This document shows positions 1-64,000 of a DNA stretch of 64,000 bases, one piece after another. The notes under the pieces were generated by a model, which saw only the letters and a list, made by a program, of their open reading frames with translations, had not been told where the DNA came from and did no database searches. A program made the translations under genes and the position numbers. The stretch's first letter is position 1, and each line of letters begins with the position of its first letter. This DNA is from Pseudomonas sp. LRP2-20 (GTDB lineage Bacteria > Pseudomonadota > Gammaproteobacteria > Pseudomonadales > Pseudomonadaceae), in NCBI RefSeq assembly GCF_024349685.1, contig NZ_AP025944.1, positions 3,292,001-3,356,000 on the forward strand, given 5' to 3'.

Positions 1-1
1 G

Positions 2-1387
2 GTGGCATTCTTTGCCCACAGCTTCTGGCTGTATGCCGCCGCCGCCACGGTCATCCTGCTGGTCGCCAGGCGCCGCGAGCACAACCCGCTGGCGCTGTTT
101 TTCCTGCTGTTGTTCCTGATCCCGCCGGCGATGACCGAAATACCCGGTTTTGGCGTGATCAACTACCTGTTCGACATCAATCACCAACGCGTCCTGACCC
201 TGTGCGTGCTGCTGCCGGCCGCCTTGGTGCTGAGCAAGCAAAGCGAGAGCATTCGCTTCGGCCGCCTGCTGGCCGACAAGCTGCTGCTGGCCAGCCTGGT
301 GCTGACCAGCGCGCTGGCGCTGCGTGAAACCACCGTCACCGACACGCTGCGCCAGGTGCTGAGCCTGTATATCGATGTGTTCCTGCCCTACTACGTGGCC
401 AGCCGTGGCTTGCGCGAGCTCAGTGACTTCAAGGATGCCATGCTGGCATTCGTCCTCGCTGGCTTCCTCCTGGCGCTGCTCGGGGTTGCCGAGTATGTCC
501 GTCACTGGCTGCTGTACAACGCCCTGCTCGATGCCCTAGGCCTGCAATGGGACATGAAGGCCTACCTGAGCCGCGGCGGCTCATTGCGCGCCAGTGTCAC
601 CACCGGGCAAGCCATCGTGCTCGGCTACGTGATGGCCGTTGCCATGGGCCTGTTCCTGTTCGTGCAGCACTTCGTGCAGAAACCTGCACACCGTTATCTG
701 GGTGCCCTGCTGCTGGCCGCCGGGCTGTTCGCCCCGCTCTCGCGCGGCCCGTGGATAGGTGCCGGCGTGATCGTGGTGGTGTTCATCGCGTTGGGCAGGC
801 ACGCCGTGTCGCGCCTGGCGTTGCTGGCCCTGGCCGGGGTGCTGGCGATTCCCTTGCTGAGCGTCATGCCCGGTGGCGACAAGGTGCTCGACCTGCTGCC
901 GTTCATTGGCAAGGTCGACACGGAAAACATCACCTACCGCCAACGCCTGCTCGACAATTCATGGATCGTCATCCAGCGCAACCCGCTGTTCGGCTCCTTC
1001 GATTACCGCAGCACACCGGAAATGCAATCGATGATCCAGGGCGAAGGCATCATCGACATCGTCAACACCTACGTCGGCCTGGCTTTGCGCGTCGGCCTGG
1101 TGGGGTTGGGGCTGTTCCTGGGCTTCTTCGCCTGCATCCTGCTCGGTATCCGCAATGCGATGCGCACGCTCACCGACAACACCGACCCATACCGCCTGTT
1201 GGGGCGGGTATTGCTGGCGACCTTGCTGGGGATCCTGGTGACCATTTTCACCGTCAGCAGCATCACGGTCATCCCGATCGTGTACTGGTCGCTTGCCGGG
1301 CTCAGCGTCGCCTACATCCAGATGATGCGCCGACAACCCGCGACAGCGCTCAGCCAGGTAACCGCCGTCAGCCTTCAACCGAGGTAG
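2..1387 (+). CDS. Wzy/O-antigen ligase-like polysaccharide membrane protein
   Basis: Integral inner-membrane protein of 461 residues with about a dozen hydrophobic segments and a large periplasmic loop. The short motif LSRGPWIG in the second half is typical of the Wzy_C/O-antigen ligase family, which polymerises or transfers lipid-linked oligosaccharide at the periplasmic face. It ends 4 bp before a secreted glycosidase, and galE follows, so it is probably the polymerase or ligase of this exopolysaccharide locus. The start used is a GTG at the very edge of the window; the true start and any upstream gene cannot be seen, so the protein may be 5'-truncated. Family is seen from the topology and motif; the role as polymerase rather than ligase is inference. 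Confidence 0.75.
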   Translation: MAFFAHSFWLYAAAATVILLVARRREHNPLALFFLLLFLIPPAMTEIPGFGVINYLFDINHQRVLTLCVLLPAALVLSKQSESIRFGRLLADKLLLASLVLTSALALRETTVTDTLRQVLSLYIDVFLPYYVASRGLRELSDFKDAMLAFVLAGFLLALLGVAEYVRHWLLYNALLDALGLQWDMKAYLSRGGSLRASVTTGQAIVLGYVMAVAMGLFLFVQHFVQKPAHRYLGALLLAAGLFAPLSRGPWIGAGVIVVVFIALGRHAVSRLALLALAGVLAIPLLSVMPGGDKVLDLLPFIGKVDTENITYRQRLLDNSWIVIQRNPLFGSFDYRSTPEMQSMIQGEGIIDIVNTYVGLALRVGLVGLGLFLGFFACILLGIRNAMRTLTDNTDPYRLLGRVLLATLLGILVTIFTVSSITVIPIVYWSLAGLSVAYIQMMRRQPATALSQVTAVSLQPR

Positions 1388-1391
1388 TTCG

Positions 1392-3992
1392 ATGCCCAGT
1401 CTTGCCCTGTGTACATGGACCCGCACATCGCTCCTGGTCGGCCTGCTGGCTTTGCCGGTGAGCAGCTGGGCCTCGGAATGGATCGTGCGTGTCGACGAGC
1501 AGAACGGCTTGCCGACATTGACCCACGGGGGTGGCCCGGCCTTCGTATCCAGTTTCGACTTCTGGGGCGCGAACTGGGGCTGGACCGGGTTCTATCCAAC
1601 GCTCAAGGTCGAGGGGCCCTATCGCTACACACTGACTGGCAGCAACAAGGACCTGGACTTCGACCTGAAGGCCGACATCCAGAAGCCCCAGACGCAAACC
1701 CTCACCTGGGACTTCGACCTGCAGGCACACAGCAGGCAGAGCAACGTGATGGGTGGCGGCATCGTCTGGCGCTTCGACCCCTCGTTGATTGCCGGGGAAA
1801 TGGGCGACCCGGTGCTGTTGCCTGATAATCGCGGCTGGGCATGGGGCAAGAACCCCCAAGGGCCACATGTCGAAATGCGCTTCGAGCCACCGCTGGCCAA
1901 GGTCTATTTCGAACGGGGCAACACCGACCAGATACGCACCTTCTTCTACACCGACCCGATCAAGGCCGGGCAACAGCGGATCAAGGCGCAGTTGAGCGTG
2001 ACCGGCGATATCACCCTCGGCCAGACCGCCACTGAACGCTTTGGCATCACCGACCCCACGACATGGCCGGATGACCAGCTCGACTGGCGCACCTCACCGG
2101 TCGACCTGTCGTTCCTCAACGCGCAGGAGAAACCGGCCGGCAAGCGCGGCTTCGTCAAGGCCGATGGCGAGCAGCTGGTGTTCGCCGACGGCACCCCGGT
2201 GCGTTTCTGGGGGACCAACCTGTCGGCCTATTCGCTGTTCCGTACGCCCGACGAGGAAATCACAGCACAGGCCAAGCGCCTGTCGGCCCTGGGCTTCAAC
2301 CTCGTGCGCCTGCACCACCACGACTCCCCCTGGGTAACGCCCAACATTTTCGGTGACCTGCAGAAGATCAAGGACACGCAAACGCTCAGCGCCGAGTCGC
2401 TGAAGAAGATCGACCTGTGGATCAAGAGCCTCAAGGACGAAGGTATCTACGTCTGGCTCGATCTGCATGTGTCGCGGCCCGTCACGGCCGCCGACAACAT
2501 CTACGGTTTCGACGAGCTGCCTAAGGACCATGGTGTCGCCGGCCTCAAGGGCTACCTGTTCGTCAACGTCACCCTGCAGCAGGCGCTGAAGCGCTTTGCC
2601 GAGCAATACCTGACCCACGTGAACAGTTACACCGGGCTCGCCTACAAGGACGACCCGGCGATTGCCGCCGTGCTGATCACCAACGAAAACGACGTCACCC
2701 ACCACTTCGGCAACGCACTGCTGCCCGACAAGGATGTACCGAAACACAGCCGGCTCTACATGGACCAGGCCAAGGCCTTCGCCCAGCGCCACGACTTGCC
2801 GGCGGACAAGACCTGGCGCGCCTGGGAGCACGGCCCCTCGAAGCTGTTTCTCAATGACCTGGAGCATCGCTTCTACGTCGACATGATCGGCTACCTGCGC
2901 AACCTCGGGGTCAAGGTACCAATCGCCACCACCAGCACCTGGGGCCTCAATGGCCTGTCCTCGCTGCCGGCCCTGACCGCCGGTGACGTGGTCGACGCCC
3001 ACAGCTATGGCGGGCTCGGCCAGCTGGAGAAGAACCCGCTGAGCAGCGATGGCATGATCAACTGGCTGGGTGCGGCCCAGGTGCTGGGCAAGCCGATGAC
3101 CGTCACCGAGTGGAACGCCGAGCCCTTCCCCCTGCCCGATCGCCACTCACTGCCGCTGTACGTGGCCGGCACCGCCAGCCACCAGGGTTGGGATGCGATC
3201 ATGCAATACGCCTACAGCCAGCAGGCATTCTTCGAACCGTGGCGCCGGGCCGACAACTGGAATGCCTACAACGACCCGGGGCTGATCGCTACCCTCCCCG
3301 CCGCCGCCCTGCTCTATCGGCGCCAGGACGTGCACCAGGCCAAGACCCGCTACGTGTTCGCGCCCACAGCGGCGACCCTGTTCAACCAGGACATCTCACC
3401 GGCCAACTCGGTGATGCTGCGCACGGCCATGGCGAAGGGCCGGCTGCAGATCGCCATGCCGCAAACCCCAGAGCTGCCGTGGCTGCAGGCCGGCGCGATA
3501 CCCGCCGATGCGCAGGTGCTGAAAGACCCTGGGCAATCGCTGATCGATGGCGATGCCAGCGAAGCGGTAACCGACACCGGTGAGCTGCGGCACAACTGGC
3601 AGCAGGGCCTCTACACCATCGATACGCCCATGACCCAAGCGGCGACCGGCTGGTTGGGCGGCCAGTCGCTCACCGTGGGTGACCTCCAGCTCCAGCTGAA
3701 AACCGCCTATGCCAGCGTCGTGGTGCAGAGCCTGGATGCCAACCCGCTCAAGCAGTCGCGCAACCTGCTCATTTCACTGGGCAGCCGCGCCGTGCCCAGG
3801 CCCGACGATGTAACACCATTCCATGTCGAACCCCTGCAAGGCAGCCTGAGCATCAAGGCACCGGCGGGCCTGAAACTCTATAGCCGCAGTGCCGATGGCA
3901 AAGAAAATCCCCTGCCTGCGAGCTACAAGGATGGGCGCTACCTGATCACCTTCGATGGCCAGCACATGGCCAATTGGCTGTTCTTGAAATAG
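1392..3992 (+). CDS. secreted clan GH-A (cellulase-like) glycoside hydrolase
   Basis: 866 residues with an N-terminal signal peptide ending near SSWAS. The middle (about 250-620) reads as a TIM-barrel glycosidase: FWGTNLSAYS at the barrel entry, an ITNEND segment carrying the candidate acid/base Glu after Asn, and VTEWNAEPF with the candidate nucleophile Glu. The flanking regions look like beta-sandwich domains. The ATG lies 8 nt behind a GAGG Shine-Dalgarno and 4 bp after the membrane protein, so they are co-transcribed. A periplasmic or secreted hydrolase next to EPS genes usually trims or releases the locus's own polymer. The substrate is not predictable from sequence; cellulase-like is only a fold statement. 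Confidence 0.75.
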   Translation: MPSLALCTWTRTSLLVGLLALPVSSWASEWIVRVDEQNGLPTLTHGGGPAFVSSFDFWGANWGWTGFYPTLKVEGPYRYTLTGSNKDLDFDLKADIQKPQTQTLTWDFDLQAHSRQSNVMGGGIVWRFDPSLIAGEMGDPVLLPDNRGWAWGKNPQGPHVEMRFEPPLAKVYFERGNTDQIRTFFYTDPIKAGQQRIKAQLSVTGDITLGQTATERFGITDPTTWPDDQLDWRTSPVDLSFLNAQEKPAGKRGFVKADGEQLVFADGTPVRFWGTNLSAYSLFRTPDEEITAQAKRLSALGFNLVRLHHHDSPWVTPNIFGDLQKIKDTQTLSAESLKKIDLWIKSLKDEGIYVWLDLHVSRPVTAADNIYGFDELPKDHGVAGLKGYLFVNVTLQQALKRFAEQYLTHVNSYTGLAYKDDPAIAAVLITNENDVTHHFGNALLPDKDVPKHSRLYMDQAKAFAQRHDLPADKTWRAWEHGPSKLFLNDLEHRFYVDMIGYLRNLGVKVPIATTSTWGLNGLSSLPALTAGDVVDAHSYGGLGQLEKNPLSSDGMINWLGAAQVLGKPMTVTEWNAEPFPLPDRHSLPLYVAGTASHQGWDAIMQYAYSQQAFFEPWRRADNWNAYNDPGLIATLPAAALLYRRQDVHQAKTRYVFAPTAATLFNQDISPANSVMLRTAMAKGRLQIAMPQTPELPWLQAGAIPADAQVLKDPGQSLIDGDASEAVTDTGELRHNWQQGLYTIDTPMTQAATGWLGGQSLTVGDLQLQLKTAYASVVVQSLDANPLKQSRNLLISLGSRAVPRPDDVTPFHVEPLQGSLSIKAPAGLKLYSRSADGKENPLPASYKDGRYLITFDGQHMANWLFLK

Positions 3993-4067
3993 GGCATATC
4001 GCCATCTACAGTCATTGAAGCCCTGTATTCCAGGCATTCGACGCTGCGTCTGTTCCAGGAGGATTGG

Positions 4068-5030
4068 ATGAAGTACTTGGTTGTCGGTGGTGCAGGTTAT
4101 ATCGGCTCACACATGGTCAAGCACCTGCTGCGTGCCGGCCACGAGGTGGTGGTGGCGGACCTTCAGGCGCCGGCATCCGGCATCGAATGGGTATGCCTGG
4201 ACATCGCCGACGGCCACGCGCTGGACGCCCTGTTCAGCGACTATCACTTCGATGCGGTATTCCATTTCGCCTCGTTCATCCAGGTCGGTGAGTCGGTGGC
4301 AGACCCCGACAAGTATTACCTGAACAACGTCTGCGCGACCCTGAGCCTGCTCGAGGCCATGGTGCGGGCAGGCATCAAGCGGCTGATCTTCTCCTCCAGT
4401 GCCGCCGTGTATGGCGACCCCCAGTACGTTCCCATCGATGAACTCCACCCGAAGGTGCCGATCAACCCTTACGGGCGCAGCAAGTGGATGGTTGAACAGA
4501 TGCTCGAAGACTTCGACCGGGCGTATGGGTTACGTTCGGTGAGTTTGCGTTACTTCAACGCGGCCGGTGCTGACCCGCAAGGCGAGCTGGGTGAATGCCA
4601 TGAGCCGGAAACCCACCTGATTCCACTGATCCTGCAGGCGGCCTCCGAGCGGCGCGAAGCGGTGACCGTGTTCGGCCATGACTACGACACCGCGGACGGC
4701 ACCTGCATCCGCGACTATATCCACGTTGCCGACCTGGCTTCGGCGCACGCGCTGGCAGTGGAGTACCTGTTGGCGGGTGGTGCGACCACGGCGTTCAACC
4801 TGGGCAACGGGCTGGGCTTTTCAGTGCAGGAAGTGGTCGAGACAGCGCGCGCGGTGACCGGGCGACAGATCGCTGTCAACGAGGCTCCACGACGCGCCGG
4901 TGACCCGCCCCGGCTGGTGGCGGATGCGGCAAAGGCCAGAAGCATACTGGGCTGGCAGCCCATGCTCACCTCACTGGACGAGATCGTCCGTCATGCGTGG
5001 GAGTGGGAGCTGAAGTACCCCTGGAAGTGA
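4068..5030 (+). CDS. galE: UDP-glucose 4-epimerase
   Basis: 320-residue extended short-chain dehydrogenase. It opens with VVGGAGYIGSH, the NAD-binding Rossmann glycine motif, has SSSAAVYG and the catalytic NPYGRSK (Tyr-x3-Lys), and keeps the GalE signatures RYFNAAGADP and CIRDYIHVADLA. It interconverts UDP-glucose and UDP-galactose, supplying galactose donors for the EPS made by the flanking genes. The ATG has AGGAGG-like spacing (caggaggattggATG). It ends 43 bp before the convergent tyrosine kinase gene. Length is slightly below the usual 335-340 residues but no motif is missing. Confidence 0.93.
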   Translation: MKYLVVGGAGYIGSHMVKHLLRAGHEVVVADLQAPASGIEWVCLDIADGHALDALFSDYHFDAVFHFASFIQVGESVADPDKYYLNNVCATLSLLEAMVRAGIKRLIFSSSAAVYGDPQYVPIDELHPKVPINPYGRSKWMVEQMLEDFDRAYGLRSVSLRYFNAAGADPQGELGECHEPETHLIPLILQAASERREAVTVFGHDYDTADGTCIRDYIHVADLASAHALAVEYLLAGGATTAFNLGNGLGFSVQEVVETARAVTGRQIAVNEAPRRAGDPPRLVADAAKARSILGWQPMLTSLDEIVRHAWEWELKYPWK

Positions 5031-5040
5031 CAGCCAACCC

Positions 5041-5063
5041 CTTCGCGCCGGCTCGACGCGAAG
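5041..5063. repeat. hairpin between convergent galE and kinase genes
   Basis: The 7-bp arms cttcgcg and cgcgaag face each other across a 9-nt loop in the 43-bp gap between two convergent genes. It has no T-tract. The right part (cgcgaagaggcc) resembles the outer part of the REP elements seen elsewhere in the window, so it may be a REP remnant acting as a bidirectional terminator. Confidence 0.35.
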
Positions 5064-5073
5064 AGGCCAACCC

Positions 5074-5880
5074 TCAGTAGTAGGTCCGCGGTTGCTCATC
5101 CGCCTTGTTCAACACCGCCCCTAGCAAATTCGAAGACGCCAGGTGATACAGGCAATCTTCGATGTCCTTCTTGCTGTTCATGCCATTGGCCACCACCAGC
5201 AGCACGCAGTCGAACTTCGGCAGCACGGTGATCGCGTCATCCGAACTCAGCAGTGGCGGCAGGTCGAAAATGCAGATCCGCGAGTCATAGCGGTCGCGCA
5301 GCTCGCCGATCAGGGTGTTCACCTTGGGCGACGACAGTACCTCGGTGGACATCGGTACCGGCTCGCGCGTCGGCAGCACGACAAAGCGCGGCAGCGTCGG
5401 GTTGACCAGCGCCTCTTCGAGCCAGGCCTTGCCATTGAGCACATCGTTCAGGGCTTTATCCATCGGCAAGCCGAGGGTGCGACCAACCCTGGGGCGGCGC
5501 AGGTCGAAGTCCACCAGCAAGGCGGTCTTGTTGGTGTGGTGAGCGATGCTCATGGCCAGGTTGACGGCCAGCACCGTCTTGCCCGCCTCGGGCGTTGGCG
5601 AGGTGATCGCCAGCGTGCGCCAGCCATTGTCCTCCATGGCCTGCAGCACCTGGGTACGCAGCAGGTCGATCGCCCCGCTCATGTTCGAGTTCTTGTTGAA
5701 GGAGACGATCCGGTTACGCTCCAGGTGTTCCGCACTCAGCGGCACCACCTTGGTCTGAATGTAATCGAATTGCCCGAGCTCCCCGGGCTTGTCCATTACC
5801 GAAGGTACCTGCGCCGTCTCGGACGTGGCAGGCGAAACCTGGTGAATGTTCTTACCAACAGCCGGCGTAATTCTGTCCAT
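5074..5880 (-). CDS. BY-kinase (CpsD/CapB-type tyrosine autokinase)
   Basis: 268-residue cytoplasmic P-loop ATPase of the bacterial tyrosine kinase family. Walker A is SPTPEAGKT (about 92-100), Walker A' is LLVDFDLRRP and Walker B is CIFDLPPLL. The C-terminus ends in PRTYY, a minimal tyrosine cluster for autophosphorylation. The membrane activator domain is absent, so the Wzz-like protein encoded just upstream, ending 11 bp before this start, is the expected partner that switches the kinase on. A GGAG lies 8 nt before the ATG. Phosphorylation cycles of such pairs set polymer length and export. Family assignment is firm; exact EPS target is unknown. Confidence 0.88.
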   Translation of the reverse strand: MDRITPAVGKNIHQVSPATSETAQVPSVMDKPGELGQFDYIQTKVVPLSAEHLERNRIVSFNKNSNMSGAIDLLRTQVLQAMEDNGWRTLAITSPTPEAGKTVLAVNLAMSIAHHTNKTALLVDFDLRRPRVGRTLGLPMDKALNDVLNGKAWLEEALVNPTLPRFVVLPTREPVPMSTEVLSSPKVNTLIGELRDRYDSRICIFDLPPLLSSDDAITVLPKFDCVLLVVANGMNSKKDIEDCLYHLASSNLLGAVLNKADEQPRTYY

Positions 5881-5891
5881 CGCTGCGCTCC

Positions 5892-7457
5892 CTATTCAAA
5901 CCGAGCCATAGCTTTGAAAAGCAGGAGGTCCAAAGGCATGTAGAACATATGGACGACCACCAACAGGATAGCTACCAGCAGCAAACCAGCACCGATCATC
6001 ATCGACAGCAGCTTCTTGCGCCTGGCCTTTTCCGCGTTGGTCGAGATGTACGGCACCGCCACCAGCACACGCCGGCCCAACACGCTTTCCAGGGCACCGA
6101 CACCGCGCACGCGCTGATTGAGCATTTCCAGCAGCATCACCAGGCCACCGCCAGCGGCCGGTGCCAGGACCAGGCCGAGGGCGACGATTTTCTTGCGGTT
6201 GGGCTTGACCGGTTTCTCCGGCATCAGCGGCGGCTCCAGCAGCACGAAGCGCTCGGCCTTGTTTTCCTGCTCGAGGCTTTCGGTGATCTTCGCGCCCATC
6301 TGCTTGTTGCGGATTTCTTCGTATTTCTTGCGTGCGTTGTCATGGTCACGCAGCAGCGTCACCAAGCCGCGCTCGACTTGCGGCGCCTCGAGGATGTCAG
6401 CCTCGTAGCCTTCCATCTTGGTGGTCAGCTGGCGCTTCTGATCGGCCAGCGAGGCGATGCGCGACTGCGCAGCAGCCATCTTGGTCCGTACGCGCGCGGC
6501 GTCGAGGTTGCCGCCGGCTGCTGCGGCAATGCCCTGGTTATCCGATGCCTTGAGCGCGTCGATCTTGCGCTTGATCGCCACCACGTCCGGATGCGCTTCG
6601 GTGTATTTGGTCAGCAGTCGGGCGTACTCGGCCTTCAACCCAGGCAGATCCTGAGGGTCTGGGGCAACGGCCCTGCCATTGGCCGCCTGAGTCGGCACGC
6701 CGGAATTGGCCGCCGCCAGTTCCAGCTCCAGATAACGCAGTTCTTCCTGCGCAGCCTTGTAGTCACGGTCCACCTCACGGAACTCAAGTTCCGAGCGCGA
6801 CAACATGCTCATGCGCAACTGCTGGTTTTCAGGCAAGGCATTGGAATGCGCCTGCTTGAAGTCCGCCAGCTTGTTTTCCAGGTCGGCCAGTTCGGCGCCG
6901 AGCTTGTCGGCTTCCTGTGAGAGGAATTCGGTGGTTTCGGTGGCGCGCTCGGTGCGCTGCTTCATGTTCTCGTTGAGGAACAGCGACACCAGTTCGTCGG
7001 CCACCTCCTTGGCCACGTCCGCGCGCTTGTCTTCATAGGAAACGGTGAAGGCCACGGTGGCCTCGCCGCGTCCCTTGACGTAGGTGCTGAGCGTGGCGAC
7101 CACGATCGCACTGCGCATCTGCTCGACCTTGTCGGTTTCGCTGAAGCGGCTGCCACGGTCGGCAAACAGGTTGTACTTGTCGATGATCCGCATCAGGTTC
7201 TCGCGGGTCATCACCCGCTGGCGGATGACCTCGATACGCTCATCGGCAAAGGTGTTGTTGCCGGCCGAGACCAGGTCCGGAGAGATCTGTTGCGACTCCA
7301 CCAGAATGGTCCCGGTCGACTGATAGATCGGCGGCACGCTGATTGCCACGCCGATGGTCGCCGCCAGCACGACCACTATGACGATCCCCAGCAGCAAGGC
7401 ACGATCCTTGATGATGGCGATGTAATCTTTGATAGAAAGCTCGTACTCAGATTTCAT
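5892..7457 (-). CDS. Wzz/GumC-type polysaccharide co-polymerase
   Basis: 521 residues with a transmembrane segment near residues 24-45, a long helical periplasmic region rich in Glu, Lys and Ala (about 160-390, coiled coil), and a C-terminal part with the Pro-rich motif PEKPVKPNRKK leading into a second and third hydrophobic segment. This is the polysaccharide co-polymerase layout that controls chain length and couples synthesis to the outer-membrane Wza pore. I start at the ATG at 7457 (MKSEYELSIKDY); in-frame GTG and TTG codons lie 9-12 bp upstream. It sits between the barrel gene and the kinase gene on the same strand, forming a Wza-barrel-Wzz-kinase operon. Confidence 0.88.
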   Translation of the reverse strand: MKSEYELSIKDYIAIIKDRALLLGIVIVVVLAATIGVAISVPPIYQSTGTILVESQQISPDLVSAGNNTFADERIEVIRQRVMTRENLMRIIDKYNLFADRGSRFSETDKVEQMRSAIVVATLSTYVKGRGEATVAFTVSYEDKRADVAKEVADELVSLFLNENMKQRTERATETTEFLSQEADKLGAELADLENKLADFKQAHSNALPENQQLRMSMLSRSELEFREVDRDYKAAQEELRYLELELAAANSGVPTQAANGRAVAPDPQDLPGLKAEYARLLTKYTEAHPDVVAIKRKIDALKASDNQGIAAAAGGNLDAARVRTKMAAAQSRIASLADQKRQLTTKMEGYEADILEAPQVERGLVTLLRDHDNARKKYEEIRNKQMGAKITESLEQENKAERFVLLEPPLMPEKPVKPNRKKIVALGLVLAPAAGGGLVMLLEMLNQRVRGVGALESVLGRRVLVAVPYISTNAEKARRKKLLSMMIGAGLLLVAILLVVVHMFYMPLDLLLFKAMARFE

Positions 7458-7477
7458 AGTGGCCACCAATCCGATAA

Positions 7478-8596
7478 TCAGATGTCGGGGTATCTATACG
7501 TCAGCGTCAAGCCAGCGATGGTAGCGTCGGCATCGGGCAGGCCATCCTGTTGGCGCTCCTTGTACAGCAACGAAAACCGCAGGTCCCAGGCCGGCGAAAA
7601 CGCTCGGCTGGCCCAGACGCTGTAGGTCTGCAGGGTGTTGGGGTTCTGCCCTTTGCTGTCCTGCCACCAGGCATCTGCACCGACCCGGGTGGTTTCAGTG
7701 AGCAGGTAGCTCCAGCTGCCACGCACCATGTCCATCTCGGCAGCACCGCCCTGGGCGTTGGACATCGTGCTGCGGTCGGCACTGAAACTGGCCTCGGTGC
7801 GCGAACCGCGGTAAGTCAGCGATGCGCCGCCTTCACCACGGCGCTGGGTACCGGTACCGTCAGTCTGGTTGACGCCAACATGCATGGCGCCGACCAGGCT
7901 GTCGGAGAACTGATACTTGACGCCAATGCTGGGGACGTAGCTATTGGTGGCGACCGCCGCGGTGGTGTCATCGGGCTCGTAACGCCGGGCTTCGAAACCG
8001 GTAATGATGTCGGTGCGCTCGCTCCAGGCGTAGGTCCAGGTGAAGTCGTTGGCGTACTCGTCGTAACCGGTCAGCGTGCTGATGTCGTAACTGGCATGGG
8101 AGTAACGAAGTTCGTTGGCCAAGGTGCTGCGCTCGGTTACCGCGCTGCTCCAGTTGCCCGAAAGCCTGGACATCTTCTGGGTGCCATCGGTGGTGGTCAC
8201 CACGCCGGTATCCTGCACCGCACCCGAAAGCGTCGAGCTCTCATCGTATTGCGCCAGCAAGCCAAAACCGCCGCTTTCGGTTTCGCGCTGCCAGCCCAGG
8301 CTGAGGTTGGGGTCTTCACGGTCATCCATCACCGAGCGGTCGGATGAGCGAAGCACATGCATGCCCACGCCCATGCGCAACTGATCGCGATCGAACTGAC
8401 CTACCAGGGTGTAATCAGGCGCAATGATGGTACGCGTCACACCTTTCTCCTTGGACGTCAGGAGCAATGGGTTGCTGTCGTACTCGACAGTCGTGGGAAC
8501 CTCGACTGAAGACTGCCAGCTGGCGGCATCAACCATTCCGGAGAACGGCATCATCATGATTGCCGTTACAACACTCGTCGTTTTATTGATAGGCAC
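7478..8596 (-). CDS. outer-membrane beta-barrel protein of the EPS locus
   Basis: 372 residues starting at a GTG, with a hydrophobic signal peptide ending near MVDAA, then alternating amphipathic strands with many aromatic and Gly/Asp-rich turns, ending in TLTYRYPDI. The pattern (EYDSNPLL near the N-terminus, repeated SxLxxELRYS-like strands) is that of barrel proteins encoded beside exosortase-type EPS genes. It probably forms a diffusion channel or assembly platform for the polymer. No catalytic motif is visible. No strong Shine-Dalgarno was seen before the GTG; a shorter ATG start would lose the signal peptide, so the GTG is preferred. Confidence 0.7.
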   Translation of the reverse strand: MPINKTTSVVTAIMMMPFSGMVDAASWQSSVEVPTTVEYDSNPLLLTSKEKGVTRTIIAPDYTLVGQFDRDQLRMGVGMHVLRSSDRSVMDDREDPNLSLGWQRETESGGFGLLAQYDESSTLSGAVQDTGVVTTTDGTQKMSRLSGNWSSAVTERSTLANELRYSHASYDISTLTGYDEYANDFTWTYAWSERTDIITGFEARRYEPDDTTAAVATNSYVPSIGVKYQFSDSLVGAMHVGVNQTDGTGTQRRGEGGASLTYRGSRTEASFSADRSTMSNAQGGAAEMDMVRGSWSYLLTETTRVGADAWWQDSKGQNPNTLQTYSVWASRAFSPAWDLRFSLLYKERQQDGLPDADATIAGLTLTYRYPDI

Positions 8597-8621
8597 AAGT
8601 CGTTCTTAGTTATTAGGAGAG

Positions 8622-9167
8622 TCAGGGTACGACCAGCGTATCGCCAGCCTGAAGTTGGAAGTTAGTGGACATGTCACGCCCAGAAACCAGATCCTTGTAA
8701 CGCACCGGCATGACCTTTTGGCCGCGAATGACCTTGATGGCGCTTTCGTCGGCGAATTTGTCCATTCCGCCCGACATGCTCAGGGCCTGAAGCACCGCCG
8801 TAGGGCCTGCCATCGGTACCGGGCCGGGCTTGATCACTTTGCCTTGAACATACACCAGATTGCCAGCGGTGCTGGTGACCACCACGCTGACATTCGGCTG
8901 GGCCAGATAAGGCTTCAGCGCGGTCTCGATCTTTTTCGCCACGGCGGTGGCTTCGAGGCCTGCGACATCCACCCGACCCGCCAGCGGGAAGGTGATACTG
9001 CCATCGGGAAGGACCACGGTTTCCTGACGCAGGGTGTCTTCCTGCCAGACCGAGATCATGACTTTGTCACCGGGGCTTAACAGGTAGGCAGAAGAGGGAG
9101 AGTCGGCAGCGGCGGTACCAGACCAGGCCACCAGGGCGCAGAGAACGGACATCAGCAAACGTACCAT
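8622..9167 (-). CDS. Wza-like polysaccharide export protein
   Basis: 181 residues with a signal peptide (MVRLLMSVLCALVAWSGTAAA), then a Poly_export domain starting YLLSPGDKVMISVWQE and a SLBB-like region (VSVVVTSTAGNLVYVQGKV onward). This is the periplasmic/outer-membrane export component of capsule and EPS systems. No lipobox Cys follows the signal peptide, so it is a short, non-lipidated Wza relative; the barrel protein encoded next may supply the outer-membrane part. The ATG at 9167 is chosen because GGAGGG lies 7 nt upstream; a longer in-frame extension has no signal peptide logic. First gene of the minus-strand export operon. Confidence 0.85.
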   Translation of the reverse strand: MVRLLMSVLCALVAWSGTAAADSPSSAYLLSPGDKVMISVWQEDTLRQETVVLPDGSITFPLAGRVDVAGLEATAVAKKIETALKPYLAQPNVSVVVTSTAGNLVYVQGKVIKPGPVPMAGPTAVLQALSMSGGMDKFADESAIKVIRGQKVMPVRYKDLVSGRDMSTNFQLQAGDTLVVP

Positions 9168-9457
9168 GAGGGATCCCTCCGGCCAGTCGGCCCAGGTTAA
9201 GAGCACTGAATGAGTACAACGACGAACCTCTCGCTCCGCTTCGCAGCTTGCTTGAATGCTGCGACGGCCCCACCCATCCTGGAGGCCCTTTACCGCGATG
9301 CCGCCCTGCCTGCTTTTTTGCCGCTGTTCGCGCCGAGGACGCTGGCTACTGGAATATAGCAACAGCTGTAAAATTCACAAGCATGGGCCACCCGGAAAAA
9401 CGTAAACATCCACACTTTAGCGTCAAGGCATTGGCATCGCGATAAAGCGGGAACAAC
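9168..9457. other. intergenic region upstream of the export operon
   Basis: About 290 bp that I cannot assign to a gene. It should hold the promoter of the minus-strand export operon. It contains an AT-richer stretch around 9340-9400 but no box I can name with confidence. Confidence 0.3.
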
Positions 9458-9634
9458 TTAGATCTTCTTTCTACCGGCCACCGCGATAAAACCGATCACG
9501 GCAGACGCAAACAACCACCCCGCCGTGGACAGCGGAACAATGGTATTTTCGGTCAGATAAGAGTCAGCCGCTCGCGCTGCACCAGTCAACAATACCAACA
9601 AGAAGAAAGACTTGATGAGCAGAGTCGAGCGCAT
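9458..9634 (-). CDS. 58-aa secreted protein with PEP-CTERM-like tail
   Basis: Small protein made of a signal peptide (to about GAARAA), a short linker and a C-terminal sorting-like tail: TIVPLSTAGW, a hydrophobic helix, then GRKKI. VPL followed by a Trp-containing membrane helix and a basic cluster is the layout of PEP-CTERM/VPLPA-CTERM signals processed by exosortases. The start at 9634 is fixed by GGAGG 5 nt upstream; an in-frame TTG lies 15 bp before. No exosortase gene is visible in this window. It stands alone on the minus strand between the GT61 gene and the Wza-like gene. The assignment as a sorting substrate is by pattern only. Confidence 0.6.
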   Translation of the reverse strand: MRSTLLIKSFFLLVLLTGAARAADSYLTENTIVPLSTAGWLFASAVIGFIAVAGRKKI

Positions 9635-9723
9635 AGACGCCTCCTGCAAAGAGGAAAGTTGTTATTGATTTGGCGGAAGACTGGATCGCTGTTGATTTGA
9701 GCTTATGGGCACAATGACATTAC

Positions 9724-9737
9724 GTCAATGATCCGAC
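9724..9737 (-). promoter_or_regulatory. weak FleQ-box-like palindrome
   Basis: GTCAATGATCCGAC matches 10 of 14 positions of the FleQ box I remember (GTCAATAAATTGAC). It lies 90 bp upstream of the small protein start in the 234-bp gap before it. FleQ with c-di-GMP controls several Pseudomonas EPS operons. A chance match is quite possible. Confidence 0.2.
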
Positions 9738-9868
9738 ACCATAATAAATCTCAATGGGATACGGCTGGCTTCGTCAAAATGCCGTCAGCATGAATCTGCT
9801 GGATTCGACGCCCTGCCGAGGCTGCATGGCGGCGCGCAGCCTGGCAGTGGATTGCCGGCACATCGGGA

Positions 9869-10987
9869 TCAATAAGGGAACAGATCAAGCGTTCGCTCCA
9901 CTTCATCGATATCGATGGTGAAGCCTTCGCCTTGGGGCATCCCGACGACGAAACCGAAGTGCTGGTGATCGCGATCCGTCAGGTATTTGTAATAGCTCAC
10001 GAACCGGTTTGGTGGCTGCAGGGCCAGTATCGAGCCGCCAGGCTGCAATACATTGACGCCATGCACCAGCTGACTGCCCTCGACCCCAATCACTGTCCTG
10101 GCCCCCGCGCAGGCAGCGACGATGCCTGGCACATCCGTTTTCATCGGGTCGATGATGCGAAAGCCGCGGTATTTCTGCAGGTGCGCGGCAACTTCCAGCT
10201 CATTGCGCATCAGGCGCAAGTCGCCATCGCTGCCGCGCAGGATGAACACCCCGGGGTGGGGCGCCGGGTCGACGTGCGACAGCAACTTGTCACCCATGGC
10301 GCGGTAGCGTGCGTACCGGCTGCGGTTGTTGCTGAGGTCATCGAACAGCACCAGTTCATGGAAGAATGCGCCTCGCGTGCGCAACGGCTGCATGCCCAGC
10401 CAACGTTCATACGCCGGCCCTTGAGTGAACAGCGGGTAACGGGCCGACGGCGCAGTGGTCACCGGCACGCCTTCGTCGCAGGCCAGGGCGTAGGTCGGGC
10501 AGTCTTCCATCAGCCAGGTGCCGAACCAGGTATTGCCATTCTGGGTGCAATAGATGGCCCCACGGTCGATTTCATGGTCCACCGCAACGCCTGGGAAGCG
10601 GCTCGGCTTCAATGACAACCAGTGGCTGGCGCTGCCTTTGTACAAGGCGCCGTCGATCAGCCAGACATCCTTGAGCAGGTAGCCGCGAGTGGGGCCTTGC
10701 TCGACCCTGATCCCGCCTTCCATGGTACGGGCGGGATGCACATAGGGATAAAAGCGCTTGGCCTCCCAGCCCGTCACTCGCTCCAGCTGATTAGGCAGAT
10801 AGAAGGCCGGTGGCGATACCGTGGTTTCTCCAGGGGCGATATCCCAGGACTTCTCGGCGATGCATTTGATATCGATGTCTGCCTTGCGCGCCAGCCGCTT
10901 TCTCGCGATGTGCCGGTAGGCCGCCAGGGTCCAGGTGTGCTGGCTGGCGGCCTTAGAGCCACTGAAATTCGAAATGCCGCTACCCAT
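9869..10987 (-). CDS. GT61-family (DUF563) glycosyltransferase
   Basis: 372 residues. The C-terminal half carries FILRGSDGDLRLMRNE, a RIIDPMKTDVPGIVAACAGA segment and VIGVEGSQLVHGVNVL, the conserved pattern of GT61/DUF563 transferases in which EGSQLVH-like residues line the donor pocket. No signal peptide or membrane helix, so cytoplasmic. The ATG at 10987 follows GGGAGGGG with 7-nt spacing and is preferred over a GTG 51 bp upstream. It is probably co-transcribed with the FemAB/GNAT gene that ends 74 bp upstream. It likely adds one sugar of the EPS repeat unit; donor and acceptor cannot be read from the sequence. Confidence 0.75.
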   Translation of the reverse strand: MGSGISNFSGSKAASQHTWTLAAYRHIARKRLARKADIDIKCIAEKSWDIAPGETTVSPPAFYLPNQLERVTGWEAKRFYPYVHPARTMEGGIRVEQGPTRGYLLKDVWLIDGALYKGSASHWLSLKPSRFPGVAVDHEIDRGAIYCTQNGNTWFGTWLMEDCPTYALACDEGVPVTTAPSARYPLFTQGPAYERWLGMQPLRTRGAFFHELVLFDDLSNNRSRYARYRAMGDKLLSHVDPAPHPGVFILRGSDGDLRLMRNELEVAAHLQKYRGFRIIDPMKTDVPGIVAACAGARTVIGVEGSQLVHGVNVLQPGGSILALQPPNRFVSYYKYLTDRDHQHFGFVVGMPQGEGFTIDIDEVERTLDLFPY

Positions 10988-11061
10988 GAAGCGCCCCTCC
11001 CGATGTGACAGGTCTCTGGCCTGATGCAAGGCACGCACTCCAGGCTTGCCTTGCAGGCGGT

Positions 11062-12294
11062 TCAGCTGGAAACGACGACCCTTTCCATCATGGGCGGGGA
11101 CTGCACGGTGGCATAACGGCTGCGCAGCGTCTGCAGGAATGACTCGGCGCTACTGCTGGCGCCATAGAGGTAGATCTTGTGCAACCCACCGAACACCATC
11201 TCGTGGTAGCGGCTGGCGACCTCATCATCGCTTGGCCCTTCCGGCAGCCCCAGGTGAAGCGTCAATTTGTCGCCCTCGATGGCAAACAAGGGTGTGTCCC
11301 AAAGGAACTGTGCAGTACCTGTGCGGGGCAGGCGGATGAACATATAGGCGTGGTTGCCCAAGGCATCGATATCACCGCCGCGCCGGCGCTTCCACTTCAG
11401 CAGGCCGTCGTCCGGCCGGGCCAGGCAAAGGCCGATATCGTAGTAGTCGTAACCGTTGGCCAAGGCCCATTCGAGGGCCATGAAGGTGGTGATCGAGTTG
11501 ACCTCGCGCAGCCTTTTCGGGTCTGAGAACACCGCTTCGCAATAGCCGAAACGCAGGGTGCTCCAGTAGCGTTTGCCGTCGCGGGTGATCTCGCAGCCCA
11601 GGTGGCAGCCAATCACCTCGTCGCCGCAGGTGATCAGATCGAGGCGCCCCACCCCCTTGGCCAGCCGAAACACCTCGTCGGTTGGAAACTGCGCCGCATG
11701 GATACCCTGTCGGGCAGTGGCATACGGCCGCAGAAATTGTTGATCGGCCATGGCGATCTCGTCATCGGCCAGCGTCTGGCGCATCTGGTAGAGCGGGCGG
11801 TTCTTGCGAATGCTGCGGCGCAGTTCGCTGTCGTAGCGGGCGGTGATGTCTTCGAGCGAACGGCCCAAGGGCACCACAGCGCTCAGGTAATGGGGTACCG
11901 TCAACGAACCGGACGTGGGCATCTCGCTCACCAGCACAACATGCCGGGTCGAAGCTGGCGCAGCCCCATCGGCGGCTTCAGCTGCTTGCTGCTGGCCCTT
12001 GCCGCCAATCAGCAGCTTGGCCATTTCGCGCTGCTGCTTCCTGCCGATGTAGAGGATTTCGTACGGGCTGGCCTGCTGTAGCCGGAAACGCGAGATTTCC
12101 CAGCGCCAGAAGCAGTTACGGGCCAGCAGCTCGCGTAACTTGCTTGAAACAGTCCGGATCTCGTAGCGCAGGGAAGGCGAGATCACTTTTCGCGCCACAG
12201 CCGCCAAGTTCTCTTTCATGTCTTCTTCGACGTCCTTTGATGTTGTCAACGGGGCTGATCGGAAAACAATGGAGCGGAGCTTGAAAGCCTGCAT
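11062..12294 (-). CDS. FemAB/GNAT-fold acyltransferase of the EPS locus
   Basis: Up to 410 residues. The centre and C-terminal half look like a FemAB/BioF2-type GNAT domain: RYDSELRRSIRKNRP, then a second fold half with GDEVIGCHLG, REVNSITTFMALEWALANGYDYYDIG and LLKWKRRRGG. Such proteins transfer amino acids or acyl groups to polysaccharide or cell-wall precursors; here it probably decorates the EPS. The start is uncertain: the first ATG (12294) has no Shine-Dalgarno, and an ATG at 12219 (MKENLAAV) is also possible. It precedes the GT61 gene on the same strand. Confidence 0.6.
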   Translation of the reverse strand: MQAFKLRSIVFRSAPLTTSKDVEEDMKENLAAVARKVISPSLRYEIRTVSSKLRELLARNCFWRWEISRFRLQQASPYEILYIGRKQQREMAKLLIGGKGQQQAAEAADGAAPASTRHVVLVSEMPTSGSLTVPHYLSAVVPLGRSLEDITARYDSELRRSIRKNRPLYQMRQTLADDEIAMADQQFLRPYATARQGIHAAQFPTDEVFRLAKGVGRLDLITCGDEVIGCHLGCEITRDGKRYWSTLRFGYCEAVFSDPKRLREVNSITTFMALEWALANGYDYYDIGLCLARPDDGLLKWKRRRGGDIDALGNHAYMFIRLPRTGTAQFLWDTPLFAIEGDKLTLHLGLPEGPSDDEVASRYHEMVFGGLHKIYLYGASSSAESFLQTLRSRYATVQSPPMMERVVVSS

Positions 12295-12563
12295 AACGCG
12301 TTGATTTATATACTATCAACTTCGGATGCTGCCTTCGCATTAAGTAACAATTTAAGATGCAGGTCCGCTGCTTGGCAAGCGGCATTTTGACAGTATTGCT
12401 CGGTAATTAATGGCGCCAATTTTTCTCGCACCCAGGCGCCTCAAGTATTGCTTTTGCTATATATCAGCTGTGTATCAAGGCATTGCAACTTGCGCTATTC
12501 CACTACCACCGCAAGCGCTTGCCCATATTGCTTGATGGCGCCTTTCACCGAAGGAGCCTCGGC
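12295..12563. other. AT-rich divergent intergenic region
   Basis: The 269 bp between divergent genes are AT-rich relative to the window. A short dyad ttgat...atcaa sits at about 12301-12319 and the run gctatatatcag near 12456-12467 could hold a -10 element. Both flanking genes should be driven from here, but I cannot assign a promoter firmly. Confidence 0.3.
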
Positions 12564-15500
12564 ATGGACAATCCAACTACCGTTTCGCCCCATGAAGAAC
12601 TGATCGCAACGCAACTGCCCGCCTGGTCCCACCACAACACATCCGCACATTGGCAAGCGCTGCGCCAGAGCCAGCGCCTCGAAGCCTTTGATCAGGACTG
12701 GTACAACAATGCCGCGCCTGACCTGCGAGAAGCCGTGCAGGCCAGCCATACTCGCCTGCTGCGCTCGCAAGCCAGGCTGGCTCGTCTGCTCGCAGGCCTG
12801 CAGCAGATCACCGAGTTCGCCGAACCGATCCTGCAAGCACGCCTGGCCGAACTCGGCTTCACGGCACCGCTGCGCGGCAGCGAACTGCTACGCGTCGAAC
12901 GCAGCTGGAGCTGGAGCGCGCTGGGTTACCTCTACAGCCACCGCCGTGACAACGTGCTGCAGGCCGCATTGCAGAACTTTGCCGATGACGAGACGTTCAC
13001 CCGCGAAAGCGCCATCGCCCTCAGCGACGCCATCCATGTGACGCCCATCACGGTCCATGGCAGGGTCGTGACTGGCCCGCAGACGCCGACCGCGCAAGTT
13101 GAGCTGGCATCGGAGCAGTATCAGGTCGAGCGCCTGGCGCTCACGCCCGAGGCATTTGCCCAGGCCTGCCGCGAACTCGACCTCGGAGGCGCTTACCAGG
13201 CCCACCTGCAGCGATGTTTCACTGCGCCCCAGGTGCGTACCCAGGGCATTACCGTCCAACATGACCGTTTGCGCCTGGCAGCGGACCTGGGCTACCTGCG
13301 CCAGGAACTCAACGGCCCGGCACGCGATCAGATCGACCACCTGCTGCAAGACGGCACGGTGCCGTGTTGGCAACTGACTCTGTTCGGCATTTTGCTCTAC
13401 GAAGTGATGCTGATCGATGCCGGCAACGCCGGCTGGCTGCTCTACTTGCCCGGCAACACCCCTGCCCTGCACGCCTGCGCTGATCTGGATGCCCTCAACC
13501 AGGTGCTGGCAACCCTGCTGCGGGAACCAGAAAACCGTCAGCGCTTCCAGGCCTACCTGAGCCAGGCTGACCAGCCGCGCCTGCTCGACCTGCTGCAACA
13601 GAACCTGGACAGCAGCAACCCGGCCAACCTGCACATCAAGCTCCAGGCCATCAGCGGCGAACCCTTCGGTTTCTATCAGGACCTGCACCTGGCCCGCCTG
13701 AAAAGCGAAGCCGAACACCTCGCGGTGCCCACTGCCACCGCCGACGCCGAGGCCCGCGCCAAACGCATTGAACTATCAAAAAGTCTTGGGCTGGACGTGC
13801 TCACCGTGGCAGGTTTCTTCATCCCGGCAATCGGCACCTGGATGTTGGCCGTCACCGCCTGCCAATTGCTGGGTGAAGTGTACGAAGGCTATGAAGCCTG
13901 GCACCAAGGCGACCGCCAGTTGGCCTTGCAGCACCTCGAAAGCGTCGGCCTGAACCTGGCCGTGATCGGCGTCCTGGGAACGGCGGGCCGCATCGTGCCG
14001 AAGCTGTTCAAAAGCCCCTTGCTGGAGAACCTGCAGGAAGTGCGCAGCAGCGACGGCCGTTACCGCCTCTGGCAACCAGACCTGAAACCCTATCGCAGCC
14101 TCCGGCAACTTCCAGAAGGGCTGCAACCTGATGCGCAGGGCCAATACCTGCATGACGGCAGCCATTACATACGCATGGCAGGTGATCTCTACGAACAACG
14201 TCTCGACCCCGATATCCAGCAATGGCGAATTGTCCATCCCGATGCACCGGATGCTTACCAGCCGCCGCTGGAGCACAACGGTCAGGGCGCATGGCGCGCT
14301 GCCCATGAACAGCCGCAGCAGTGGCCGTTCACGGTGCTGGCAAAACGTCTGGGCGAAGCTTACGCAGTCTATACGCCGGAGCAACTGGAGTTGGCCGGGC
14401 GCATCTGCGGTGTCGACGCAGCCAGCTTGCGCCAGGTGCACCTTGAAGGCCAACCGGCTCCAGCGCTATTGCTCGGCACCTTGAAGCGCATTGCAACACG
14501 CAAGGTCGCGCCCCTCCTGGACGAAGCCGCACAACAGCTGCTGCAGCGTCACCGCGAATGGCCGCTGGTAAACGCGCTGGAAGAGTTGATGGTGCCCCTG
14601 CAGGCGACAACCGACAGCGAGCGGCTGTTGTTCAGCTGCCTCGATGACCTGCCTGACTGGCCTGCGGACCTGCGCCTGGAGCTGCGCGCCGGCAGCCCCC
14701 AAGGCGCGCTGCTCGACAGCAGCGGAAGCAGCATGGCCGGCAGGGTCTGCCGGGTCATCAAGTCCGCCGAGGGTTATGAGGCCGACCTGGGTGAGCGCCC
14801 CGTCCCGGCGCCCCAGGATCAGGACCTGTGCCGGGCGATCGAACAGGCACTGCCAAGCGCCTATCGCAAGGCGCTGGGTTTCTCGACCACCGATGGCAAC
14901 ACCCTGCGTCAGCGCGTGCTGGCCTGGACCGAACCACGGCGCAGTGACCTGCTTCAACATTTATGGGGCGCAGGTGCACGGCGTCGGGTTGCCCGCGCAG
15001 GGCTGCGAGGCGGCCGCAAAGCAGTGTCCAGCGGCCCCTTTCTGCAAACCCCGCTGGCTACGCGCTACCGCCGCCTGTACCCCACCGCAACCGATCAGGA
15101 ATTCGCCCGCGTCATGGAAGACTGGCGATTGCAAGGGCGCTCACCCACGTTGGAGATGCGCAACCTCGAGCGGCGCCTGGAGACCCTGCGCCGCGACCTC
15201 GGCGAATGGGCACGCCCCGACCCGCACTACCCTCATCGGCGCCAGGAGGCCGTTGCTCGCATCATCAATGCCTGGCGACGCCTGTCCAGGCTGCCGCTGG
15301 GCCACGATGCGATGATCTTCAGCCTTGACCTTTCGCGCCTCGATCTGGAGGACCGCGACCTGGCCAGCCTGGCACTGCCGGACGACTTCACTCACATTGA
15401 ACATGTGTCGCTCGAGGGCAACCGCCACTTGAGCCAATTACCCGCCGAGTTCTACGAACGCTTCCCCAGGCTCAAGCGTCTGCTTCTGAGTCATTGCCGC

Positions 15501-16178
15501 TTCAATCGCCTGCCTCGCCTGGCCAATCCCCAGGCACTGGCCTGGCTGGACCTCGACCACAACCGCATTACCTGGGATGACAACGCCCAGCAGATGCTCG
15601 ACCAACTCACCAACCTGGGCGTGCTGGACATGGGGAGCAACCCGCTGCTGCACGCTCCCGACCTGAGCCGGCTGACGCGGCTGTACACGCTGTTCCTCGA
15701 CAACTGTTCACTGACCGAATTGCCGCGCGGACTGGCAAGTATCACCCGCACGCCCGTGACCATCGACCTGGCCGATAACCAGCTGCAACAGTTGCCTGCC
15801 AATTTTCACGTGCCGCAGCAGGTCGCCCAGGCCATGCACCTTGAAAGCCCATGGCTCAGCCCGCGCATGCTCGATGAAATCGAAGCCTACAACGCGGCGC
15901 ATCAGGTGGACCTGCTGGTGGACAACAGCGATTATGATGAATTTTTCGAGGGCACCGGCCCCGGGGAACAGGCGCTCTGGCAGCGCCTGCCGCTGCAGTA
16001 TCGACGAGACCTGAGGCAACTGCTCGACCTCGAACCTTTCGCTTCCCGCCCGCGGCGGGCCCTTGTGGAATTCTGGCGCCGCCTGACCGTGATCGACGTT
16101 AACCCGCTACTGCGTCAACAGGCCTTCGAGCGCCCGGCACGTGAGCTGTTCAACCTGGTGCTCGAGCGCCCGACCTAA
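12564..16178 (+). CDS. LRR protein with dermonecrotic-toxin-like N-terminus
   Basis: 1204 residues. The N-terminal half (LPAWSHHNTSAHWQALRQSQ onward) resembles the dermonecrotic-toxin-like domain (DUF6543) common in Pseudomonas LRR toxins. A hydrophobic segment near residue 420 (TVAGFFIPAIGTWMLAV) could be a translocation helix. Leucine-rich repeats occupy about 925-1080 (for example LSQLPAEFYERFPRLKRLLLS). In relatives the LRRs are often followed by a NEL-type E3 ubiquitin ligase domain with a catalytic Cys; here about 120 residues remain and I see no Cys after the last repeat. The ATG at 12564 has AAGGAG 8 nt upstream. Its stop overlaps the convergent GGDEF-EAL stop by 4 bp. Secretion route and target are unknown. 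Confidence 0.65.
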   Translation: MDNPTTVSPHEELIATQLPAWSHHNTSAHWQALRQSQRLEAFDQDWYNNAAPDLREAVQASHTRLLRSQARLARLLAGLQQITEFAEPILQARLAELGFTAPLRGSELLRVERSWSWSALGYLYSHRRDNVLQAALQNFADDETFTRESAIALSDAIHVTPITVHGRVVTGPQTPTAQVELASEQYQVERLALTPEAFAQACRELDLGGAYQAHLQRCFTAPQVRTQGITVQHDRLRLAADLGYLRQELNGPARDQIDHLLQDGTVPCWQLTLFGILLYEVMLIDAGNAGWLLYLPGNTPALHACADLDALNQVLATLLREPENRQRFQAYLSQADQPRLLDLLQQNLDSSNPANLHIKLQAISGEPFGFYQDLHLARLKSEAEHLAVPTATADAEARAKRIELSKSLGLDVLTVAGFFIPAIGTWMLAVTACQLLGEVYEGYEAWHQGDRQLALQHLESVGLNLAVIGVLGTAGRIVPKLFKSPLLENLQEVRSSDGRYRLWQPDLKPYRSLRQLPEGLQPDAQGQYLHDGSHYIRMAGDLYEQRLDPDIQQWRIVHPDAPDAYQPPLEHNGQGAWRAAHEQPQQWPFTVLAKRLGEAYAVYTPEQLELAGRICGVDAASLRQVHLEGQPAPALLLGTLKRIATRKVAPLLDEAAQQLLQRHREWPLVNALEELMVPLQATTDSERLLFSCLDDLPDWPADLRLELRAGSPQGALLDSSGSSMAGRVCRVIKSAEGYEADLGERPVPAPQDQDLCRAIEQALPSAYRKALGFSTTDGNTLRQRVLAWTEPRRSDLLQHLWGAGARRRVARAGLRGGRKAVSSGPFLQTPLATRYRRLYPTATDQEFARVMEDWRLQGRSPTLEMRNLERRLETLRRDLGEWARPDPHYPHRRQEAVARIINAWRRLSRLPLGHDAMIFSLDLSRLDLEDRDLASLALPDDFTHIEHVSLEGNRHLSQLPAEFYERFPRLKRLLLSHCRFNRLPRLANPQALAWLDLDHNRITWDDNAQQMLDQLTNLGVLDMGSNPLLHAPDLSRLTRLYTLFLDNCSLTELPRGLASITRTPVTIDLADNQLQQLPANFHVPQQVAQAMHLESPWLSPRMLDEIEAYNAAHQVDLLVDNSDYDEFFEGTGPGEQALWQRLPLQYRRDLRQLLDLEPFASRPRRALVEFWRRLTVIDVNPLLRQQAFERPARELFNLVLERPT

Positions 16179-17776
16179 CGGGGCAAGCGCGCCCTGAGCG
16201 GGTTGCCCACCACCCACTTCTGCAACTCGGCGGCCGGCATCGGCCGCCCCAGCAGGTAGCCCTGGCCTTGGTCACACCCGGCATTGCGCAGAAAGTCATA
16301 CTGCTGCTGGGTCTCGATCCCTTCGGCGGTGATGCGATAACCCAGGGCATGCCCCAGGTCGATGATCGCCCGGGCGATGGCCACCGCATCGTCGTCATCC
16401 GGCAGGTCCTTGATGAACGCCCGGTCGATCTTCAGGTGGTCGATGGGCAGCGCGCGCAGGTAAGCCAGCGATGAATAGCCGGTGCCAAAGTCGTCCACCG
16501 CGGTGGCCACGCCCATGGCCTGCAGCTGGGCCAGCGCCGCGCACGCCTGTTGCTGGCTTTCCATCAGCAGGCTCTCGGTGATTTCCACTTCCAGCAGATT
16601 AGGTGCCAGCCCATGGCGCTCCAGGGCCATGGCCAGGCTTGAGACATAGTCGCTGCGCTCGATCTGCAGCGCCGCCACGTTGACCGCGAGGGGCCCCGGC
16701 AGGCAATCGGCGGCGCGCCAGGCGGCCAACTGCGCACAGGCCAGTTCGAGCACGCGCTCACCCAGCGGGATTATCAGGCCGCTGCGCTCGGCAAGCGGGA
16801 TGAATTCGCCAGGGGGTATCAGACCATGCTCCGGGTCACGCCAGCGCAGCAAGGCCTCGACCCCTTCCAGCTGCCCGCTGAACAGGTCGATTTTCGGCTG
16901 GTACCACAGTTCGAACTCGTTATCCTGCAACGCCCGGCGCAAGTTGCGCTCCAGCTCCAGGCGCTGGTGCAGCCGTGCCGTCATGTCCGGGTGATAGGGG
17001 CGCCAGGCGTTGCGGCCACCTTCCTTGGCCGCGTACATGGCGGTGTCGGCATGGCGCAACAGGCTACCCACATCTGCACCATGTTGTGGGCACCAGGCCA
17101 GGCCGATGCTGCCCGTCACCAGCGCGGCATTGCCATTGAGGTCAAACGGCCGCTGCAGGCAACGCAGCAGCTGGGTCAGCTGATGGCTGACCTGGCCCTG
17201 GGTGCCCTGGAGCATGAACACGAACTCATCGCCGCCCAGCCGGCACACCCGGTCGCCAGTGTCGAGCTCCTGCAGAAAGCGCGCGGTCGCCTGCTGCAGC
17301 AGCAGATCGCCCATGGCATGGCCCAGGCTGTCGTTGACCTGCTTGAAACCGTCGATATCCAGCAGCAACACGGCCAGGCCATGGCCTCCGGCGGTGGCTT
17401 CGGCCAACTGCTGCTGGAACAGCACCCGGTTCGGCAAACCTGTGATGGTGTCGTAATGCGCCAGGCGTTCCAGCTGTGCCTGCGAACGCTGCAATTCGAA
17501 ATTACGCTGCTGCAGCTGGCGCTGCTTGCGGTTGATCTGCGCGATGAACAGGCTGAGCAGGCCGCTGCAGGTCAAGGCGAACCAGAACAGCGGCGAGTGG
17601 AACAGGCTCGCATCCTGCTGGCCATGCTGACGCAGGATGTCCACCTGGCCCAGCACCATGGACACGCCGATACCGGCCAGGGAAACCCCGACCGGCAACA
17701 GGCGGCGGAGGGCGCGGCGCAGCGTGCCGGTAGTCGGTATCTGTTCGTGGGTCATCGGGGAATTGGACGGGGTCAT
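16175..17776 (-). CDS. GGDEF-EAL membrane c-di-GMP turnover protein
   Basis: 533 residues: two transmembrane helices (about 27-47 and 63-83), a short coiled linker, a GGDEF domain with intact GGDEF at 181-185, and an EAL domain with EAL at 307-309. Both active-site motifs are preserved (also ENLR-type DFGTGYSSL loop and KIDRAFIKDL), so synthesis, breakdown, or both are possible. The four residues at the usual I-site position are DTGD, not RxxD, so no product-inhibition site. The periplasmic loop between the helices is tiny, so no large sensor domain is present. It is convergent with the LRR gene and divergent from gapN. The first ATG is used; its Shine-Dalgarno is weak. Confidence 0.9.
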   Translation of the reverse strand: MTPSNSPMTHEQIPTTGTLRRALRRLLPVGVSLAGIGVSMVLGQVDILRQHGQQDASLFHSPLFWFALTCSGLLSLFIAQINRKQRQLQQRNFELQRSQAQLERLAHYDTITGLPNRVLFQQQLAEATAGGHGLAVLLLDIDGFKQVNDSLGHAMGDLLLQQATARFLQELDTGDRVCRLGGDEFVFMLQGTQGQVSHQLTQLLRCLQRPFDLNGNAALVTGSIGLAWCPQHGADVGSLLRHADTAMYAAKEGGRNAWRPYHPDMTARLHQRLELERNLRRALQDNEFELWYQPKIDLFSGQLEGVEALLRWRDPEHGLIPPGEFIPLAERSGLIIPLGERVLELACAQLAAWRAADCLPGPLAVNVAALQIERSDYVSSLAMALERHGLAPNLLEVEITESLLMESQQQACAALAQLQAMGVATAVDDFGTGYSSLAYLRALPIDHLKIDRAFIKDLPDDDDAVAIARAIIDLGHALGYRITAEGIETQQQYDFLRNAGCDQGQGYLLGRPMPAAELQKWVVGNPLRARLPR

Positions 17777-17914
17777 AAGCCTGCAGGCGTGCGCGAATGC
17801 CTCTGTATCGGCGCGGTGCGCGCAAAATTGAGCCAGACTGGTGTTTTTCTCGCTCAGGGTGCATGCTCGAAGCTGAAGCGTTTCACCTACTCAGACACGT
17901 GAGGTGCAGTATCC

Positions 17915-19534
17915 ATGGAACATCTGCTCGATTCGCTGTTTCCTGTCGCCGGCGACATTCCCGAACACTGGCGTCTCGGGAACCCGCTGGAACAACGCGA
18001 CTACCTGGTGAACGGTGAACTCAGGCGCTGGGACGGGCCCCTGGCGACGGTGCGCAGCCCGGTCTGGCTGAAGGAAGCGGACGGCGAGCGCCAGGTCGTG
18101 CTCGGCAGCGCGCCGCTGCTCGACGCCGACACCGCCCTCACCGCCCTGGACGCGGCAGTCAACGCCTACGACAAAGGCCGCGGTGCCTGGCCGAACATGC
18201 GCGTAGCCGAACGCATCCAGCATGTGGAACGCTTCCTGGCGCGCATGCGTGAGCAGCGTACCGCCGTGGTCAAGCTGCTGATGTGGGAGATCGGCAAGAA
18301 CCTCAAGGATTCGGAAAAGGAATTCGACCGCACCTGCGACTACATCGTCGACACCATCAACGCCCTCAAGGACCTCGACCGCCGCTCCAGCCGCTTCGAG
18401 CTCGAACAAGGCACCCTTGGCCAGATCCGCCGTGCGCCGTTGGGCGTGGCGCTGTGCATGGGCCCTTACAACTACCCGCTGAACGAAACCTTCACCACGC
18501 TGATCCCGGCCCTGATCATGGGCAACACCGTGGTGTTCAAGCCGGCCAAGTTCGGCGTGCTGCTGATCCGGCCACTGCTCGAAGCGTTCCGCGACAGCTT
18601 CCCGCCGGGGGTGATCAACGTCATCTATGGCCGTGGCCGGGAAACAGTCAGCGCGCTGATGGCCAGCGGTAAGGTCGATGTATTCGCCTTCATCGGCACC
18701 CACAAGGCGGCCAGCGATCTGAAGAAACTGCACCCCCGCCCGCACCGGCTGCGCGCGGCCCTGGGCCTGGACGCGAAGAACCCCGGCATCGTCCTGCCCC
18801 AGGTGGACCTGGACAATGCCGTGGAAGAGGCCGTGACCGGCGCGCTGTCGTTCAATGGCCAACGCTGCACGGCGCTGAAGATCCTGTTCGTCCATGAGGA
18901 CGTGATCGAGCCCTTCCTCGACAAGTTCCAGCGCAAGCTCGCCGCGCTCAAGCCAGGCATGCCCTGGGAGCCAGGCGTTGCACTGACGCCGCTGCCGGAA
19001 CAGGGCAAGGTCGATTACCTCGACCAGCTGGTGGCCGATGCCACGGCCAAAGGCGCACGGGTACTCAACGAAGGCGGTGGGCAGAGCCGCGGCTCGTTCT
19101 TCTACCCCGCCCTGCTCTACCCGGTGAACCGTGACATGCGCGTCTACCACGAGGAGCAGTTCGGCCCGGTGGTGCCGGTGGTGCCTTATCGCGACCTGCA
19201 GACCGTGATCGACTACGTGCTCGATTCCGACTACGGCCAGCAGCTGAGCCTGTTCGGCAACGATCCTGCGACCATCGGCAGCCTGGTCGACATCTTTGCC
19301 AACCAGGTCGGCCGCATCAACCTCAACGCCCAGTGCCAGCGCGGCCCTGACACCTACCCGTTCAACGGTCGCAAGAACAGTGCCGAAGGCACCCTGTCGG
19401 TGCACGATGCCTTGCGCGTGTTCTCCATCCGTACCCTGGTCGCGACGCGCTTCCAGGAGGCCAACAAGGAACTGATCAGCGAGATCATCCGCAACCGCCA
19501 ATCGACCTTCCTGACCACCGACTACATCTTCTGA
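17915..19534 (+). CDS. gapN: NADP-dependent glyceraldehyde-3-phosphate dehydrogenase-type ALDH
   Basis: 539-residue aldehyde dehydrogenase superfamily protein, the long GapN-like branch found in pseudomonads. Seen: GPYNYPLNETFT and VVFKPAKFG in the cofactor domain, and the catalytic Cys in FNGQRCTALK. The usual general-base Glu of the ELGGK motif is not there: the aligned stretch is LGLDAKNPGIV, with Gly at the Glu position. By family it would oxidise glyceraldehyde-3-phosphate to 3-phosphoglycerate with NADP and no ATP yield, but the altered motif leaves the substrate less certain. It stands alone, divergent from the GGDEF-EAL gene. Confidence 0.7.
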   Translation: MEHLLDSLFPVAGDIPEHWRLGNPLEQRDYLVNGELRRWDGPLATVRSPVWLKEADGERQVVLGSAPLLDADTALTALDAAVNAYDKGRGAWPNMRVAERIQHVERFLARMREQRTAVVKLLMWEIGKNLKDSEKEFDRTCDYIVDTINALKDLDRRSSRFELEQGTLGQIRRAPLGVALCMGPYNYPLNETFTTLIPALIMGNTVVFKPAKFGVLLIRPLLEAFRDSFPPGVINVIYGRGRETVSALMASGKVDVFAFIGTHKAASDLKKLHPRPHRLRAALGLDAKNPGIVLPQVDLDNAVEEAVTGALSFNGQRCTALKILFVHEDVIEPFLDKFQRKLAALKPGMPWEPGVALTPLPEQGKVDYLDQLVADATAKGARVLNEGGGQSRGSFFYPALLYPVNRDMRVYHEEQFGPVVPVVPYRDLQTVIDYVLDSDYGQQLSLFGNDPATIGSLVDIFANQVGRINLNAQCQRGPDTYPFNGRKNSAEGTLSVHDALRVFSIRTLVATRFQEANKELISEIIRNRQSTFLTTDYIF

Positions 19535-19607
19535 CGGCTGCGCTTATAGGAAATAGATCTAGCAACCCTGTCGATTTTCCATCAGCGCAAACGACTCTAA
19601 GGCAACA

Positions 19608-19625
19608 GGGCGCCAACCGGCGCCC
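19608..19625 (+). other. GC hairpin in the leader of the VOC gene
   Basis: GGGCGCC-AACC-GGCGCCC, a perfect 7-bp stem with a 4-nt loop, ends 8 bp before the AAAGGAG ribosome binding site of the next gene. No T-tract. It could terminate gapN weakly or protect the short leader. Confidence 0.4.
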
Positions 19626-19645
19626 CAAGCAAAGGAGAGTCGACC

Positions 19646-20113
19646 ATGGCAGCCAAACCCATTCCCGATGGCCAGCACAGCATCACCCCGTACCTGGCCA
19701 TCAACAACGCCGCCAAGGCCATCGAGTTCTACAAGCAGGCCTTTGGCGCCACCGAGATGTTCCGCCTCGAAGGCCCGGACGGCAGCGTCGGCCACGCCGA
19801 ACTGCGCATCGGTGATTCTTCACTGATGCTCGGCGACCCCTGTGACCGCGAAGGCGGCCTCACCGCCAGCCAGAAACTCGCCGGTGCCGGCGTCGGCCTG
19901 CACCTGTATGTCGAAGACTGCGACAAGGTCTACGCCCAGGCCCTGGCGGCAGGCGGCAGCCAATTGCACCCGGTAACGGATCAGTTCTACGGCGACCGCA
20001 GTGGCACCTTGAAGGACCCGTTCGGCAACATCTGGTTCGTCTCCACCCACAAGGAAGACCTGACCCCAGACGAAATCCGCGCCCGCGCCGCCAAGATGTT
20101 CAGTGGTAGTTGA
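19646..20113 (+). CDS. VOC-family (PhnB/glyoxalase-like) protein
   Basis: 155 residues with the paired beta-alpha-beta modules of the vicinal oxygen chelate fold: ITPYLAINNAAKAIEFYKQAFGA at the N-terminus, GHAELRIGDSSLMLGD in the middle and LKDPFGNIWFVSTHKEDL at the end. This is the PhnB/YdcG-like branch, which is common and mostly uncharacterised; activity towards glyoxals or fosfomycin cannot be inferred. AAAGGAG sits 8 nt before the ATG. The His in GHAEL and the Glu residues could be metal ligands. Confidence 0.85.
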   Translation: MAAKPIPDGQHSITPYLAINNAAKAIEFYKQAFGATEMFRLEGPDGSVGHAELRIGDSSLMLGDPCDREGGLTASQKLAGAGVGLHLYVEDCDKVYAQALAAGGSQLHPVTDQFYGDRSGTLKDPFGNIWFVSTHKEDLTPDEIRARAAKMFSGS

Positions 20114-20176
20114 GCGACGAGTTGAAAGCGCGGCGCGTTTGCCTGAAGCTTGAGGCTTGTAGCTTGGAGCTGCCTC

Positions 20177-21364
20177 ATGCGAATCATCGACAAAACCGCC
20201 GCGCAGGTGCGCAGCCTGACCCCGGCCGAAGAAGAACTGCTTGTCGGTTTCGCCACCGGCAGCCTCGCCGGGCCGCGCCTGCTGCAGGCCAACCAGCTGC
20301 TGATGAAGGTGCGCAGTGCCAACCAGTGGCTGGCCTGCGATTGCCGCAAGGATGCCTTGCCGGTGCTCAATGTCACCCTCAACGGCAGCACCGGCACGCT
20401 GTTCCTGAAGAACAACCCGGGCACTGCCGAGCATGCGCCCGGCTGCCCGTTCACCAAGGACGAGCGTGAAGCCAGCGAACGCGAGGATGAACCCGTAACG
20501 CCCGCTGCCTGGCTGACACCCGACACCCCGCTGCGCCTGATCGGTGATTACCGCAGTGCCAGCGATGCCGGTACTGGCGTGGCCGACGGCAACGAGCGCC
20601 GCGAACAGCAGCGCCTGCTGTCGCTGCTGCTGACCTGGATCGAAACCAGCGGCCTGAACCTGTATGCCACGCACCTGAAGAAAGACCTCACCGGCCAGTT
20701 CGCCGAGCTGCGCAGTGTGGCCAGCCGTTACCCGTTGCTCGAACGGGTGCCGGCTGGCAACTACCTGGAAACCCGCCTGGACATGAAGCACATGCTGATG
20801 CTCAAGTCCCGCCTGCGCGAGGCCACGGTGTTCGGCAACCATCGCCGCCATGGCCTGATGCTGGACTGCGTCGACCAGATCAAGGGGCGCAAGCTGTTCA
20901 ACAACCGCAGCGAAGATGGCTTCGATTTCCAGGGGCATCATCTGTACTGGGGCGGCAGCCGAACGTCAGGCCCGCTGCTGGCGCTGGCCTTGTACTCACC
21001 GACCACGGCGGGCAGCAGCTTCTATGAACTGATCCACGTGGCCAGCGTGCCGGTGCTGTCGCGCGCGCACCTGTTCCCGGTGTACCGCGACGAAGAGCGT
21101 GAACCACTCAAGGCGCTGGTATCGCTGATCGACTGGATGGCCAGCAAAGGCGTGAAAGTGCAGATGCGCCGACCGGTGATCGGTGGCCAGGTGATGGATG
21201 AGCTGGTGCTGACCTCGGATCAGGACCGGGTGCTCTCGGTATCGCTGCTGGAGAAACCGATCGGACCGGAGCCCGACGCCGAGAACTTCAAGCGCTATGC
21301 CGACTTCAAGAGCCTGGAGACATTCCGCAAGTATGTGGCCGGGTTCTTCATGCGTGAGCGCTGA
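20177..21364 (+). CDS. conserved hypothetical protein
   Basis: 395 residues that I cannot assign to a named family with confidence. The N-terminal part contains a possible zinc site: LACDCRKD followed about 40 residues later by HAPGCPFT. The middle is mixed alpha/beta (LLSLLLTWIETSGLNLYATHLKK) with a long stretch of conserved-looking aromatic strands (FDFQGHHLYWGGSR). No signal peptide or membrane helix. The ATG at 20177 (MRIIDKTAAQV) has GGAG 8 nt upstream and is preferred over an upstream in-frame codon. It stands alone after the VOC gene, with a REP pair directly downstream. Confidence 0.6.
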   Translation: MRIIDKTAAQVRSLTPAEEELLVGFATGSLAGPRLLQANQLLMKVRSANQWLACDCRKDALPVLNVTLNGSTGTLFLKNNPGTAEHAPGCPFTKDEREASEREDEPVTPAAWLTPDTPLRLIGDYRSASDAGTGVADGNERREQQRLLSLLLTWIETSGLNLYATHLKKDLTGQFAELRSVASRYPLLERVPAGNYLETRLDMKHMLMLKSRLREATVFGNHRRHGLMLDCVDQIKGRKLFNNRSEDGFDFQGHHLYWGGSRTSGPLLALALYSPTTAGSSFYELIHVASVPVLSRAHLFPVYRDEEREPLKALVSLIDWMASKGVKVQMRRPVIGGQVMDELVLTSDQDRVLSVSLLEKPIGPEPDAENFKRYADFKSLETFRKYVAGFFMRER

Positions 21365-21376
21365 GCACTGCGTCGC

Positions 21377-21472
21377 CTGCTTCGCGGCTGAAGCCGCTCC
21401 CACAGGGACCGCGCTGAATCTGAAGTGGGCGCTTTACCTGTGGGAGCGGCTTTAGCCGCGAAGAGGCCGGTG
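21377..21472. repeat. REP pair (inverted)
   Basis: Two P. putida REP units facing each other: ttcgcggctgaagccgctcc on the left and ggagcggctttagccgcgaa on the right, separated by about 40 bp. It occupies the whole gap between two convergent genes, where such elements often end transcription. Confidence 0.85.
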
Positions 21473-21492
21473 CAGCCACACATCGTTGTCGA

Positions 21493-22641
21493 TCAGAATG
21501 CAGCCCGGAAGATCCCCTCGATCTCATCCTGGCTGGCCGGCCGTGGGTTGGTCAGCCCACAGGCATCCTTCAAGGCATTCGCCGCCAAGATCCCGACATC
21601 CTCGAGCTTGGCCCCCAGCTCCGCCAGCCCCGCCGGAATGCCCACAGCCGCCGCCAGGTGCTCGATGGCGGAAATCGCCGCCCCCGCGCCCTGCTCCGCA
21701 TCTAGCCCACACACCTTGATGCCCATGGCCTTGGCCACATCGCGCAGGCGCGCAGAACTGACCTTGGCATTGAAACGCTGCACATGTGGCAACAGCACGG
21801 CATTGCACACGCCGTGGGGCAAGTCGTAGTAACCACCCAACTGGTGCGCCATGGCGTGCACATAGCCCAGCGAAGCATTGTTGAACGCCATGCCGGCCAG
21901 GAACTGCGCGTAGGCCATGTTCTCCCGCGCCTGCAGGTCGTTGCCGTCGTTCACTGCCTGGCGCAGGTTCTCGCTGATCAGGCTGATGGCCTTGAGCGCG
22001 CAGGCATCGGTGATCGGCGTGGCCGCCGTCGACACATAGGCCTCGATGGCGTGGGTCAAGGCATCCATGCCGGTGGCCGCTGTCAGCCCCTTGGGCATGG
22101 CGACCATCAGCGCCGGGTCGTTGACCGACAGAATCGGCGTGACGTTGCGGTCGACGATGGCCATTTTCACGTGGCGGGCCTCGTCGGTGATGATGCAGAA
22201 ACGGGTCATTTCACTGGCCGTGCCCGCCGTGGTGTTGATGGCGATCAGCGGCAACTGCGGCTTGCGCGAGCGGTCCACGCCCTCGTAGTCGCTGATATGC
22301 CCACCATTGGTGGCACACAGGGCAATGCCCTTGGCGCAGTCATGGGGCGAGCCACCGCCCAGCGACACCACGCAGTCGCAGCGCTCGCGCTGCAACAGGG
22401 CAAGCCCGGCCTCGACGTTGGCGATACTGGGGTTGGGCTTGGCGCCGTCGAACACCACCGAGTCGATATCCTGCAAGGCCAGCATGCGGCCGATGCGGGC
22501 GGCGATACCGGCCTTGGCCAGGCCCTGGTCAGTGACGATCAGCGCCTTGCGCAGGCCATAACCGGCGATCGCCGTCATGGCCTCTTCAAGGCAATCGATG
22601 CCCATGATATTGACGGGCGGGATGAAGAGCGTGCTGCTCAT
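21493..22641 (-). CDS. yiaY: iron-containing alcohol dehydrogenase
   Basis: 382 residues of the group III (Fe-dependent) alcohol dehydrogenases. Seen: [11 protein letters not shown] (NAD-binding), [28 protein letters not shown] with metal-binding Asp and His, and later [20 protein letters not shown] with the remaining His ligands. Full family length. It oxidises primary alcohols or reduces aldehydes with NAD. GGAGG lies 9 nt before the ATG, inside a CTGGCAG...CTGCCAG dyad (22654-22673) that may fold over the ribosome binding site. It follows ilvA on the same strand by 78 bp. Confidence 0.9.
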
Positions 22642-22719
22642 GACCGGGTCCTCCTGGCAGGTCTGTCTGCCAGTGAGGATCCGCCCGTTCCAACAACAGG
22701 ATGTTGACCCAGAGCAACG

Positions 22720-24282
<1,563 letters not shown>

Positions 24283-24330
24283 CGATTGCAACTCCTTGGC
24301 TGTTTTTCACGTTGCCCAGGAGTCAGAGAG

Positions 24331-24355
24331 TAGAAACCCGCCTCCAGGGCGGGTT
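24331..24355 (-). terminator. attenuator terminator before ilvA
   Basis: On the minus strand AACCCGCC pairs with GGCGGGTT across a 5-nt loop, followed by TTTCT. It lies between the leader peptide stop and the ilvA ribosome binding site, the position of a transcription attenuator. Confidence 0.7.
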
Positions 24356-24370
24356 CGGTGCACGTACGCG

Positions 24371-24433
24371 CTAGCCCGCCAAGCTGATAATGGCGGTAAT
24401 AATAATGGCGTTGACGTGCTGGAAGGTTTTCAT
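24371..24433 (-). CDS. isoleucine-rich leader peptide of ilvA
   Basis: A 20-codon frame from the ATG at 24433 to a TAG at 24371, too short for ordinary gene calling. The peptide ends NAIIITAIISLAG: five Ile codons (ATT ATT ATT, then ATT ATC) plus Thr, immediately followed by the terminator hairpin and ilvA. This is the classic layout for ribosome-mediated attenuation of an isoleucine gene. The Shine-Dalgarno is weak (no clear GGAG). An alternative anti-terminator pairing was not worked out. Regulation by tRNA-Ile charging is inference from layout. Confidence 0.65.
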   Translation of the reverse strand: MKTFQHVNAIIITAIISLAG

Positions 24434-24467
24434 GGTCAGGGAAGTTATCCCGCCTGGCTTGGCCAAG

Positions 24468-24899
24468 TCAACACTTGGCTTGCTGCGCCGACAGCGGCAC
24501 GTCGAAAACCTTGTCGAACCCCCACTGGAACACGAAGGCATAGACGAAGAAGAACACGAACAAGGCCAGGTTGGTGAGGAACGCTGCCCACAGGCTGACA
24601 TCCAGCCAGTAGGCCACCAGCGGCAGCAGGATCAGCACCAGCCCGCCCTCGAAGCCCAGCGCGTGCAGCACCCGGCGCAGCACGGTGCGCTCGCGCTTGC
24701 GCTGACGCGCCTCCCACCGCTCGAAGGCCCAGTTGTAGGCCATGTTCCAGCTCATGGCGATGCCCGACATCAGCACCGAGAGCACCGTCGACTGCGCCAT
24801 CCCGGCACCGAACGCCAGCTCCAGCGCCGGTGCCACGCAGGCCACGGCGATGGCTTCGTAGAGGATGGCCTGGACGATCTTGCGTGCCTTGCCTTGCAT
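24468..24899 (-). CDS. PACE-family efflux transporter
   Basis: 143 residues with four transmembrane helices arranged as two similar halves (the bacterial transmembrane pair). Seen: MSWNMAYNWAFERWEARQ in the first half and FVFFFVYAFVFQWGFDKVFDVP in the second, each helix pair ending in the conserved W/F-E/D pattern of PACE proteins such as AceI. It exports small cationic or amine-type compounds (chlorhexidine, polyamines) by proton antiport. The ATG at 24899 has GGGAG 7 nt upstream. The ilvA leader begins 35 bp beyond its stop. Confidence 0.88.
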   Translation of the reverse strand: MQGKARKIVQAILYEAIAVACVAPALELAFGAGMAQSTVLSVLMSGIAMSWNMAYNWAFERWEARQRKRERTVLRRVLHALGFEGGLVLILLPLVAYWLDVSLWAAFLTNLALFVFFFVYAFVFQWGFDKVFDVPLSAQQAKC

Positions 24900-25008
24900 G
24901 TTCAGCTCCCAGATGAATCGGCCTACAAAGCTACAAGATGGAGGCTCGAATAAAAAGGTTGTTCTGAACAGGTGCTCGTCTTGGATTTTGCGGTGCTGCG
25001 CAAATCGC

Positions 25009-25227
25009 GCGCCGCCCGCGCGGCGCATCGCGAGCTTTGCTCGCTCCTACGCTTGTTTCGGGCCAATCAGTCCTGGGCGATTTGCGCGCGAACGCCTTGG
25101 CGCATGGCGCGATATCCGGTCTTACAAACCAGGCGGTCGCGCGCGCCTGTCACAGGCTTTACTGGCCCGAAACAAGCGTAGGAGCGAGCAAAGCTCGCGA
25201 TGCGCCGCGCGGGCGGCGCTCGATCTC
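25009..25227. repeat. long inverted-repeat element with 57-bp perfect arms
   Basis: Arms 25009-25065 and 25163-25219 are perfect reverse complements (57 of 57). Each starts GCGCCGCCCGCG and ends CGGGCCA. The 97-bp core contains short dyads (gcgatatc, gcgcgcgc). The same element, in inverted orientation, recurs at 63111 and is there cut by an IS. It has no coding capacity and looks like a MITE-like or extended REP-type mobile repeat. It fills much of the 462-bp gap upstream of wecB and could form a strong cruciform or RNA hairpin. Confidence 0.8.
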
Positions 25228-25361
25228 ACAGGCTCTGAACTTGTCACGCCGAACACCTGTCACCCATTGGACAACCGTGCATGCGACTGCTTGTATCTAT
25301 CACTTACAAGCGGCGACATGACCTACCACTTCGTCCAGGGAATTGTACGAGGAACAAGACG

Positions 25362-26516
25362 ATGGCGAATTCCGTCATGATGGTTTTCGGTACCCGCCCC
25401 GAAGCGATCAAGATGGCCCCGCTGGCCCGCGTGCTGCGCGAGTGGCCCGAGGTCGACTTGCATATCTGCTCCACCGGGCAGCACCGCGAAATGCTCGAAC
25501 AGGTACTCACCGCCTTTGGCCTGAGCGTCGATCAGGACCTCAAGGTGATGACCCAGAACCAGACGTTGAACGGCCTGGCCCGCGACCTGCTGGGCAAGCT
25601 CGACCAGGCCTATGAGCAGGTCAAGCCCGATATCGTGCTGGTCCATGGCGACACCACCACCAGCTTCATCGCCAGCCTCGCGGCCTTCCACCGGCACATC
25701 CCCATCGGCCATGTCGAAGCCGGCCTGCGCACCGGCAACCTGCAGCAACCCTGGCCTGAAGAAGCCAACCGGCGCCTGACCGGGGTGATCGCCAACCTCC
25801 ATTTCGCCCCCACCACCAAGGCCCGCGACAACCTGCTGCGCGAAGGCGTGCCACTGGAGCAGATCGAGGTCACCGGCAACACGGTCATCGACGCACTGCT
25901 ATGGATGCGCGAACACCTCACACAATCCGCATGGCACCCCGCCGCCGATTCACCGCTGCACACGCTGCGAACCGACCAGCGCATGGTGCTGGTCACCGGC
26001 CATCGTCGGGAGAACTTCGGCGCAGGCTTCGAGCGTATCTGCCTGGCCCTGGCCGAACTGGCCCTGCGCTACCCCGACGTGCAGTTCGTCTACCCGGTGC
26101 ACCTCAACCCGCAGGTGCAGAAGGCGGTCTATGGCCTGCTGTCCGGGCGCGGCAACATTCACCTGGTGGCGCCCCAGGACTACCAGCATTTCGTCTGGCT
26201 GATGAACCGCGCCCACATCATTCTCACCGACTCCGGTGGCGTCCAGGAAGAAGCCCCGGCGCTGGGCAAACCGGTGCTGGTGCTGCGCAAGGTCACCGAA
26301 CGCCCATCGGTACTGGAGGGCGGCACGGTGAAACTGGTGGGCACGAACACCGAACGTATCGTCCGGGAAACCGGCCAGTTGCTCGACGACCCTGAGGCGT
26401 ATCAGCGCATGGCAAGGATCTTCACCCCATTCGGTGACGGGCATGCCAGCGAAATCATCGCCGAACGCCTGAGCCGATGGCTCGAGGAAACCGCCGCCAA
26501 GCGAGACGACGCATGA
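25362..26516 (+). CDS. wecB: UDP-N-acetylglucosamine 2-epimerase (non-hydrolysing)
   Basis: 384 residues. Opens with VFGTRPEAIKMAPL, the family signature, and keeps VHGDTTTS, IGHVEAGLRTGN, TGHRRENFG and LTDSGGVQEEAPALG. It interconverts UDP-GlcNAc and UDP-ManNAc in the cytoplasm. The ATG at 25362 follows AGGA with 9-nt spacing. Its TGA overlaps the nfrB ATG (ATGA), so the two are translationally coupled. In E. coli WecB is NfrC, needed with NfrA and NfrB for the phage N4 receptor glycan; here the gene is part of the nfr operon itself rather than an ECA cluster, which implies a ManNAc-type polymer. Confidence 0.95.
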   Translation: MANSVMMVFGTRPEAIKMAPLARVLREWPEVDLHICSTGQHREMLEQVLTAFGLSVDQDLKVMTQNQTLNGLARDLLGKLDQAYEQVKPDIVLVHGDTTTSFIASLAAFHRHIPIGHVEAGLRTGNLQQPWPEEANRRLTGVIANLHFAPTTKARDNLLREGVPLEQIEVTGNTVIDALLWMREHLTQSAWHPAADSPLHTLRTDQRMVLVTGHRRENFGAGFERICLALAELALRYPDVQFVYPVHLNPQVQKAVYGLLSGRGNIHLVAPQDYQHFVWLMNRAHIILTDSGGVQEEAPALGKPVLVLRKVTERPSVLEGGTVKLVGTNTERIVRETGQLLDDPEAYQRMARIFTPFGDGHASEIIAERLSRWLEETAAKRDDA

Positions 26517-28687
26517 GCCTGGCCTTCATCGACTTCCTCACCTATGTGCTGTTCGGCCTGAAGATTCTGGCAATCATCCTCGCCTCGCTGATGTTCCTGC
26601 TCGGCCTCGACGACCTGTTCATCGACCTGTGCTACTGGAGCCGCAAGCTGATCCGCCGTTTTCGCATCTACGACAAGCACGAAAAGGCCGACGAGAAACG
26701 CCTGTTCGAAGTAGCGGAAAAGCCCTTGGCAATCATGGTTCCGGCCTGGAACGAGGTGGGGGTGGTCGGCGAGATGGCGCGCCTGGCGGCCTCGACCATC
26801 GACTACGAGAACTACCAGATTTTCGTCGGCACCTACCCCAACGACCCACAGACCCAGGCCGACGTCGACGCCGTGTGCCTGCATTACCCGAACGTGCACA
26901 AGGTGGTCTGCGCGCGCCCAGGCCCGACCAGCAAGGCTGACTGCCTGAACAACATCATCGATGCCATCCTGCGCTTTCAGGACGATGCCCGCATCGAGTT
27001 CGCCGGTTTCATCCTGCATGATGCCGAAGACGTGATCTCGCCCATGGAACTGCGCCTGTTCAACTACCTGTTGCCGAGCAAGGACATGATCCAGATCCCG
27101 GTGTACCCCTATGCACCGGAATGGAAGGGTTTCACCGCCGGGCACTACGTTGACGAGTTCGCCGAGAACCACGGCAAGGACGTGATCGTGCGCGAGGCGC
27201 TGACCGGCCAGGTGCCCAGTGCCGGTGTCGGCACCTGCTTCAGCCGCCGCGCCATCAGCGCCCTGCTCGAAGACGGCGATGGCATCGCCTTCGACGTGCA
27301 GAGCCTCACCGAAGATTACGACATCGGCTTTCGCCTGAAGCAGAAAGGCATGAAGTGCATCTTCGCCCGCTACTCCATCACCGACCCGGCGCTGGCCCTC
27401 AAGCACGAGTGGGTACCGGGCATGAGCCGCGAGTTCGCCCAGGTGATCTGCGTGCGCGAGCACTTCCCGCGCGACTGGCAGCATGCCATCCGGCAGAAGT
27501 CACGGTGGATCGTCGGCATCGTCTTCCAGGGCACCAGCAACCTCGGCTGGAGCCGCACCGGCGCGCTCAACTACTTCCTCTGGCGCGACCGCCGGGGCCT
27601 GTTCGCCTACCTGCTGAGCTTCCTGGTCAACCTGTTGCTGCTGGTGCTGCTGGCCATGTGGCTGGTGACCGTGATCGCCCCGGACTCGTGGCGCTTCATG
27701 TCGATCCTCAGCGACAGCCAGCTGCTCACCACCCTGCTCTGGCTCAACGGCCTGATGCTGATCAACCGCCTGTTCCAGCGCGGCTGGTTCGTCACCCGCT
27801 ACTACGGCATCTTCGAAGGCCTGCTGTCGGCGCCCCGGATGATGTGGAGCAACTTCGTCAACTTCTTCGCCAACCTGCGCGCCCTGCGCCAGGTCATGGA
27901 GATGGGCGATTCGCGGCGGGTGGCGTGGGACAAGACCACCCACGAATTCCCTGCCCTCGCCTCGCCGGCGCGCACACCGCTGGGCCATCGCCTGGTGGAA
28001 AAGGGCTACATCACCGAGGAGCAGTTGGAGCAGGCAATCACCAGCCCGGTGCGCCGGCGCCTGGGCCGCGAATTGCTGCTGCGGGGCTGGCTGAACAGCG
28101 AGCAGCTTGTACAAACGCTGGCCGAGCAGCTTGACCTGCCTTGGGCACCGCTGAACCCGTTCAAGCTCGATCCGCACCTGATCGCCCAGCTGCCGCGCCG
28201 GCTGGCCACGCACTACGGCGTGCTGCCGGTCGCCGAAGACGGCAATACCCTGATCCTGGCCAGCGAAAGCCCGGTCAGCCAGGTGTCGCTGGGGGTCATC
28301 AGTCGCCAGCTGAAACGCCCGGTCAGCTGCCGCCTGGCGCCCCAGGGCCGGGTCACGCTGGGCCTGCGCTACCACTACCCGAGCCCCTGGCAGACGCCCG
28401 AAACCCACGACATGCTCGCCGTGCTGGAGCGGCATCAGGACGATGCCGACCTGCTCGAGCGGGTGAGTCAGCACCAGGTGATGCTCGGCGCCCTGCTGCA
28501 GGTACGCGGCATGGTCCCGGTCACCCTGTTCAACCAGGCACTGATCGATTTCGACCCCGAGCAGCAGAGCCTCGGCGAGCACCTGATCGCCCGCGGCATC
28601 ATTACCGAGGAAGTGCTGCAGCAGGCCCTCGCCGAACAGGCCAGCGAACAGCAGGCTGCCTTTGACCTGACCCGGGAGGTGGCATGA
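26513..28687 (+). CDS. nfrB: NfrB: inner-membrane GT2 with c-di-GMP-binding MshEN module
   Basis: 724 residues. An N-terminal membrane helix (about 8-35) is followed by a family-2 glycosyltransferase domain: AIMVPAWNEVGVV, a YPNDPQT segment, an acidic HDAEDVISP metal motif and RQKSRWIVG at the QxxRW position. Further helices lie around 365-425. From about 480 the C-terminus is a MshEN-like module: RRLGRELLLRGWLNSEQL continued by LxxxLxxQ spacing matches the c-di-GMP-binding consensus, and a related SLGEHLIARGIITEEVL repeat lies near the end. So polymer synthesis is probably switched on by c-di-GMP. It overlaps wecB and nfrA by 4 bp each. Confidence 0.92.
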   Translation: MSLAFIDFLTYVLFGLKILAIILASLMFLLGLDDLFIDLCYWSRKLIRRFRIYDKHEKADEKRLFEVAEKPLAIMVPAWNEVGVVGEMARLAASTIDYENYQIFVGTYPNDPQTQADVDAVCLHYPNVHKVVCARPGPTSKADCLNNIIDAILRFQDDARIEFAGFILHDAEDVISPMELRLFNYLLPSKDMIQIPVYPYAPEWKGFTAGHYVDEFAENHGKDVIVREALTGQVPSAGVGTCFSRRAISALLEDGDGIAFDVQSLTEDYDIGFRLKQKGMKCIFARYSITDPALALKHEWVPGMSREFAQVICVREHFPRDWQHAIRQKSRWIVGIVFQGTSNLGWSRTGALNYFLWRDRRGLFAYLLSFLVNLLLLVLLAMWLVTVIAPDSWRFMSILSDSQLLTTLLWLNGLMLINRLFQRGWFVTRYYGIFEGLLSAPRMMWSNFVNFFANLRALRQVMEMGDSRRVAWDKTTHEFPALASPARTPLGHRLVEKGYITEEQLEQAITSPVRRRLGRELLLRGWLNSEQLVQTLAEQLDLPWAPLNPFKLDPHLIAQLPRRLATHYGVLPVAEDGNTLILASESPVSQVSLGVISRQLKRPVSCRLAPQGRVTLGLRYHYPSPWQTPETHDMLAVLERHQDDADLLERVSQHQVMLGALLQVRGMVPVTLFNQALIDFDPEQQSLGEHLIARGIITEEVLQQALAEQASEQQAAFDLTREVA

Positions 28688-31686
28688 AGCCGCGTCTGTC
28701 CCTCACCCTCTCCGGCCTGTTGCTGTGCTCCACCGCGCTGGCCACCCAGGCAGCGCCGATGACCGACTTCCAACGGTTCACCAGCTACCCGTTCATGGAG
28801 CGCAGCTACCGCGAAGCGAAGAAGGACAACTGGGCCGAAGTCGAACGCTTGACCCGCCACGTCCTCAGCCGCGTGCCAAACAACGACGAAGCCCGCGCGC
28901 TGTTGGTCGAGGCCCTGGCCCACCAGCGCCGCTACAAGGACGCCGAAGCCATGGCCGAGCAGCTGGGCAATGGCCCCGAGTACGCCAACGCCCTGCAGGA
29001 GCTGCGCCTGACCTGGATCGAGCAGGACCCGCCGCCAGCCAGCCAGGTGGAAGGTTGGCTGGCCAGTGCCGACGGTACCCAGCGGGTACGCCTGTGGCAG
29101 GCCTACAGCCTGAGCCTGGCCAAGTTCGGCGGCGCCGGCAGAGCCCTGGAATGGCTGAACCAGCTGCCGCCGCGTGACGATGGCCAGGTGTTGCGCCTGG
29201 CCCGGGCCAACTTCGCCGAGCAGCTGCGCAACTGGAAGGAAACCATCGAGCAACTCCAGCCGCTGGCTGACAAGCGCCAACTGCCGCCAGAAGACTGGCA
29301 GCGCCTGGCCAATGCCTATGTCCAGCAAGTCGACGAAAAGGGCCTGGAAAAGCTGCTGCAAAGCGCGCCCTCCCCTGAAGTGGCCAACCAGGCACGCCTG
29401 GCCATGGCCAATCGGGCCATCGCCGTCGGCCACAACCAACTGGCGCAGCGTTGGTTGCAGAAATTGCCCACCGAGCAGTTGCAGCAACCGGAACAACGCC
29501 AGCAGTTGTGGGAGCTGGCCCGTGAGGGTGATGACGCGCCGCTGGTACGGCGCCTTAGCAACGCGCTGCAGCGCCCTTGCCTGGAGACCGTCGATTGGTT
29601 GTCGCGCCGTGACCCGGATGTCGCCCGCGAACAGTTCAAGGACTGCCCCGCAAGCGCCGACCCGCGCGCATATGCGGTGCTCAAGCAACGCCTGTATGGC
29701 GACCCGGTGCAGCCGCCGCAACCGCGCACCGCCGCCGAATGGGAACGACGCTACCGCCAGAGCGGCGACCTGGCAGCGTTGGAGCAAGCGACATTCCTCA
29801 TGCTGCAACAAGGCCAGAGCGAGCACGCCCGCCCATTGCTGGAGCACGCCTTCGACCGTCGCCAAGGGCACCTGCCCCCCTCGCTGCTGCAGCGCCTGGG
29901 CAATATATACGCACGCAACGATGGCCCCCTGAACAGCCAGCGCATGCTCGGGCTGATCCCCAGGGTCGACGCCAATACCCGCGCCCAGTTGCTCGGCCGC
30001 CTGGCTGAAAACGGCCAGTGCGACGCCGTGCGCCGGGCCATCCCGGCGAACCCGACCGAAGCCGGCCAGTACCGCGCTCTGGGCCGCTGCGCCATGCCCG
30101 ATCAACCGGGTGAAGCGGTGGTCTATTACCAGGCCGCCGAACGCCTGGGTGACAGTGGCAACCGCCTGCCCCTGGCCTACGCGCTGGAAGCCGCTGGCGA
30201 CTCCGAAGCCGCCCAGCCGATCTGGCGCAACCTGCCGGCCAGCGCCTGGAACGACAACGCCCGCCTGACCGCCGCACGCGGGGCCTTGAATACCGGCGAT
30301 GCCGACGCCGCCCGCCGCTACTGGGACGCCGCCGCACACAACAGCGCCGATGACTGGGCACTGGGTGCCGCCATCGCCCAACGCCAGGGCGACCTCCAAG
30401 CGGCGCTGGGCTTCCAGCGCCAAGCCTTGGCGCACAATCCGCGTGCCGACCACTACTATGCCGCTGCCAGCACAGCGCAGCTGGCTGGCGACAGCGCGCA
30501 GAGCACCGCCTGGCTGGCCGAAGCCGTGCGCCTGGCGCCCAACCAGCCGCGCTATCGTGCCGACTACGGCATGCGCCTGGCCGGCTCGCAGGACAAAGCC
30601 CAGCGCCGCCAGTCGATCCCTTACCTGGAACGTGCCACCCACGATTTCCCCGAGGACTATCGCCTGGGCGAGACCCTCGCCCTGCGCTACGACGAAGCCG
30701 AGAACAGTGCCGCCGCACGCCGCGAACTGCGCCGGGTGATCGACGTAGAGGAAAACCTGGTCGATGGCGACGACGAATACGGCAGCCTCGAAGCCCGCAA
30801 GTACCGCCAGCGCCGTGCCCACGAAACCCTGTCACGGCGCGACACCATCACCCTGGCCAGCACCTGGTCACCCGCCGGCACCTCGACCAACGACAAGTTC
30901 CTCGATAACGGCCAGCGCAGTGGCACCTCGCGTCGGGCGCAATCGCAGAACGTGCAGCTGGCCATGTGGGACCACGCCCTGGGTGAGGAACCCAGCCGCA
31001 ATGGCAGTACCCTGTCGGTCTACGGCCGGGTCCTGTTCGGCGGCCAGAGCCGCACCGATTATGCGCAAAGCATGGGTACCGGTGTCGGCCTGCGCTACAA
31101 GCCGCTCGGCCAGGCCAACCTCAACCTGTACGCCGAGCTGTACCACCAACGGCAGATCGACGACGATCATTACAGCGGCCTGAGCCTTGGCGAACTGCTG
31201 AGCCCGGCCAAGGTCGGCGGCAACTGGGGCGACTTGCGCCACCATGCCGAATCGAGCAACGACCTGTTGCTGCGCGCCACTGCCTCGTTCCTCGACCAGG
31301 GTGACTGGCGCAACGACTGGCGGGTCGACGAGGACGACTGGAACGAGCGTTTCCTCTACCTCGATGCCGCCTGGTGGACACGCGCCGGCGACCACGCCTG
31401 GCTGTCGCGCTACCAGCAAGGCCATGCCTGGAAACTGCCCGGCAACTCGCCGCAGACCCTCATGCCTTACGGCTTCTTCGAGTTCTCCAGCCAGGACCCG
31501 AGCAACGACTGGCGCCAGGACGCCCGTGCCGGTGTCGGTGTGCGCTGGCAGTGGTGGTTCGACGACGACCGCTACAACGCCTACCGCGGCTCGCTGAAAG
31601 TGCGCGCCGAATACCAGCAGTCGCTGGGTGGCAACCTCTACAAGAGCGCCAATGGCGTACTGGTTGGCGCGGAGATGACCTTCTGA
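28684..31686 (+). CDS. nfrA: NfrA: outer-membrane N4-receptor-like export porin
   Basis: 1000 residues. Signal peptide (to about TQAAP), a long TPR-like alpha-helical periplasmic region (about 30-680: repeated AEAMAEQLGN, LRLARANFAEQL-type helices), and a C-terminal domain of amphipathic strands ending WWFDDDRYNAYRGSL...GAEMTF, typical of an outer-membrane barrel with a terminal aromatic. This is the PgaA/BcsC-like layout of NfrA, the exporter and phage N4 receptor in E. coli. Start overlaps nfrB stop (ATGA); its TGA shares one base with the next ATG. Probably the outer-membrane exit of the NfrB polymer. Confidence 0.88.
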   Translation: MKPRLSLTLSGLLLCSTALATQAAPMTDFQRFTSYPFMERSYREAKKDNWAEVERLTRHVLSRVPNNDEARALLVEALAHQRRYKDAEAMAEQLGNGPEYANALQELRLTWIEQDPPPASQVEGWLASADGTQRVRLWQAYSLSLAKFGGAGRALEWLNQLPPRDDGQVLRLARANFAEQLRNWKETIEQLQPLADKRQLPPEDWQRLANAYVQQVDEKGLEKLLQSAPSPEVANQARLAMANRAIAVGHNQLAQRWLQKLPTEQLQQPEQRQQLWELAREGDDAPLVRRLSNALQRPCLETVDWLSRRDPDVAREQFKDCPASADPRAYAVLKQRLYGDPVQPPQPRTAAEWERRYRQSGDLAALEQATFLMLQQGQSEHARPLLEHAFDRRQGHLPPSLLQRLGNIYARNDGPLNSQRMLGLIPRVDANTRAQLLGRLAENGQCDAVRRAIPANPTEAGQYRALGRCAMPDQPGEAVVYYQAAERLGDSGNRLPLAYALEAAGDSEAAQPIWRNLPASAWNDNARLTAARGALNTGDADAARRYWDAAAHNSADDWALGAAIAQRQGDLQAALGFQRQALAHNPRADHYYAAASTAQLAGDSAQSTAWLAEAVRLAPNQPRYRADYGMRLAGSQDKAQRRQSIPYLERATHDFPEDYRLGETLALRYDEAENSAAARRELRRVIDVEENLVDGDDEYGSLEARKYRQRRAHETLSRRDTITLASTWSPAGTSTNDKFLDNGQRSGTSRRAQSQNVQLAMWDHALGEEPSRNGSTLSVYGRVLFGGQSRTDYAQSMGTGVGLRYKPLGQANLNLYAELYHQRQIDDDHYSGLSLGELLSPAKVGGNWGDLRHHAESSNDLLLRATASFLDQGDWRNDWRVDEDDWNERFLYLDAAWWTRAGDHAWLSRYQQGHAWKLPGNSPQTLMPYGFFEFSSQDPSNDWRQDARAGVGVRWQWWFDDDRYNAYRGSLKVRAEYQQSLGGNLYKSANGVLVGAEMTF

Positions 31687-32525
31687 TGCGTACGCTCCTG
31701 GCAATCTGCATGCTCGCCCTGTGCCTGCCGGCCATGGCTGACCAGCGCCTGTTCTACCAGCCACTCAACCGCGATGCCACGGTGACCCCGGCGCAGTGGC
31801 AGCAGCTGTGGCGCGCCACCAGGGCGCAAGGGGGCAAGACCCTCATCGTGCAATGGAGCGCCTACGGCAACAGTGATTTCGGTGGTGCCCAGGGCTGGCT
31901 GGCCAACAGCCTGCGCGAAGCCCGCGCACAAGGGCTGGAGCTGGTGCTCGGGCTGTACATGGACCCGGCCTATTACCAGCGCATCGAGGAACTCGACGGT
32001 GACGGCCTGAACAATTACTGGAAGTCGCAACTGGGTCGTTCGCTCGGCCAGTATCAACAGCTTCGCAGGGACTGGCAGTTGCCCGTCAGCGGTTGGTACT
32101 TGCCCATGGAACTGGACGACCTGCACTTTCGCGATACCGCTCGCCGCGAAGCGCTGTACAGCCAGCTGCAGGCCTTCAACCGAAGGCTGGACAAGCCATT
32201 GCACATCAGCGCGTTCAGCGCGGGCAAACTGGCACCGCGCGTCAATGGCGCCTGGCTGGATCAGCTGGCCGGGTTGGGTTTGACTGTGTGGTGGCAGGAC
32301 GGCGCCGGGACCGGGCGGTTGCCGCCGCTGGTGCGCCAGCGCTACGAGCAGGCGCTGCCGTGCCGGGTGGGTGTGGTGCGCGAGGCGTTCCGCCAGGTGA
32401 GTGCGCCGGGGCAGGCATTTCGGGCTGAGCCAGCGGAGCCGATGCTGAATGCGGGGTGCCATGCCGAAGCAGTGTTTGCGCTGCGCTACCGGCCTTGGTC
32501 CCGGGGTGTTCTGCCACAGAATTGA
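31686..32525 (+). CDS. secreted DUF4434-type glycosidase-like protein
   Basis: 279 residues with a signal peptide (MRTLLAICMLALCLPAMA). The rest reads as a TIM-barrel-like glycoside hydrolase relative: RLFYQPLNRD, LIVQWSAYGNSDFGG, LVLGLYMDPAYYQ and GWYLPMELDDLHF with a candidate catalytic Glu, then HISAFSAGK and VWWQDGAGTG. DUF4434 proteins (E. coli YbcH, next to nfrAB) share this layout as I recall. It is translationally coupled to nfrA, so it probably trims or releases the exported glycan in the periplasm. A hydrolytic activity is inferred, not shown. Confidence 0.7.
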   Translation: MRTLLAICMLALCLPAMADQRLFYQPLNRDATVTPAQWQQLWRATRAQGGKTLIVQWSAYGNSDFGGAQGWLANSLREARAQGLELVLGLYMDPAYYQRIEELDGDGLNNYWKSQLGRSLGQYQQLRRDWQLPVSGWYLPMELDDLHFRDTARREALYSQLQAFNRRLDKPLHISAFSAGKLAPRVNGAWLDQLAGLGLTVWWQDGAGTGRLPPLVRQRYEQALPCRVGVVREAFRQVSAPGQAFRAEPAEPMLNAGCHAEAVFALRYRPWSRGVLPQN

Positions 32526-32530
32526 GTCAA

Positions 32531-32639
32531 CCTGCACCGGCCCTTTCGCGGGCAAGCCCGCTCCCACAGTGATTGCACAGATTTCAAGAACTGTGGCGAT
32601 CCTGTGGGAGCGGGCTTGCCCGCGAAAGCGCCGGTGCAG
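32531..32639. repeat. REP pair (inverted)
   Basis: Two facing REP units, ctgcaccggccctttcgcgg and ccgcgaaagcgccggtgcag at the outer ends, each with gcttgcccgc/gcgggcaagc cores. It separates the nfr operon from the diguanylate cyclase gene and may end or weaken read-through. Confidence 0.9.
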
Positions 32640-32665
32640 ACGAAGCAGTACTCACAGGAGCCACG

Positions 32666-33745
32666 ATGTTCAAGACCATTGAAGAACACGTACGCAAGCA
32701 GGTCGCCCCCGCCGCCCTGCGTGCCGAGTTTCGCCAGCATGAATTCGAAGCCATGCGCCCGTTCTGCATGCTGGTGTTCTGCGTCAGCATCCTGATCTGG
32801 CTGGTGTTCGACCTGATCGTCAGCTTCCTCGGCGGCCAGGGTTTCACCTGGCTGTCCTACCTGTTCATCACCCTGCTCGGCTGCCTCACGGTGATCCTGC
32901 GCTTCACCCGCAGCAGCCACCATTTCGACGTGCTCAACCTGCTGTTCATCAGCGCCATCACCTTGGGCATGCGCCTGGTCATCGAAGGTATTCCCGAGCC
33001 TCTGCGCCCCGTGTGGCTGGTGCTCGGCGTGTCGACCGTGCTCTATGCCGTTTCGGTTCTGCCCGTGCGGCGCTGGTCGTTCTTCTGCGCCCTGACCATT
33101 ACCTGGGTGATGCTCAACCCTTTCTACCACACCCGGATCGAAGCCGATGAACTCGAAGGCGCCATGCTGATCAGCTACGCGCTATTCCTCAGCGGCCTGG
33201 TGACCTACAGCTACCTGCAGATACGCCAGGCCAAGCTGCACAACTTCTACCTGTCCAAAGTGTTGCTGGAGCAGGCCTACATCGATGCCCTGACCGACAT
33301 CCCCAACCGCCGCGCGTTCATGGCCAAGGCTGAACGCCAGCTGCACCTGGCAAAGCCTGGCCAGTACCTGGCGATGATCGACATCGACAACTTCAAACGG
33401 GTCAATGATTGCTTTGGGCATGATGTCGGCGACGAGGTACTCAAGCGCGTGGCCATGCATATTCGCGCCAGCATGAACGGTTTCGAGTATGCCCGGCTGG
33501 GCGGCGAGGAGTTCGCGATTCTGTTCGACGGCCTGGACGAGCAGCGCGCCATGCAGCAGGTTGGCGGCTTGTGCAGCAGGGTGCGCGAAGACAATGCCGA
33601 TCACCCGGTGACCATCAGTATCGGCCTGGCCCAGGTCAACCGTGGCGATTCCTTGACAGCAGCGCTGGTCCGGGCGGACCAGGCGCTGTATGCGGCCAAG
33701 CACAGTGGCAAGGACCGGTTCGTGCTGTGGCAACCGGCCCCATGA
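32666..33745 (+). CDS. membrane diguanylate cyclase (GGEEF)
   Basis: 359 residues. Five or six hydrophobic helices fill about 30-180 (MASE-like integral sensor), followed by a GGDEF domain with DALTDIPNRRAF at its start, MIDIDNFKRVND, and the active-site GGEEF at about 278-282. The I-site position before the motif lacks RxxD, so no product inhibition is expected. The ATG at 32666 has AGGAG 6 nt upstream. It follows the nfr operon on the same strand, separated only by a REP pair, and so is the natural source of c-di-GMP for the MshEN module of NfrB; in E. coli the equivalent input comes from unlinked cyclases such as DgcJ. Confidence 0.88.
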   Translation: MFKTIEEHVRKQVAPAALRAEFRQHEFEAMRPFCMLVFCVSILIWLVFDLIVSFLGGQGFTWLSYLFITLLGCLTVILRFTRSSHHFDVLNLLFISAITLGMRLVIEGIPEPLRPVWLVLGVSTVLYAVSVLPVRRWSFFCALTITWVMLNPFYHTRIEADELEGAMLISYALFLSGLVTYSYLQIRQAKLHNFYLSKVLLEQAYIDALTDIPNRRAFMAKAERQLHLAKPGQYLAMIDIDNFKRVNDCFGHDVGDEVLKRVAMHIRASMNGFEYARLGGEEFAILFDGLDEQRAMQQVGGLCSRVREDNADHPVTISIGLAQVNRGDSLTAALVRADQALYAAKHSGKDRFVLWQPAP

Positions 33746-33777
33746 GCGAGAGGCATGGCGCATCATGCCTGGATCGC

Positions 33778-35022
33778 TTAGACGAAGTAGCAGACCAGAT
33801 ACGACTTACCCACGCGGCGATCGGTGTTGGCGGTACCGCCCAGGATCAGACGTTGTGGGTCCGGGGCCAACGCACAACGCGCCACGTCGGCACCCGCCTC
33901 GATATTGGTGCGTTTGAGGCCGCCGTCACCGAAGGTCGGATCGAGCAAGCCGTTGGCCTGGAACCGCCCTACGAGGAATTCGGTTTCCCTGGCGCTGTAG
34001 GGAATGCCCGTCAAGCCGGCAGCCACGCTACCGCCTTCGCGCCCCGGCTGACAGTGCACCCAGCGCGCGCCCGAGGCGACCGGGGCCAGATGCACCTCGC
34101 CACCATTGAAGGTTGGGTCGAGCCGGCCATCGGCGGTCACGTGCCCCTGTACAGCTGCGTAGGGCAATCGATCGGTCGAGCCGCTGACGATCAAGCCACC
34201 GTCTCCACGTTCGATTACGTCATAAAACTCGATGCCTATCCTGTTCTTGCCTCGCGGGGCCGTTACCCGAAGGATCCCGCCTGTACCAAAAGCAGGATCA
34301 AGCATGTCGTCGAGGCCCATGCGCAACAGCACGCCTTCACCGTCTGTGGCACCCCAGGCGACGATTCGACCATCAGCCAGCTCGGTGACACCTTCCATCC
34401 AGACGTTAGGCTCATCGCATAGCGGTAATTGCCACACGCCACCCTCATGGAAACAACCGTCCAGGTTGCCACATGCCGTGACACGCACCAGCAAGCCACA
34501 ACTTTGTGCCTGCTCATCGAATCGTGTTATAGCGATCAACAGTTTGCCGTTTCGCTGCTGGATAAGGCCATACGGTTCGTCATATTCGCTCAGTCCCTTC
34601 AGTTCGAGCCTGACAATGCCGCCTTTACCAAAACAAGTGTCCAGGGAACCATCATGCTTGAAACGCGCCAGGAGCGGATATCTCACGGCCCTTGAGCGGT
34701 CCTCGGCCAGTACGATGAAACCATCCTCTGCAGAGGCAATCACCTCCACTGGTACCGCGCTTACCCCCGCGCCAAAGGCAGCCATGACAAAGCCACCGTC
34801 ACCGAAGCTGGCATCCGGCTGTCCTTCAGCCGTCAGGCCCGCCAGCCCAACATAAGGCTGACCGGCATCCCGGTACTGGGCCAGCGCGATAAGCCTGGAT
34901 TGACTGATTGCCAGCCCATGCACGCCACTCTCCACACCACCAGGAAATACAATTTCCACTTTGCCTTGGTCACCGAACGCTGGGTCAATTTTGCAACTTC
35001 TTACCACGCTGTTATCTAACAT
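33778..35022 (-). CDS. delta-60 repeat protein
   Basis: 414 residues made of tandem beta repeats with the delta-60 hallmark LDPSFGDGG-like segments: KIDPAFGDQGKV, PDASFGDGGFV, LDTCFGKGGIV, LDGCFHEGGV, LDPAFGTGGI, LDPTFNGGEV and LDPTFGDGGL. This folds as a beta-propeller or solenoid. No signal peptide is evident from the ATG at 35022, which is preferred because the repeats begin right after it; longer in-frame starts exist. Function unknown; relatives are often surface or secreted. The upstream DNA is AT-rich compared with its neighbours. Convergent with the cyclase gene (32-bp gap). Confidence 0.75.
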   Translation of the reverse strand: MLDNSVVRSCKIDPAFGDQGKVEIVFPGGVESGVHGLAISQSRLIALAQYRDAGQPYVGLAGLTAEGQPDASFGDGGFVMAAFGAGVSAVPVEVIASAEDGFIVLAEDRSRAVRYPLLARFKHDGSLDTCFGKGGIVRLELKGLSEYDEPYGLIQQRNGKLLIAITRFDEQAQSCGLLVRVTACGNLDGCFHEGGVWQLPLCDEPNVWMEGVTELADGRIVAWGATDGEGVLLRMGLDDMLDPAFGTGGILRVTAPRGKNRIGIEFYDVIERGDGGLIVSGSTDRLPYAAVQGHVTADGRLDPTFNGGEVHLAPVASGARWVHCQPGREGGSVAAGLTGIPYSARETEFLVGRFQANGLLDPTFGDGGLKRTNIEAGADVARCALAPDPQRLILGGTANTDRRVGKSYLVCYFV

Positions 35023-35147
35023 CTTGATCTGACTCACATAGAGAACTAGGAGGTGAATTAATTCCATTCGCAGCCCTACATGTCCAGCCCTGAGAAACAT
35101 ACAAAATATTACCGTCCAGCAATTTGGGGGCAATGAAAAAAATCCAA

Positions 35148-35176
35148 ATATAAAAGTTGAAAAACCCTATACAAAG
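35148..35176 (-). promoter_or_regulatory. sigma-70-like promoter of the delta-60 gene
   Basis: On the minus strand TTTGTA and TATATT are separated by exactly 17 bp, in an AT-rich stretch about 125 bp upstream of the gene start. Base composition alone could produce such a match. Confidence 0.4.
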
Positions 35177-35251
35177 TTACAGGCCACCTCTCTCGGACCT
35201 GCATGTTTCAGGAAACTTATCTTATATTAATGATCCTGTTTTCCAACGCCG

Positions 35252-36550
35252 TCAGACCACAGGCAAGCGAATCCTGAACGATGCGCCTCCCAGGGTCGAG
35301 TGACCGACCGTCAAGGTTCCCCCCTGCCCCTCGATCGCTCGGCGACTGATCGCCAGGCCCAGACCGAAACCGCCGGTATTGCGGTCGCGGCTGCGGTCCA
35401 GGCGATAGAACGGCTGGAAGATCCGCTCACGCTCCTCGGCCGGGATACCGATGCCGTCATCTTCCACGGTCAACAGGCAGGCACCGTCCGCCTCCAGGCG
35501 CAGCCTAAGCAGCAGGCTTTGATCGCAATAGCGCATGGCGTTGCGCACCAGGTTCTGCACGGCCCGGGCGGTCAACCGTGGGTCCAGTACAAAGCGTGGC
35601 AAGTTGTCCTCGGCCTGCACTTCCCACTGGATGCCCCGGGTATCGAGCTCTTCGGCGAAACCGCCGAGTACACTGTCGACCAGCTCCAGCAACGACACCT
35701 CGACCCGCTCCCGCGCCTGGTCGGCGTTGTACAGGCGGCTATAAGAGAGCAGCTCGAGCACCAGCTCGTCCAGCTCGCGCACATGCCCGACCAGTTCCAG
35801 CAGGCGCTTGCGGCTGGCCGGTGGCACCTCGTCGAACAGCAGCACCAGGCCGAAGTCCAGCCTTGTCAACGGTGTGCGCAGCTCGTGGGATACCGCGTTG
35901 AGCAGCTCGCGCTGCTGGTTGACGTGGCGCTCCAGGTCGCTGGCCATGGTGTCGAACACCCCCGCCAGTTCGCCGATGTTCGAGTGCGCAGAGATGTGCG
36001 TGCGCTCGGCCATGTGCCCCTGCCCCAGGCGCCGTGCGGTTTCCTTCAGGCGCTCCAGGTCGCGCCAGTGCGGCCACACCCAGAGCAGCAGGCAGCCGAG
36101 CATCGCCGCACCGATCAGCACGGTCACGCCCCAGGACAATACGTTGATGTCCAGTGGGTCCGGGGGTGAATGCAGGCTGACCAGCCAGTCCTTGTCCAAA
36201 GGTGCCAGCACCGTTTGGTAATAGCCCCAGTCGCCGATGCGCACGGCGTACAGACCGTGTTCCAGGCGTGCCTGTTCCTGCGGGCTGAGGCCGGCCTTGT
36301 CACTGCGCAGCAGCTTGACCTCCAGTGGCGCGAAGACCTTGGCCAGGTCCTGCTCCACCGCCGGCCATTGCGCCTGCGGCGCCTGGCGGAACTGGCGCAC
36401 GATCAGCGACTGCACGCCCTTGGCCTGGTCCAGGTTGTAGGCCATGAACCGGTCATGGAACAGGCCGACGATGGCGTCCGGAATCAACAGCAACGCCCCG
36501 GCGTAGGCGACGATGATCACCAGATACAGGCGCACCAGGATCTTCAGCAT
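35252..36550 (-). CDS. sensor histidine kinase
   Basis: 432 residues: transmembrane helices at about 7-27 and 133-155 enclosing a periplasmic sensor of roughly 105 residues, a HAMP segment, a HisKA domain with the phospho-His in NAVSHELRTPLTRL, and a HATPase_c domain with NLVRNAMRYC (N box), EDDGIGIP (G1) and GFGLGLAI (G2). It starts 6 bp after the response regulator stop, so the pair forms one operon. It is divergent from the RND pump, which it presumably controls. The ligand is unknown. Layout is like RstB/CpxA-type kinases. Confidence 0.92.
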   Translation of the reverse strand: MLKILVRLYLVIIVAYAGALLLIPDAIVGLFHDRFMAYNLDQAKGVQSLIVRQFRQAPQAQWPAVEQDLAKVFAPLEVKLLRSDKAGLSPQEQARLEHGLYAVRIGDWGYYQTVLAPLDKDWLVSLHSPPDPLDINVLSWGVTVLIGAAMLGCLLLWVWPHWRDLERLKETARRLGQGHMAERTHISAHSNIGELAGVFDTMASDLERHVNQQRELLNAVSHELRTPLTRLDFGLVLLFDEVPPASRKRLLELVGHVRELDELVLELLSYSRLYNADQARERVEVSLLELVDSVLGGFAEELDTRGIQWEVQAEDNLPRFVLDPRLTARAVQNLVRNAMRYCDQSLLLRLRLEADGACLLTVEDDGIGIPAEERERIFQPFYRLDRSRDRNTGGFGLGLAISRRAIEGQGGTLTVGHSTLGGASFRIRLPVV

Positions 36551-36556
36551 GGCGCG

Positions 36557-37258
36557 TCAGCACTCCCACTCGACACGGCTGAACAGGTAGCCCTTGCCCC
36601 ACACGGTCTTGATCTTACGCGCCTCGCCGGCACTGTCATCGAACTTGCGGCGCAGCTTGGAAATGGCCACGTCCACCGAGCGGTCGGTACCGTTGAACTC
36701 GATACCGCGCAACTGCTGGAGGATGCGGTCGCGGCTGAGCACCTCGCCGGCGTTGCGCGCCAGCACCACCAGCAGGTTGTATTCACCGCTGGACAGTTCC
36801 ACCTCTTCGCCGCGCCAGCTGACCAGGCGCTCGGCAAGGTCGATGCGCAGGCCGCCGATGAGGATCTGGTGGCTGTCCAGGCGCGGCTCGTTGACGCTGC
36901 TGCGGCGCAGCAAGGTGCGCACGCGGGCCAGCAGCACCCGGGGCTCGCAGGGTTTGGTCACGTAGTCGTCGGCGCCCATTTCCAGGCCCAGCACCTGGTC
37001 GTGGCTGTCGTCACGGGCAGTCAGCATCAGGATCGGCAGGCTCTGCGACGCCTGGCGCAGCAAGCGGCACAGTTGCAGGCCATCGATGCCTGGGAGCATC
37101 AAGTCGAGAATCACCAGGTCAGGGTTGTCTTGCCGGAAGGCGTCCAGCACGTGGTCGCCACGGGCAATCACCCGGACATGGAAATCGTTGCGTTGCAGGT
37201 AGCTGGCGATCAACTCGGACAGCGCACTGTCGTCTTCGACCAGGAGAATGTTGGGCAT
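36557..37258 (-). CDS. OmpR-family response regulator
   Basis: 233 residues. Receiver domain with the acidic pair in LVEDDSALSE, phospho-acceptor Asp in VILDLMLPGIDG, and Lys in VTKPCEPR; C-terminal winged helix (LSSGEYNLLVVLARNAGEVLSRDRIL...DRSVDVAISKLRRK). The ATG at 37258 (MPNILLVEDD) is clear from the domain start; no strong Shine-Dalgarno precedes it. First gene of the two-component operon, divergent from the efflux genes with a 270-bp shared region that contains a REP pair and a palindrome. Confidence 0.94.
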   Translation of the reverse strand: MPNILLVEDDSALSELIASYLQRNDFHVRVIARGDHVLDAFRQDNPDLVILDLMLPGIDGLQLCRLLRQASQSLPILMLTARDDSHDQVLGLEMGADDYVTKPCEPRVLLARVRTLLRRSSVNEPRLDSHQILIGGLRIDLAERLVSWRGEEVELSSGEYNLLVVLARNAGEVLSRDRILQQLRGIEFNGTDRSVDVAISKLRRKFDDSAGEARKIKTVWGKGYLFSRVEWEC

Positions 37259-37289
37259 ATGAGAAGGAAATAGATTTGAGGAAAGCTTC

Positions 37290-37390
37290 ACCGGCCTCTT
37301 CGCGGGTAAACCCGCTCCCACAGGTACAGCACATCATTCAGACTGTGTGCAGTCCCTGTGGGAGCGGGTTTACCCGCGAAGAGGCCAGCA
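37290..37390. repeat. REP pair (inverted)
   Basis: Facing REP units with cores cgcgggtaaacccgctccca and gggagcgggtttacccgcga. It lies just upstream of the response regulator start, in the divergent region. Confidence 0.88.
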
Positions 37391-37459
37391 CAGGTTCAAG
37401 CAGAATATAGAACCCCGCGAATCGTTAGGCCGCTTCTTAACACTTTTTCACACACCCCC

Positions 37460-37474
37460 AACAGCTGTTAACAG
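37460..37474. promoter_or_regulatory. overlapping palindromes upstream of the efflux operon
   Basis: Two perfect 10-bp palindromes overlap: AACAGCTGTT (37460-37469) and CTGTTAACAG (37465-37474), 55 bp before the pump start. A candidate operator for the divergent regulator, though OmpR-family sites are usually direct repeats. Confidence 0.35.
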
Positions 37475-37528
37475 CCAGTCAGGCAACCCTTACCTTAGGA
37501 TACGCAAGGTCATCATCGGAAGATCCGC

Positions 37529-38698
37529 ATGCCTATTACCCTCCCCCCGCACCTGCGCCCTCTGGCGCTCGTGGCGCTGCTCACGCTGCCGTTGGCCGGT
37601 TGCGACGACTCGGCCGAGCAGGACGAAAAACAACCCACACCCCAGGTGCGGGTAGAAACCCTGCACTTGCAGCCCCTGGCCATCAGCACCGAGCTGAGCG
37701 GGCGCATTCTCGCCCCGCGCACAGCCGAAGTGCGCGCCCGCGTCGCCGGCGTGGTGCTCAAGCGGGTCTACCGCGAAGGCAGCGACGTCAAACAGGGCGA
37801 TGTGCTGTTCCTCATCGACCCGGCGCCGTTCAAGGCCGACCACGACAGCGCCCGCGCAACCCTGGCCAAGGCCGAGGCCACGCTGTACCAGGCGCGCCTG
37901 CAAGAGCAGCGCTACCGTCAGCTGGTCGACGACAAGGCAGTCAGCCGCCAGGAATACGACAACGCCCGCGCCGCCTTCCTCCAGGCCGACGCTGCCGTTG
38001 CCGAAGCCAAGGCGGCGCTGGAGCGCGCCCGCCTGAACCTGGGCTATGCCACGGTCACTGCACCAATCTCCGGGCGCATCGGCCGCGCCCTGGTCACCGA
38101 GGGCGCGCTGGTCGGGCAGAACGAGACCACGCCGCTGGCGACCATCCAGCAGCTCGACCCGATCCATGCCGACGTCACCCAGTCGACCCGCGAACTCACC
38201 GCCCTGCGGCGGGCATTGCGCGCAGGTGAACTGCAGCAGGCCGGCGATGGCCAGGCCCGCGCCACCTTGATCCAGGACGATGGCAGTGCCTACCCGCTGC
38301 CAGGCAAGCTGCTGTTCTCCGACATCAGCGTCGACCCCAGCACCAACCAGATCACCCTGCGCAGCGAATTCCCCAACCCGGACCTCGACCTGTTGCCGGG
38401 CAGCTACGTGCGCGTGCGCCTGGAGCAGGCCGTGCAGCCCAAAGGCCTGAGCGTGCCGCAACGGGCCATCCTGCGTGACAGTGCCGGGGTGCCGAAGGTG
38501 CTGGTGGTCAACCCTCAGTCGCGCATCAGCGAGCGCCAGGTGGTGCTGGGTAACGCCCAGGGTGACCGCTGGCTGGTCAGCGAAGGCCTGGCGCCCGGCG
38601 AGCGGGTGGTGGTCGAAGGCCTGCAGCACGTCAAGGCCGGCGACCAGGTCCAGGTCGACCCTGACGCTCAGTCCATCGTCCAGCACAACGGCCAGTGA
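37529..38698 (+). CDS. RND efflux periplasmic adaptor lipoprotein
   Basis: 389-residue membrane fusion protein. Signal peptide ends in LPLAGC with the lipid-anchored Cys25. Seen: lipoyl-type hairpin halves (RVAGVVLKRVYREGSDVKQGDVLF and LNLGYATVTAPISGRIGR), a coiled-coil hairpin between, then barrel and membrane-proximal domains (VVEGLQHVKAGDQV). MexA/AcrA branch. It connects the inner-membrane pump encoded 11 bp downstream to an outer-membrane channel. No OprM-like gene follows, so a channel from another locus must be shared. Confidence 0.93.
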   Translation: MPITLPPHLRPLALVALLTLPLAGCDDSAEQDEKQPTPQVRVETLHLQPLAISTELSGRILAPRTAEVRARVAGVVLKRVYREGSDVKQGDVLFLIDPAPFKADHDSARATLAKAEATLYQARLQEQRYRQLVDDKAVSRQEYDNARAAFLQADAAVAEAKAALERARLNLGYATVTAPISGRIGRALVTEGALVGQNETTPLATIQQLDPIHADVTQSTRELTALRRALRAGELQQAGDGQARATLIQDDGSAYPLPGKLLFSDISVDPSTNQITLRSEFPNPDLDLLPGSYVRVRLEQAVQPKGLSVPQRAILRDSAGVPKVLVVNPQSRISERQVVLGNAQGDRWLVSEGLAPGERVVVEGLQHVKAGDQVQVDPDAQSIVQHNGQ

Positions 38699-38709
38699 GG
38701 GCCTGATCC

Positions 38710-41700
38710 ATGCCGCAGTTCTTCATCGACCGCCCGATCTTCGCCTGGGTGGTCGCGCTGTTCATCCTGCTTGCCGGCGCCCTGGCCATCCCCCAGCTGC
38801 CAGTGGCGCAGTACCCCAACGTGGCGCCGCCGCAGGTGGAAATCTACGCCGTGTACCCGGGCGCCTCGGCGGCGACCCTGGACGAAAGCGTGGTCAGCCT
38901 GATCGAGCAGGAGCTCAACGGCGCCGACAACCTGCTGTACTTCTCGTCGCAGAGCAGCCTGGGCAGCGCCACGATAACCGCCACCTTCGAGCCCGGCACT
39001 CACCCCGACCTGGCCCAGGTCGACGTGCAGAACCGCCTCAAGGTGGTCGAGTCGCGCCTGCCGCGCCAGGTGACCCAGCAAGGCCTGCAGGTAGAAAAGG
39101 TGTCCACCGGCTTCCTGCTGCTCGGCACCCTCACCTCGGAAGACGGCAGCCTCGATGAAACCGCGCTGTCCGACATCCTCGCGCGCAACGTGATGAACGA
39201 AATCCGCCGCCTCAAGGGTGTCGGCAAGGCGCAGCTGTATGGTTCCGAACGTGCCATGCGCATCTGGATCGACCCGCGCAAGCTGATCGGCTTCAACCTC
39301 ACGCCTAACGATGTGGTCGAGGCCATCGCCGCGCAGAACGCTCAGGTCGCCCCCGGCAGCATCGGCGACCTGCCCGCCCGCGGCACCCAGGAAATCACCG
39401 CCAACGTGGTGGTCAGGGGCCAGCTCAGCACGCCCGAGGAATTCGCCGCCATCGTTCTGCGGGCCAACCCGGATGGCTCCAGCGTCACCGTCGGCGATGT
39501 CGCCCGGGTGGAGATCGGCGCCCAGGAGTACCAGTACGGCACCCGCCTGAACGGCAAGCCGGCCACCGCCTTCAGCGTGCAGCTGGCGCCGGGGGCCAAC
39601 GCCATGGAAACCGCCACCCTGGTGCGGGCGAAGATGCAGGAACTGGCGCGCTACTTCCCTGAAGGGGTCAAGTACGACATTCCTTACGACACCTCGCCGT
39701 TCGTCAAGGTGTCGATCCAGCAGGTCATCAACACCCTGTTCGAAGCCATGCTGCTGGTGTTCGCGGTGATGTTCCTGTTCCTGCAGAACCTGCGCTACAC
39801 GCTGATCCCGACCCTGGTGGTGCCGGTGGCGCTGATGGGCACCTTCTCCGTAATGCTGGCCATGGGCTTCTCGGTCAACGTGCTGACCCTGTTCGGCATG
39901 GTACTGGCCATCGGCATCCTGGTCGACGACGCCATCGTGGTGGTAGAGAACGTCGAGCGGATCATGGCCGAGGAAGGCCTGCCGCCCAAGGAGGCCACGC
40001 GCAAGGCCATGGGCCAGATCAGCGGCGCCATCGTCGGCATCACCCTGGTGCTGGTGGCGGTGTTCCTGCCGATGGCCTTCATGAAAGGCTCGGTGGGGGT
40101 GATCTACCAGCAGTTCTCGCTGTCGATGGCGGTGTCGATCCTGTTCTCGGCGTTCCTCGCCCTGAGCCTGACCCCGGCCCTGTGCGCCACGTTGCTCAAG
40201 CCGCTGGCCAAGGGCGAACGGCATGAGCGCAAAGGCTTCTTCGGCTGGTTCAACCGCCGTTTCGAAAGCATGAGCAACGGCTACCAGCGCTGGGTGCTGC
40301 AGGCGCTCAAGCGCAGCGGCCGCTACCTGCTGCTGTATGGCGTGCTGCTGGCCGTGCTGGGTTATGGCTTCAGCCAATTGCCCACGGCGTTTTTGCCCAC
40401 CGAAGACCAGGGCTACACCATCACCGACATCCAGCTGCCGCCGGGCGCCAGCCGCATGCGCACCGAGCAGGTTGCCGCCCAGATCGAGGCGCACAACGCC
40501 GAAGAGCCGGGTGTCGGCAACACCACGCTGATCCTCGGGTTCAGCTTCTCGGGCAGTGGCCAGAACGCCGCGCTGGCCTTCACCACGCTCAAGGACTGGT
40601 CCGAACGCGGCGCCGACGACAGTGCCCAGTCGATCGCCGACCGCGCCACCCTGGCCTTTACCCAGCTCAAGGATGCCGTGGCCTACTCCGTGCTGCCGCC
40701 CCCGATTGATGGTTTGGGTGAGTCGACCGGTTTCGAGCTGCGCCTGCAGGACCGCGGCGGCATGGGCCATGAGGCGCTGATGGCCGCCCGCGACGAGCTG
40801 CTGGCCGGCGCGCAAAAAAGCAAGGTGCTGGCCAACGTGCGCGAAGCCTCGCTGGCGGAAAGCCCGCAGGTGCAACTGGAAATCGACCGCCGCCAGGCCA
40901 ACGCCCTGGGCGTGTCGTTCGCCGACATCGGCTCGGTGCTGGACGTCGCCGTGGGTTCCAGCTACGTCAACGACTTCCCCAACCAGGGCCGCATGCAGCG
41001 GGTGGTGGTGCAGGCCGAAGGCGATCAGCGCAGCCAGGTCGAGGACCTGCTGAAGATCCACGTGCGCAACAGCAGCGGCAAGATGGTGCCACTGGGCGCC
41101 TTCGTCCAGGCCAAGTGGGTCAGTGGCCCGGTGCAGCTGACCCGTTACAACGGCTACCCGGCGGTGTCGATTTCCGGTGAGCCGGCGGCGGGTTACAGCT
41201 CGGGTGAAGCCATGGCCGAGATCGAGCGCCTGGTCGCCCAGCTGCCGGCCGGTGCCGGCCTGGAATGGACCGGCCTGTCGCTGCAGGAACGCCTGTCCGG
41301 CAGCCAGGCACCGCTGCTGATGGCGTTGTCGTTGCTGGTGGTGTTCCTGTGCCTGGCGGCGCTGTACGAAAGCTGGTCGATCCCGACTGCGGTGCTGCTG
41401 GTGGTGCCACTTGGGGTGCTTGGCGCGGTGCTGGCGGTGACCCTGCGCGGCATGCCCAACGACGTGTTCTTCAAGGTCGGCCTGATCACCCTGATCGGCC
41501 TGTCGGCGAAGAACGCCATCCTCATCATCGAGTTCGCCAAGCACCTGGTCGACCAGGGCGTGGACGCCGTCGACGCTGCCGTGCAGGCCGCGCGCCTGCG
41601 CCTGCGGCCGATCGTCATGACGTCGCTGGCGTTCATCCTCGGCGTGGTGCCGCTGGCCATCGCCACCGGCGCCAGCTCGGCGAGCCAGCAGGCAATCGGC

Positions 41701-41832
41701 ACCGGAGTGATCGGCGGGATGCTCAGCGCCACCCTGGCGGTGGTGTTCGTGCCGGTGTTCTTCGTGGTGGTGATGCGCCTGGCGGGGCGCGGCCGCACCC
41801 AGGCCGAACAGGCGCGGGCACGCGAAGCCTGA
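38710..41832 (+). CDS. RND multidrug efflux permease (HAE1 family)
   Basis: 1040 residues, the usual MexB/AcrB length. MPQFFIDRPIFAWVVALFI is the standard N-terminus; the proton-relay helix GMVLAIGILVDDAIVVVENV carries the paired Asp; the second-half repeat GLITLIGLSAKNAILIIEFA is also intact. Large periplasmic loops bind substrates such as drugs, solvents or dyes. Co-transcribed with the adaptor (11-bp gap) and followed by a strong terminator. Exact substrates cannot be predicted. Confidence 0.95.
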   Translation: MPQFFIDRPIFAWVVALFILLAGALAIPQLPVAQYPNVAPPQVEIYAVYPGASAATLDESVVSLIEQELNGADNLLYFSSQSSLGSATITATFEPGTHPDLAQVDVQNRLKVVESRLPRQVTQQGLQVEKVSTGFLLLGTLTSEDGSLDETALSDILARNVMNEIRRLKGVGKAQLYGSERAMRIWIDPRKLIGFNLTPNDVVEAIAAQNAQVAPGSIGDLPARGTQEITANVVVRGQLSTPEEFAAIVLRANPDGSSVTVGDVARVEIGAQEYQYGTRLNGKPATAFSVQLAPGANAMETATLVRAKMQELARYFPEGVKYDIPYDTSPFVKVSIQQVINTLFEAMLLVFAVMFLFLQNLRYTLIPTLVVPVALMGTFSVMLAMGFSVNVLTLFGMVLAIGILVDDAIVVVENVERIMAEEGLPPKEATRKAMGQISGAIVGITLVLVAVFLPMAFMKGSVGVIYQQFSLSMAVSILFSAFLALSLTPALCATLLKPLAKGERHERKGFFGWFNRRFESMSNGYQRWVLQALKRSGRYLLLYGVLLAVLGYGFSQLPTAFLPTEDQGYTITDIQLPPGASRMRTEQVAAQIEAHNAEEPGVGNTTLILGFSFSGSGQNAALAFTTLKDWSERGADDSAQSIADRATLAFTQLKDAVAYSVLPPPIDGLGESTGFELRLQDRGGMGHEALMAARDELLAGAQKSKVLANVREASLAESPQVQLEIDRRQANALGVSFADIGSVLDVAVGSSYVNDFPNQGRMQRVVVQAEGDQRSQVEDLLKIHVRNSSGKMVPLGAFVQAKWVSGPVQLTRYNGYPAVSISGEPAAGYSSGEAMAEIERLVAQLPAGAGLEWTGLSLQERLSGSQAPLLMALSLLVVFLCLAALYESWSIPTAVLLVVPLGVLGAVLAVTLRGMPNDVFFKVGLITLIGLSAKNAILIIEFAKHLVDQGVDAVDAAVQAARLRLRPIVMTSLAFILGVVPLAIATGASSASQQAIGTGVIGGMLSATLAVVFVPVFFVVVMRLAGRGRTQAEQARAREA

Positions 41833-41858
41833 CTGGACAAGCCGTGCGTTGAATGAGA

Positions 41859-41892
41859 GGGTTCCGGGCATTGACTGCCCGGAACCCTTTTT
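41859..41892 (+). terminator. rho-independent terminator of the efflux operon
   Basis: A 12-bp perfect stem, GGGTTCCGGGCA with TGCCCGGAACCC, a 5-nt loop and TTTTT. It ends one base before the mobA ATG, so it either ends the pump transcript or acts as a leader hairpin for mobA. Confidence 0.9.
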
Positions 41893-41893
41893 C

Positions 41894-42469
41894 ATGCCTG
41901 ATGCCCTGCCCCCTTGCTCCGTCCTGATCCTCGCCGGTGGCCGCGGCCAGCGCATGGGCGGGCGTGACAAAGGCCTGCTGGAATGGCGCGGCGAGCCGTT
42001 GGTCGCGCATATCCAGCGTACCGTTCGGCCGCTCAGTGATGACCTTGTGATTTCCTGCAACCGCAACCAGCAGGCGTACAAGGCTTACGCAGACCAACTG
42101 GTGGGCGACGCCGAGGCGGACTTCCCCGGGCCGCTGGCCGGGGTGATTGCCGGGCTGCAGGTGGCCAGGCATGAATGGGTGGTGCTGCTGGCGTGCGATG
42201 CGCCTTTGGTTGACAAGGTGTTGATCGATAGCTTGCGGCAGTTGGCTGTGACCGGTGACAGTGTCGCAATGGTGCGCCAGGGCGGGTTTTGGCAGCCGAT
42301 GTTCAGCGTCTTGCCGCGCCGGGTGTTGCCGGTGCTGGAGCAGGCTTGGCTGGCGGGTGAGCGCAGCTTGCAGAAGGCCTTGTTGCGGGAGGCGGTGCAA
42401 GGGCTGGAGTGTGCCGATGATGATCCGCGGCTGAGCAACTTCAATAGCCCCGATTTGCTGCAAGGCTGA
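41894..42469 (+). CDS. mobA: molybdenum cofactor guanylyltransferase
   Basis: 191 residues. LILAGGRGQRMGGRDKGLLEW is the nucleotide-binding signature; VVLLACDAPLVD holds the metal-binding Asp. It attaches GMP to molybdopterin to form the bis-MGD cofactor used by DMSO-reductase-type enzymes. The ATG at 41894 begins the family's N-terminal strand; it lies directly after the T-tract of a terminator, so there is no ordinary Shine-Dalgarno and an in-frame TTG at 41849 is the alternative. Confidence 0.92.
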   Translation: MPDALPPCSVLILAGGRGQRMGGRDKGLLEWRGEPLVAHIQRTVRPLSDDLVISCNRNQQAYKAYADQLVGDAEADFPGPLAGVIAGLQVARHEWVVLLACDAPLVDKVLIDSLRQLAVTGDSVAMVRQGGFWQPMFSVLPRRVLPVLEQAWLAGERSLQKALLREAVQGLECADDDPRLSNFNSPDLLQG

Positions 42470-42481
42470 ATACTCCACCCT

Positions 42482-42527
42482 CTGTACCGGCCCTTTCGCG
42501 GGCAAGCCCGCGAAAGGGCCGGTACAG
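42482..42527. repeat. 46-bp perfect palindrome (collapsed REP pair)
   Basis: Two REP halves meet head to head with only AA between them: 22-bp arms beginning CTGTACCGGCCC are fully complementary. The central part present in the other REP pairs is missing. It sits in the convergent gap between mobA and the acyl-CoA ligase gene and would form a very strong bidirectional hairpin. Confidence 0.9.
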
Positions 42528-42535
42528 GCGATACA

Positions 42536-44209
42536 TCATCGCGCCGTCAGTTCCTCGATGCTGATCTCGCGCATCCGGAACTTCTGCACCTTGCCGGTCA
42601 CCGTCATCGGGAACTCGTCGACGAACCGGAAATACCTGGGCACCTTGAAGTGCGCGATCCGCGCTTTCGCCCAGTCGCGCAGCTCGTCCGCGCTGGCGGT
42701 ATGCCCAGGATGCAGGCGCACCCAGGCGACGATCTCTTCGCCATACTTGCTGCACGGCACGCCGATCACCTGCACATCGGCGACTGCCGGGTGAGTGAAG
42801 AAGAACTCCTCCAGCTCCCGCGGGTAGATGTTCTCGCCGCCGCGAATGATCATGTCCTTGCTGCGCCCGACAATGCGCACATAGCCCTGCTCGTCCATCA
42901 CCGCCAGGTCACCGGTGTGCATCCAGCCTTCGCCATCGATGCTCTCGGCGGTGGCCTTGGGGTTGTTCCAGTAACCCAGCATCACGCTGTAGCCGCGGGT
43001 ACACAGTTCACCGATCGTGCCACGCGGCACGGTGTTGCCGTCGGCGTCGACCACCTTGCTCTCCAGCCGTGGCTGGGTGCGGCCGACGCTGGTCACCCGG
43101 CGCTCCAGGTCATCGTCGGGCCCGGTCTGCAGCGACACCGGGCTGGTCTCGGTCATGCCGTAGGCAATCTGCACCTCGGCCATGTGCATCTCACCGATCA
43201 CCCGGCGCATCACTTCGATCGGGCAGGTGGCGCCGGCCATGATCCCGGTGCGCAGGCTCGACAAGTCGAATTCGCCACGCTGCGGGTGGTCCAGCTCGGC
43301 GATGAACATGGTTGGCACGCCATACAGGGCGGTGGCCTTTTCCTCGGCCACGGCGCGCAGGGTTGCCAGCGGGTCGAAGGCATCACTGGGGTAGATCAGC
43401 GTGCTGCCGTGGGTCATGCAGCCCAGGTTGGCCATGACCATGCCGAAACAGTGGTACAGCGGCACCGGTACCACCAGGCGGTCGTGTTCGGTGAGGCCCA
43501 GGCTTTCACCGACCATGTAGCCGTTGTTGAGGATGTTGCCGTGGCTGAGCGTGGCGCCCTTGGGGAAGCCGGTGGTGCCGGAGGTGTACTGGATGTTGAT
43601 CGGGTCGTCGCAGTGCAGTTGCGCCTGGCGCTCGGCCAGGGCATCACGGCTGACCGACTCGGCACGGGCTTGCAGGTCATGCCAGGCGAGGAAGCCAGCC
43701 GGTGGTGAGAGCGCCAGGCTGACCACCCCGCGCAGTTCGGGGAAACGCTCGCAGACCAGAGCACCGGGCTGACCGTTCGCCAGGCCCGGGATCAGGCCCA
43801 GCAGCATGGCGTGGTAATCGGAGGTCTTGAAGGCGTCGGCGCAGATCACCCAGCGGCAGCCGGACTGGCCGAGGGCGTAGTCAAGCTCGCTGGAGCGGTA
43901 GGCCGGGTTGATGTTGACCAGGATCGCGCCGACCTTGGCGCTGGCAAACTGGGTGATGCACCACTCGGCGCAATTGGGCGCCCAGATGCCTAAGCGGTCG
44001 CCGGGCTGCACGCCCACGGCCATGAGTGCGCGGGCGTGCTGGTCGACGGCATCGGCCAGTTGCTGCCAGGTGTAGCGCAGGGCCTGGTGGCGGACCACCA
44101 GCGCATCGCGCTCGGGGAAGCGGGCGACGGTGGCGTCGAAGGCGTCACCAATGCATTGGCTGAGCAGGGCCTTGGTCGGGTTGCCCTGGGTGTAGCTTGG
44201 CTGGGGCAT
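42536..44209 (-). CDS. AMP-forming acyl-CoA synthetase
   Basis: 557 residues of the ANL superfamily. Seen: the P-loop [18 protein letters not shown], the core YGMTETSP, the hinge region [34 protein letters not shown] and the C-terminal catalytic Lys region ([11 protein letters not shown]). It activates a carboxylic acid, most like medium-chain fatty acids, with ATP and CoA. The ATG at 44209 is preferred over an upstream extension made of REP-derived sequence. It follows the amine dehydrogenase genes on the same strand, separated by a REP pair, so a role with the acid product of amine catabolism is conceivable but unproven. Confidence 0.88.
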
Positions 44210-44245
44210 GGGCGCTCTCTTGTTGTTCTTGTGTGGTCTGGACTT

Positions 44246-44338
44246 ACCTCTTCGCGGGCAAGCCCGCTCCCACAGGGATCTGCACAAGCGCTGCCGGTTG
44301 CGCATCACTTGTGGCAGCGGGCTTGCCCGCGAAGAAGC
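44246..44338. repeat. REP pair (inverted)
   Basis: Facing REP units with cores cgcgggcaagcccgctccca and gcagcgggcttgcccgcgaa, between qhpB and the acyl-CoA ligase gene. Confidence 0.88.
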
Positions 44339-44348
44339 TCACACCGAC

Positions 44349-45470
44349 TTAGCGGACGAACACCTGCGGTGTGGTGGTGGACATGTCACCGCCCGGCAGC
44401 TTGATGTTCTTCACCTTCTCCAGTGTCTCGGGGTCGAACACCGCCAGGTCATTGAAGGTGCCGCCCAGGTACAGCTTGTCGCCCTTCTTGTCGAAGGTCA
44501 CGCAGTAATAGGTGTGCTCCAGATTAGCCGCCTTGATCAGCTTGCGCTGCTTGATGTCGTACTTGGCCAGGCGGTTGAGCACGCCGTAGATCTGGTTCGG
44601 GTCCTTCGGCGAGCGCAGGCCGGTGAAGTACAGCTCGGTCAGGTCGGCGAACTCCTGGGTGTGGGGTTTGCCGGTCTTGAGGTCGATGCTCAGGTAGCCG
44701 TACAGCGGCTGCGCCTCGTTCGGGTCCTGCTTGGCGTCCTTGAACCTGGCAATGGTGTAGAGCATCGAGAACTCATGGCGCGGGCTCTGGTGCGGCCAGA
44801 AGTACAGCACATCCGGGGCACTGTAGCCTTTGCGGTTCCAGTTGCGCAGCGGCAGGGCCACGGTGTACTTGCCGGTCTTCACGTCCATCTTGTAGATGTC
44901 CGGCCCCACGAAGAACAGGCTGCCATCATCGGCGGCGCGCATCAGGTAGACCTGGCGCGGCATCGGGAATGTGCGCAGCGGCTTGGCCTCCAGGCCGTCA
45001 GCGGTGCTGTACACCTCCAGGCGCGGTGGCTTGACCACGTAGTGGTCGTTCAGGCGCTGGGTCGGGTTGACCGTGGCGTACACCTCTTTGCCATCGGGGC
45101 TCAGGGCAAACGAGTACATCGACTTGCCGACTTCGCCGGGCACGCTGGACAGATTGGCGTGGAAGGTGGTCTTGCAGGTGTCCAGGTCGATGCCGTAGAT
45201 GTCGGCATAATGGTTGTTGAGCACGTAGGCGGTGCGGTTGTCCGGCGCCATCATCGCGGTGCCGGGGCCGAACTTGTCGGGCATCTGGCAGCTCTTGTAC
45301 AGCGTGTCGCTGGCCACGTCGATGACGTGCAGGTTGTTCGGGTAGTTGGTGGTGATCAGGTATTCCTGGCCAGCCTTGAGGGCCGGGCCGGCATCATCGG
45401 CCTGTACCGCCCAGGTGCAGGCTGTGGCGGCGATGGTCAGCGCGAGTTGCGCGCAGCGTCCAGCTTTCAT
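44349..45470 (-). CDS. qhpB: quinohemoprotein amine dehydrogenase beta subunit
   Basis: 373 residues: signal peptide (MKAGRCAQLALTIAATACTWAVQA) and then a seven-bladed beta-propeller with YVLNNHYADIYGIDLDTC-type strands, the usual beta subunit of QHNDH. In the periplasm it binds the gamma subunit at the active site together with QhpA. The ATG at 45470 has AAGGGG 7 nt upstream and gives a proper signal peptide. It begins 32 bp after the gamma-subunit stop. Last gene of the qhpA-D-C-B unit, the same order as I recall for Paracoccus. Confidence 0.93.
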   Translation of the reverse strand: MKAGRCAQLALTIAATACTWAVQADDAGPALKAGQEYLITTNYPNNLHVIDVASDTLYKSCQMPDKFGPGTAMMAPDNRTAYVLNNHYADIYGIDLDTCKTTFHANLSSVPGEVGKSMYSFALSPDGKEVYATVNPTQRLNDHYVVKPPRLEVYSTADGLEAKPLRTFPMPRQVYLMRAADDGSLFFVGPDIYKMDVKTGKYTVALPLRNWNRKGYSAPDVLYFWPHQSPRHEFSMLYTIARFKDAKQDPNEAQPLYGYLSIDLKTGKPHTQEFADLTELYFTGLRSPKDPNQIYGVLNRLAKYDIKQRKLIKAANLEHTYYCVTFDKKGDKLYLGGTFNDLAVFDPETLEKVKNIKLPGGDMSTTTPQVFVR

Positions 45471-45502
45471 GCGGTTTCCCCTTGTCATTCTTGTTGGGCC
45501 GG

Positions 45503-45826
45503 TCACTTGTCTTTAGGGAACACGGTGCCGAGGTTGCGCCAGTCTTCCTGGGAGTTGTTCGCCTGGGCGTTCCAGTCCTGGTAAGTATTCATCATGTCCG
45601 GCACCTGGGCCGGCCACCAGCAAGGGTCGGAGCAACCGTACAGGTCGGCCTCCATCGGCTGGCACAGCGAGCTGACGCCGCCAAAGGCGTCCACTTCCCA
45701 ACCCGGGTCGGTGGTGGCGGTGCAGCCGGCCACCGCGCTCATGGCCAGGACGTCGGCGACGCGGTCTTCGGCGGCGGCCTGTTCGAGGATGCGCGCCTTG
45801 TTGTTCAGGGGCTTCAAATGCTTCAT
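45503..45826 (-). CDS. qhpC: quinohemoprotein amine dehydrogenase gamma subunit (CTQ precursor)
   Basis: 107 residues: a 28-residue leader without a signal peptide and a 79-residue mature part, the known gamma-subunit size. With the leader removed, every residue of the published P. putida cross-links is in place: Cys7-Glu16, Cys27-Asp33, Cys41-Asp49 and the cofactor pair Cys37-Trp43 (precursor Cys35/Glu44, Cys55/Asp61, Cys69/Asp77, Cys65/Trp71). So it is a ribosomally made, heavily modified peptide: QhpD makes the thioether rings, QhpG helps form the quinone, QhpE cuts the leader and QhpF exports it. It starts 1 bp after the qhpD stop. Confidence 0.95.
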
Positions 45827-45827
45827 G

Positions 45828-47258
45828 TCAGTGCGCCTTCCGCGGGGTGATGTAGCGGTCGATGAAGGCCGGGTTGGCGGCCATGATGCGGCTGTAGACC
45901 TCGATGCCGAAGTCGACCCAGTCGCGCATCAACTCGCAGTAGTGGTAGGTCGGGTGCTGCGGGTCGCCGTAGCGGGCGTAGCTCTCGTGGTAGCAGCCGC
46001 CGGAGCACAGGTTGCGGATGCGGCAGCTGTCGCAGCCGGTGTTGCTGCGGTCCAGGCGCTGCGACAGGAAGTCGTTGAGCTGTGCCTGCTTCACGCCCTG
46101 GTGGACGTTGCCGAAGGTTGGCAGGCTGGAGCCGGTGAAGCGGTGGCACAGGTTCAGCTCGCCTTCGTGATCCACGGCCAGCATCTTCAGCCCGGCACCG
46201 CACGGCAAGGCCTTCTTGTGGCCTTCGTGGATGTCGGTGATCAGCTGGTGCAGGTTGGAGAAGCCGATGTTGCGGTGCTCCAGCGCCGCCTCCAGGTACT
46301 TGCGGCCCAGCGCCTTCATGTTGGCGAACACCTGCAGCAGCTCTTCGCCGGTGAGGTTGAAATCGGCCATGTCGCCGGAGGTGACCGGGGCAAAGCCGAC
46401 TTCAGCGAAGCCCATTTCGTTGAACAGGTGGTTCCAGATGGTCTCGACGTCGGTGATGCCACGGGTCAGGGTGACCCGCGCGCCCACCGGGCGGCTGGTG
46501 TAGCGCGACAGCAGCAGGTCGGCCTTGCGCCGCACCACGTCATAGGTGCCCTGCCCGCCCACGGTGATGCGGTTGCGGTCGTGCACGGTCTTCGGGCCGT
46601 CGATACTGATCGACAGGCCGAAGCGGTGGGCGTTGAGCCAGTCGATGATCTCTTCGGTGAGCAAGGTCGCGTTGGTGGTCATGATGAATTCCACCTGCTT
46701 GCCGGCTTCGGCGAAACGCCGCTCGCAGTAGGCGACCATGTGCTCGATCAGCGGCCGGTTGGACAGCGGCTCGCCACCGAAGAACACCACGCTGTAGCGT
46801 TCCTCGTTGGGCGACTCCTTGAGCAGCATCTCCACCGAGGCTTCGGCGGTGGCGGTGCTCATCTTCTTGCCGGCGGACGGTTTGTCCAGGTCTTCCTTGT
46901 AGCAGTAGGTGCAGCTGAGGTTGCAGCCGGTGTTGACGTTGAGCACCACGGTGTTCAGTGCCGTGCGCTCGACCTGCTTGAGGGCGATTTCCGGGGTCAG
47001 CGGCGAGCCGTCGCTGACCAGCTCCAGTGCGATCAGCTCGCGCAGGGTGCCCTGGATTTCATCGCCGGCAAACTGCTGGCCAAGGCGCTGCATCAGCTCC
47101 TCGGCCGAGCAGCCTTGCTGGCGCAGGGTGTCGATGATACCGCCGGTCACCGCGTCGGCGGTGAACAGCGAACTGCTGGGGATGTGGAACAGCATGCGGT
47201 CGGCATCGACCTGCACTTCGTGCAGGTTGCGTTCGACCAGGTTCAGTAGCGCGCCCAT
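45828..47258 (-). CDS. qhpD: radical SAM/SPASM maturase of the gamma subunit
   Basis: 476 residues. The radical SAM cluster motif is CNLSCTYCY (CxxxCxxC), followed by FFGGEPLSN; the C-terminal SPASM-like region has [25 protein letters not shown] and a further Cys for auxiliary clusters. An N-terminal RiPP-recognition-like domain precedes it. It installs the three Cys-to-Asp/Glu thioether bridges in QhpC using SAM radical chemistry. Cytoplasmic. It lies 48 bp after qhpA and directly before qhpC, as expected for enzyme and substrate. Confidence 0.95.
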
Positions 47259-47306
47259 GGCGACCTCCCGATAATCGATGCGTTGGAAAACCGTTGCCCA
47301 CTGCCG

Positions 47307-48872
47307 TTACGGCAGCGGCGGGTTGTTCCAGCGCTGGACGGTGACGATCATGTGGCCCTCACCGCTCTGGCCGCCGTCTGCCAAGGTGGCGATGACTTTC
47401 AGGTTGCCGGCGTTGTTGGTCATCATCTTGCGCGCCGGGTTCGGGCCGGCACCGCCAGGCACGAACACACCGTCGGCCTGCATCTGCCCGGCGAACTTGA
47501 CGTCTTCGTCCTCGACCGCACGCTCGTTGAACGGCTCGACTTTCCAGTTGGCCGGCAGGTAGCCGATACGCAGCGGCTGGCCATTGGCGTCCTTGCCCCA
47601 GGCTTCGGCTTCGAAGCGCCCCTGGACCTTCGGCACCGACGCACCGTTTTCGCCGATGCGGGCGATGGAGAATGCCGGCACCACCTTCACTTCCTCGACC
47701 TTGTCGTACACCGCCAGGTTTGCGCCCTTGAGCTCACCCACGGCAACTTCGCGCTGGCCAGGCTTGGCGTCGGCTGCGGCTCGGGCCTTCACGCGCACCA
47801 GGGTCGGGCTCTGCTCCAGCACCTCGGTCACTTCCACGCCGGCGCCCAGGTCAGGCTTGCCGGCAAGGCCGGTGCCAACCAGGGTGATCTCGCTTTCGCC
47901 ACCGGCCTTGATGAATGCCGGCTGTACCGCGAGCAGGCGGGCCTTGCCCTCTTTGGCTGCGGTGAAGTCCAGGCCACGCTCGTCGTGATCGGCTTCGAAC
48001 ATGCGACCCTTCATCTCGCCGTCCAGCGCGGCGAAGACCTGGCGCAGGTTGCTGTCGCCGACCTTGACGTTGCCGCGCCATTCATAGCCGTTATAGAGAA
48101 TCGCCGTGCCACTGCCGTTGAACGGCGTGCCGTCGGCGTAGCTGCCCTTGACCTCGACCTTGAAGGTATCGCCCTGGTCGGCGCTGACGGTCATCACCCC
48201 GCGCACATCGCCCTTGGCCAGCATGTGGCCGCTGAACGCCCACTGCCCCGGCAGTGCTTCGGCGGTCGGCTTGGCCTTCTGCCATTCGGCCCAGGCCGGG
48301 CTTTCCAGCGGGAAGCGCTTGGCCAGGTCCGGTACCACTTGCTTGAGGGCGATGTCCAGCCAGTCGCGGTCACGTGCCTGGGCCTGGTATTCCAAAGACG
48401 GCCACTGGCCGAGGTGGAAGTTGATCAGGTGTTCCCACTCCTGCGCCGGGCGCCGTTGCAGGGCGACACGGGCGCCGGAGTGGCAGCGGCCACAGGTTTC
48501 GCTGAGCTGGGTGTCGAAGTGCTCGACGGTGTTGAGCCGGCGCTCCATGGCGTAGCGCACGCCATCGGTCTCACTGGGCGCCAGGCCCTGCTTGTCGGCC
48601 AGGTACTTGACCAGGGCGCGACGGTCGTCGTCACTGATCTGCAGGCCATGCATGACCTGCATGCGGGCGATGCTCATCAGCCAGCCTTCCGGCGTCTTGC
48701 GCTGGTGGCTGATGCGGCTGTAGGTATCGTTGCCCTCAGGGATATGGCACCCCATGCACTTGTTCTGCAACAGGCTCGGGCCCTGCTCGGCCGCCATGGC
48801 CTGGGTGCCCAGCAGTGCGGCGGCGACCAGCGCCAGTTTGCCCGCATGCCGCCGGAGTCGAGTCGTCTTCAA
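47307..48872 (-). CDS. qhpA: quinohemoprotein amine dehydrogenase alpha subunit (diheme)
   Basis: 521 residues. Signal peptide to about TQAMAA, then two c-type heme sites, CMGCH (39-43) and CGRCH (127-131), and three C-terminal beta domains. It takes electrons from the cysteine tryptophylquinone in QhpC and passes them to a periplasmic carrier. Start: a TTG at 48872 with GGAGG 7 nt upstream, giving MKTTRLRRHAG; a longer ATG frame would begin inside the sigma-54 promoter and spoil the signal peptide. First gene of the structural unit. Confidence 0.92.
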   Translation of the reverse strand: MKTTRLRRHAGKLALVAAALLGTQAMAAEQGPSLLQNKCMGCHIPEGNDTYSRISHQRKTPEGWLMSIARMQVMHGLQISDDDRRALVKYLADKQGLAPSETDGVRYAMERRLNTVEHFDTQLSETCGRCHSGARVALQRRPAQEWEHLINFHLGQWPSLEYQAQARDRDWLDIALKQVVPDLAKRFPLESPAWAEWQKAKPTAEALPGQWAFSGHMLAKGDVRGVMTVSADQGDTFKVEVKGSYADGTPFNGSGTAILYNGYEWRGNVKVGDSNLRQVFAALDGEMKGRMFEADHDERGLDFTAAKEGKARLLAVQPAFIKAGGESEITLVGTGLAGKPDLGAGVEVTEVLEQSPTLVRVKARAAADAKPGQREVAVGELKGANLAVYDKVEEVKVVPAFSIARIGENGASVPKVQGRFEAEAWGKDANGQPLRIGYLPANWKVEPFNERAVEDEDVKFAGQMQADGVFVPGGAGPNPARKMMTNNAGNLKVIATLADGGQSGEGHMIVTVQRWNNPPLP

Positions 48873-48948
48873 GGTCAGACCTCCACGGTTGTTGTTCTTA
48901 TGGTTTTCACACGCTTTGGGACAGCAGGTGTGCATGTGAAGGTTGTGA

Positions 48949-48965
48949 TACAGAAACTGTGCCAA
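48949..48965 (-). promoter_or_regulatory. sigma-54 promoter of qhpA
   Basis: TTGGCACAGTTTCTGTA on the minus strand: the -24 box is perfect (TTGGCAC), the -12 box is CTGTA instead of TTGCA. It lies 77 bp upstream of the TTG start of qhpA. Confidence 0.6.
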
Positions 48966-49062
48966 GTGGGATAAAAGTGTTGTATTTCAGGTTTTTAGCA
49001 GTTTTCGTCAGGGGTGTTGGGCGGTTGCCTGAGTCGTTGAAGCGTGCCATTTCGCGACAGGG

Positions 49063-49079
49063 TGTTTCATCCTGAGACA
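49063..49079. promoter_or_regulatory. candidate activator site (TGTTTCA dyad)
   Basis: TGTTTCA-TCC-TGAGACA, a near-perfect dyad, about 100 bp upstream of the qhpA sigma-54 promoter. The same half-site recurs in the cluster at 49200, so it may be the upstream activating sequence. Confidence 0.45.
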
Positions 49080-49087
49080 GGGCCTGC

Positions 49088-49196
49088 TGTGCAGGCCATT
49101 CGCGGGGCAAGCCCGCTCCCATAGGTACAGCGTATAGCTCAAGTACTGTGCAGATCCTGTGGGAGCGGGCTTGCCCCGCGAAGAGGCCGGCACAGT
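49088..49196. repeat. REP pair (inverted)
   Basis: Facing REP units with cores gcggggcaagcccgctccca and gggagcgggcttgccccgcg. It sits exactly between the two candidate activator clusters of the divergent qhp promoters. Confidence 0.9.
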
Positions 49197-49199
49197 CAC

Positions 49200-49227
49200 T
49201 GTTTCATCACCGTCTCACCTTGTCTCA
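49200..49227. promoter_or_regulatory. candidate activator site cluster (TGTYTCA repeats)
   Basis: Three same-direction half-sites TGTTTCA (49200), cGTCTCA (49211) and TGTCTCA (49221), spaced 11 and 10 bp, that is one helical turn each. They lie about 90-115 bp upstream of the aldehyde dehydrogenase sigma-54 promoter, the usual distance for an enhancer-type activator. Confidence 0.45.
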
Positions 49228-49312
49228 ATGTGCAACAGCGCAGCCTTGCAATCCCAACCTGGCACCTTCGCAAAACCCAACCCGTTCAGCACCTTGCGGC
49301 CATTGGGCAACC

Positions 49313-49329
49313 TTGGCACGGCCATTGCG
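49313..49329 (+). promoter_or_regulatory. sigma-54 promoter of the aldehyde dehydrogenase gene
   Basis: TTGGCACGGCCATTGCG fits the consensus TGGCACG-N4-TTGCW except for the last base. It ends 39 bp before the ATG. Confidence 0.8.
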
Positions 49330-49368
49330 CCAGTGCCTGCCACATCCAATGACAAGAGGCTCAGCCCC

Positions 49369-50862
49369 ATGCTTTCCGAACTGCCCATCCTGCCCGCCAC
49401 CCGCGCCTTCCTCGAACGCAAGCTGAAGATGCGTATCGGCGCCGACTGGCAGGACGCCGCCAGCGGCCGCACCCTGGCGTTCCGCAACCCGGCCACTGGC
49501 GAGGTGCTGGGCGAAGTGCCCGCCGCCGAGGCCGAAGATGTCGACCGCGCGGTGCGCGCCGCACGCCAGGCCTTCGATGATTCGCCGTGGAGCCGCATGC
49601 GCCCACGCGAGCGGCAGAACCTGCTGTGGCGCCTGGCCGACCTGATGGAGCGCGACGCGCAGCAACTGGCCGAGCTGGAATGCCTGAACAACGGCAAGAG
49701 CGCCGCCGTGGCCAAGGTCATGGACGTGCAGCTGGCCATCGACTTCCTGCGCTACATGGCCGGCTGGGCCACCAAGATCGAGGGTAGCACCGTCGAAGCG
49801 TCCATGCCGCTGATGCCCAATGACCAGTTCCATGGCTTCGTGCGTCGCGAAGCGGTCGGCGTGGTCGGCGCCATCGTCGCCTGGAACTTCCCGCTGCTGC
49901 TGGCCTGCTGGAAGCTCGGCCCGGCCCTGGCCACTGGCTGCAGCGTGGTGCTCAAGCCGGCCGACGAAACCCCGCTGACCGCGCTCAAGCTGGCCGAGCT
50001 GGTGGACGAGGCTGGCTACCCGGCCGGGGTGTTCAACGTGATCACCGGCACCGGCCTGAACGCCGGTGCAGCGCTGAGCCGCCACCCGGGCGTGGACAAG
50101 CTGACCTTCACCGGCTCCACCGAAGTGGGCAAGCTGATCGGCAAGGCGGCCATGGACAACATGACCCGTGTCACCCTGGAGCTCGGCGGCAAGTCGCCGA
50201 CCATCGTCATGCCCGATGCCAACCTGCAGGAAGCCGCCGCCGGCGCCGCCACGGCGATCTTCTTCAACCAGGGCCAGGTGTGCTGCGCCGGCTCGCGCCT
50301 GTACGTGCACCGTAAGCACTTCGACAATGTGGTGGCCGACATCGCCGGTATCGCCAATGGCATGAAGCTCGGCAGCGGCCTGGACCCGGCCGTGCAGATG
50401 GGCCCGCTGATCTCAGCCAAGCAGCAGGACCGGGTCACCGGCTACATCGAGCTGGGCCGCGAGCTGGGGGCGACCATCGCCTGTGGCGGTGAAGGGTTTG
50501 GCCCGGGTTACTTCGTCAAGCCGACGGTGATCGTCGACGTCGACCAGCGCCATCGCCTGGTGCAGGAAGAGATCTTCGGGCCGGTGCTGGTGGCGATGCC
50601 GTTCGACGACCTCGACGAAGTGATCGGCATGGCCAACGACAACCCCTATGGCCTGGGCGCGAGCATCTGGTCCAACGACCTGGCGGCGGTGCACCGGATG
50701 ATTCCGCGGATCAAATCGGGTTCGGTGTGGGTCAACTGCCACAGCGCGCTGGACCCGGCGCTGCCGTTCGGGGGTTACAAGATGTCCGGTGTCGGGCGTG
50801 AGATGGGCGCTGCGGCTATTGAGCATTACACCGAGCTCAAGTCGGTGCTGATCAAGCTCTGA
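49369..50862 (+). CDS. peaE: aldehyde dehydrogenase (phenylacetaldehyde type)
   Basis: 497 residues of the classical ALDH family. General-base Glu in VTLELGGKSPTIV, nucleophile Cys in FNQGQVCCAGSR, GSTEVGKLIG cofactor loop and NPYGLGASIW at the end. Length and closeness to the qhp genes fit the phenylacetaldehyde dehydrogenase of the phenylethylamine (pea) route in P. putida: QHNDH makes phenylacetaldehyde and this enzyme oxidises it to phenylacetate with NAD. Substrate is inferred from context. The ATG at 49369 has GAGG 9 nt upstream and a sigma-54 promoter just before it. The symbol follows the P. putida U naming as I remember it. Confidence 0.85.
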   Translation: MLSELPILPATRAFLERKLKMRIGADWQDAASGRTLAFRNPATGEVLGEVPAAEAEDVDRAVRAARQAFDDSPWSRMRPRERQNLLWRLADLMERDAQQLAELECLNNGKSAAVAKVMDVQLAIDFLRYMAGWATKIEGSTVEASMPLMPNDQFHGFVRREAVGVVGAIVAWNFPLLLACWKLGPALATGCSVVLKPADETPLTALKLAELVDEAGYPAGVFNVITGTGLNAGAALSRHPGVDKLTFTGSTEVGKLIGKAAMDNMTRVTLELGGKSPTIVMPDANLQEAAAGAATAIFFNQGQVCCAGSRLYVHRKHFDNVVADIAGIANGMKLGSGLDPAVQMGPLISAKQQDRVTGYIELGRELGATIACGGEGFGPGYFVKPTVIVDVDQRHRLVQEEIFGPVLVAMPFDDLDEVIGMANDNPYGLGASIWSNDLAAVHRMIPRIKSGSVWVNCHSALDPALPFGGYKMSGVGREMGAAAIEHYTELKSVLIKL

Positions 50863-51212
50863 TGTATTGATCGCCTGCTGTGCGCTGGCTGCCCACTTTT
50901 ATCCAGGGTGAACAGCGCACTGCCAGTGCTCCGTGGATGCAGGCTATTTTGTAACCCCTTGATTCAGACACTTTTTGACATCGGTTTCGAGCGTGAGGCC
51001 CTTGTCGGCCGCGCAGCGACCGCAAAGCAGCGCCAGTGCTGAGCCGGCGCCCTTCTCCAAACGCCGGGCGCTCGCAAACTGTGTAGGAAAGCGTGAAATT
51101 TCTCGGTTTCCCGGTCCTACAAACGCCTGTTTAACCTCAACACACCGTTCATTGCTGCCCCTTCGATCATTGCCCTAACCTCCGAACGCTTCTCGCATTC
51201 AAGGACAACGCA
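50863..51212. other. intergenic region before the T6SS module
   Basis: 350 bp without a gene. A loose dyad gtgcgctg...cagcgcac lies near 50880 and a spaced dyad TGTAGGA (51082-51088)/TCCTACA (51115-51121) near the VgrG side. It should contain the left boundary of the inserted T6SS module, which I cannot place exactly. Confidence 0.3.
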
Positions 51213-53048
51213 ATGATCATGGACCTGGCCGCGCGCCTGACGCCGCAGCATCGCCGACTGTTCCGGTTTCACCACCCGGCCGAACTCGACCAGCCACTGC
51301 TGCTGCAGAGCTTCAAGGGCCAGGATGGCCTTTCACGGCCATTCGCCTACGAGCTGCTACTGCTCAGCGACACGCCGCAGATGCCGCTGAAGTCGATGAT
51401 CGGCCAGCAGGTCAGCATCGAGATCGAACTGGCCGATGCCGCACCGCGCTTCATCAACGGCTACCTCACCCACTTTGCCAGCCTGGGCAGCGATGGCGCC
51501 CTGGACCGCTACGGCGCCACCCTGAGCCCATGGCTGGCGATGCTCCGGCACCGCACGGACACGCGCATCTTCCAGAACTGCACGGTCGATGAAGTACTCG
51601 CGCAAGTCTTTGCCCTGTACCCGGCTTACGCCGCCTATGCCTGGCGCCTTAGCCAGCCGCTGAAGCGCCACACCTACATCACCCAATACCGCGAAAGCGA
51701 CCTCAACTTCGTCCAGCGCCTGCTGGATGAAGCCGGCTTGTTCTACTTTTTCGAGCACAGCCTCGAAGGCCACACCTTGGTCATCGGTGACGACTCCACC
51801 GTGCTAGACGCGCTTCCCGAGCAGCCGCAGATCCGCTTTCACAGCGCCTCGGTCACCGAAACCGCCGACTCGATCACCCAATGGTGCGGCCACCGCCAGC
51901 TGCAGGCCGGCAGCATGGCGGCGCAGACCTTCGACTACCGCCAGCCACGCAACCGCCTGCCAGTGGCAATGCGCAGTATCAACCAACAGGGTGAGGTGCA
52001 GCGCTTCGAGGTCTATGACCCCGGCCAGTACACCCACAGTACGTCTGACGAAGGCGAAGCGTGGATGCGCCTGCGCATCGAGGCGTTGGAGCTGACCGGC
52101 AAACGGTTCGAGGGCGCCAGCAACTGCCGGGCGATGCGCCCCGGCTACAGCTTCGAGTTGCTGCAGCACCCTGGCCATGAGCGTGGCCCGCTGGAGGAGC
52201 GCGAGTTCCTGCTGATGGAGGTGAACTGCGAAGGCCACAACAACTACCTCACCGGCCAGCAGGCCAGCTACTTCAACGCCTTCACCTGCGTGCGCAAGAA
52301 GATCCCATACCGCCCGCCGCTGGGCACGCCAAGGCCGACCATCAGCGGCCCGCAGACCGCCATCGTCGTCGGCCCGCCGGGCGAAGAAATCTTCACCGAC
52401 GAACTGGGCCGGGTGAAGGTGCAGTTCCACTGGGACCGCCATGGCGGGTTCAACGAGCAGAGTTCCTGCTGGGTGCGCGTGGCACAGGCTGGGGCCAGCG
52501 GTGGGTTTGGCAGCATCCAGATCCCACGGGTGGAAGACGAGGTGGTGGTGATGTTTCTCGACGGCAACCCGGACCGCCCGCTGATCATCGGCAGCCTCTA
52601 CAACAGCAGCAATACCCCGCCCTGGGCGCTGCCAGCGAACAAGACCCAAAGCGGTTTGTTGACGCGCTCGATCAAGGGCCAAGGGTCGAATGCCAATTTC
52701 TTGCGCTTTGACGACAAGGGTGGCGCTGAGCAGGTGATCCTGCATGCCGAGCGCAATCTGGATACGGAAGTGGAGGCGGATGAAAAACGCGTGGTGGGTG
52801 GCAATCGGTCCATCACGGTCGGAGGCAAGCACGCCGAAACCATCCGGCTGGAAAGCAGCACTGCTGTGGAAGAAGGGTCGTACTTCGTCACGGTCGATCA
52901 GGGGGCGGTGCGGATCAAGGCGGCAACGTCCATCACGCTGGAAGTTGGGGGTAGCCGCCTGGAAATGAAAGCGGATGGAAAAGTCATCCTGTCTGGTGTG
53001 GAGGTAGACCTCACAGGCAGCAGCATCATCAATTTGAACAAGAACTAG
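51213..53048 (+). CDS. vgrG: VgrG type VI secretion spike
   Basis: 611 residues: the N-terminal gp27-like part (FRFHHPAELDQPLLLQSF onward, ITQYRESDLNFVQRLLDEAGL), the gp5 OB domain (RVKVQFHWDRHG, SCWVRVAQAGASGGFGS) and the C-terminal beta-helix with GSLYNSSNTPPWALP and repeated xVGGNRSITVGG strands. It ends at INLNKN with no fused effector domain. It forms the trimeric tip that carries the PAAR effector encoded two genes downstream. AAGGA lies 7 nt before the ATG. No other T6SS structural genes are present, so this is an orphan vgrG cargo module. Confidence 0.95.
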   Translation: MIMDLAARLTPQHRRLFRFHHPAELDQPLLLQSFKGQDGLSRPFAYELLLLSDTPQMPLKSMIGQQVSIEIELADAAPRFINGYLTHFASLGSDGALDRYGATLSPWLAMLRHRTDTRIFQNCTVDEVLAQVFALYPAYAAYAWRLSQPLKRHTYITQYRESDLNFVQRLLDEAGLFYFFEHSLEGHTLVIGDDSTVLDALPEQPQIRFHSASVTETADSITQWCGHRQLQAGSMAAQTFDYRQPRNRLPVAMRSINQQGEVQRFEVYDPGQYTHSTSDEGEAWMRLRIEALELTGKRFEGASNCRAMRPGYSFELLQHPGHERGPLEEREFLLMEVNCEGHNNYLTGQQASYFNAFTCVRKKIPYRPPLGTPRPTISGPQTAIVVGPPGEEIFTDELGRVKVQFHWDRHGGFNEQSSCWVRVAQAGASGGFGSIQIPRVEDEVVVMFLDGNPDRPLIIGSLYNSSNTPPWALPANKTQSGLLTRSIKGQGSNANFLRFDDKGGAEQVILHAERNLDTEVEADEKRVVGGNRSITVGGKHAETIRLESSTAVEEGSYFVTVDQGAVRIKAATSITLEVGGSRLEMKADGKVILSGVEVDLTGSSIINLNKN

Positions 53049-53069
53049 TCAGGGACAAGGAACAGTCTT

Positions 53070-53645
53070 ATGCATCGTCCGAATATTTATGACCGGCTTT
53101 CACAGCGGCGCGAACAGCAAGAGCGACTTGAGCGTGAGCGGCTGGAACAGGAAGCATTGAAGGCCGTGCCGCCCCCGCGCTTTTTCACCAACGAACTGAG
53201 TTTTGTTCGCCCAGAAGCACTCAAGGACAAGACCTACCAACTTCTGACATTGACTGACATTGGGCCGAGTCCGTTTTCACTGGTAATAGGTCGGTCGCAG
53301 GTTTCACCCGACGTAGATCTGGAAGTGCTTTCTCAACGGCTGTTGAAGGAATTGGAGAAATCACTCGCTCATCTTCAATGGCTCGAGCCGCTTTCACCTG
53401 CCGAGGTGGCAGGCGTGGAGGCTAGACGAGCCGAGTTGCGCTGGCGTCAACAAGGTCAGCCCGTGCACCAGATTCAGCTGATTTTTCTGCACCGGGACGA
53501 ACATGGATGCCCGCTACTGATTCAGATCACCGCGTCCAGCAACAATCCCAAGGGCATGACCGCTATCGAGCGCAGTGCCTTCGAGGAAATGCTCGGCAGC
53601 CTGGCGCTACGCGCAACGGAAGTTGAAAAGGCAGCCGCCGTATGA
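53070..53645 (+). CDS. Eag-type (DUF1795) effector chaperone
   Basis: 191 residues. After a charged helical N-terminus (RREQQERLERERLEQE) comes a DUF1795/EagR-like fold: FFTNELSFVRPEAL, LTLTDIGPSPFSLVIGR, LQWLEPLSPAEVAG and QIQLIFLHRDEHGCPLLIQITAS. Eag proteins bind the hydrophobic pre-PAAR helices of their effector and load it onto VgrG. Its TGA overlaps the ATG of the PAAR effector (ATGA), so chaperone and client are translationally coupled, as the family leads one to expect. Confidence 0.85.
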   Translation: MHRPNIYDRLSQRREQQERLERERLEQEALKAVPPPRFFTNELSFVRPEALKDKTYQLLTLTDIGPSPFSLVIGRSQVSPDVDLEVLSQRLLKELEKSLAHLQWLEPLSPAEVAGVEARRAELRWRQQGQPVHQIQLIFLHRDEHGCPLLIQITASSNNPKGMTAIERSAFEEMLGSLALRATEVEKAAAV

Positions 53646-54865
53646 CCGGCGCAGCTGCCCGACAGGATGATCCGGTAGAACACTCCAGTGCATTGAGCGG
53701 GTTATTGGCCGGCCTTGCTCTGGGGGCCGGAGCGGTGCTGGTCGGGATTGCAGTGGTCGGAACCGGTGGACTGGGTGGTTTGGCAATTGCGGCCATGATC
53801 GGCGCTGGCGCCGCAACAGGCGCTGGGATTGGTCAGTTGCTGGGAAGTCTTTCGCATGCTCAACGCGAGACCGGGTGGATTACCTCAGGCTCTGACAACG
53901 TGCATATCAATGGCAGGCCTGCTGCCAGAGCGCATGTCGATAAAGCGCTGTGCACCGATCATCCCGGCGTGCCGCAAACCCTGGCTCAAGGCAGTCGCAC
54001 GGTTTACATCAACGGACAACCTGCTGCACGCGTTGGGGACAGTACGGTCTGTGACGGGAGAATTAGTGCGGGGTCATCGAACGTGTTTATCGGCGGTGAT
54101 ACCGAGACCACGGATGAGATCGTTCCAGAAGTACCCGGATGGCTTGAGGCGGCGGTATTTGGAGTGGGGGTTGCCAGTGCGGTGGCGTTGGTGGGGCCGG
54201 CAATGACGCTCTGGGGGATGTTTGGGGGTGTGGTTGGCGGCACCGTTGCAGGTGGCTATGGAGTAAAGCTGTATGGTCAGGATTCTGATCAACAAAAACT
54301 TTTGGCGTTTGGCGGAGCAGTGATAGCCGGAAGTTTGGCATCACGTTACCGATTCGGTGAGAACGGAGGTCTTGCTGCCAATTTTGGCAATCTGAAGATA
54401 ACAAGACGTAGCGCAAAAGGCTATGTCGGCATGCTGCGCGGTGAGCTTTACAGGCTACCGGATGTGAAGACCGAGAGATTTCTCTATATCAAACGCCCGA
54501 CCGATCAATTGAAGACCTTGCGGAGGGAGTTTGATAGCAGGGCTAGGTCTCAGTTTCTGAAAGAGTTATCCAGCGATGCGGAGAAGGTCACCCTCCTGAA
54601 AAAGGCAGGATTTAATGATGCGGAAATAAGCAGAATTCAAAGTGGAAGGGTACCTAGCAAAGAGTGGGAGGTTCACCATGTATGGCCTCTGGATGATGGA
54701 GGTACAAATGATTTTAGCAATCTGACACTTATCAAAAGTGAACCATTCCATAAAGTGTTAACGAATCAGCAGAAGGCTTTGACAAAAGGAATGCTGGCTG
54801 GCGATAAGCGCTGGATGGAGTGGCCAGTCATAGACTCGAAAATCTATCCGGGCCCCGGAGAATGA
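53642..54865 (+). CDS. PAAR-domain T6SS effector with HNH nuclease tail
   Basis: 407 residues. Pre-PAAR hydrophobic helices (about 17-70), PAAR domain (about 84-152: NVHINGRPAARA, TVYINGQPAARVGD, SSNVFIGGD), a second hydrophobic region (168-232), and from about 250 a different, AT-richer toxin part. The tail has an HNH nuclease signature: VHHVWPLDDGG with His345-His346, Asn360 and His370 in EPFHKVL. Helices on both sides of PAAR fit the two-segment class of Eag-dependent effectors. It should enter a rival cell and cut its DNA. The stop overlaps the immunity gene start by 4 bp. Confidence 0.9.
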   Translation: MTGAAARQDDPVEHSSALSGLLAGLALGAGAVLVGIAVVGTGGLGGLAIAAMIGAGAATGAGIGQLLGSLSHAQRETGWITSGSDNVHINGRPAARAHVDKALCTDHPGVPQTLAQGSRTVYINGQPAARVGDSTVCDGRISAGSSNVFIGGDTETTDEIVPEVPGWLEAAVFGVGVASAVALVGPAMTLWGMFGGVVGGTVAGGYGVKLYGQDSDQQKLLAFGGAVIAGSLASRYRFGENGGLAANFGNLKITRRSAKGYVGMLRGELYRLPDVKTERFLYIKRPTDQLKTLRREFDSRARSQFLKELSSDAEKVTLLKKAGFNDAEISRIQSGRVPSKEWEVHHVWPLDDGGTNDFSNLTLIKSEPFHKVLTNQQKALTKGMLAGDKRWMEWPVIDSKIYPGPGE

Positions 54866-55335
54866 AATTGAATATTGAGGCTGAAAAGATAATACTAAAA
54901 TTGATCAGTTCACTCTGTCCCGCGGAGATATTTGTGGGGAGGGCTGCCAGTAAGCATGATATTGAACTGCTTGAGCTATCTGTAAGGCGAGAATTTTCTG
55001 CAATTCTCCCGGAGCAGTATATGGATTTTTTGTCCAGGTTTGATGGCGTGGCATCAGGAGGGGTATTTATATATTCAAGTCGGCCGCATAAGTATCCTGA
55101 CAGTGATGGCTTTAGTCATGACTTTTTAGAATTAAACCAAATTGCGAGGGAGGTAGAGTTTATGAGGAATTTTTTAGTGTTTGGGGAAAGCGATCAAGAC
55201 GAGTATGTGCTGGACTTGCTGAGCGGAAGATACCAAGTGAGGGATAAACAAGCTTTTGATAATATTTTTGAGGAATTCGAATGTTTCGACGATATTTTAG
55301 GCTTTATGGTGAATCTAATCATGCAGCGCACTTGA
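54862..55335 (+). CDS. SMI1/KNR4-type immunity protein
   Basis: 157 residues, acidic, low GC. SMI1/KNR4-like pattern: EFSAILPEQYMDFLSRFDGVASGGVFIYSS at the N-terminal third, then FLELNQIAREVEFMRNFLVFGESDQDEYVLDL. These proteins neutralise nuclease toxins, and the ATG overlaps the effector TGA, so it is the cognate antidote. The start at 54862 is chosen for the ATGA overlap and the CCCGGAG just before it. Its TGA is in frame with the downstream immunity remnant. Confidence 0.85.
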   Translation: MKLNIEAEKIILKLISSLCPAEIFVGRAASKHDIELLELSVRREFSAILPEQYMDFLSRFDGVASGGVFIYSSRPHKYPDSDGFSHDFLELNQIAREVEFMRNFLVFGESDQDEYVLDLLSGRYQVRDKQAFDNIFEEFECFDDILGFMVNLIMQRT

Positions 55336-55380
55336 GAGGCTGATAAATTTAGCGCTCTGTACTATTACATTGAGCCGGAG

Positions 55381-55776
55381 GTGGCAGGAGGGCTGGGTGG
55401 CGGGACAGTTCTGGATGCCTCTATACATCCTCCTGTTGTTCACTCTTTGGAATTTCAGTTTGATGGTTGGCTTGGCGATCAGCTTCTTGAGTCTTTTCCT
55501 TGCTTTATTGTTGCTGAAGTCGTATCGATCGCAATAAAAGAGGCTGGCCTCTCGGGGGTCGGCTTTGGTCCTGTTGGTGTTAAAAAATCCGAAATCTTTG
55601 ATGCGTTCAACCCCGGTGTGATGCTTCCGGAGTTTGTATGGTTGAAGGTTTTCGGCGTAGCGGGTGTCTCTGATTTCGGTCTGGCTCAGGATCATCGTCT
55701 GGTTATTTCGGAAGCGGTATATAAACTTCTCAAGAGGTTTGGTCTGGAAAATGCGGAAGTTCGGGAGTGTAGCTAG
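55381..55776 (+). pseudogene. decayed second immunity gene lacking its start
   Basis: Reading from GTG 55381 gives 131 residues (VAGGLGGGTVLDASIHPPVV, FQFDGWLGDQLLESFPCFIV, FGVAGVSDFGLAQDHRLVISE) that look like an immunity protein of polymorphic toxins. The same frame is open back to the preceding immunity gene's TGA and reads EADKFSALYYYIEPE, which looks like the true N-terminus with its ATG replaced by GAG. No ribosome binding site precedes the GTG (GGAG touches it). So it is probably an older, promoter- and start-less immunity gene left when a new toxin-immunity pair was recombined in. Family name from memory only. Confidence 0.5.
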
Positions 55777-55875
55777 AGGCGTTGGCTTTTGTTGAGGTGG
55801 TTTTGATTGCATGAGAAAGCGGGTTAAGGAACGGATTGTGATCTGGCTCTCACTCTGCCCCCGTTGCAGTGCTTG

Positions 55876-55884
55876 CTCTGATGT
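55876..55884. repeat. left 9-bp target duplication of the IS
   Basis: CTCTGATGT, repeated exactly at 57246-57254 on the other side of the IS. Confidence 0.85.
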
Positions 55885-57245
55885 GAGGGTGTCAGAAATT
55901 TTGTGTTCGGGCATAACATGAGTAAGAGGTGCATGTATGCCAACCAAAAAGAAACCCTTGCGTAACCTGCCCAAAATCCCCAAAGAGCTGCTGGAGCAGT
56001 TCGGTGAGGGCCTGATGACCGCAGAGGCTATCGAGGATGCCTCTGCGGCGTTCAAGAAGGCCTTGATCGAACGCGCTCTGCATGCCGAACTTGGCGACCA
56101 CCTGGGTTATCCGCCGGGCGCGCAGCGCCCAGAGGATGAAACCAACCAACGTAACGGCAAGAGTGGGAAGACGGTTTTGACCGGTGATGGCCCGCTGCGT
56201 CTGGAAATTCCTCGCGACCGAGACGGCAGTTTTGCGCCCATTCTCATCCCCAAGCACGAGCGGCGGTACACCGGTTTCGATGACAAGATCATCGCCATGT
56301 ACGCTCGTGGAATGACGGTCAGAGAGATCCGGGCCTTTCTGTCCGAGCAGTATGGAACCGACGTTTCGCCTGATTTCATCAGCTCTGTAACTGACGAGGT
56401 CATGGAAGAGATTGGTGCTTGGCAACAGCGGCCACTGGAGCCGATGTACCCGGTCATTTTCTTCGATGCGCTGCGGGTGAAGATCCGCGAAGAAGGCTTG
56501 GTGCGTAACAAGGCCATCTACCTGGCACTGGGTGTTCTACCCGACGGGACCCGCGATATCTTGGGTATCTGGATCGAGAACACCGAGGGTGCAAAGTTCT
56601 GGATGAAGGTCTTTAACGATCTCAAGACACGTGGTGTCGAAGATGTGCTGATTGCCGTGACCGATGGCCTCAAAGGCATGCCAGAGGCTCTCAGCGCCGT
56701 GTTCCCAGAGACGACGCTGCAGACGTGCATCGTGCACCTGATCCGCAACAGCCTGGACTACGCAGCCTGGGACAAGCGCCGGGCACTGGCCAAGGCGCTG
56801 AAGCCGATCTACCAGGCCATCAATGCAGAAGCGGCTGAGCAGGCACTCGATGAGTTTGAAAACGGGCCTTGGGGCAAGCAGTATCCAACGGTCGTTGCGG
56901 CCTGGAGACGCGCCTGGGATCGAGTGATTCCGTTCTTTGTCTTCCCGCCAGCCATCCGGAAAGTGATCTACACCACCAACGCCATCGAGAGTATCAATGC
57001 CCAGCTGCGCAAGATCATCAAGACCCGAGGCCATTTCCCGAACGATGACGCAGCTACCAAGCTGATCTGGTTGGGGCTGCGAAACATCACGGCGAACTGG
57101 GGCTCAGCGGCGCATGATTGGAAAAGTGCGATGAATCAATTCGCGATTTTGTACGGAAATCGGTTCATCAGGCCAACCTGGTGAAAATCAGGGCCTGCCT
57201 GACGGCAGGCCGTTACCGGCCCGAACACAAAAAATCTGACACTTC
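55885..57245 (+). mobile_element. IS256-family insertion sequence, complete
   Basis: 1361 bp bounded by terminal inverted repeats: left GAGGGTGTCAGAAATTTTGT and right (reverse complement) GAAGTGTCAGATTTTTTGTG, continuing to the shared gttcgggc. A 9-bp duplication (CTCTGATGT) flanks both ends, so it transposed here as a unit. One transposase gene fills it. An almost identical copy in opposite orientation begins at 63235. Confidence 0.9.
55937..57184 (+). CDS. IS256-family (mutator-type) transposase
   Basis: 415 residues. Mutator-type DDE transposase: catalytic Asp in IFFDALRVKI, Asp in VTDGLKGMPEA and Glu in TTNAIESINAQLRK, with IRNSLDYA and FFVFPPAIRK between. Full family length, no frameshift, so probably active. 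ATG preceded by AAGAGG. Confidence 0.95.
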   Translation: MPTKKKPLRNLPKIPKELLEQFGEGLMTAEAIEDASAAFKKALIERALHAELGDHLGYPPGAQRPEDETNQRNGKSGKTVLTGDGPLRLEIPRDRDGSFAPILIPKHERRYTGFDDKIIAMYARGMTVREIRAFLSEQYGTDVSPDFISSVTDEVMEEIGAWQQRPLEPMYPVIFFDALRVKIREEGLVRNKAIYLALGVLPDGTRDILGIWIENTEGAKFWMKVFNDLKTRGVEDVLIAVTDGLKGMPEALSAVFPETTLQTCIVHLIRNSLDYAAWDKRRALAKALKPIYQAINAEAAEQALDEFENGPWGKQYPTVVAAWRRAWDRVIPFFVFPPAIRKVIYTTNAIESINAQLRKIIKTRGHFPNDDAATKLIWLGLRNITANWGSAAHDWKSAMNQFAILYGNRFIRPTW

Positions 57246-57254
57246 CTCTGATGT
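57246..57254. repeat. right 9-bp target duplication of the IS
   Basis: CTCTGATGT, identical to the left copy at 55876. Confidence 0.85.
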
Positions 57255-57398
57255 CAACCGTGAACTACCCTCCGAGCCTGCCATGTTCATGGCCATTCGC
57301 TAGAGTACGGTTTACTAACCATGAACTCTCCAATATCTTGAGCCGACTGCAGTTGTTCGCTAGATACTGCACCTCCTTGCCCAGCACGCTCTGCGCGC

Positions 57399-58691
57399 TC
57401 AACGATAACCTTGCTCAACCAGCCATCGCCGCAGCATCATCTGATGCTCCACCGGCTTCCCATCCAATTCGGCATCAAGCGCTCCACCTGCAAGCAATCT
57501 GAGCACCACCGGTGCCAACTCGATCCCCTGCAAATGCCACACGCCCAACGGCTGATCCGCCGTCACCACCACCTCGGCCTCGTCCACCAACCCCTCACGC
57601 AACACCGGCCGCCGCGCCACCCGCACCGCCGTCCAGTCCGCCGCCAGATGCAACGGCTGCGCATCCGGCCAAACCCGACGGCGTTCCCAGAATGGCTGCC
57701 CTGCGCGTTCAAGCTCCTGCCCGTAGAAGTCCCGCCCGATACGGGCAAAGCGCAAAAACAGCTGCTCTATCCGCTGCTGATGGAACTGCCTGGCCAGTGC
57801 CGCGCGCTCAGGCCGGCGCAGCAAGGTGTTGATCACCACCGGTGCCTGCAACGCCGAGGACAGCGACTGGAAAATCCCGTTCCCCGACAATGGGTCAACC
57901 GCCATCGCCGCATCGCCCACCCGCAGCCAGTCATCCCCGACACAGTCGCCCGCGAGGATTGCCGTGCTGCTGCGGGCATGCACCTGAGCAGGTTCCAGCG
58001 CACGGGCATCGAACAACTCGGCCACCAGCGCCGACGCACGCCGGCGTGCGGCGCAATATTCCGGCAACGCCGCCTTGCCCGGCAGCCCCTCGGCGTCCAG
58101 CGTGACCTGCCAGTAGCAACGGCCATCGGCCAGCCTGGCCATCCACGCCCAGCCATCGTCCAGGCTTTCCACCGCCGACGCCGGCTCGCCAGGTGCTGAC
58201 TGCCAGAGGTTGAGCAGGCTGACCGTTTCCGGGCCACGCAAGCGGTCGGCCGCCAGCGGCGCCTGGCGACCGCGCGCTTCGACCAGGAAGTCGCCCTGCA
58301 GAAGCTGCCCGTCATCCAGGCGTACCTGGTAGCCCTCGGCGCGGGAAACGTCGCGTACACGCCCTTCCACCAGCGTCACCCCTGCCCGCGTCAGGTCATC
58401 GCGCAAGGCGCGGTCGAAACGCTGGCGATCGAGCAGAAACTCCTGATTCAGTTGCAGGTGCTGGCCATTCCAGCGCACCTGGCGCGTCGCCGGCACCGCC
58501 GCCTCGGCCAGGGCGCCACCCAGGCCGGCATGGCGCAGCCCTTCCAGCACCCGTTGCGAAACCCCTTCCACAGCGGCAAACCGTCGCCAATCGGAGACGA
58601 CGGTGACCGGGTAACCCAGCCGGCACAGGCCCAGCGCAGTGGCAGCACCCGCTGGCCCGGCGCCCAGTACCAGAATGCGAGGTTCAGGCAT
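57399..58691 (-). CDS. qhpG: FAD-dependent monooxygenase of the qhp system
   Basis: 430 residues of the flavin monooxygenase (tryptophan-halogenase-like) fold. ILVLGAGPAGAATAL is the FAD-binding GxGxxG (10-15), DWLRVGDAAMAVDPLSGNGIFQS the second FAD motif with GDAA and DP. In QHNDH biogenesis QhpG hydroxylates the tryptophan that becomes the quinone in QhpC. The start at 58691 overlaps the qhpE stop (ATGCCTGA). It is the last gene of the minus-strand regulator-qhpF-qhpE-qhpG unit. Function is by family and context. Confidence 0.88.
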   Translation of the reverse strand: MPEPRILVLGAGPAGAATALGLCRLGYPVTVVSDWRRFAAVEGVSQRVLEGLRHAGLGGALAEAAVPATRQVRWNGQHLQLNQEFLLDRQRFDRALRDDLTRAGVTLVEGRVRDVSRAEGYQVRLDDGQLLQGDFLVEARGRQAPLAADRLRGPETVSLLNLWQSAPGEPASAVESLDDGWAWMARLADGRCYWQVTLDAEGLPGKAALPEYCAARRRASALVAELFDARALEPAQVHARSSTAILAGDCVGDDWLRVGDAAMAVDPLSGNGIFQSLSSALQAPVVINTLLRRPERAALARQFHQQRIEQLFLRFARIGRDFYGQELERAGQPFWERRRVWPDAQPLHLAADWTAVRVARRPVLREGLVDEAEVVVTADQPLGVWHLQGIELAPVVLRLLAGGALDAELDGKPVEHQMMLRRWLVEQGYR

Positions 58692-59355
58692 CTGCCGCAC
58701 CTCGGCGCTCCGGGCCGCTGAACGCAGCATTGGCCTGCAGCCAGGCATAGACCTGTTGCCGGTCCAGGCCAGGCTGCTGCTGCAACAGCGTCGCAATCCG
58801 CCCGCTCACCGCCGCACAGCCAAGACTCGCTCCGGCCCGGCCGCGCTCGCCGACATGGCCACCGAAGTCGGCCTGGGCACTGCCGAGCCACGACCATTGC
58901 CCTGGCGCGCAACGGGCATCGCCGGTGATGCGGATGACCCCCGGATACGCAGCCGGGTACACCGCACTGCCCTGCGCCGGGCTGGACGCGCACAGCAGCA
59001 CCCCGGCCTGCTGCACCTCGGCACAGGCCTGGCGCAACACGGCCCGGTCCTGCTGCAAGCCAAGGCTGAGATTGATCATCGTCACACCCTGCTCAGCCAG
59101 CCAGAACAACCCGGCGGCAACCTGCAAGGCGCTGGTGCTGCCTTGTTCGGTGAATACCTGGGCCAGCAACAGCGGCAGTTCGCCCGCCTCGGCTTGCAAG
59201 CTGGCCAACACAGCGCTGCCATGGCCAAGCCGGTCAGGTTGCAGCTCACCCTCGCACAGCACACCCTCGTCCAGCCAGAAGCTTCGCGCTGCGACCAATG
59301 CCTGCGAAGGCGCACAACCACTGTCGATCACCCCGACCCGGAACTCAGCGACCAT
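58684..59355 (-). CDS. qhpE: subtilisin-like leader peptidase of the gamma subunit
   Basis: 223 residues, shorter than secreted subtilases and without signal or pro-peptide, so cytoplasmic. The S8 triad is complete: Asp11 in VGVIDSG, His45 in GHGSAV and Ser177 in GASLGCA. It removes the 28-residue leader of QhpC after thioether formation. It overlaps the ABC transporter stop by 11 bp and qhpG by 8 bp. Confidence 0.92.
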   Translation of the reverse strand: MVAEFRVGVIDSGCAPSQALVAARSFWLDEGVLCEGELQPDRLGHGSAVLASLQAEAGELPLLLAQVFTEQGSTSALQVAAGLFWLAEQGVTMINLSLGLQQDRAVLRQACAEVQQAGVLLCASSPAQGSAVYPAAYPGVIRITGDARCAPGQWSWLGSAQADFGGHVGERGRAGASLGCAAVSGRIATLLQQQPGLDRQQVYAWLQANAAFSGPERRGAADA

Positions 59356-61078
59356 GCTTGATCACCTCCTGGGGCAGAACGCGCAGTTGCCCACCTTGCA
59401 GATGCAGGTGCAGGTCGGCATCGGCCAGGGTCGATGCACGGTGGCTGATCAAGATCCGCGTGCGCCCGGCGAACAATTCGTCGATGGCGGCGATCACTTC
59501 GCGTTCGGTGGCTTCGTCCACCGCCGAGGTCGCCTCGTCGAGCACCAGGATCGAAGGCGCCTGCAGCACCGCCCGGGCGATGGCGATGCGCTGTTTCTGC
59601 CCGCCGGAAAGCTGCTGGCCGCGCTCGCCAAGCAGCCCGTCCAGGCCCAGCGGCAAGCTCTCGACCAGGCTGTCGAGGTGAGCCAGTCGAACCACCCGTT
59701 CCAGCTCCTCACGGCTGGCCTGTGGTGCGCCATAGGCAAGGTTCTGCGCCAGGGTGCCGCGGAACAGCACGATGTCCTGGCTGACCACCGCGATGCGCTG
59801 GCGCACGGCGGCCAGATCAAGCTCGCGCAGGTCGGCGCCATCAAGCAGGATGCGCCCGGCATCCGGGTCGTAGAAGCGCTGCAGCAGGTCGATCAGGGTC
59901 GATTTGCCGACGCCGGAGGCGCCGCTGATGGCGACTTTCAGGCCACCGGCGATGCAGGCGTCGACCTGCGCCAGTACCGCACCCTGGCGCCCGTCATGGG
60001 CAAAGCTCACGCCTTCCAGGCGCAACTCGCCCGGTCCTTGCGGCATGGGCCTGGGCGATTCAGCCTCGCGCACTGCCACGGTTTCCTGCTTGAGCTCCAT
60101 CACCCGGCCCAGGCTCACCGCCATGCGCTGCACCGCCACGTACAGGCCCAAGAGGCTTTGCACCGGGCCGACCGCCATGCCCATGTAGGTTGAAAACGCG
60201 ATCAGCGCGCCAAGCTGCCAGGTGCCCTGGATCACCCACCAGCCGCCGACCAGGAACGCGCAGGCGCGGCACCAGGAGGTCAAAGTGCCGGGGATCGCCT
60301 GGGTGAAGAACTCGGTCACCTGCACCTTGAGCAGCTGGCGCATGTAGCCCTGCCCCAGCTGGTCCAGGCGCCCGGCTTCACGGTTCTGCTGGCCGGCGGC
60401 CTGGATGAACTTCATGGCCGGCAAAGTCTCGACCAGGAACGACGACACGTCGGCCGAACGCTCGCGCAGGTTGCGTACCTCGCGCTCGACCTTGCGCCGC
60501 ATCCAGCGCAGCCACAGCACTTCGATGGGGATCAACAGTGCCAGCAGCAACGACAATTGCCAGGACAGCATCAGCATCAGCGCCACCGCGCCGACCAGGC
60601 CAATCACCGCCGAAACCGCCGAAAACAGCGAGTCCACGGCAAAACGCTGGATCTCGGCAACATCGCCGTCGAGCCGCGAGAGGATGTCGCCGGTACGCCG
60701 ACGCCCGTAGAAGGTCGGCGACAGCTGCTGCAGATGGCGGTACAGGTCATCGCGCAGGGCAAACAGAATGCGCCCCGACAGGCGCGTGTGCAGGTAGCGG
60801 TTGACGCCCGCCAGCACGGTGCCCAGCAGGCCGGCGCCGATCATGATCGCCGCCATGTGCCAGAGGGTCTGGTAATCCTTGGCCAGCAGGCCCTCGTCGA
60901 TCAGCGTCTTGACCAGCCAGGGCTGTACCAGGGCCAGCAGCGAAGCGCCGAAGGACAAGCCCAGCAGCACGCCGATGGCCCGTTGATGGGGGCGGACGAA
61001 ACCATACAGCCAGGCCAGGGCCTGGCGCATGAGCAGAGGGTTGCTGGATTCCACCAGCCTGGCGAACAGGTTACCCAT
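59345..61078 (-). CDS. qhpF: ABC exporter of the gamma subunit
   Basis: 577 residues: six-helix exporter domain (about 15-310) fused to one ATPase domain with GASGVGKST (Walker A), LSGGQKQRIAIARAVL (signature) and ILVLDEATS (Walker B). No N-terminal peptidase domain, consistent with the separate protease QhpE doing the cleavage. It moves matured QhpC, which has no signal peptide, into the periplasm. The ATG at 61078 lies one base from the regulator stop; a longer extension is the regulator's own sequence. Confidence 0.9.
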   Translation of the reverse strand: MGNLFARLVESSNPLLMRQALAWLYGFVRPHQRAIGVLLGLSFGASLLALVQPWLVKTLIDEGLLAKDYQTLWHMAAIMIGAGLLGTVLAGVNRYLHTRLSGRILFALRDDLYRHLQQLSPTFYGRRRTGDILSRLDGDVAEIQRFAVDSLFSAVSAVIGLVGAVALMLMLSWQLSLLLALLIPIEVLWLRWMRRKVEREVRNLRERSADVSSFLVETLPAMKFIQAAGQQNREAGRLDQLGQGYMRQLLKVQVTEFFTQAIPGTLTSWCRACAFLVGGWWVIQGTWQLGALIAFSTYMGMAVGPVQSLLGLYVAVQRMAVSLGRVMELKQETVAVREAESPRPMPQGPGELRLEGVSFAHDGRQGAVLAQVDACIAGGLKVAISGASGVGKSTLIDLLQRFYDPDAGRILLDGADLRELDLAAVRQRIAVVSQDIVLFRGTLAQNLAYGAPQASREELERVVRLAHLDSLVESLPLGLDGLLGERGQQLSGGQKQRIAIARAVLQAPSILVLDEATSAVDEATEREVIAAIDELFAGRTRILISHRASTLADADLHLHLQGGQLRVLPQEVIKHGR

Positions 61079-61079
61079 G

Positions 61080-62993
61080 TCAGCCGCGCAACTGCTTGAG
61101 CTTGCGGTACAGCGTTGCCCGGCTGATACCCAGCGCTTCAGCGGCAGCCGAAACATTGCCCTGATGGCGAGCCAGGGCGCCACGAATCAATTCCAGTTCG
61201 TTGTCCTTGAGGCTGCCGGAAGGCGTCGTGCCGCTGGCCAGTTCTTCCAGCAGGCAATCGGTCAGGTGGTCGAGGGTCAGCACCTGCTCACCGTCCTCGC
61301 GCATGGCCAGTGCGGTGCGCACGACCATTTCCAGCTGGCGGATGTTGCCCGGCCAGTCGAAGCCTTCGAGCAACGCCGCCAGGGCCGGGTCGAGGCTCAC
61401 GCCCTTGGCGCCGGACTTGTCCAGCAACCCCTCGATGATGCTCGCCAGGTCATCGCGCTCGCGCAGCGCCGGCAGGCGCAGAGACACGCCGTTGACCCGG
61501 TAGTACAGGTCTTCGCGAAAATGCTGCTCCTGCACGAGGCGCTTGAGGTCGCGGTGGGTGGCGCAGATCAGCGCCACGTCAATGTCCTGCTCGTCGCCCG
61601 CGCCCAGCGGCGCCACCCGGCGCTCCTGCAGCACGCGCAACAGCCGGGCTTGCAGGGCCAGCGGCATGTCACCGATCTCGTCGAGGAACAGCGTGCCACC
61701 CTGGGCCTGCATCAGCCGCCCGACCATGCCGCCGCGGCGCGAGCCGGTGAAGGCACCCTCGCGGTAGCCGAACAGTTCGGACTCGATCAGCCCCTCGGGA
61801 ATCGCCGCGCAGTTGACCGCAACGAACGGTTTGTCGGCACGCGGGCTGGCCTGGTGCAGGGCACGGGCCACCACTTCCTTGCCGGTGCCGGTCTCGCCCA
61901 GCAGCAACACTGGCAAGCCATTGCCCAGGCCCTGGCGGGCCATGCGCAGGTTGCGCGCCAGCCGCGCATCACCGCCGGCCAGGGCATCCAGCGCGGGGGA
62001 TTTGTTGGGCGCTGCCGGTCTGGCCTGCGCTGCGCCGCCATTGAGCGGGCTGTGCCGTGGCAACTGCAGTGCACGGAAGAAGAATTCGCCCTTGGCCGTC
62101 TGCACGGTGCTCACACCCCCCTGCCACAGGCGGGCGATGAAGGCGGGTGAACGCTCACCCAACAGGTCGCTGCTGCGGCGCCCGATCAGGCCCTGGCGTG
62201 GCACCTGCAGCAATTGGCAGGCGTTGTCGTTGGCGGCCAGCACCTCGCCGTCCAGGCTCAGGGCCAGCAGGCCGTGCCAGGCACTGTTGAGGTATTGCGG
62301 GCGGCTGTGGAAGGCCAGCACCAGTTGCTCAGGGTGGCACAGGCCGAACATGCGGCTTTCGATATTGCCAGCCGCCAGCATAAGCATGGTCAGGCTGTCC
62401 TGGGGCTGGGCCATGACCCCTTCGCGGGTGATGTCGAGCACGCCGATCACTTCGCCGCGCGGGTCGCGCAGCGGTACCGAAGTACAAGAGAACGGGCTGA
62501 GGCGGTCCAGATAATGCTCGCCGCAGTTGATCAGTGTCGGCCGGCCTTCGACCACGGCGGTGCCAATGGCATTGGTGCCACGCAGCGATTCGCTCCAGCA
62601 GCTGCCGGGGTGCAGGTCGCGCAGACCTTCGCGTTCCAGTACGTGCTTCTGCCCTTCGATGGCCAGCACGTTGGCCTGGGCATCGCCGAGGATGATGATG
62701 CCGGCCTTGCCCTGGCGTGAGACCAGGTAGTCCAGCTCTGGGGTGACGGCGTCCACCAGCAGGCGGTTGCGTTCCAGCAGGGTGCGCAGGTCGTGGCCTT
62801 GCTGCAGCCCCAGGCCGACCTGTTCGCCTTGCAGGCAATCCAGGCCATGGCCAAGGCTGCGGCGCCAGGAAGCGTCGATTTCATCGCGCAGCATGCCCAT
62901 CGGCAGCTCGCCTTCGCTGGCCAGACGCAGGCGGGCCTGGCGGGATTCATGCAGCGGGTCTTGGGCGTTTGTTATGGGGAATTGTCGCGCCAT
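61080..62993 (-). CDS. sigma-54-dependent activator (GAF-PAS-AAA-Fis)
   Basis: 637 residues: GAF-like sensor in the first 200, a PAS-like segment ([21 protein letters not shown]), an AAA+ domain with GETGTGKE (Walker A), the sigma-54 contact loop GAFTGS and [21 protein letters not shown] (Walker B region), and a Fis-type helix-turn-helix ([20 protein letters not shown]). AcoR-like. It heads the qhpF-E-G unit and is the natural activator of the two sigma-54 promoters at 48949 and 49313, although now more than 10 kb away because of the insertion. Inducer (an amine or aldehyde) is inferred. Confidence 0.92.
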
Positions 62994-63110
62994 GGTTTGC
63001 TCCAGCTGTGGCCCTTGGGGTCAGGGCTACGGGCTTGGTATTTTTTTCCGCAGTGTGCGGGAGATTTTGGTGGGCGTCGAGGTGCATGGTTTGGGAGATG
63101 TGTTGCCTGG

Positions 63111-63234
63111 GAGATCGAGCGCCGCCCGCGCGGCGCATCGCGAGCTCTGCTCGCTCCTACGTTTGTTTCGGGCCAGTAATGCCTGTGACGGGCGCGCGCG
63201 ACCGCCTGGTTCGTAGGACGCGATATCGCGCCAG
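63111..63234. repeat. second copy of the long inverted-repeat element, truncated by the IS
   Basis: 63119-63175 matches the 57-bp arm of the element at 25009 with two differences (ctctgc for ctttgc, acgttt for acgctt), and the following 59 bp match the reverse complement of its core. The match stops at 63234, where the IS begins; the other arm would lie beyond the window. Confidence 0.8.
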
Positions 63235-64000
63235 GAAGTGTCAGATTTTTTGTGTGCGGGCCGGTAACGGCCTGCCGTCAGGCAGGCCCTGATTTTCACC
63301 AGGTTGGCCTGATGAACCGATTTCCGTACAAAATCGCGAATTGATTCATCGCACTTTTCCAATCATGCGCCGCTGAGCCCCAGTTCGCCGTGATGTTTCG
63401 CAGCCCCAACCAGATCAGCTTGGTAGCTGCGTCATCGTTCGGGAAATGGCCTCGGGTCTTGATGATCTTGCGCAGCTGGGCATTGATACTCTCGATGGCG
63501 TTGGTGGTGTAGATCACTTTCCGGATGGCTGGCGGGAAGACAAAGAACGGAATCACTCGATCCCAGGCGCGTCTCCAGGCCGCAACGACCGTTGGATACT
63601 GCTTGCCCCAAGGCCCGTTTTCAAACTCATCGAGTGCCTGCTCAGCCGCTTCTGCATTGATGGCCTGGTAGATCGGCTTCAGCGCCTTGGCCAGTGCCCG
63701 GCGCTTGTCCCAGGCTGCGTAGTCCAGGCTGTTGCGGATCAGGTGCACGATGCACGTCTGCAGCGTCGTCTCTGGGAACACGGCGCTGAGAGCCTCTGGC
63801 ATGCCTTTGAGGCCATCGGTCACGGCAATCAGCACATCTTCGACACCACGTGTCTTGAGATCGTTAAAGACCTTCATCCAGAACTTTGCACCCTCGGTGT
63901 TCTCGATCCAGATACCCAAGATATCGCGGGTCCCGTCGGGTAGAACACCCAGTGCCAGGTAGATGGCCTTGTTACGCACCAAGCCTTCTTCGCGGATCTT
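63235..64000 (-). mobile_element. second IS256-family copy, inverted, cut by window end
   Basis: Begins with the right terminal repeat GAAGTGTCAGATTTTTTGTG and runs off the window. The only base change I noticed against the first copy is in the terminal repeat (gtgtgcggg for gtgttcggg). It is inserted in the core of the repeat element at 63111. Confidence 0.92.
63296..64000 (-). CDS. IS256-family transposase, C-terminal 234 residues (partial)
   Basis: The reading frame continues to the window edge and is identical in protein sequence to the C-terminus of the transposase at 55937, including the VTDGLKG Asp and NAIESINAQ Glu. The N-terminus with the first catalytic Asp lies outside the window. 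Confidence 0.95.
   Translation of the reverse strand, partial: KIREEGLVRNKAIYLALGVLPDGTRDILGIWIENTEGAKFWMKVFNDLKTRGVEDVLIAVTDGLKGMPEALSAVFPETTLQTCIVHLIRNSLDYAAWDKRRALAKALKPIYQAINAEAAEQALDEFENGPWGKQYPTVVAAWRRAWDRVIPFFVFPPAIRKVIYTTNAIESINAQLRKIIKTRGHFPNDDAATKLIWLGLRNITANWGSAAHDWKSAMNQFAILYGNRFIRPTW

Follow-up and report, generated by a model that had tools for sequence, protein, structure and literature searches.

The question raised by this locus is whether a short chain of genes in a pseudomonad encodes the machinery for a surface glycan of the type that serves as the receptor of phage N4 in Escherichia coli and, if so, which genes form the core of that machinery. The locus lies within a stretch of 64,000 nucleotides from Pseudomonas sp. 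LRP2-20, referred to here as the window. We conclude that it is very probably the counterpart in Pseudomonas of the NfrBA-YbcH exopolysaccharide system of E. coli (NGR, for 'N4 glycan receptor'), acting as has been proposed. The interpretation itself has been known since 2021; added here are a pattern of wecB deletion, the reading of the cyclase as an add-on, a pair of glutamates in YbcH and a set of candidate phages.

On the basis of experiments in E. coli, WecB would convert UDP-GlcNAc to UDP-ManNAc, NfrB, once switched on by c-di-GMP bound to its MshEN domain, would polymerise a chain containing ManNAc across the inner membrane, and NfrA would export the chain through the outer membrane. 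Our guess is that YbcH, which is predicted to be a glycoside hydrolase of the periplasm, cuts the chain back or removes chains that have stalled. The GGEEF cyclase would be a local source of c-di-GMP without the usual product-inhibition site, and its dedicated pairing with NfrB is likewise a guess. At the level of sequence, the reading draws on gene order, family assignments, conserved catalytic and ligand residues and the persistence of a second WecB in genomes that have lost the local gene.

Gene order and flanking elements

The locus and its flanking elements comprise the following features.

25004..25224, no strand: large inverted repeat between a chlorhexidine-efflux-type gene and wecB (arms of 94 nt, 87% complementary)
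25268..25361, + strand: upstream element TTGGACAAC ... CTGCTTGTATCTAT, a possible promoter and leader, conserved in aligned P. putida-group loci
25362..26516, + strand: wecB (nfrC), non-hydrolysing UDP-GlcNAc 2-epimerase, 384 aa (TIGR00236)
26513..28687, + strand: nfrB, inner-membrane family-2 processive glycosyltransferase with a C-terminal MshEN c-di-GMP domain, 724 aa (NF008411)
28684..31686, + strand: nfrA, outer-membrane TPR/beta-barrel exporter, 1000 aa (NF007302; NfrA_C, PF13283)
31686..32525, + strand: ybcH, encoding a DUF4434 protein of 279 aa, a predicted periplasmic TIM barrel and probable glycoside hydrolase (NF007404)
32532-32569 and 32602-32639, no strand: REP pair, the arms of an inverted repeat between ybcH and the cyclase gene (38 nt, 97% complementary)
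32666..33745, + strand: gene for a diguanylate cyclase of 359 aa in the membrane, with GGEEF and without an RxxD I-site (PF00990)

An earlier note on this DNA had described a gene chain with overlaps of 1–4 bp, a REP pair and a following cyclase, and all of its coordinates hold: wecB/nfrB and nfrB/nfrA overlap by 4 bp and nfrA/ybcH by 1 bp, and the cyclase reading frame runs from an ATG at 32666, 140 bases after ybcH, to 33745. A sigma-70 consensus scan of the upstream region returned no site, although a short element is conserved there, and no tRNA gene was found within positions 15000-45000 of the window. The 6.03-Mb single-contig genome encodes one NfrB, the sole other match being 84 residues at 31% identity, and a whole-genome search for WecB gave one match, inside the operon.

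For comparison we used the best 80 of 177 relatives of the locus, of which 78 are labelled Pseudomonas and 2 Pantoea. All 80 of these loci encode NfrB, NfrA and YbcH in the order of the window, which rules out chance clustering.

Family membership of the encoded proteins

The four proteins of the chain score above the cut-offs of their NCBIfam equivalog families: 475 bits (cut-off 210) for the wecB product with TIGR00236, 1262 bits (cut-off 1170) for NfrB with NF008411, 1348 bits (cut-off 1223) for NfrA with NF007302 and 402 bits (cut-off 344) for the YbcH/DUF4434 protein with NF007404. NfrA also carries the C-terminal NfrA barrel domain PF13283, and the cyclase matches the GGDEF family PF00990 with 117 bits (cut-off 23.8). 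The possibility that NfrB fits another family better, which the earlier note had named as grounds for rejecting its reading, was checked, and the other synthase family, PRK15489, reaches 625 bits compared with 1262 bits for NF008411. Identity to the E. coli K-12 proteins amounts to 365 of 721 positions for NfrB, 219 of 892 for NfrA, 92 of 274 for YbcH and 204 of 373 for WecB, in which the six residues compared are all the same.

In E. coli NfrB, mutation of D169, D267, W330, L490, G491 or G519 abolishes or reduces N4 infection (PMC8669469, PMC8669472), and all six residues (E. coli numbering) are identical in the NfrB of the window. At two further positions L505 is identical and L509 is replaced by isoleucine. 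Across an alignment of 80 NfrB sequences (the window and 79 of the 80 loci; L075, with a broken frame, was left out), the DxD, TED and QxxRW motifs are invariant and identical to those of K-12, and both MshEN Leu-Gly pairs are invariant throughout. The C-terminal domain matches the solved domains of MshE and PilF and, with its key Leu-Gly residues present, is predicted to bind c-di-GMP. Comparison with E. coli nfrB, nfrA, ybcH and wecB thus places the proteins above their equivalog cut-offs with the key NfrB residues identical, and these scores and the gene order support the reading of an NfrB/NfrA/YbcH system to which WecB and a cyclase are linked.

Loss of wecB and the supply of ManNAc

A full wecB adjoins nfrB in 67 of the 80 loci; it is broken in P. 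guariconensis (L033), cut short in P. paraglycinae (L065), where it is reduced to its first codons, and absent from 11 loci. Ten of these 11 are in the tree, which omits L075, and all ten group in a single clade with a support of 0.98, so that the 11 complete losses look like one event and, together with L065, like two independent events. In the loci without wecB, the stretch that is normally upstream of this gene sits immediately before nfrB, including the counterpart of the element at 25268..25361, which is retained. Exactly 32 bases run from the old start codon to nfrB in 10 of the 11; they read as a mini-ORF of 11 codons, and its stop codon still shares an ATGA with the start of nfrB. In the remaining one (L076) the mini-ORF is gone and nfrB directly follows the leader.

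All 12 genomes with a deleted or shortened wecB (the 11 and L065) carry another WecB, scoring 518-539 bits and 64-69% identical to E. coli WecB. The gene wecC adjoins it in 10 of the 12, as in E. coli, and was not found within 1.5 kb of stored sequence in the other 2. Among 52 genomes that have the local wecB (51 of the 67 loci plus the window's own genome; 16, including L054, were left out), a second WecB above 450 bits occurs in 7 and a weaker family member over the cut-off in 17, so that a second member of any kind is common anyway (24 of 52). The difference between wecB-less and wecB-bearing genomes is significant for a strong second WecB (Fisher P = 1.5e-8, the 450-bit threshold having been set once the scores were known) and for any second family member over the cut-off (P = 6e-4). 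Because there are only two independent loss events, we take the pattern as support rather than proof.

One more locus whose wecB is not intact, the thirteenth, is that of P. guariconensis, and it departs from this pattern. The matches to nfrB, nfrA and ybcH there extend almost from end to end, and a search of the draft genome found no full WecB elsewhere.

These observations bear on the identity of the sugar. The full wecB directly before nfrB in most relatives, and the strong second WecB in 12 of 12 wecB-deleted or shortened genomes compared with 7 of 52 others, argue against a polymer of another sugar (for example GlcNAc or a mixed chain), with ManNAc a minor constituent or wecB feeding some other envelope product. 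We consider that alternative improbable, although NfrB belongs to a glycosyltransferase family shared with GlcNAc and glucose synthases, and P. guariconensis keeps nfrBA-ybcH without a whole WecB. The glycan is, moreover, still called uncharacterised in passages of PMC8669472 and PMC12507263. In E. coli N4 requires WecB and does not require WecA or WecC (PMC8669469, PMC8669472). We retain UDP-ManNAc as the probable precursor, which fits the wecB-deletion pattern; the earlier note had suggested a ManNAc-type surface polymer.

The downstream cyclase

A near-full cyclase gene on the same strand follows in 67 of the 80 loci (67 of the 79 that can be assessed). As for the other 13, L020 stops at a contig edge, L041 and L056 hold remnants of the cyclase, and ten have neither a cyclase match nor a GG(D/E)EF motif in the stored stretch; no near-full gene is thus present in 12 of the 79 loci that can be judged, and on the tree these fall into 8 distinct clades. 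Of the 67 near-full cyclase genes, 20 begin within ybcH (an overlap of 17 bp in 19 and of 23 bp in 1), and there the cyclase is therefore part of the operon; a gap of 16-354 bases separates the two genes in the other 47. GGEEF is present in 66 of 66 aligned cyclases (the window and 65 of the 67 near-full loci, after a length or stop filter), and RxxD is present at the inhibitory-site position in none of them.

The cyclase of the window has five hydrophobic segments. Its structural model (pLDDT 88.5) matches P. aeruginosa PAO1 ImcA (8wcn) over nearly the full length (E = 2.4e-12, TM 0.58, rmsd 6.7). Orthology to E. coli DgcJ was considered and rejected, as NF040885 gives 81.9 bits where its cut-off is 500, with the best stretch mainly in the GGDEF region.

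Among 199 Pseudomonas species sampled, the cyclase (E 1e-60) is found in 37, comprising 27 of the 30 species with NfrB and 10 of the 169 without it (Fisher P = 7e-22, with kinship ignored). In 7 of these 10 NfrB-less genomes, none of the window's neighbours lies within about 6 kb of the cyclase. As judged from these comparisons, the cyclase is an add-on to the nfr core, and it may have other targets, because it is missing in 8 clades, stands behind a REP pair and is present in 10 genomes of the 199 that have no NfrB over the cut-off beside it.

The same three observations could be taken further, to mean that the cyclase is an unrelated neighbour and not the signal source of NfrB. This we think possible but doubtful: the cyclase is no DgcJ equivalog, having five hydrophobic segments where DgcJ carries a periplasmic dCache domain (PMC8669472), but its start inside ybcH in 20 of 67 loci and its presence in nearly all NfrB genomes, compared with few of those lacking NfrB, count against that view, and we keep to the reading of an add-on. 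'Self-contained', as the pathway had been described, is an overstatement: an entire clade has lost wecB from the locus and carries another WecB, and the cyclase, set apart from ybcH by a REP pair in the window, is inconstant elsewhere.

A possible hydrolase function for YbcH

YbcH is modelled as a TIM barrel, and in the predicted structure the invariant residues Glu142 and Glu233 are placed on strands 4 and 7. Retaining glycoside hydrolases of the clan GH-A type are TIM barrels with catalytic glutamates on these two strands, and the predicted fold and glutamate pair of YbcH fit such an enzyme. A search of the YbcH profile against the sequences of solved structures gave no match at E 0.1, and the Foldseek list is mixed, with many non-hydrolase TIM barrels (KDO8P synthases, aldolases) after 4h41. 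Both results would also suit a non-enzymatic periplasmic scaffold, and Junkermeier and Hengge label E. coli YbcH a putative scaffold that is dispensable for N4 and partly needed for the effect on motility (PMC8669469). We regard a scaffold in place of a hydrolase as rather unlikely. Trimming of the glycan by the DUF4434 protein, as earlier suggested, has the backing of a structural prediction, and the E. coli protein is dispensable for N4.

Distribution and loss among pseudomonads

NfrB scores over its cut-off in 30 of the 199 Pseudomonas species sampled, and NfrA is matched at E 1e-20 in 31 (18 of them over the NfrA cut-off), of which 30 are the species with NfrB. Several genomes hold partly emptied nfr sites. 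In L102 the window's neighbours on both sides of the operon are present with the cyclase alone between them, the rest being gone; in L103 wecB and the cyclase stand between both neighbours and nfrBA-ybcH is gone; in L104 a cyclase with one internal stop adjoins the upstream neighbours only; and in L112 fragments of nfrB, the C-terminal half of nfrA and ybcH lie beside the upstream neighbours. Such repeated loss of the operon fits, we infer, a structure that is costly and under pressure from phages; the idea has been voiced in PMC8669472 and PMC12507263.

Candidate phages

Which phages might use this glycan was addressed with the N4 tail proteins as queries. Of 50,697 phage records, 322 match gp64 and 118 match gp65, with Pseudomonas as the first name in 22 and 13, respectively; host fields are as the depositors wrote them. 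Phage Inbricus, whose host is P. syringae pv. avii, has both proteins, at 71% (gp64) and 54% (gp65) identity over the full length. A gp64-type TIM-barrel domain occurs in Lebethron and Halfdan_Juelich_variant (recorded from P. taiwanensis, soil, Germany), neither of which is among the gp65 matches listed (60 of 118).

The tail region of Halfdan_Juelich_variant (Lokivirus) is 99.0% identical to that of Halfdan, a phage of E. coli MG1655, and 99.7% identical to that of E. coli phage Shy (6,888 bases compared in each case), and its TIM-barrel tail domain is 55% identical to that of the N4 gp64 tailspike. A partial YbcH from a record labelled P. taiwanensis shares 86% identity with YbcH of the window; therefore, at least one record of this species has part of the operon. 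A literature search for Lebethron or Halfdan with P. taiwanensis brought up no title on point, and Lebethron is not named among the matches listed; neither 'Shy' nor 'Halfdan' occurs in the main text of the BASEL paper (PMC11990801).

Because relatives of the gp64- and gp65-type tail proteins are also found in Campylobacter and Vibrio phages, the tail domain alone is no proof that NGR is used. The P. aeruginosa N4-like phage DEV is reported to use lipopolysaccharide and LptD as receptor instead, and 'N4-like Pseudomonas phages', the group proposed in the earlier note for sensitivity tests, is accordingly too broad; carriers of gp64 or gp65 relatives are better candidates within it. On the evidence of their tail genes, Pseudomonas phages with relatives of N4 gp64 and gp65 may use this glycan. 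Only tentatively do we suggest that the NGR-type glycan is chemically alike enough in E. coli and the P. putida group for one phage species to use it in both, in which case the repeated losses of the operon would be phage-driven. If one glycan does enable a phage to move from E. coli into Pseudomonas, this would help to account for very broad host ranges among phages, and phage workers would gain a receptor that the host switches through c-di-GMP.

We see the remaining interest of the locus in this cross-order phage prediction and in the wecB-deletion pattern. The predictions that follow are that strains with the wecB deletion should depend on their second WecB, that the YbcH residue pair may matter, and that the phages on the short list may depend on NGR.

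Comparison with known systems

A literature search found no experiment on a Pseudomonas nfr locus. A ManNAc-based glycan was proposed as the receptor for N4 and its relatives by Sellner et al. in 2021, and the ManNAc-containing surface polymer of E. coli is a postulate of that paper (PMC8669472). The same reasoning on the NfrB glycan likewise appeared in print in 2021, in section 11 of Junkermeier and Hengge (PMC8669469), where it is stated that organisms with NfrB and no WecB in another pathway all have wecB adjoining nfrB, with Pseudomonas soli SJ10 named as an example of the linkage, and that most pseudomonads have a GGDEF gene with the nfr operon. As both the linkage and the ManNAc idea were thus published, the finding in the window is a correct rediscovery, and its identity with an NGR-type system in print keeps the locus from being reported as new.

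One counterpart is the PGR locus of Acinetobacter baumannii, a related ManNAc-type phage-receptor locus described in 2025 as encoding the receptor of phage StAb3 (PMC12507263). It shares an NfrB homologue (PgrC), a WecB homologue (PgrF) and a proposed ManNAc glycan with the window but differs in that it also encodes a homologue of BcsB and a PgaB-like protein, and in that its cyclase relative lacks the GGDEF motif. The Achromobacter nfr cluster resembles the window in combining NfrB with NfrA and WecB, and the Simplicispira cluster in holding NfrB within an nfr cluster; to these parts they add genes for BcsB and/or an O-acetyltransferase (PMC8669469, PMC8669472). Pseudomonas locus L121 is such a version, with wecB, BcsB-like, NfrB-like, NfrA_C, AlgF and AlgX genes and a weak DUF4434 match; the gene context of sister-type NfrB genes was read for two.

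With nfrB-nfrA-ybcH of E. coli K-12, the window shares the three-gene core, its order, the nfrB/nfrA overlap and the key residues. It differs in having wecB first and the cyclase last, where wecB and dgcJ are unlinked in E. coli, in the low identity of NfrA (219 of 892) and in a cyclase that is not a DgcJ equivalog. The window also resembles the pseudomonad nfr loci of PMC8669469, in which wecB is linked to nfrB and a putative diguanylate cyclase goes with the operon, and the P. soli LMG 27941 locus in our comparison (L018) has all five genes. Section 11 of that paper makes no mention of a wecB-deletion scar or of the phages compared here. Nothing essential distinguishes the window from the loci it describes, of which it is another member.

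Uneven similarity along the gene cluster

The genes of the wecB-nfrB-nfrA-ybcH-cyclase cluster are not equally similar to those of the near relative L004: identity is 98% for nfrB and 96% for nfrA, whereas it falls to 87% for wecB and 84% for the diguanylate cyclase. The window's wecB is also closer to that of another relative, L009 (91%). These comparisons hint that the two end genes, wecB and the cyclase, have been exchanged. The cyclase family also occurs in seven other Pseudomonas genomes (L105–L111; 48–54% identity), and the stretches fetched around those copies contain neither nfr genes nor the neighbours of the window's operon.

Cluster ends and flanks in the window
25004–25224, inverted repeat with 94-nt arms, between a chlorhexidine-efflux-type gene and the operon
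25362–26516, + strand, wecB
32666–33745, + strand, diguanylate cyclase
33778–35133, − strand, DUF5122 beta-propeller protein, with the cyclase on one side and a two-component system on the other

Among the nfr loci of the best 80 of 177 NfrB relatives, the DUF5122 gene is matched in only 3 and the two-component genes beyond it in 34.

Loss and decay of wecB

In 10 of the 11 loci that lack wecB upstream of nfrB, an 11-codon mini-ORF remains from the deletion and still overlaps nfrB as ATGA; L076 is the one locus of the eleven where it is gone. A broken wecB precedes nfrB, nfrA and ybcH in Pseudomonas guariconensis (L033), and a WecB search of this draft genome found no full copy elsewhere.

Remnants of wecB
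L012, L013, L017, L019, L023, L028, L029, L032, L037 and L075, directly before nfrB, mini-ORF
L033, about 2747–3604, broken wecB

Related clusters and phages

A second class of Pseudomonas cluster was seen, its gene context drawn from two loci. L121 (genome G046) encodes WecB, a BcsB-like protein, an NfrB-like protein of the PRK15489 type with MshEN, an NfrA_C protein, AlgF, AlgX and a weak DUF4434 match; L123 (G116) encodes WecB, a PRK15489-type synthase, an NfrA_C protein and AlgX. Across the 199 species screened, 27 have NfrB-like matches exclusively below the NfrB cut-off (NF008411, 1170 bits), and a single species (G025) has matches both above and below it.

The tail regions of the Lokivirus phages MH362766, OR996328 and PP954860, for which the recorded hosts are E. 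coli K-12 and P. taiwanensis, are near-identical to one another.
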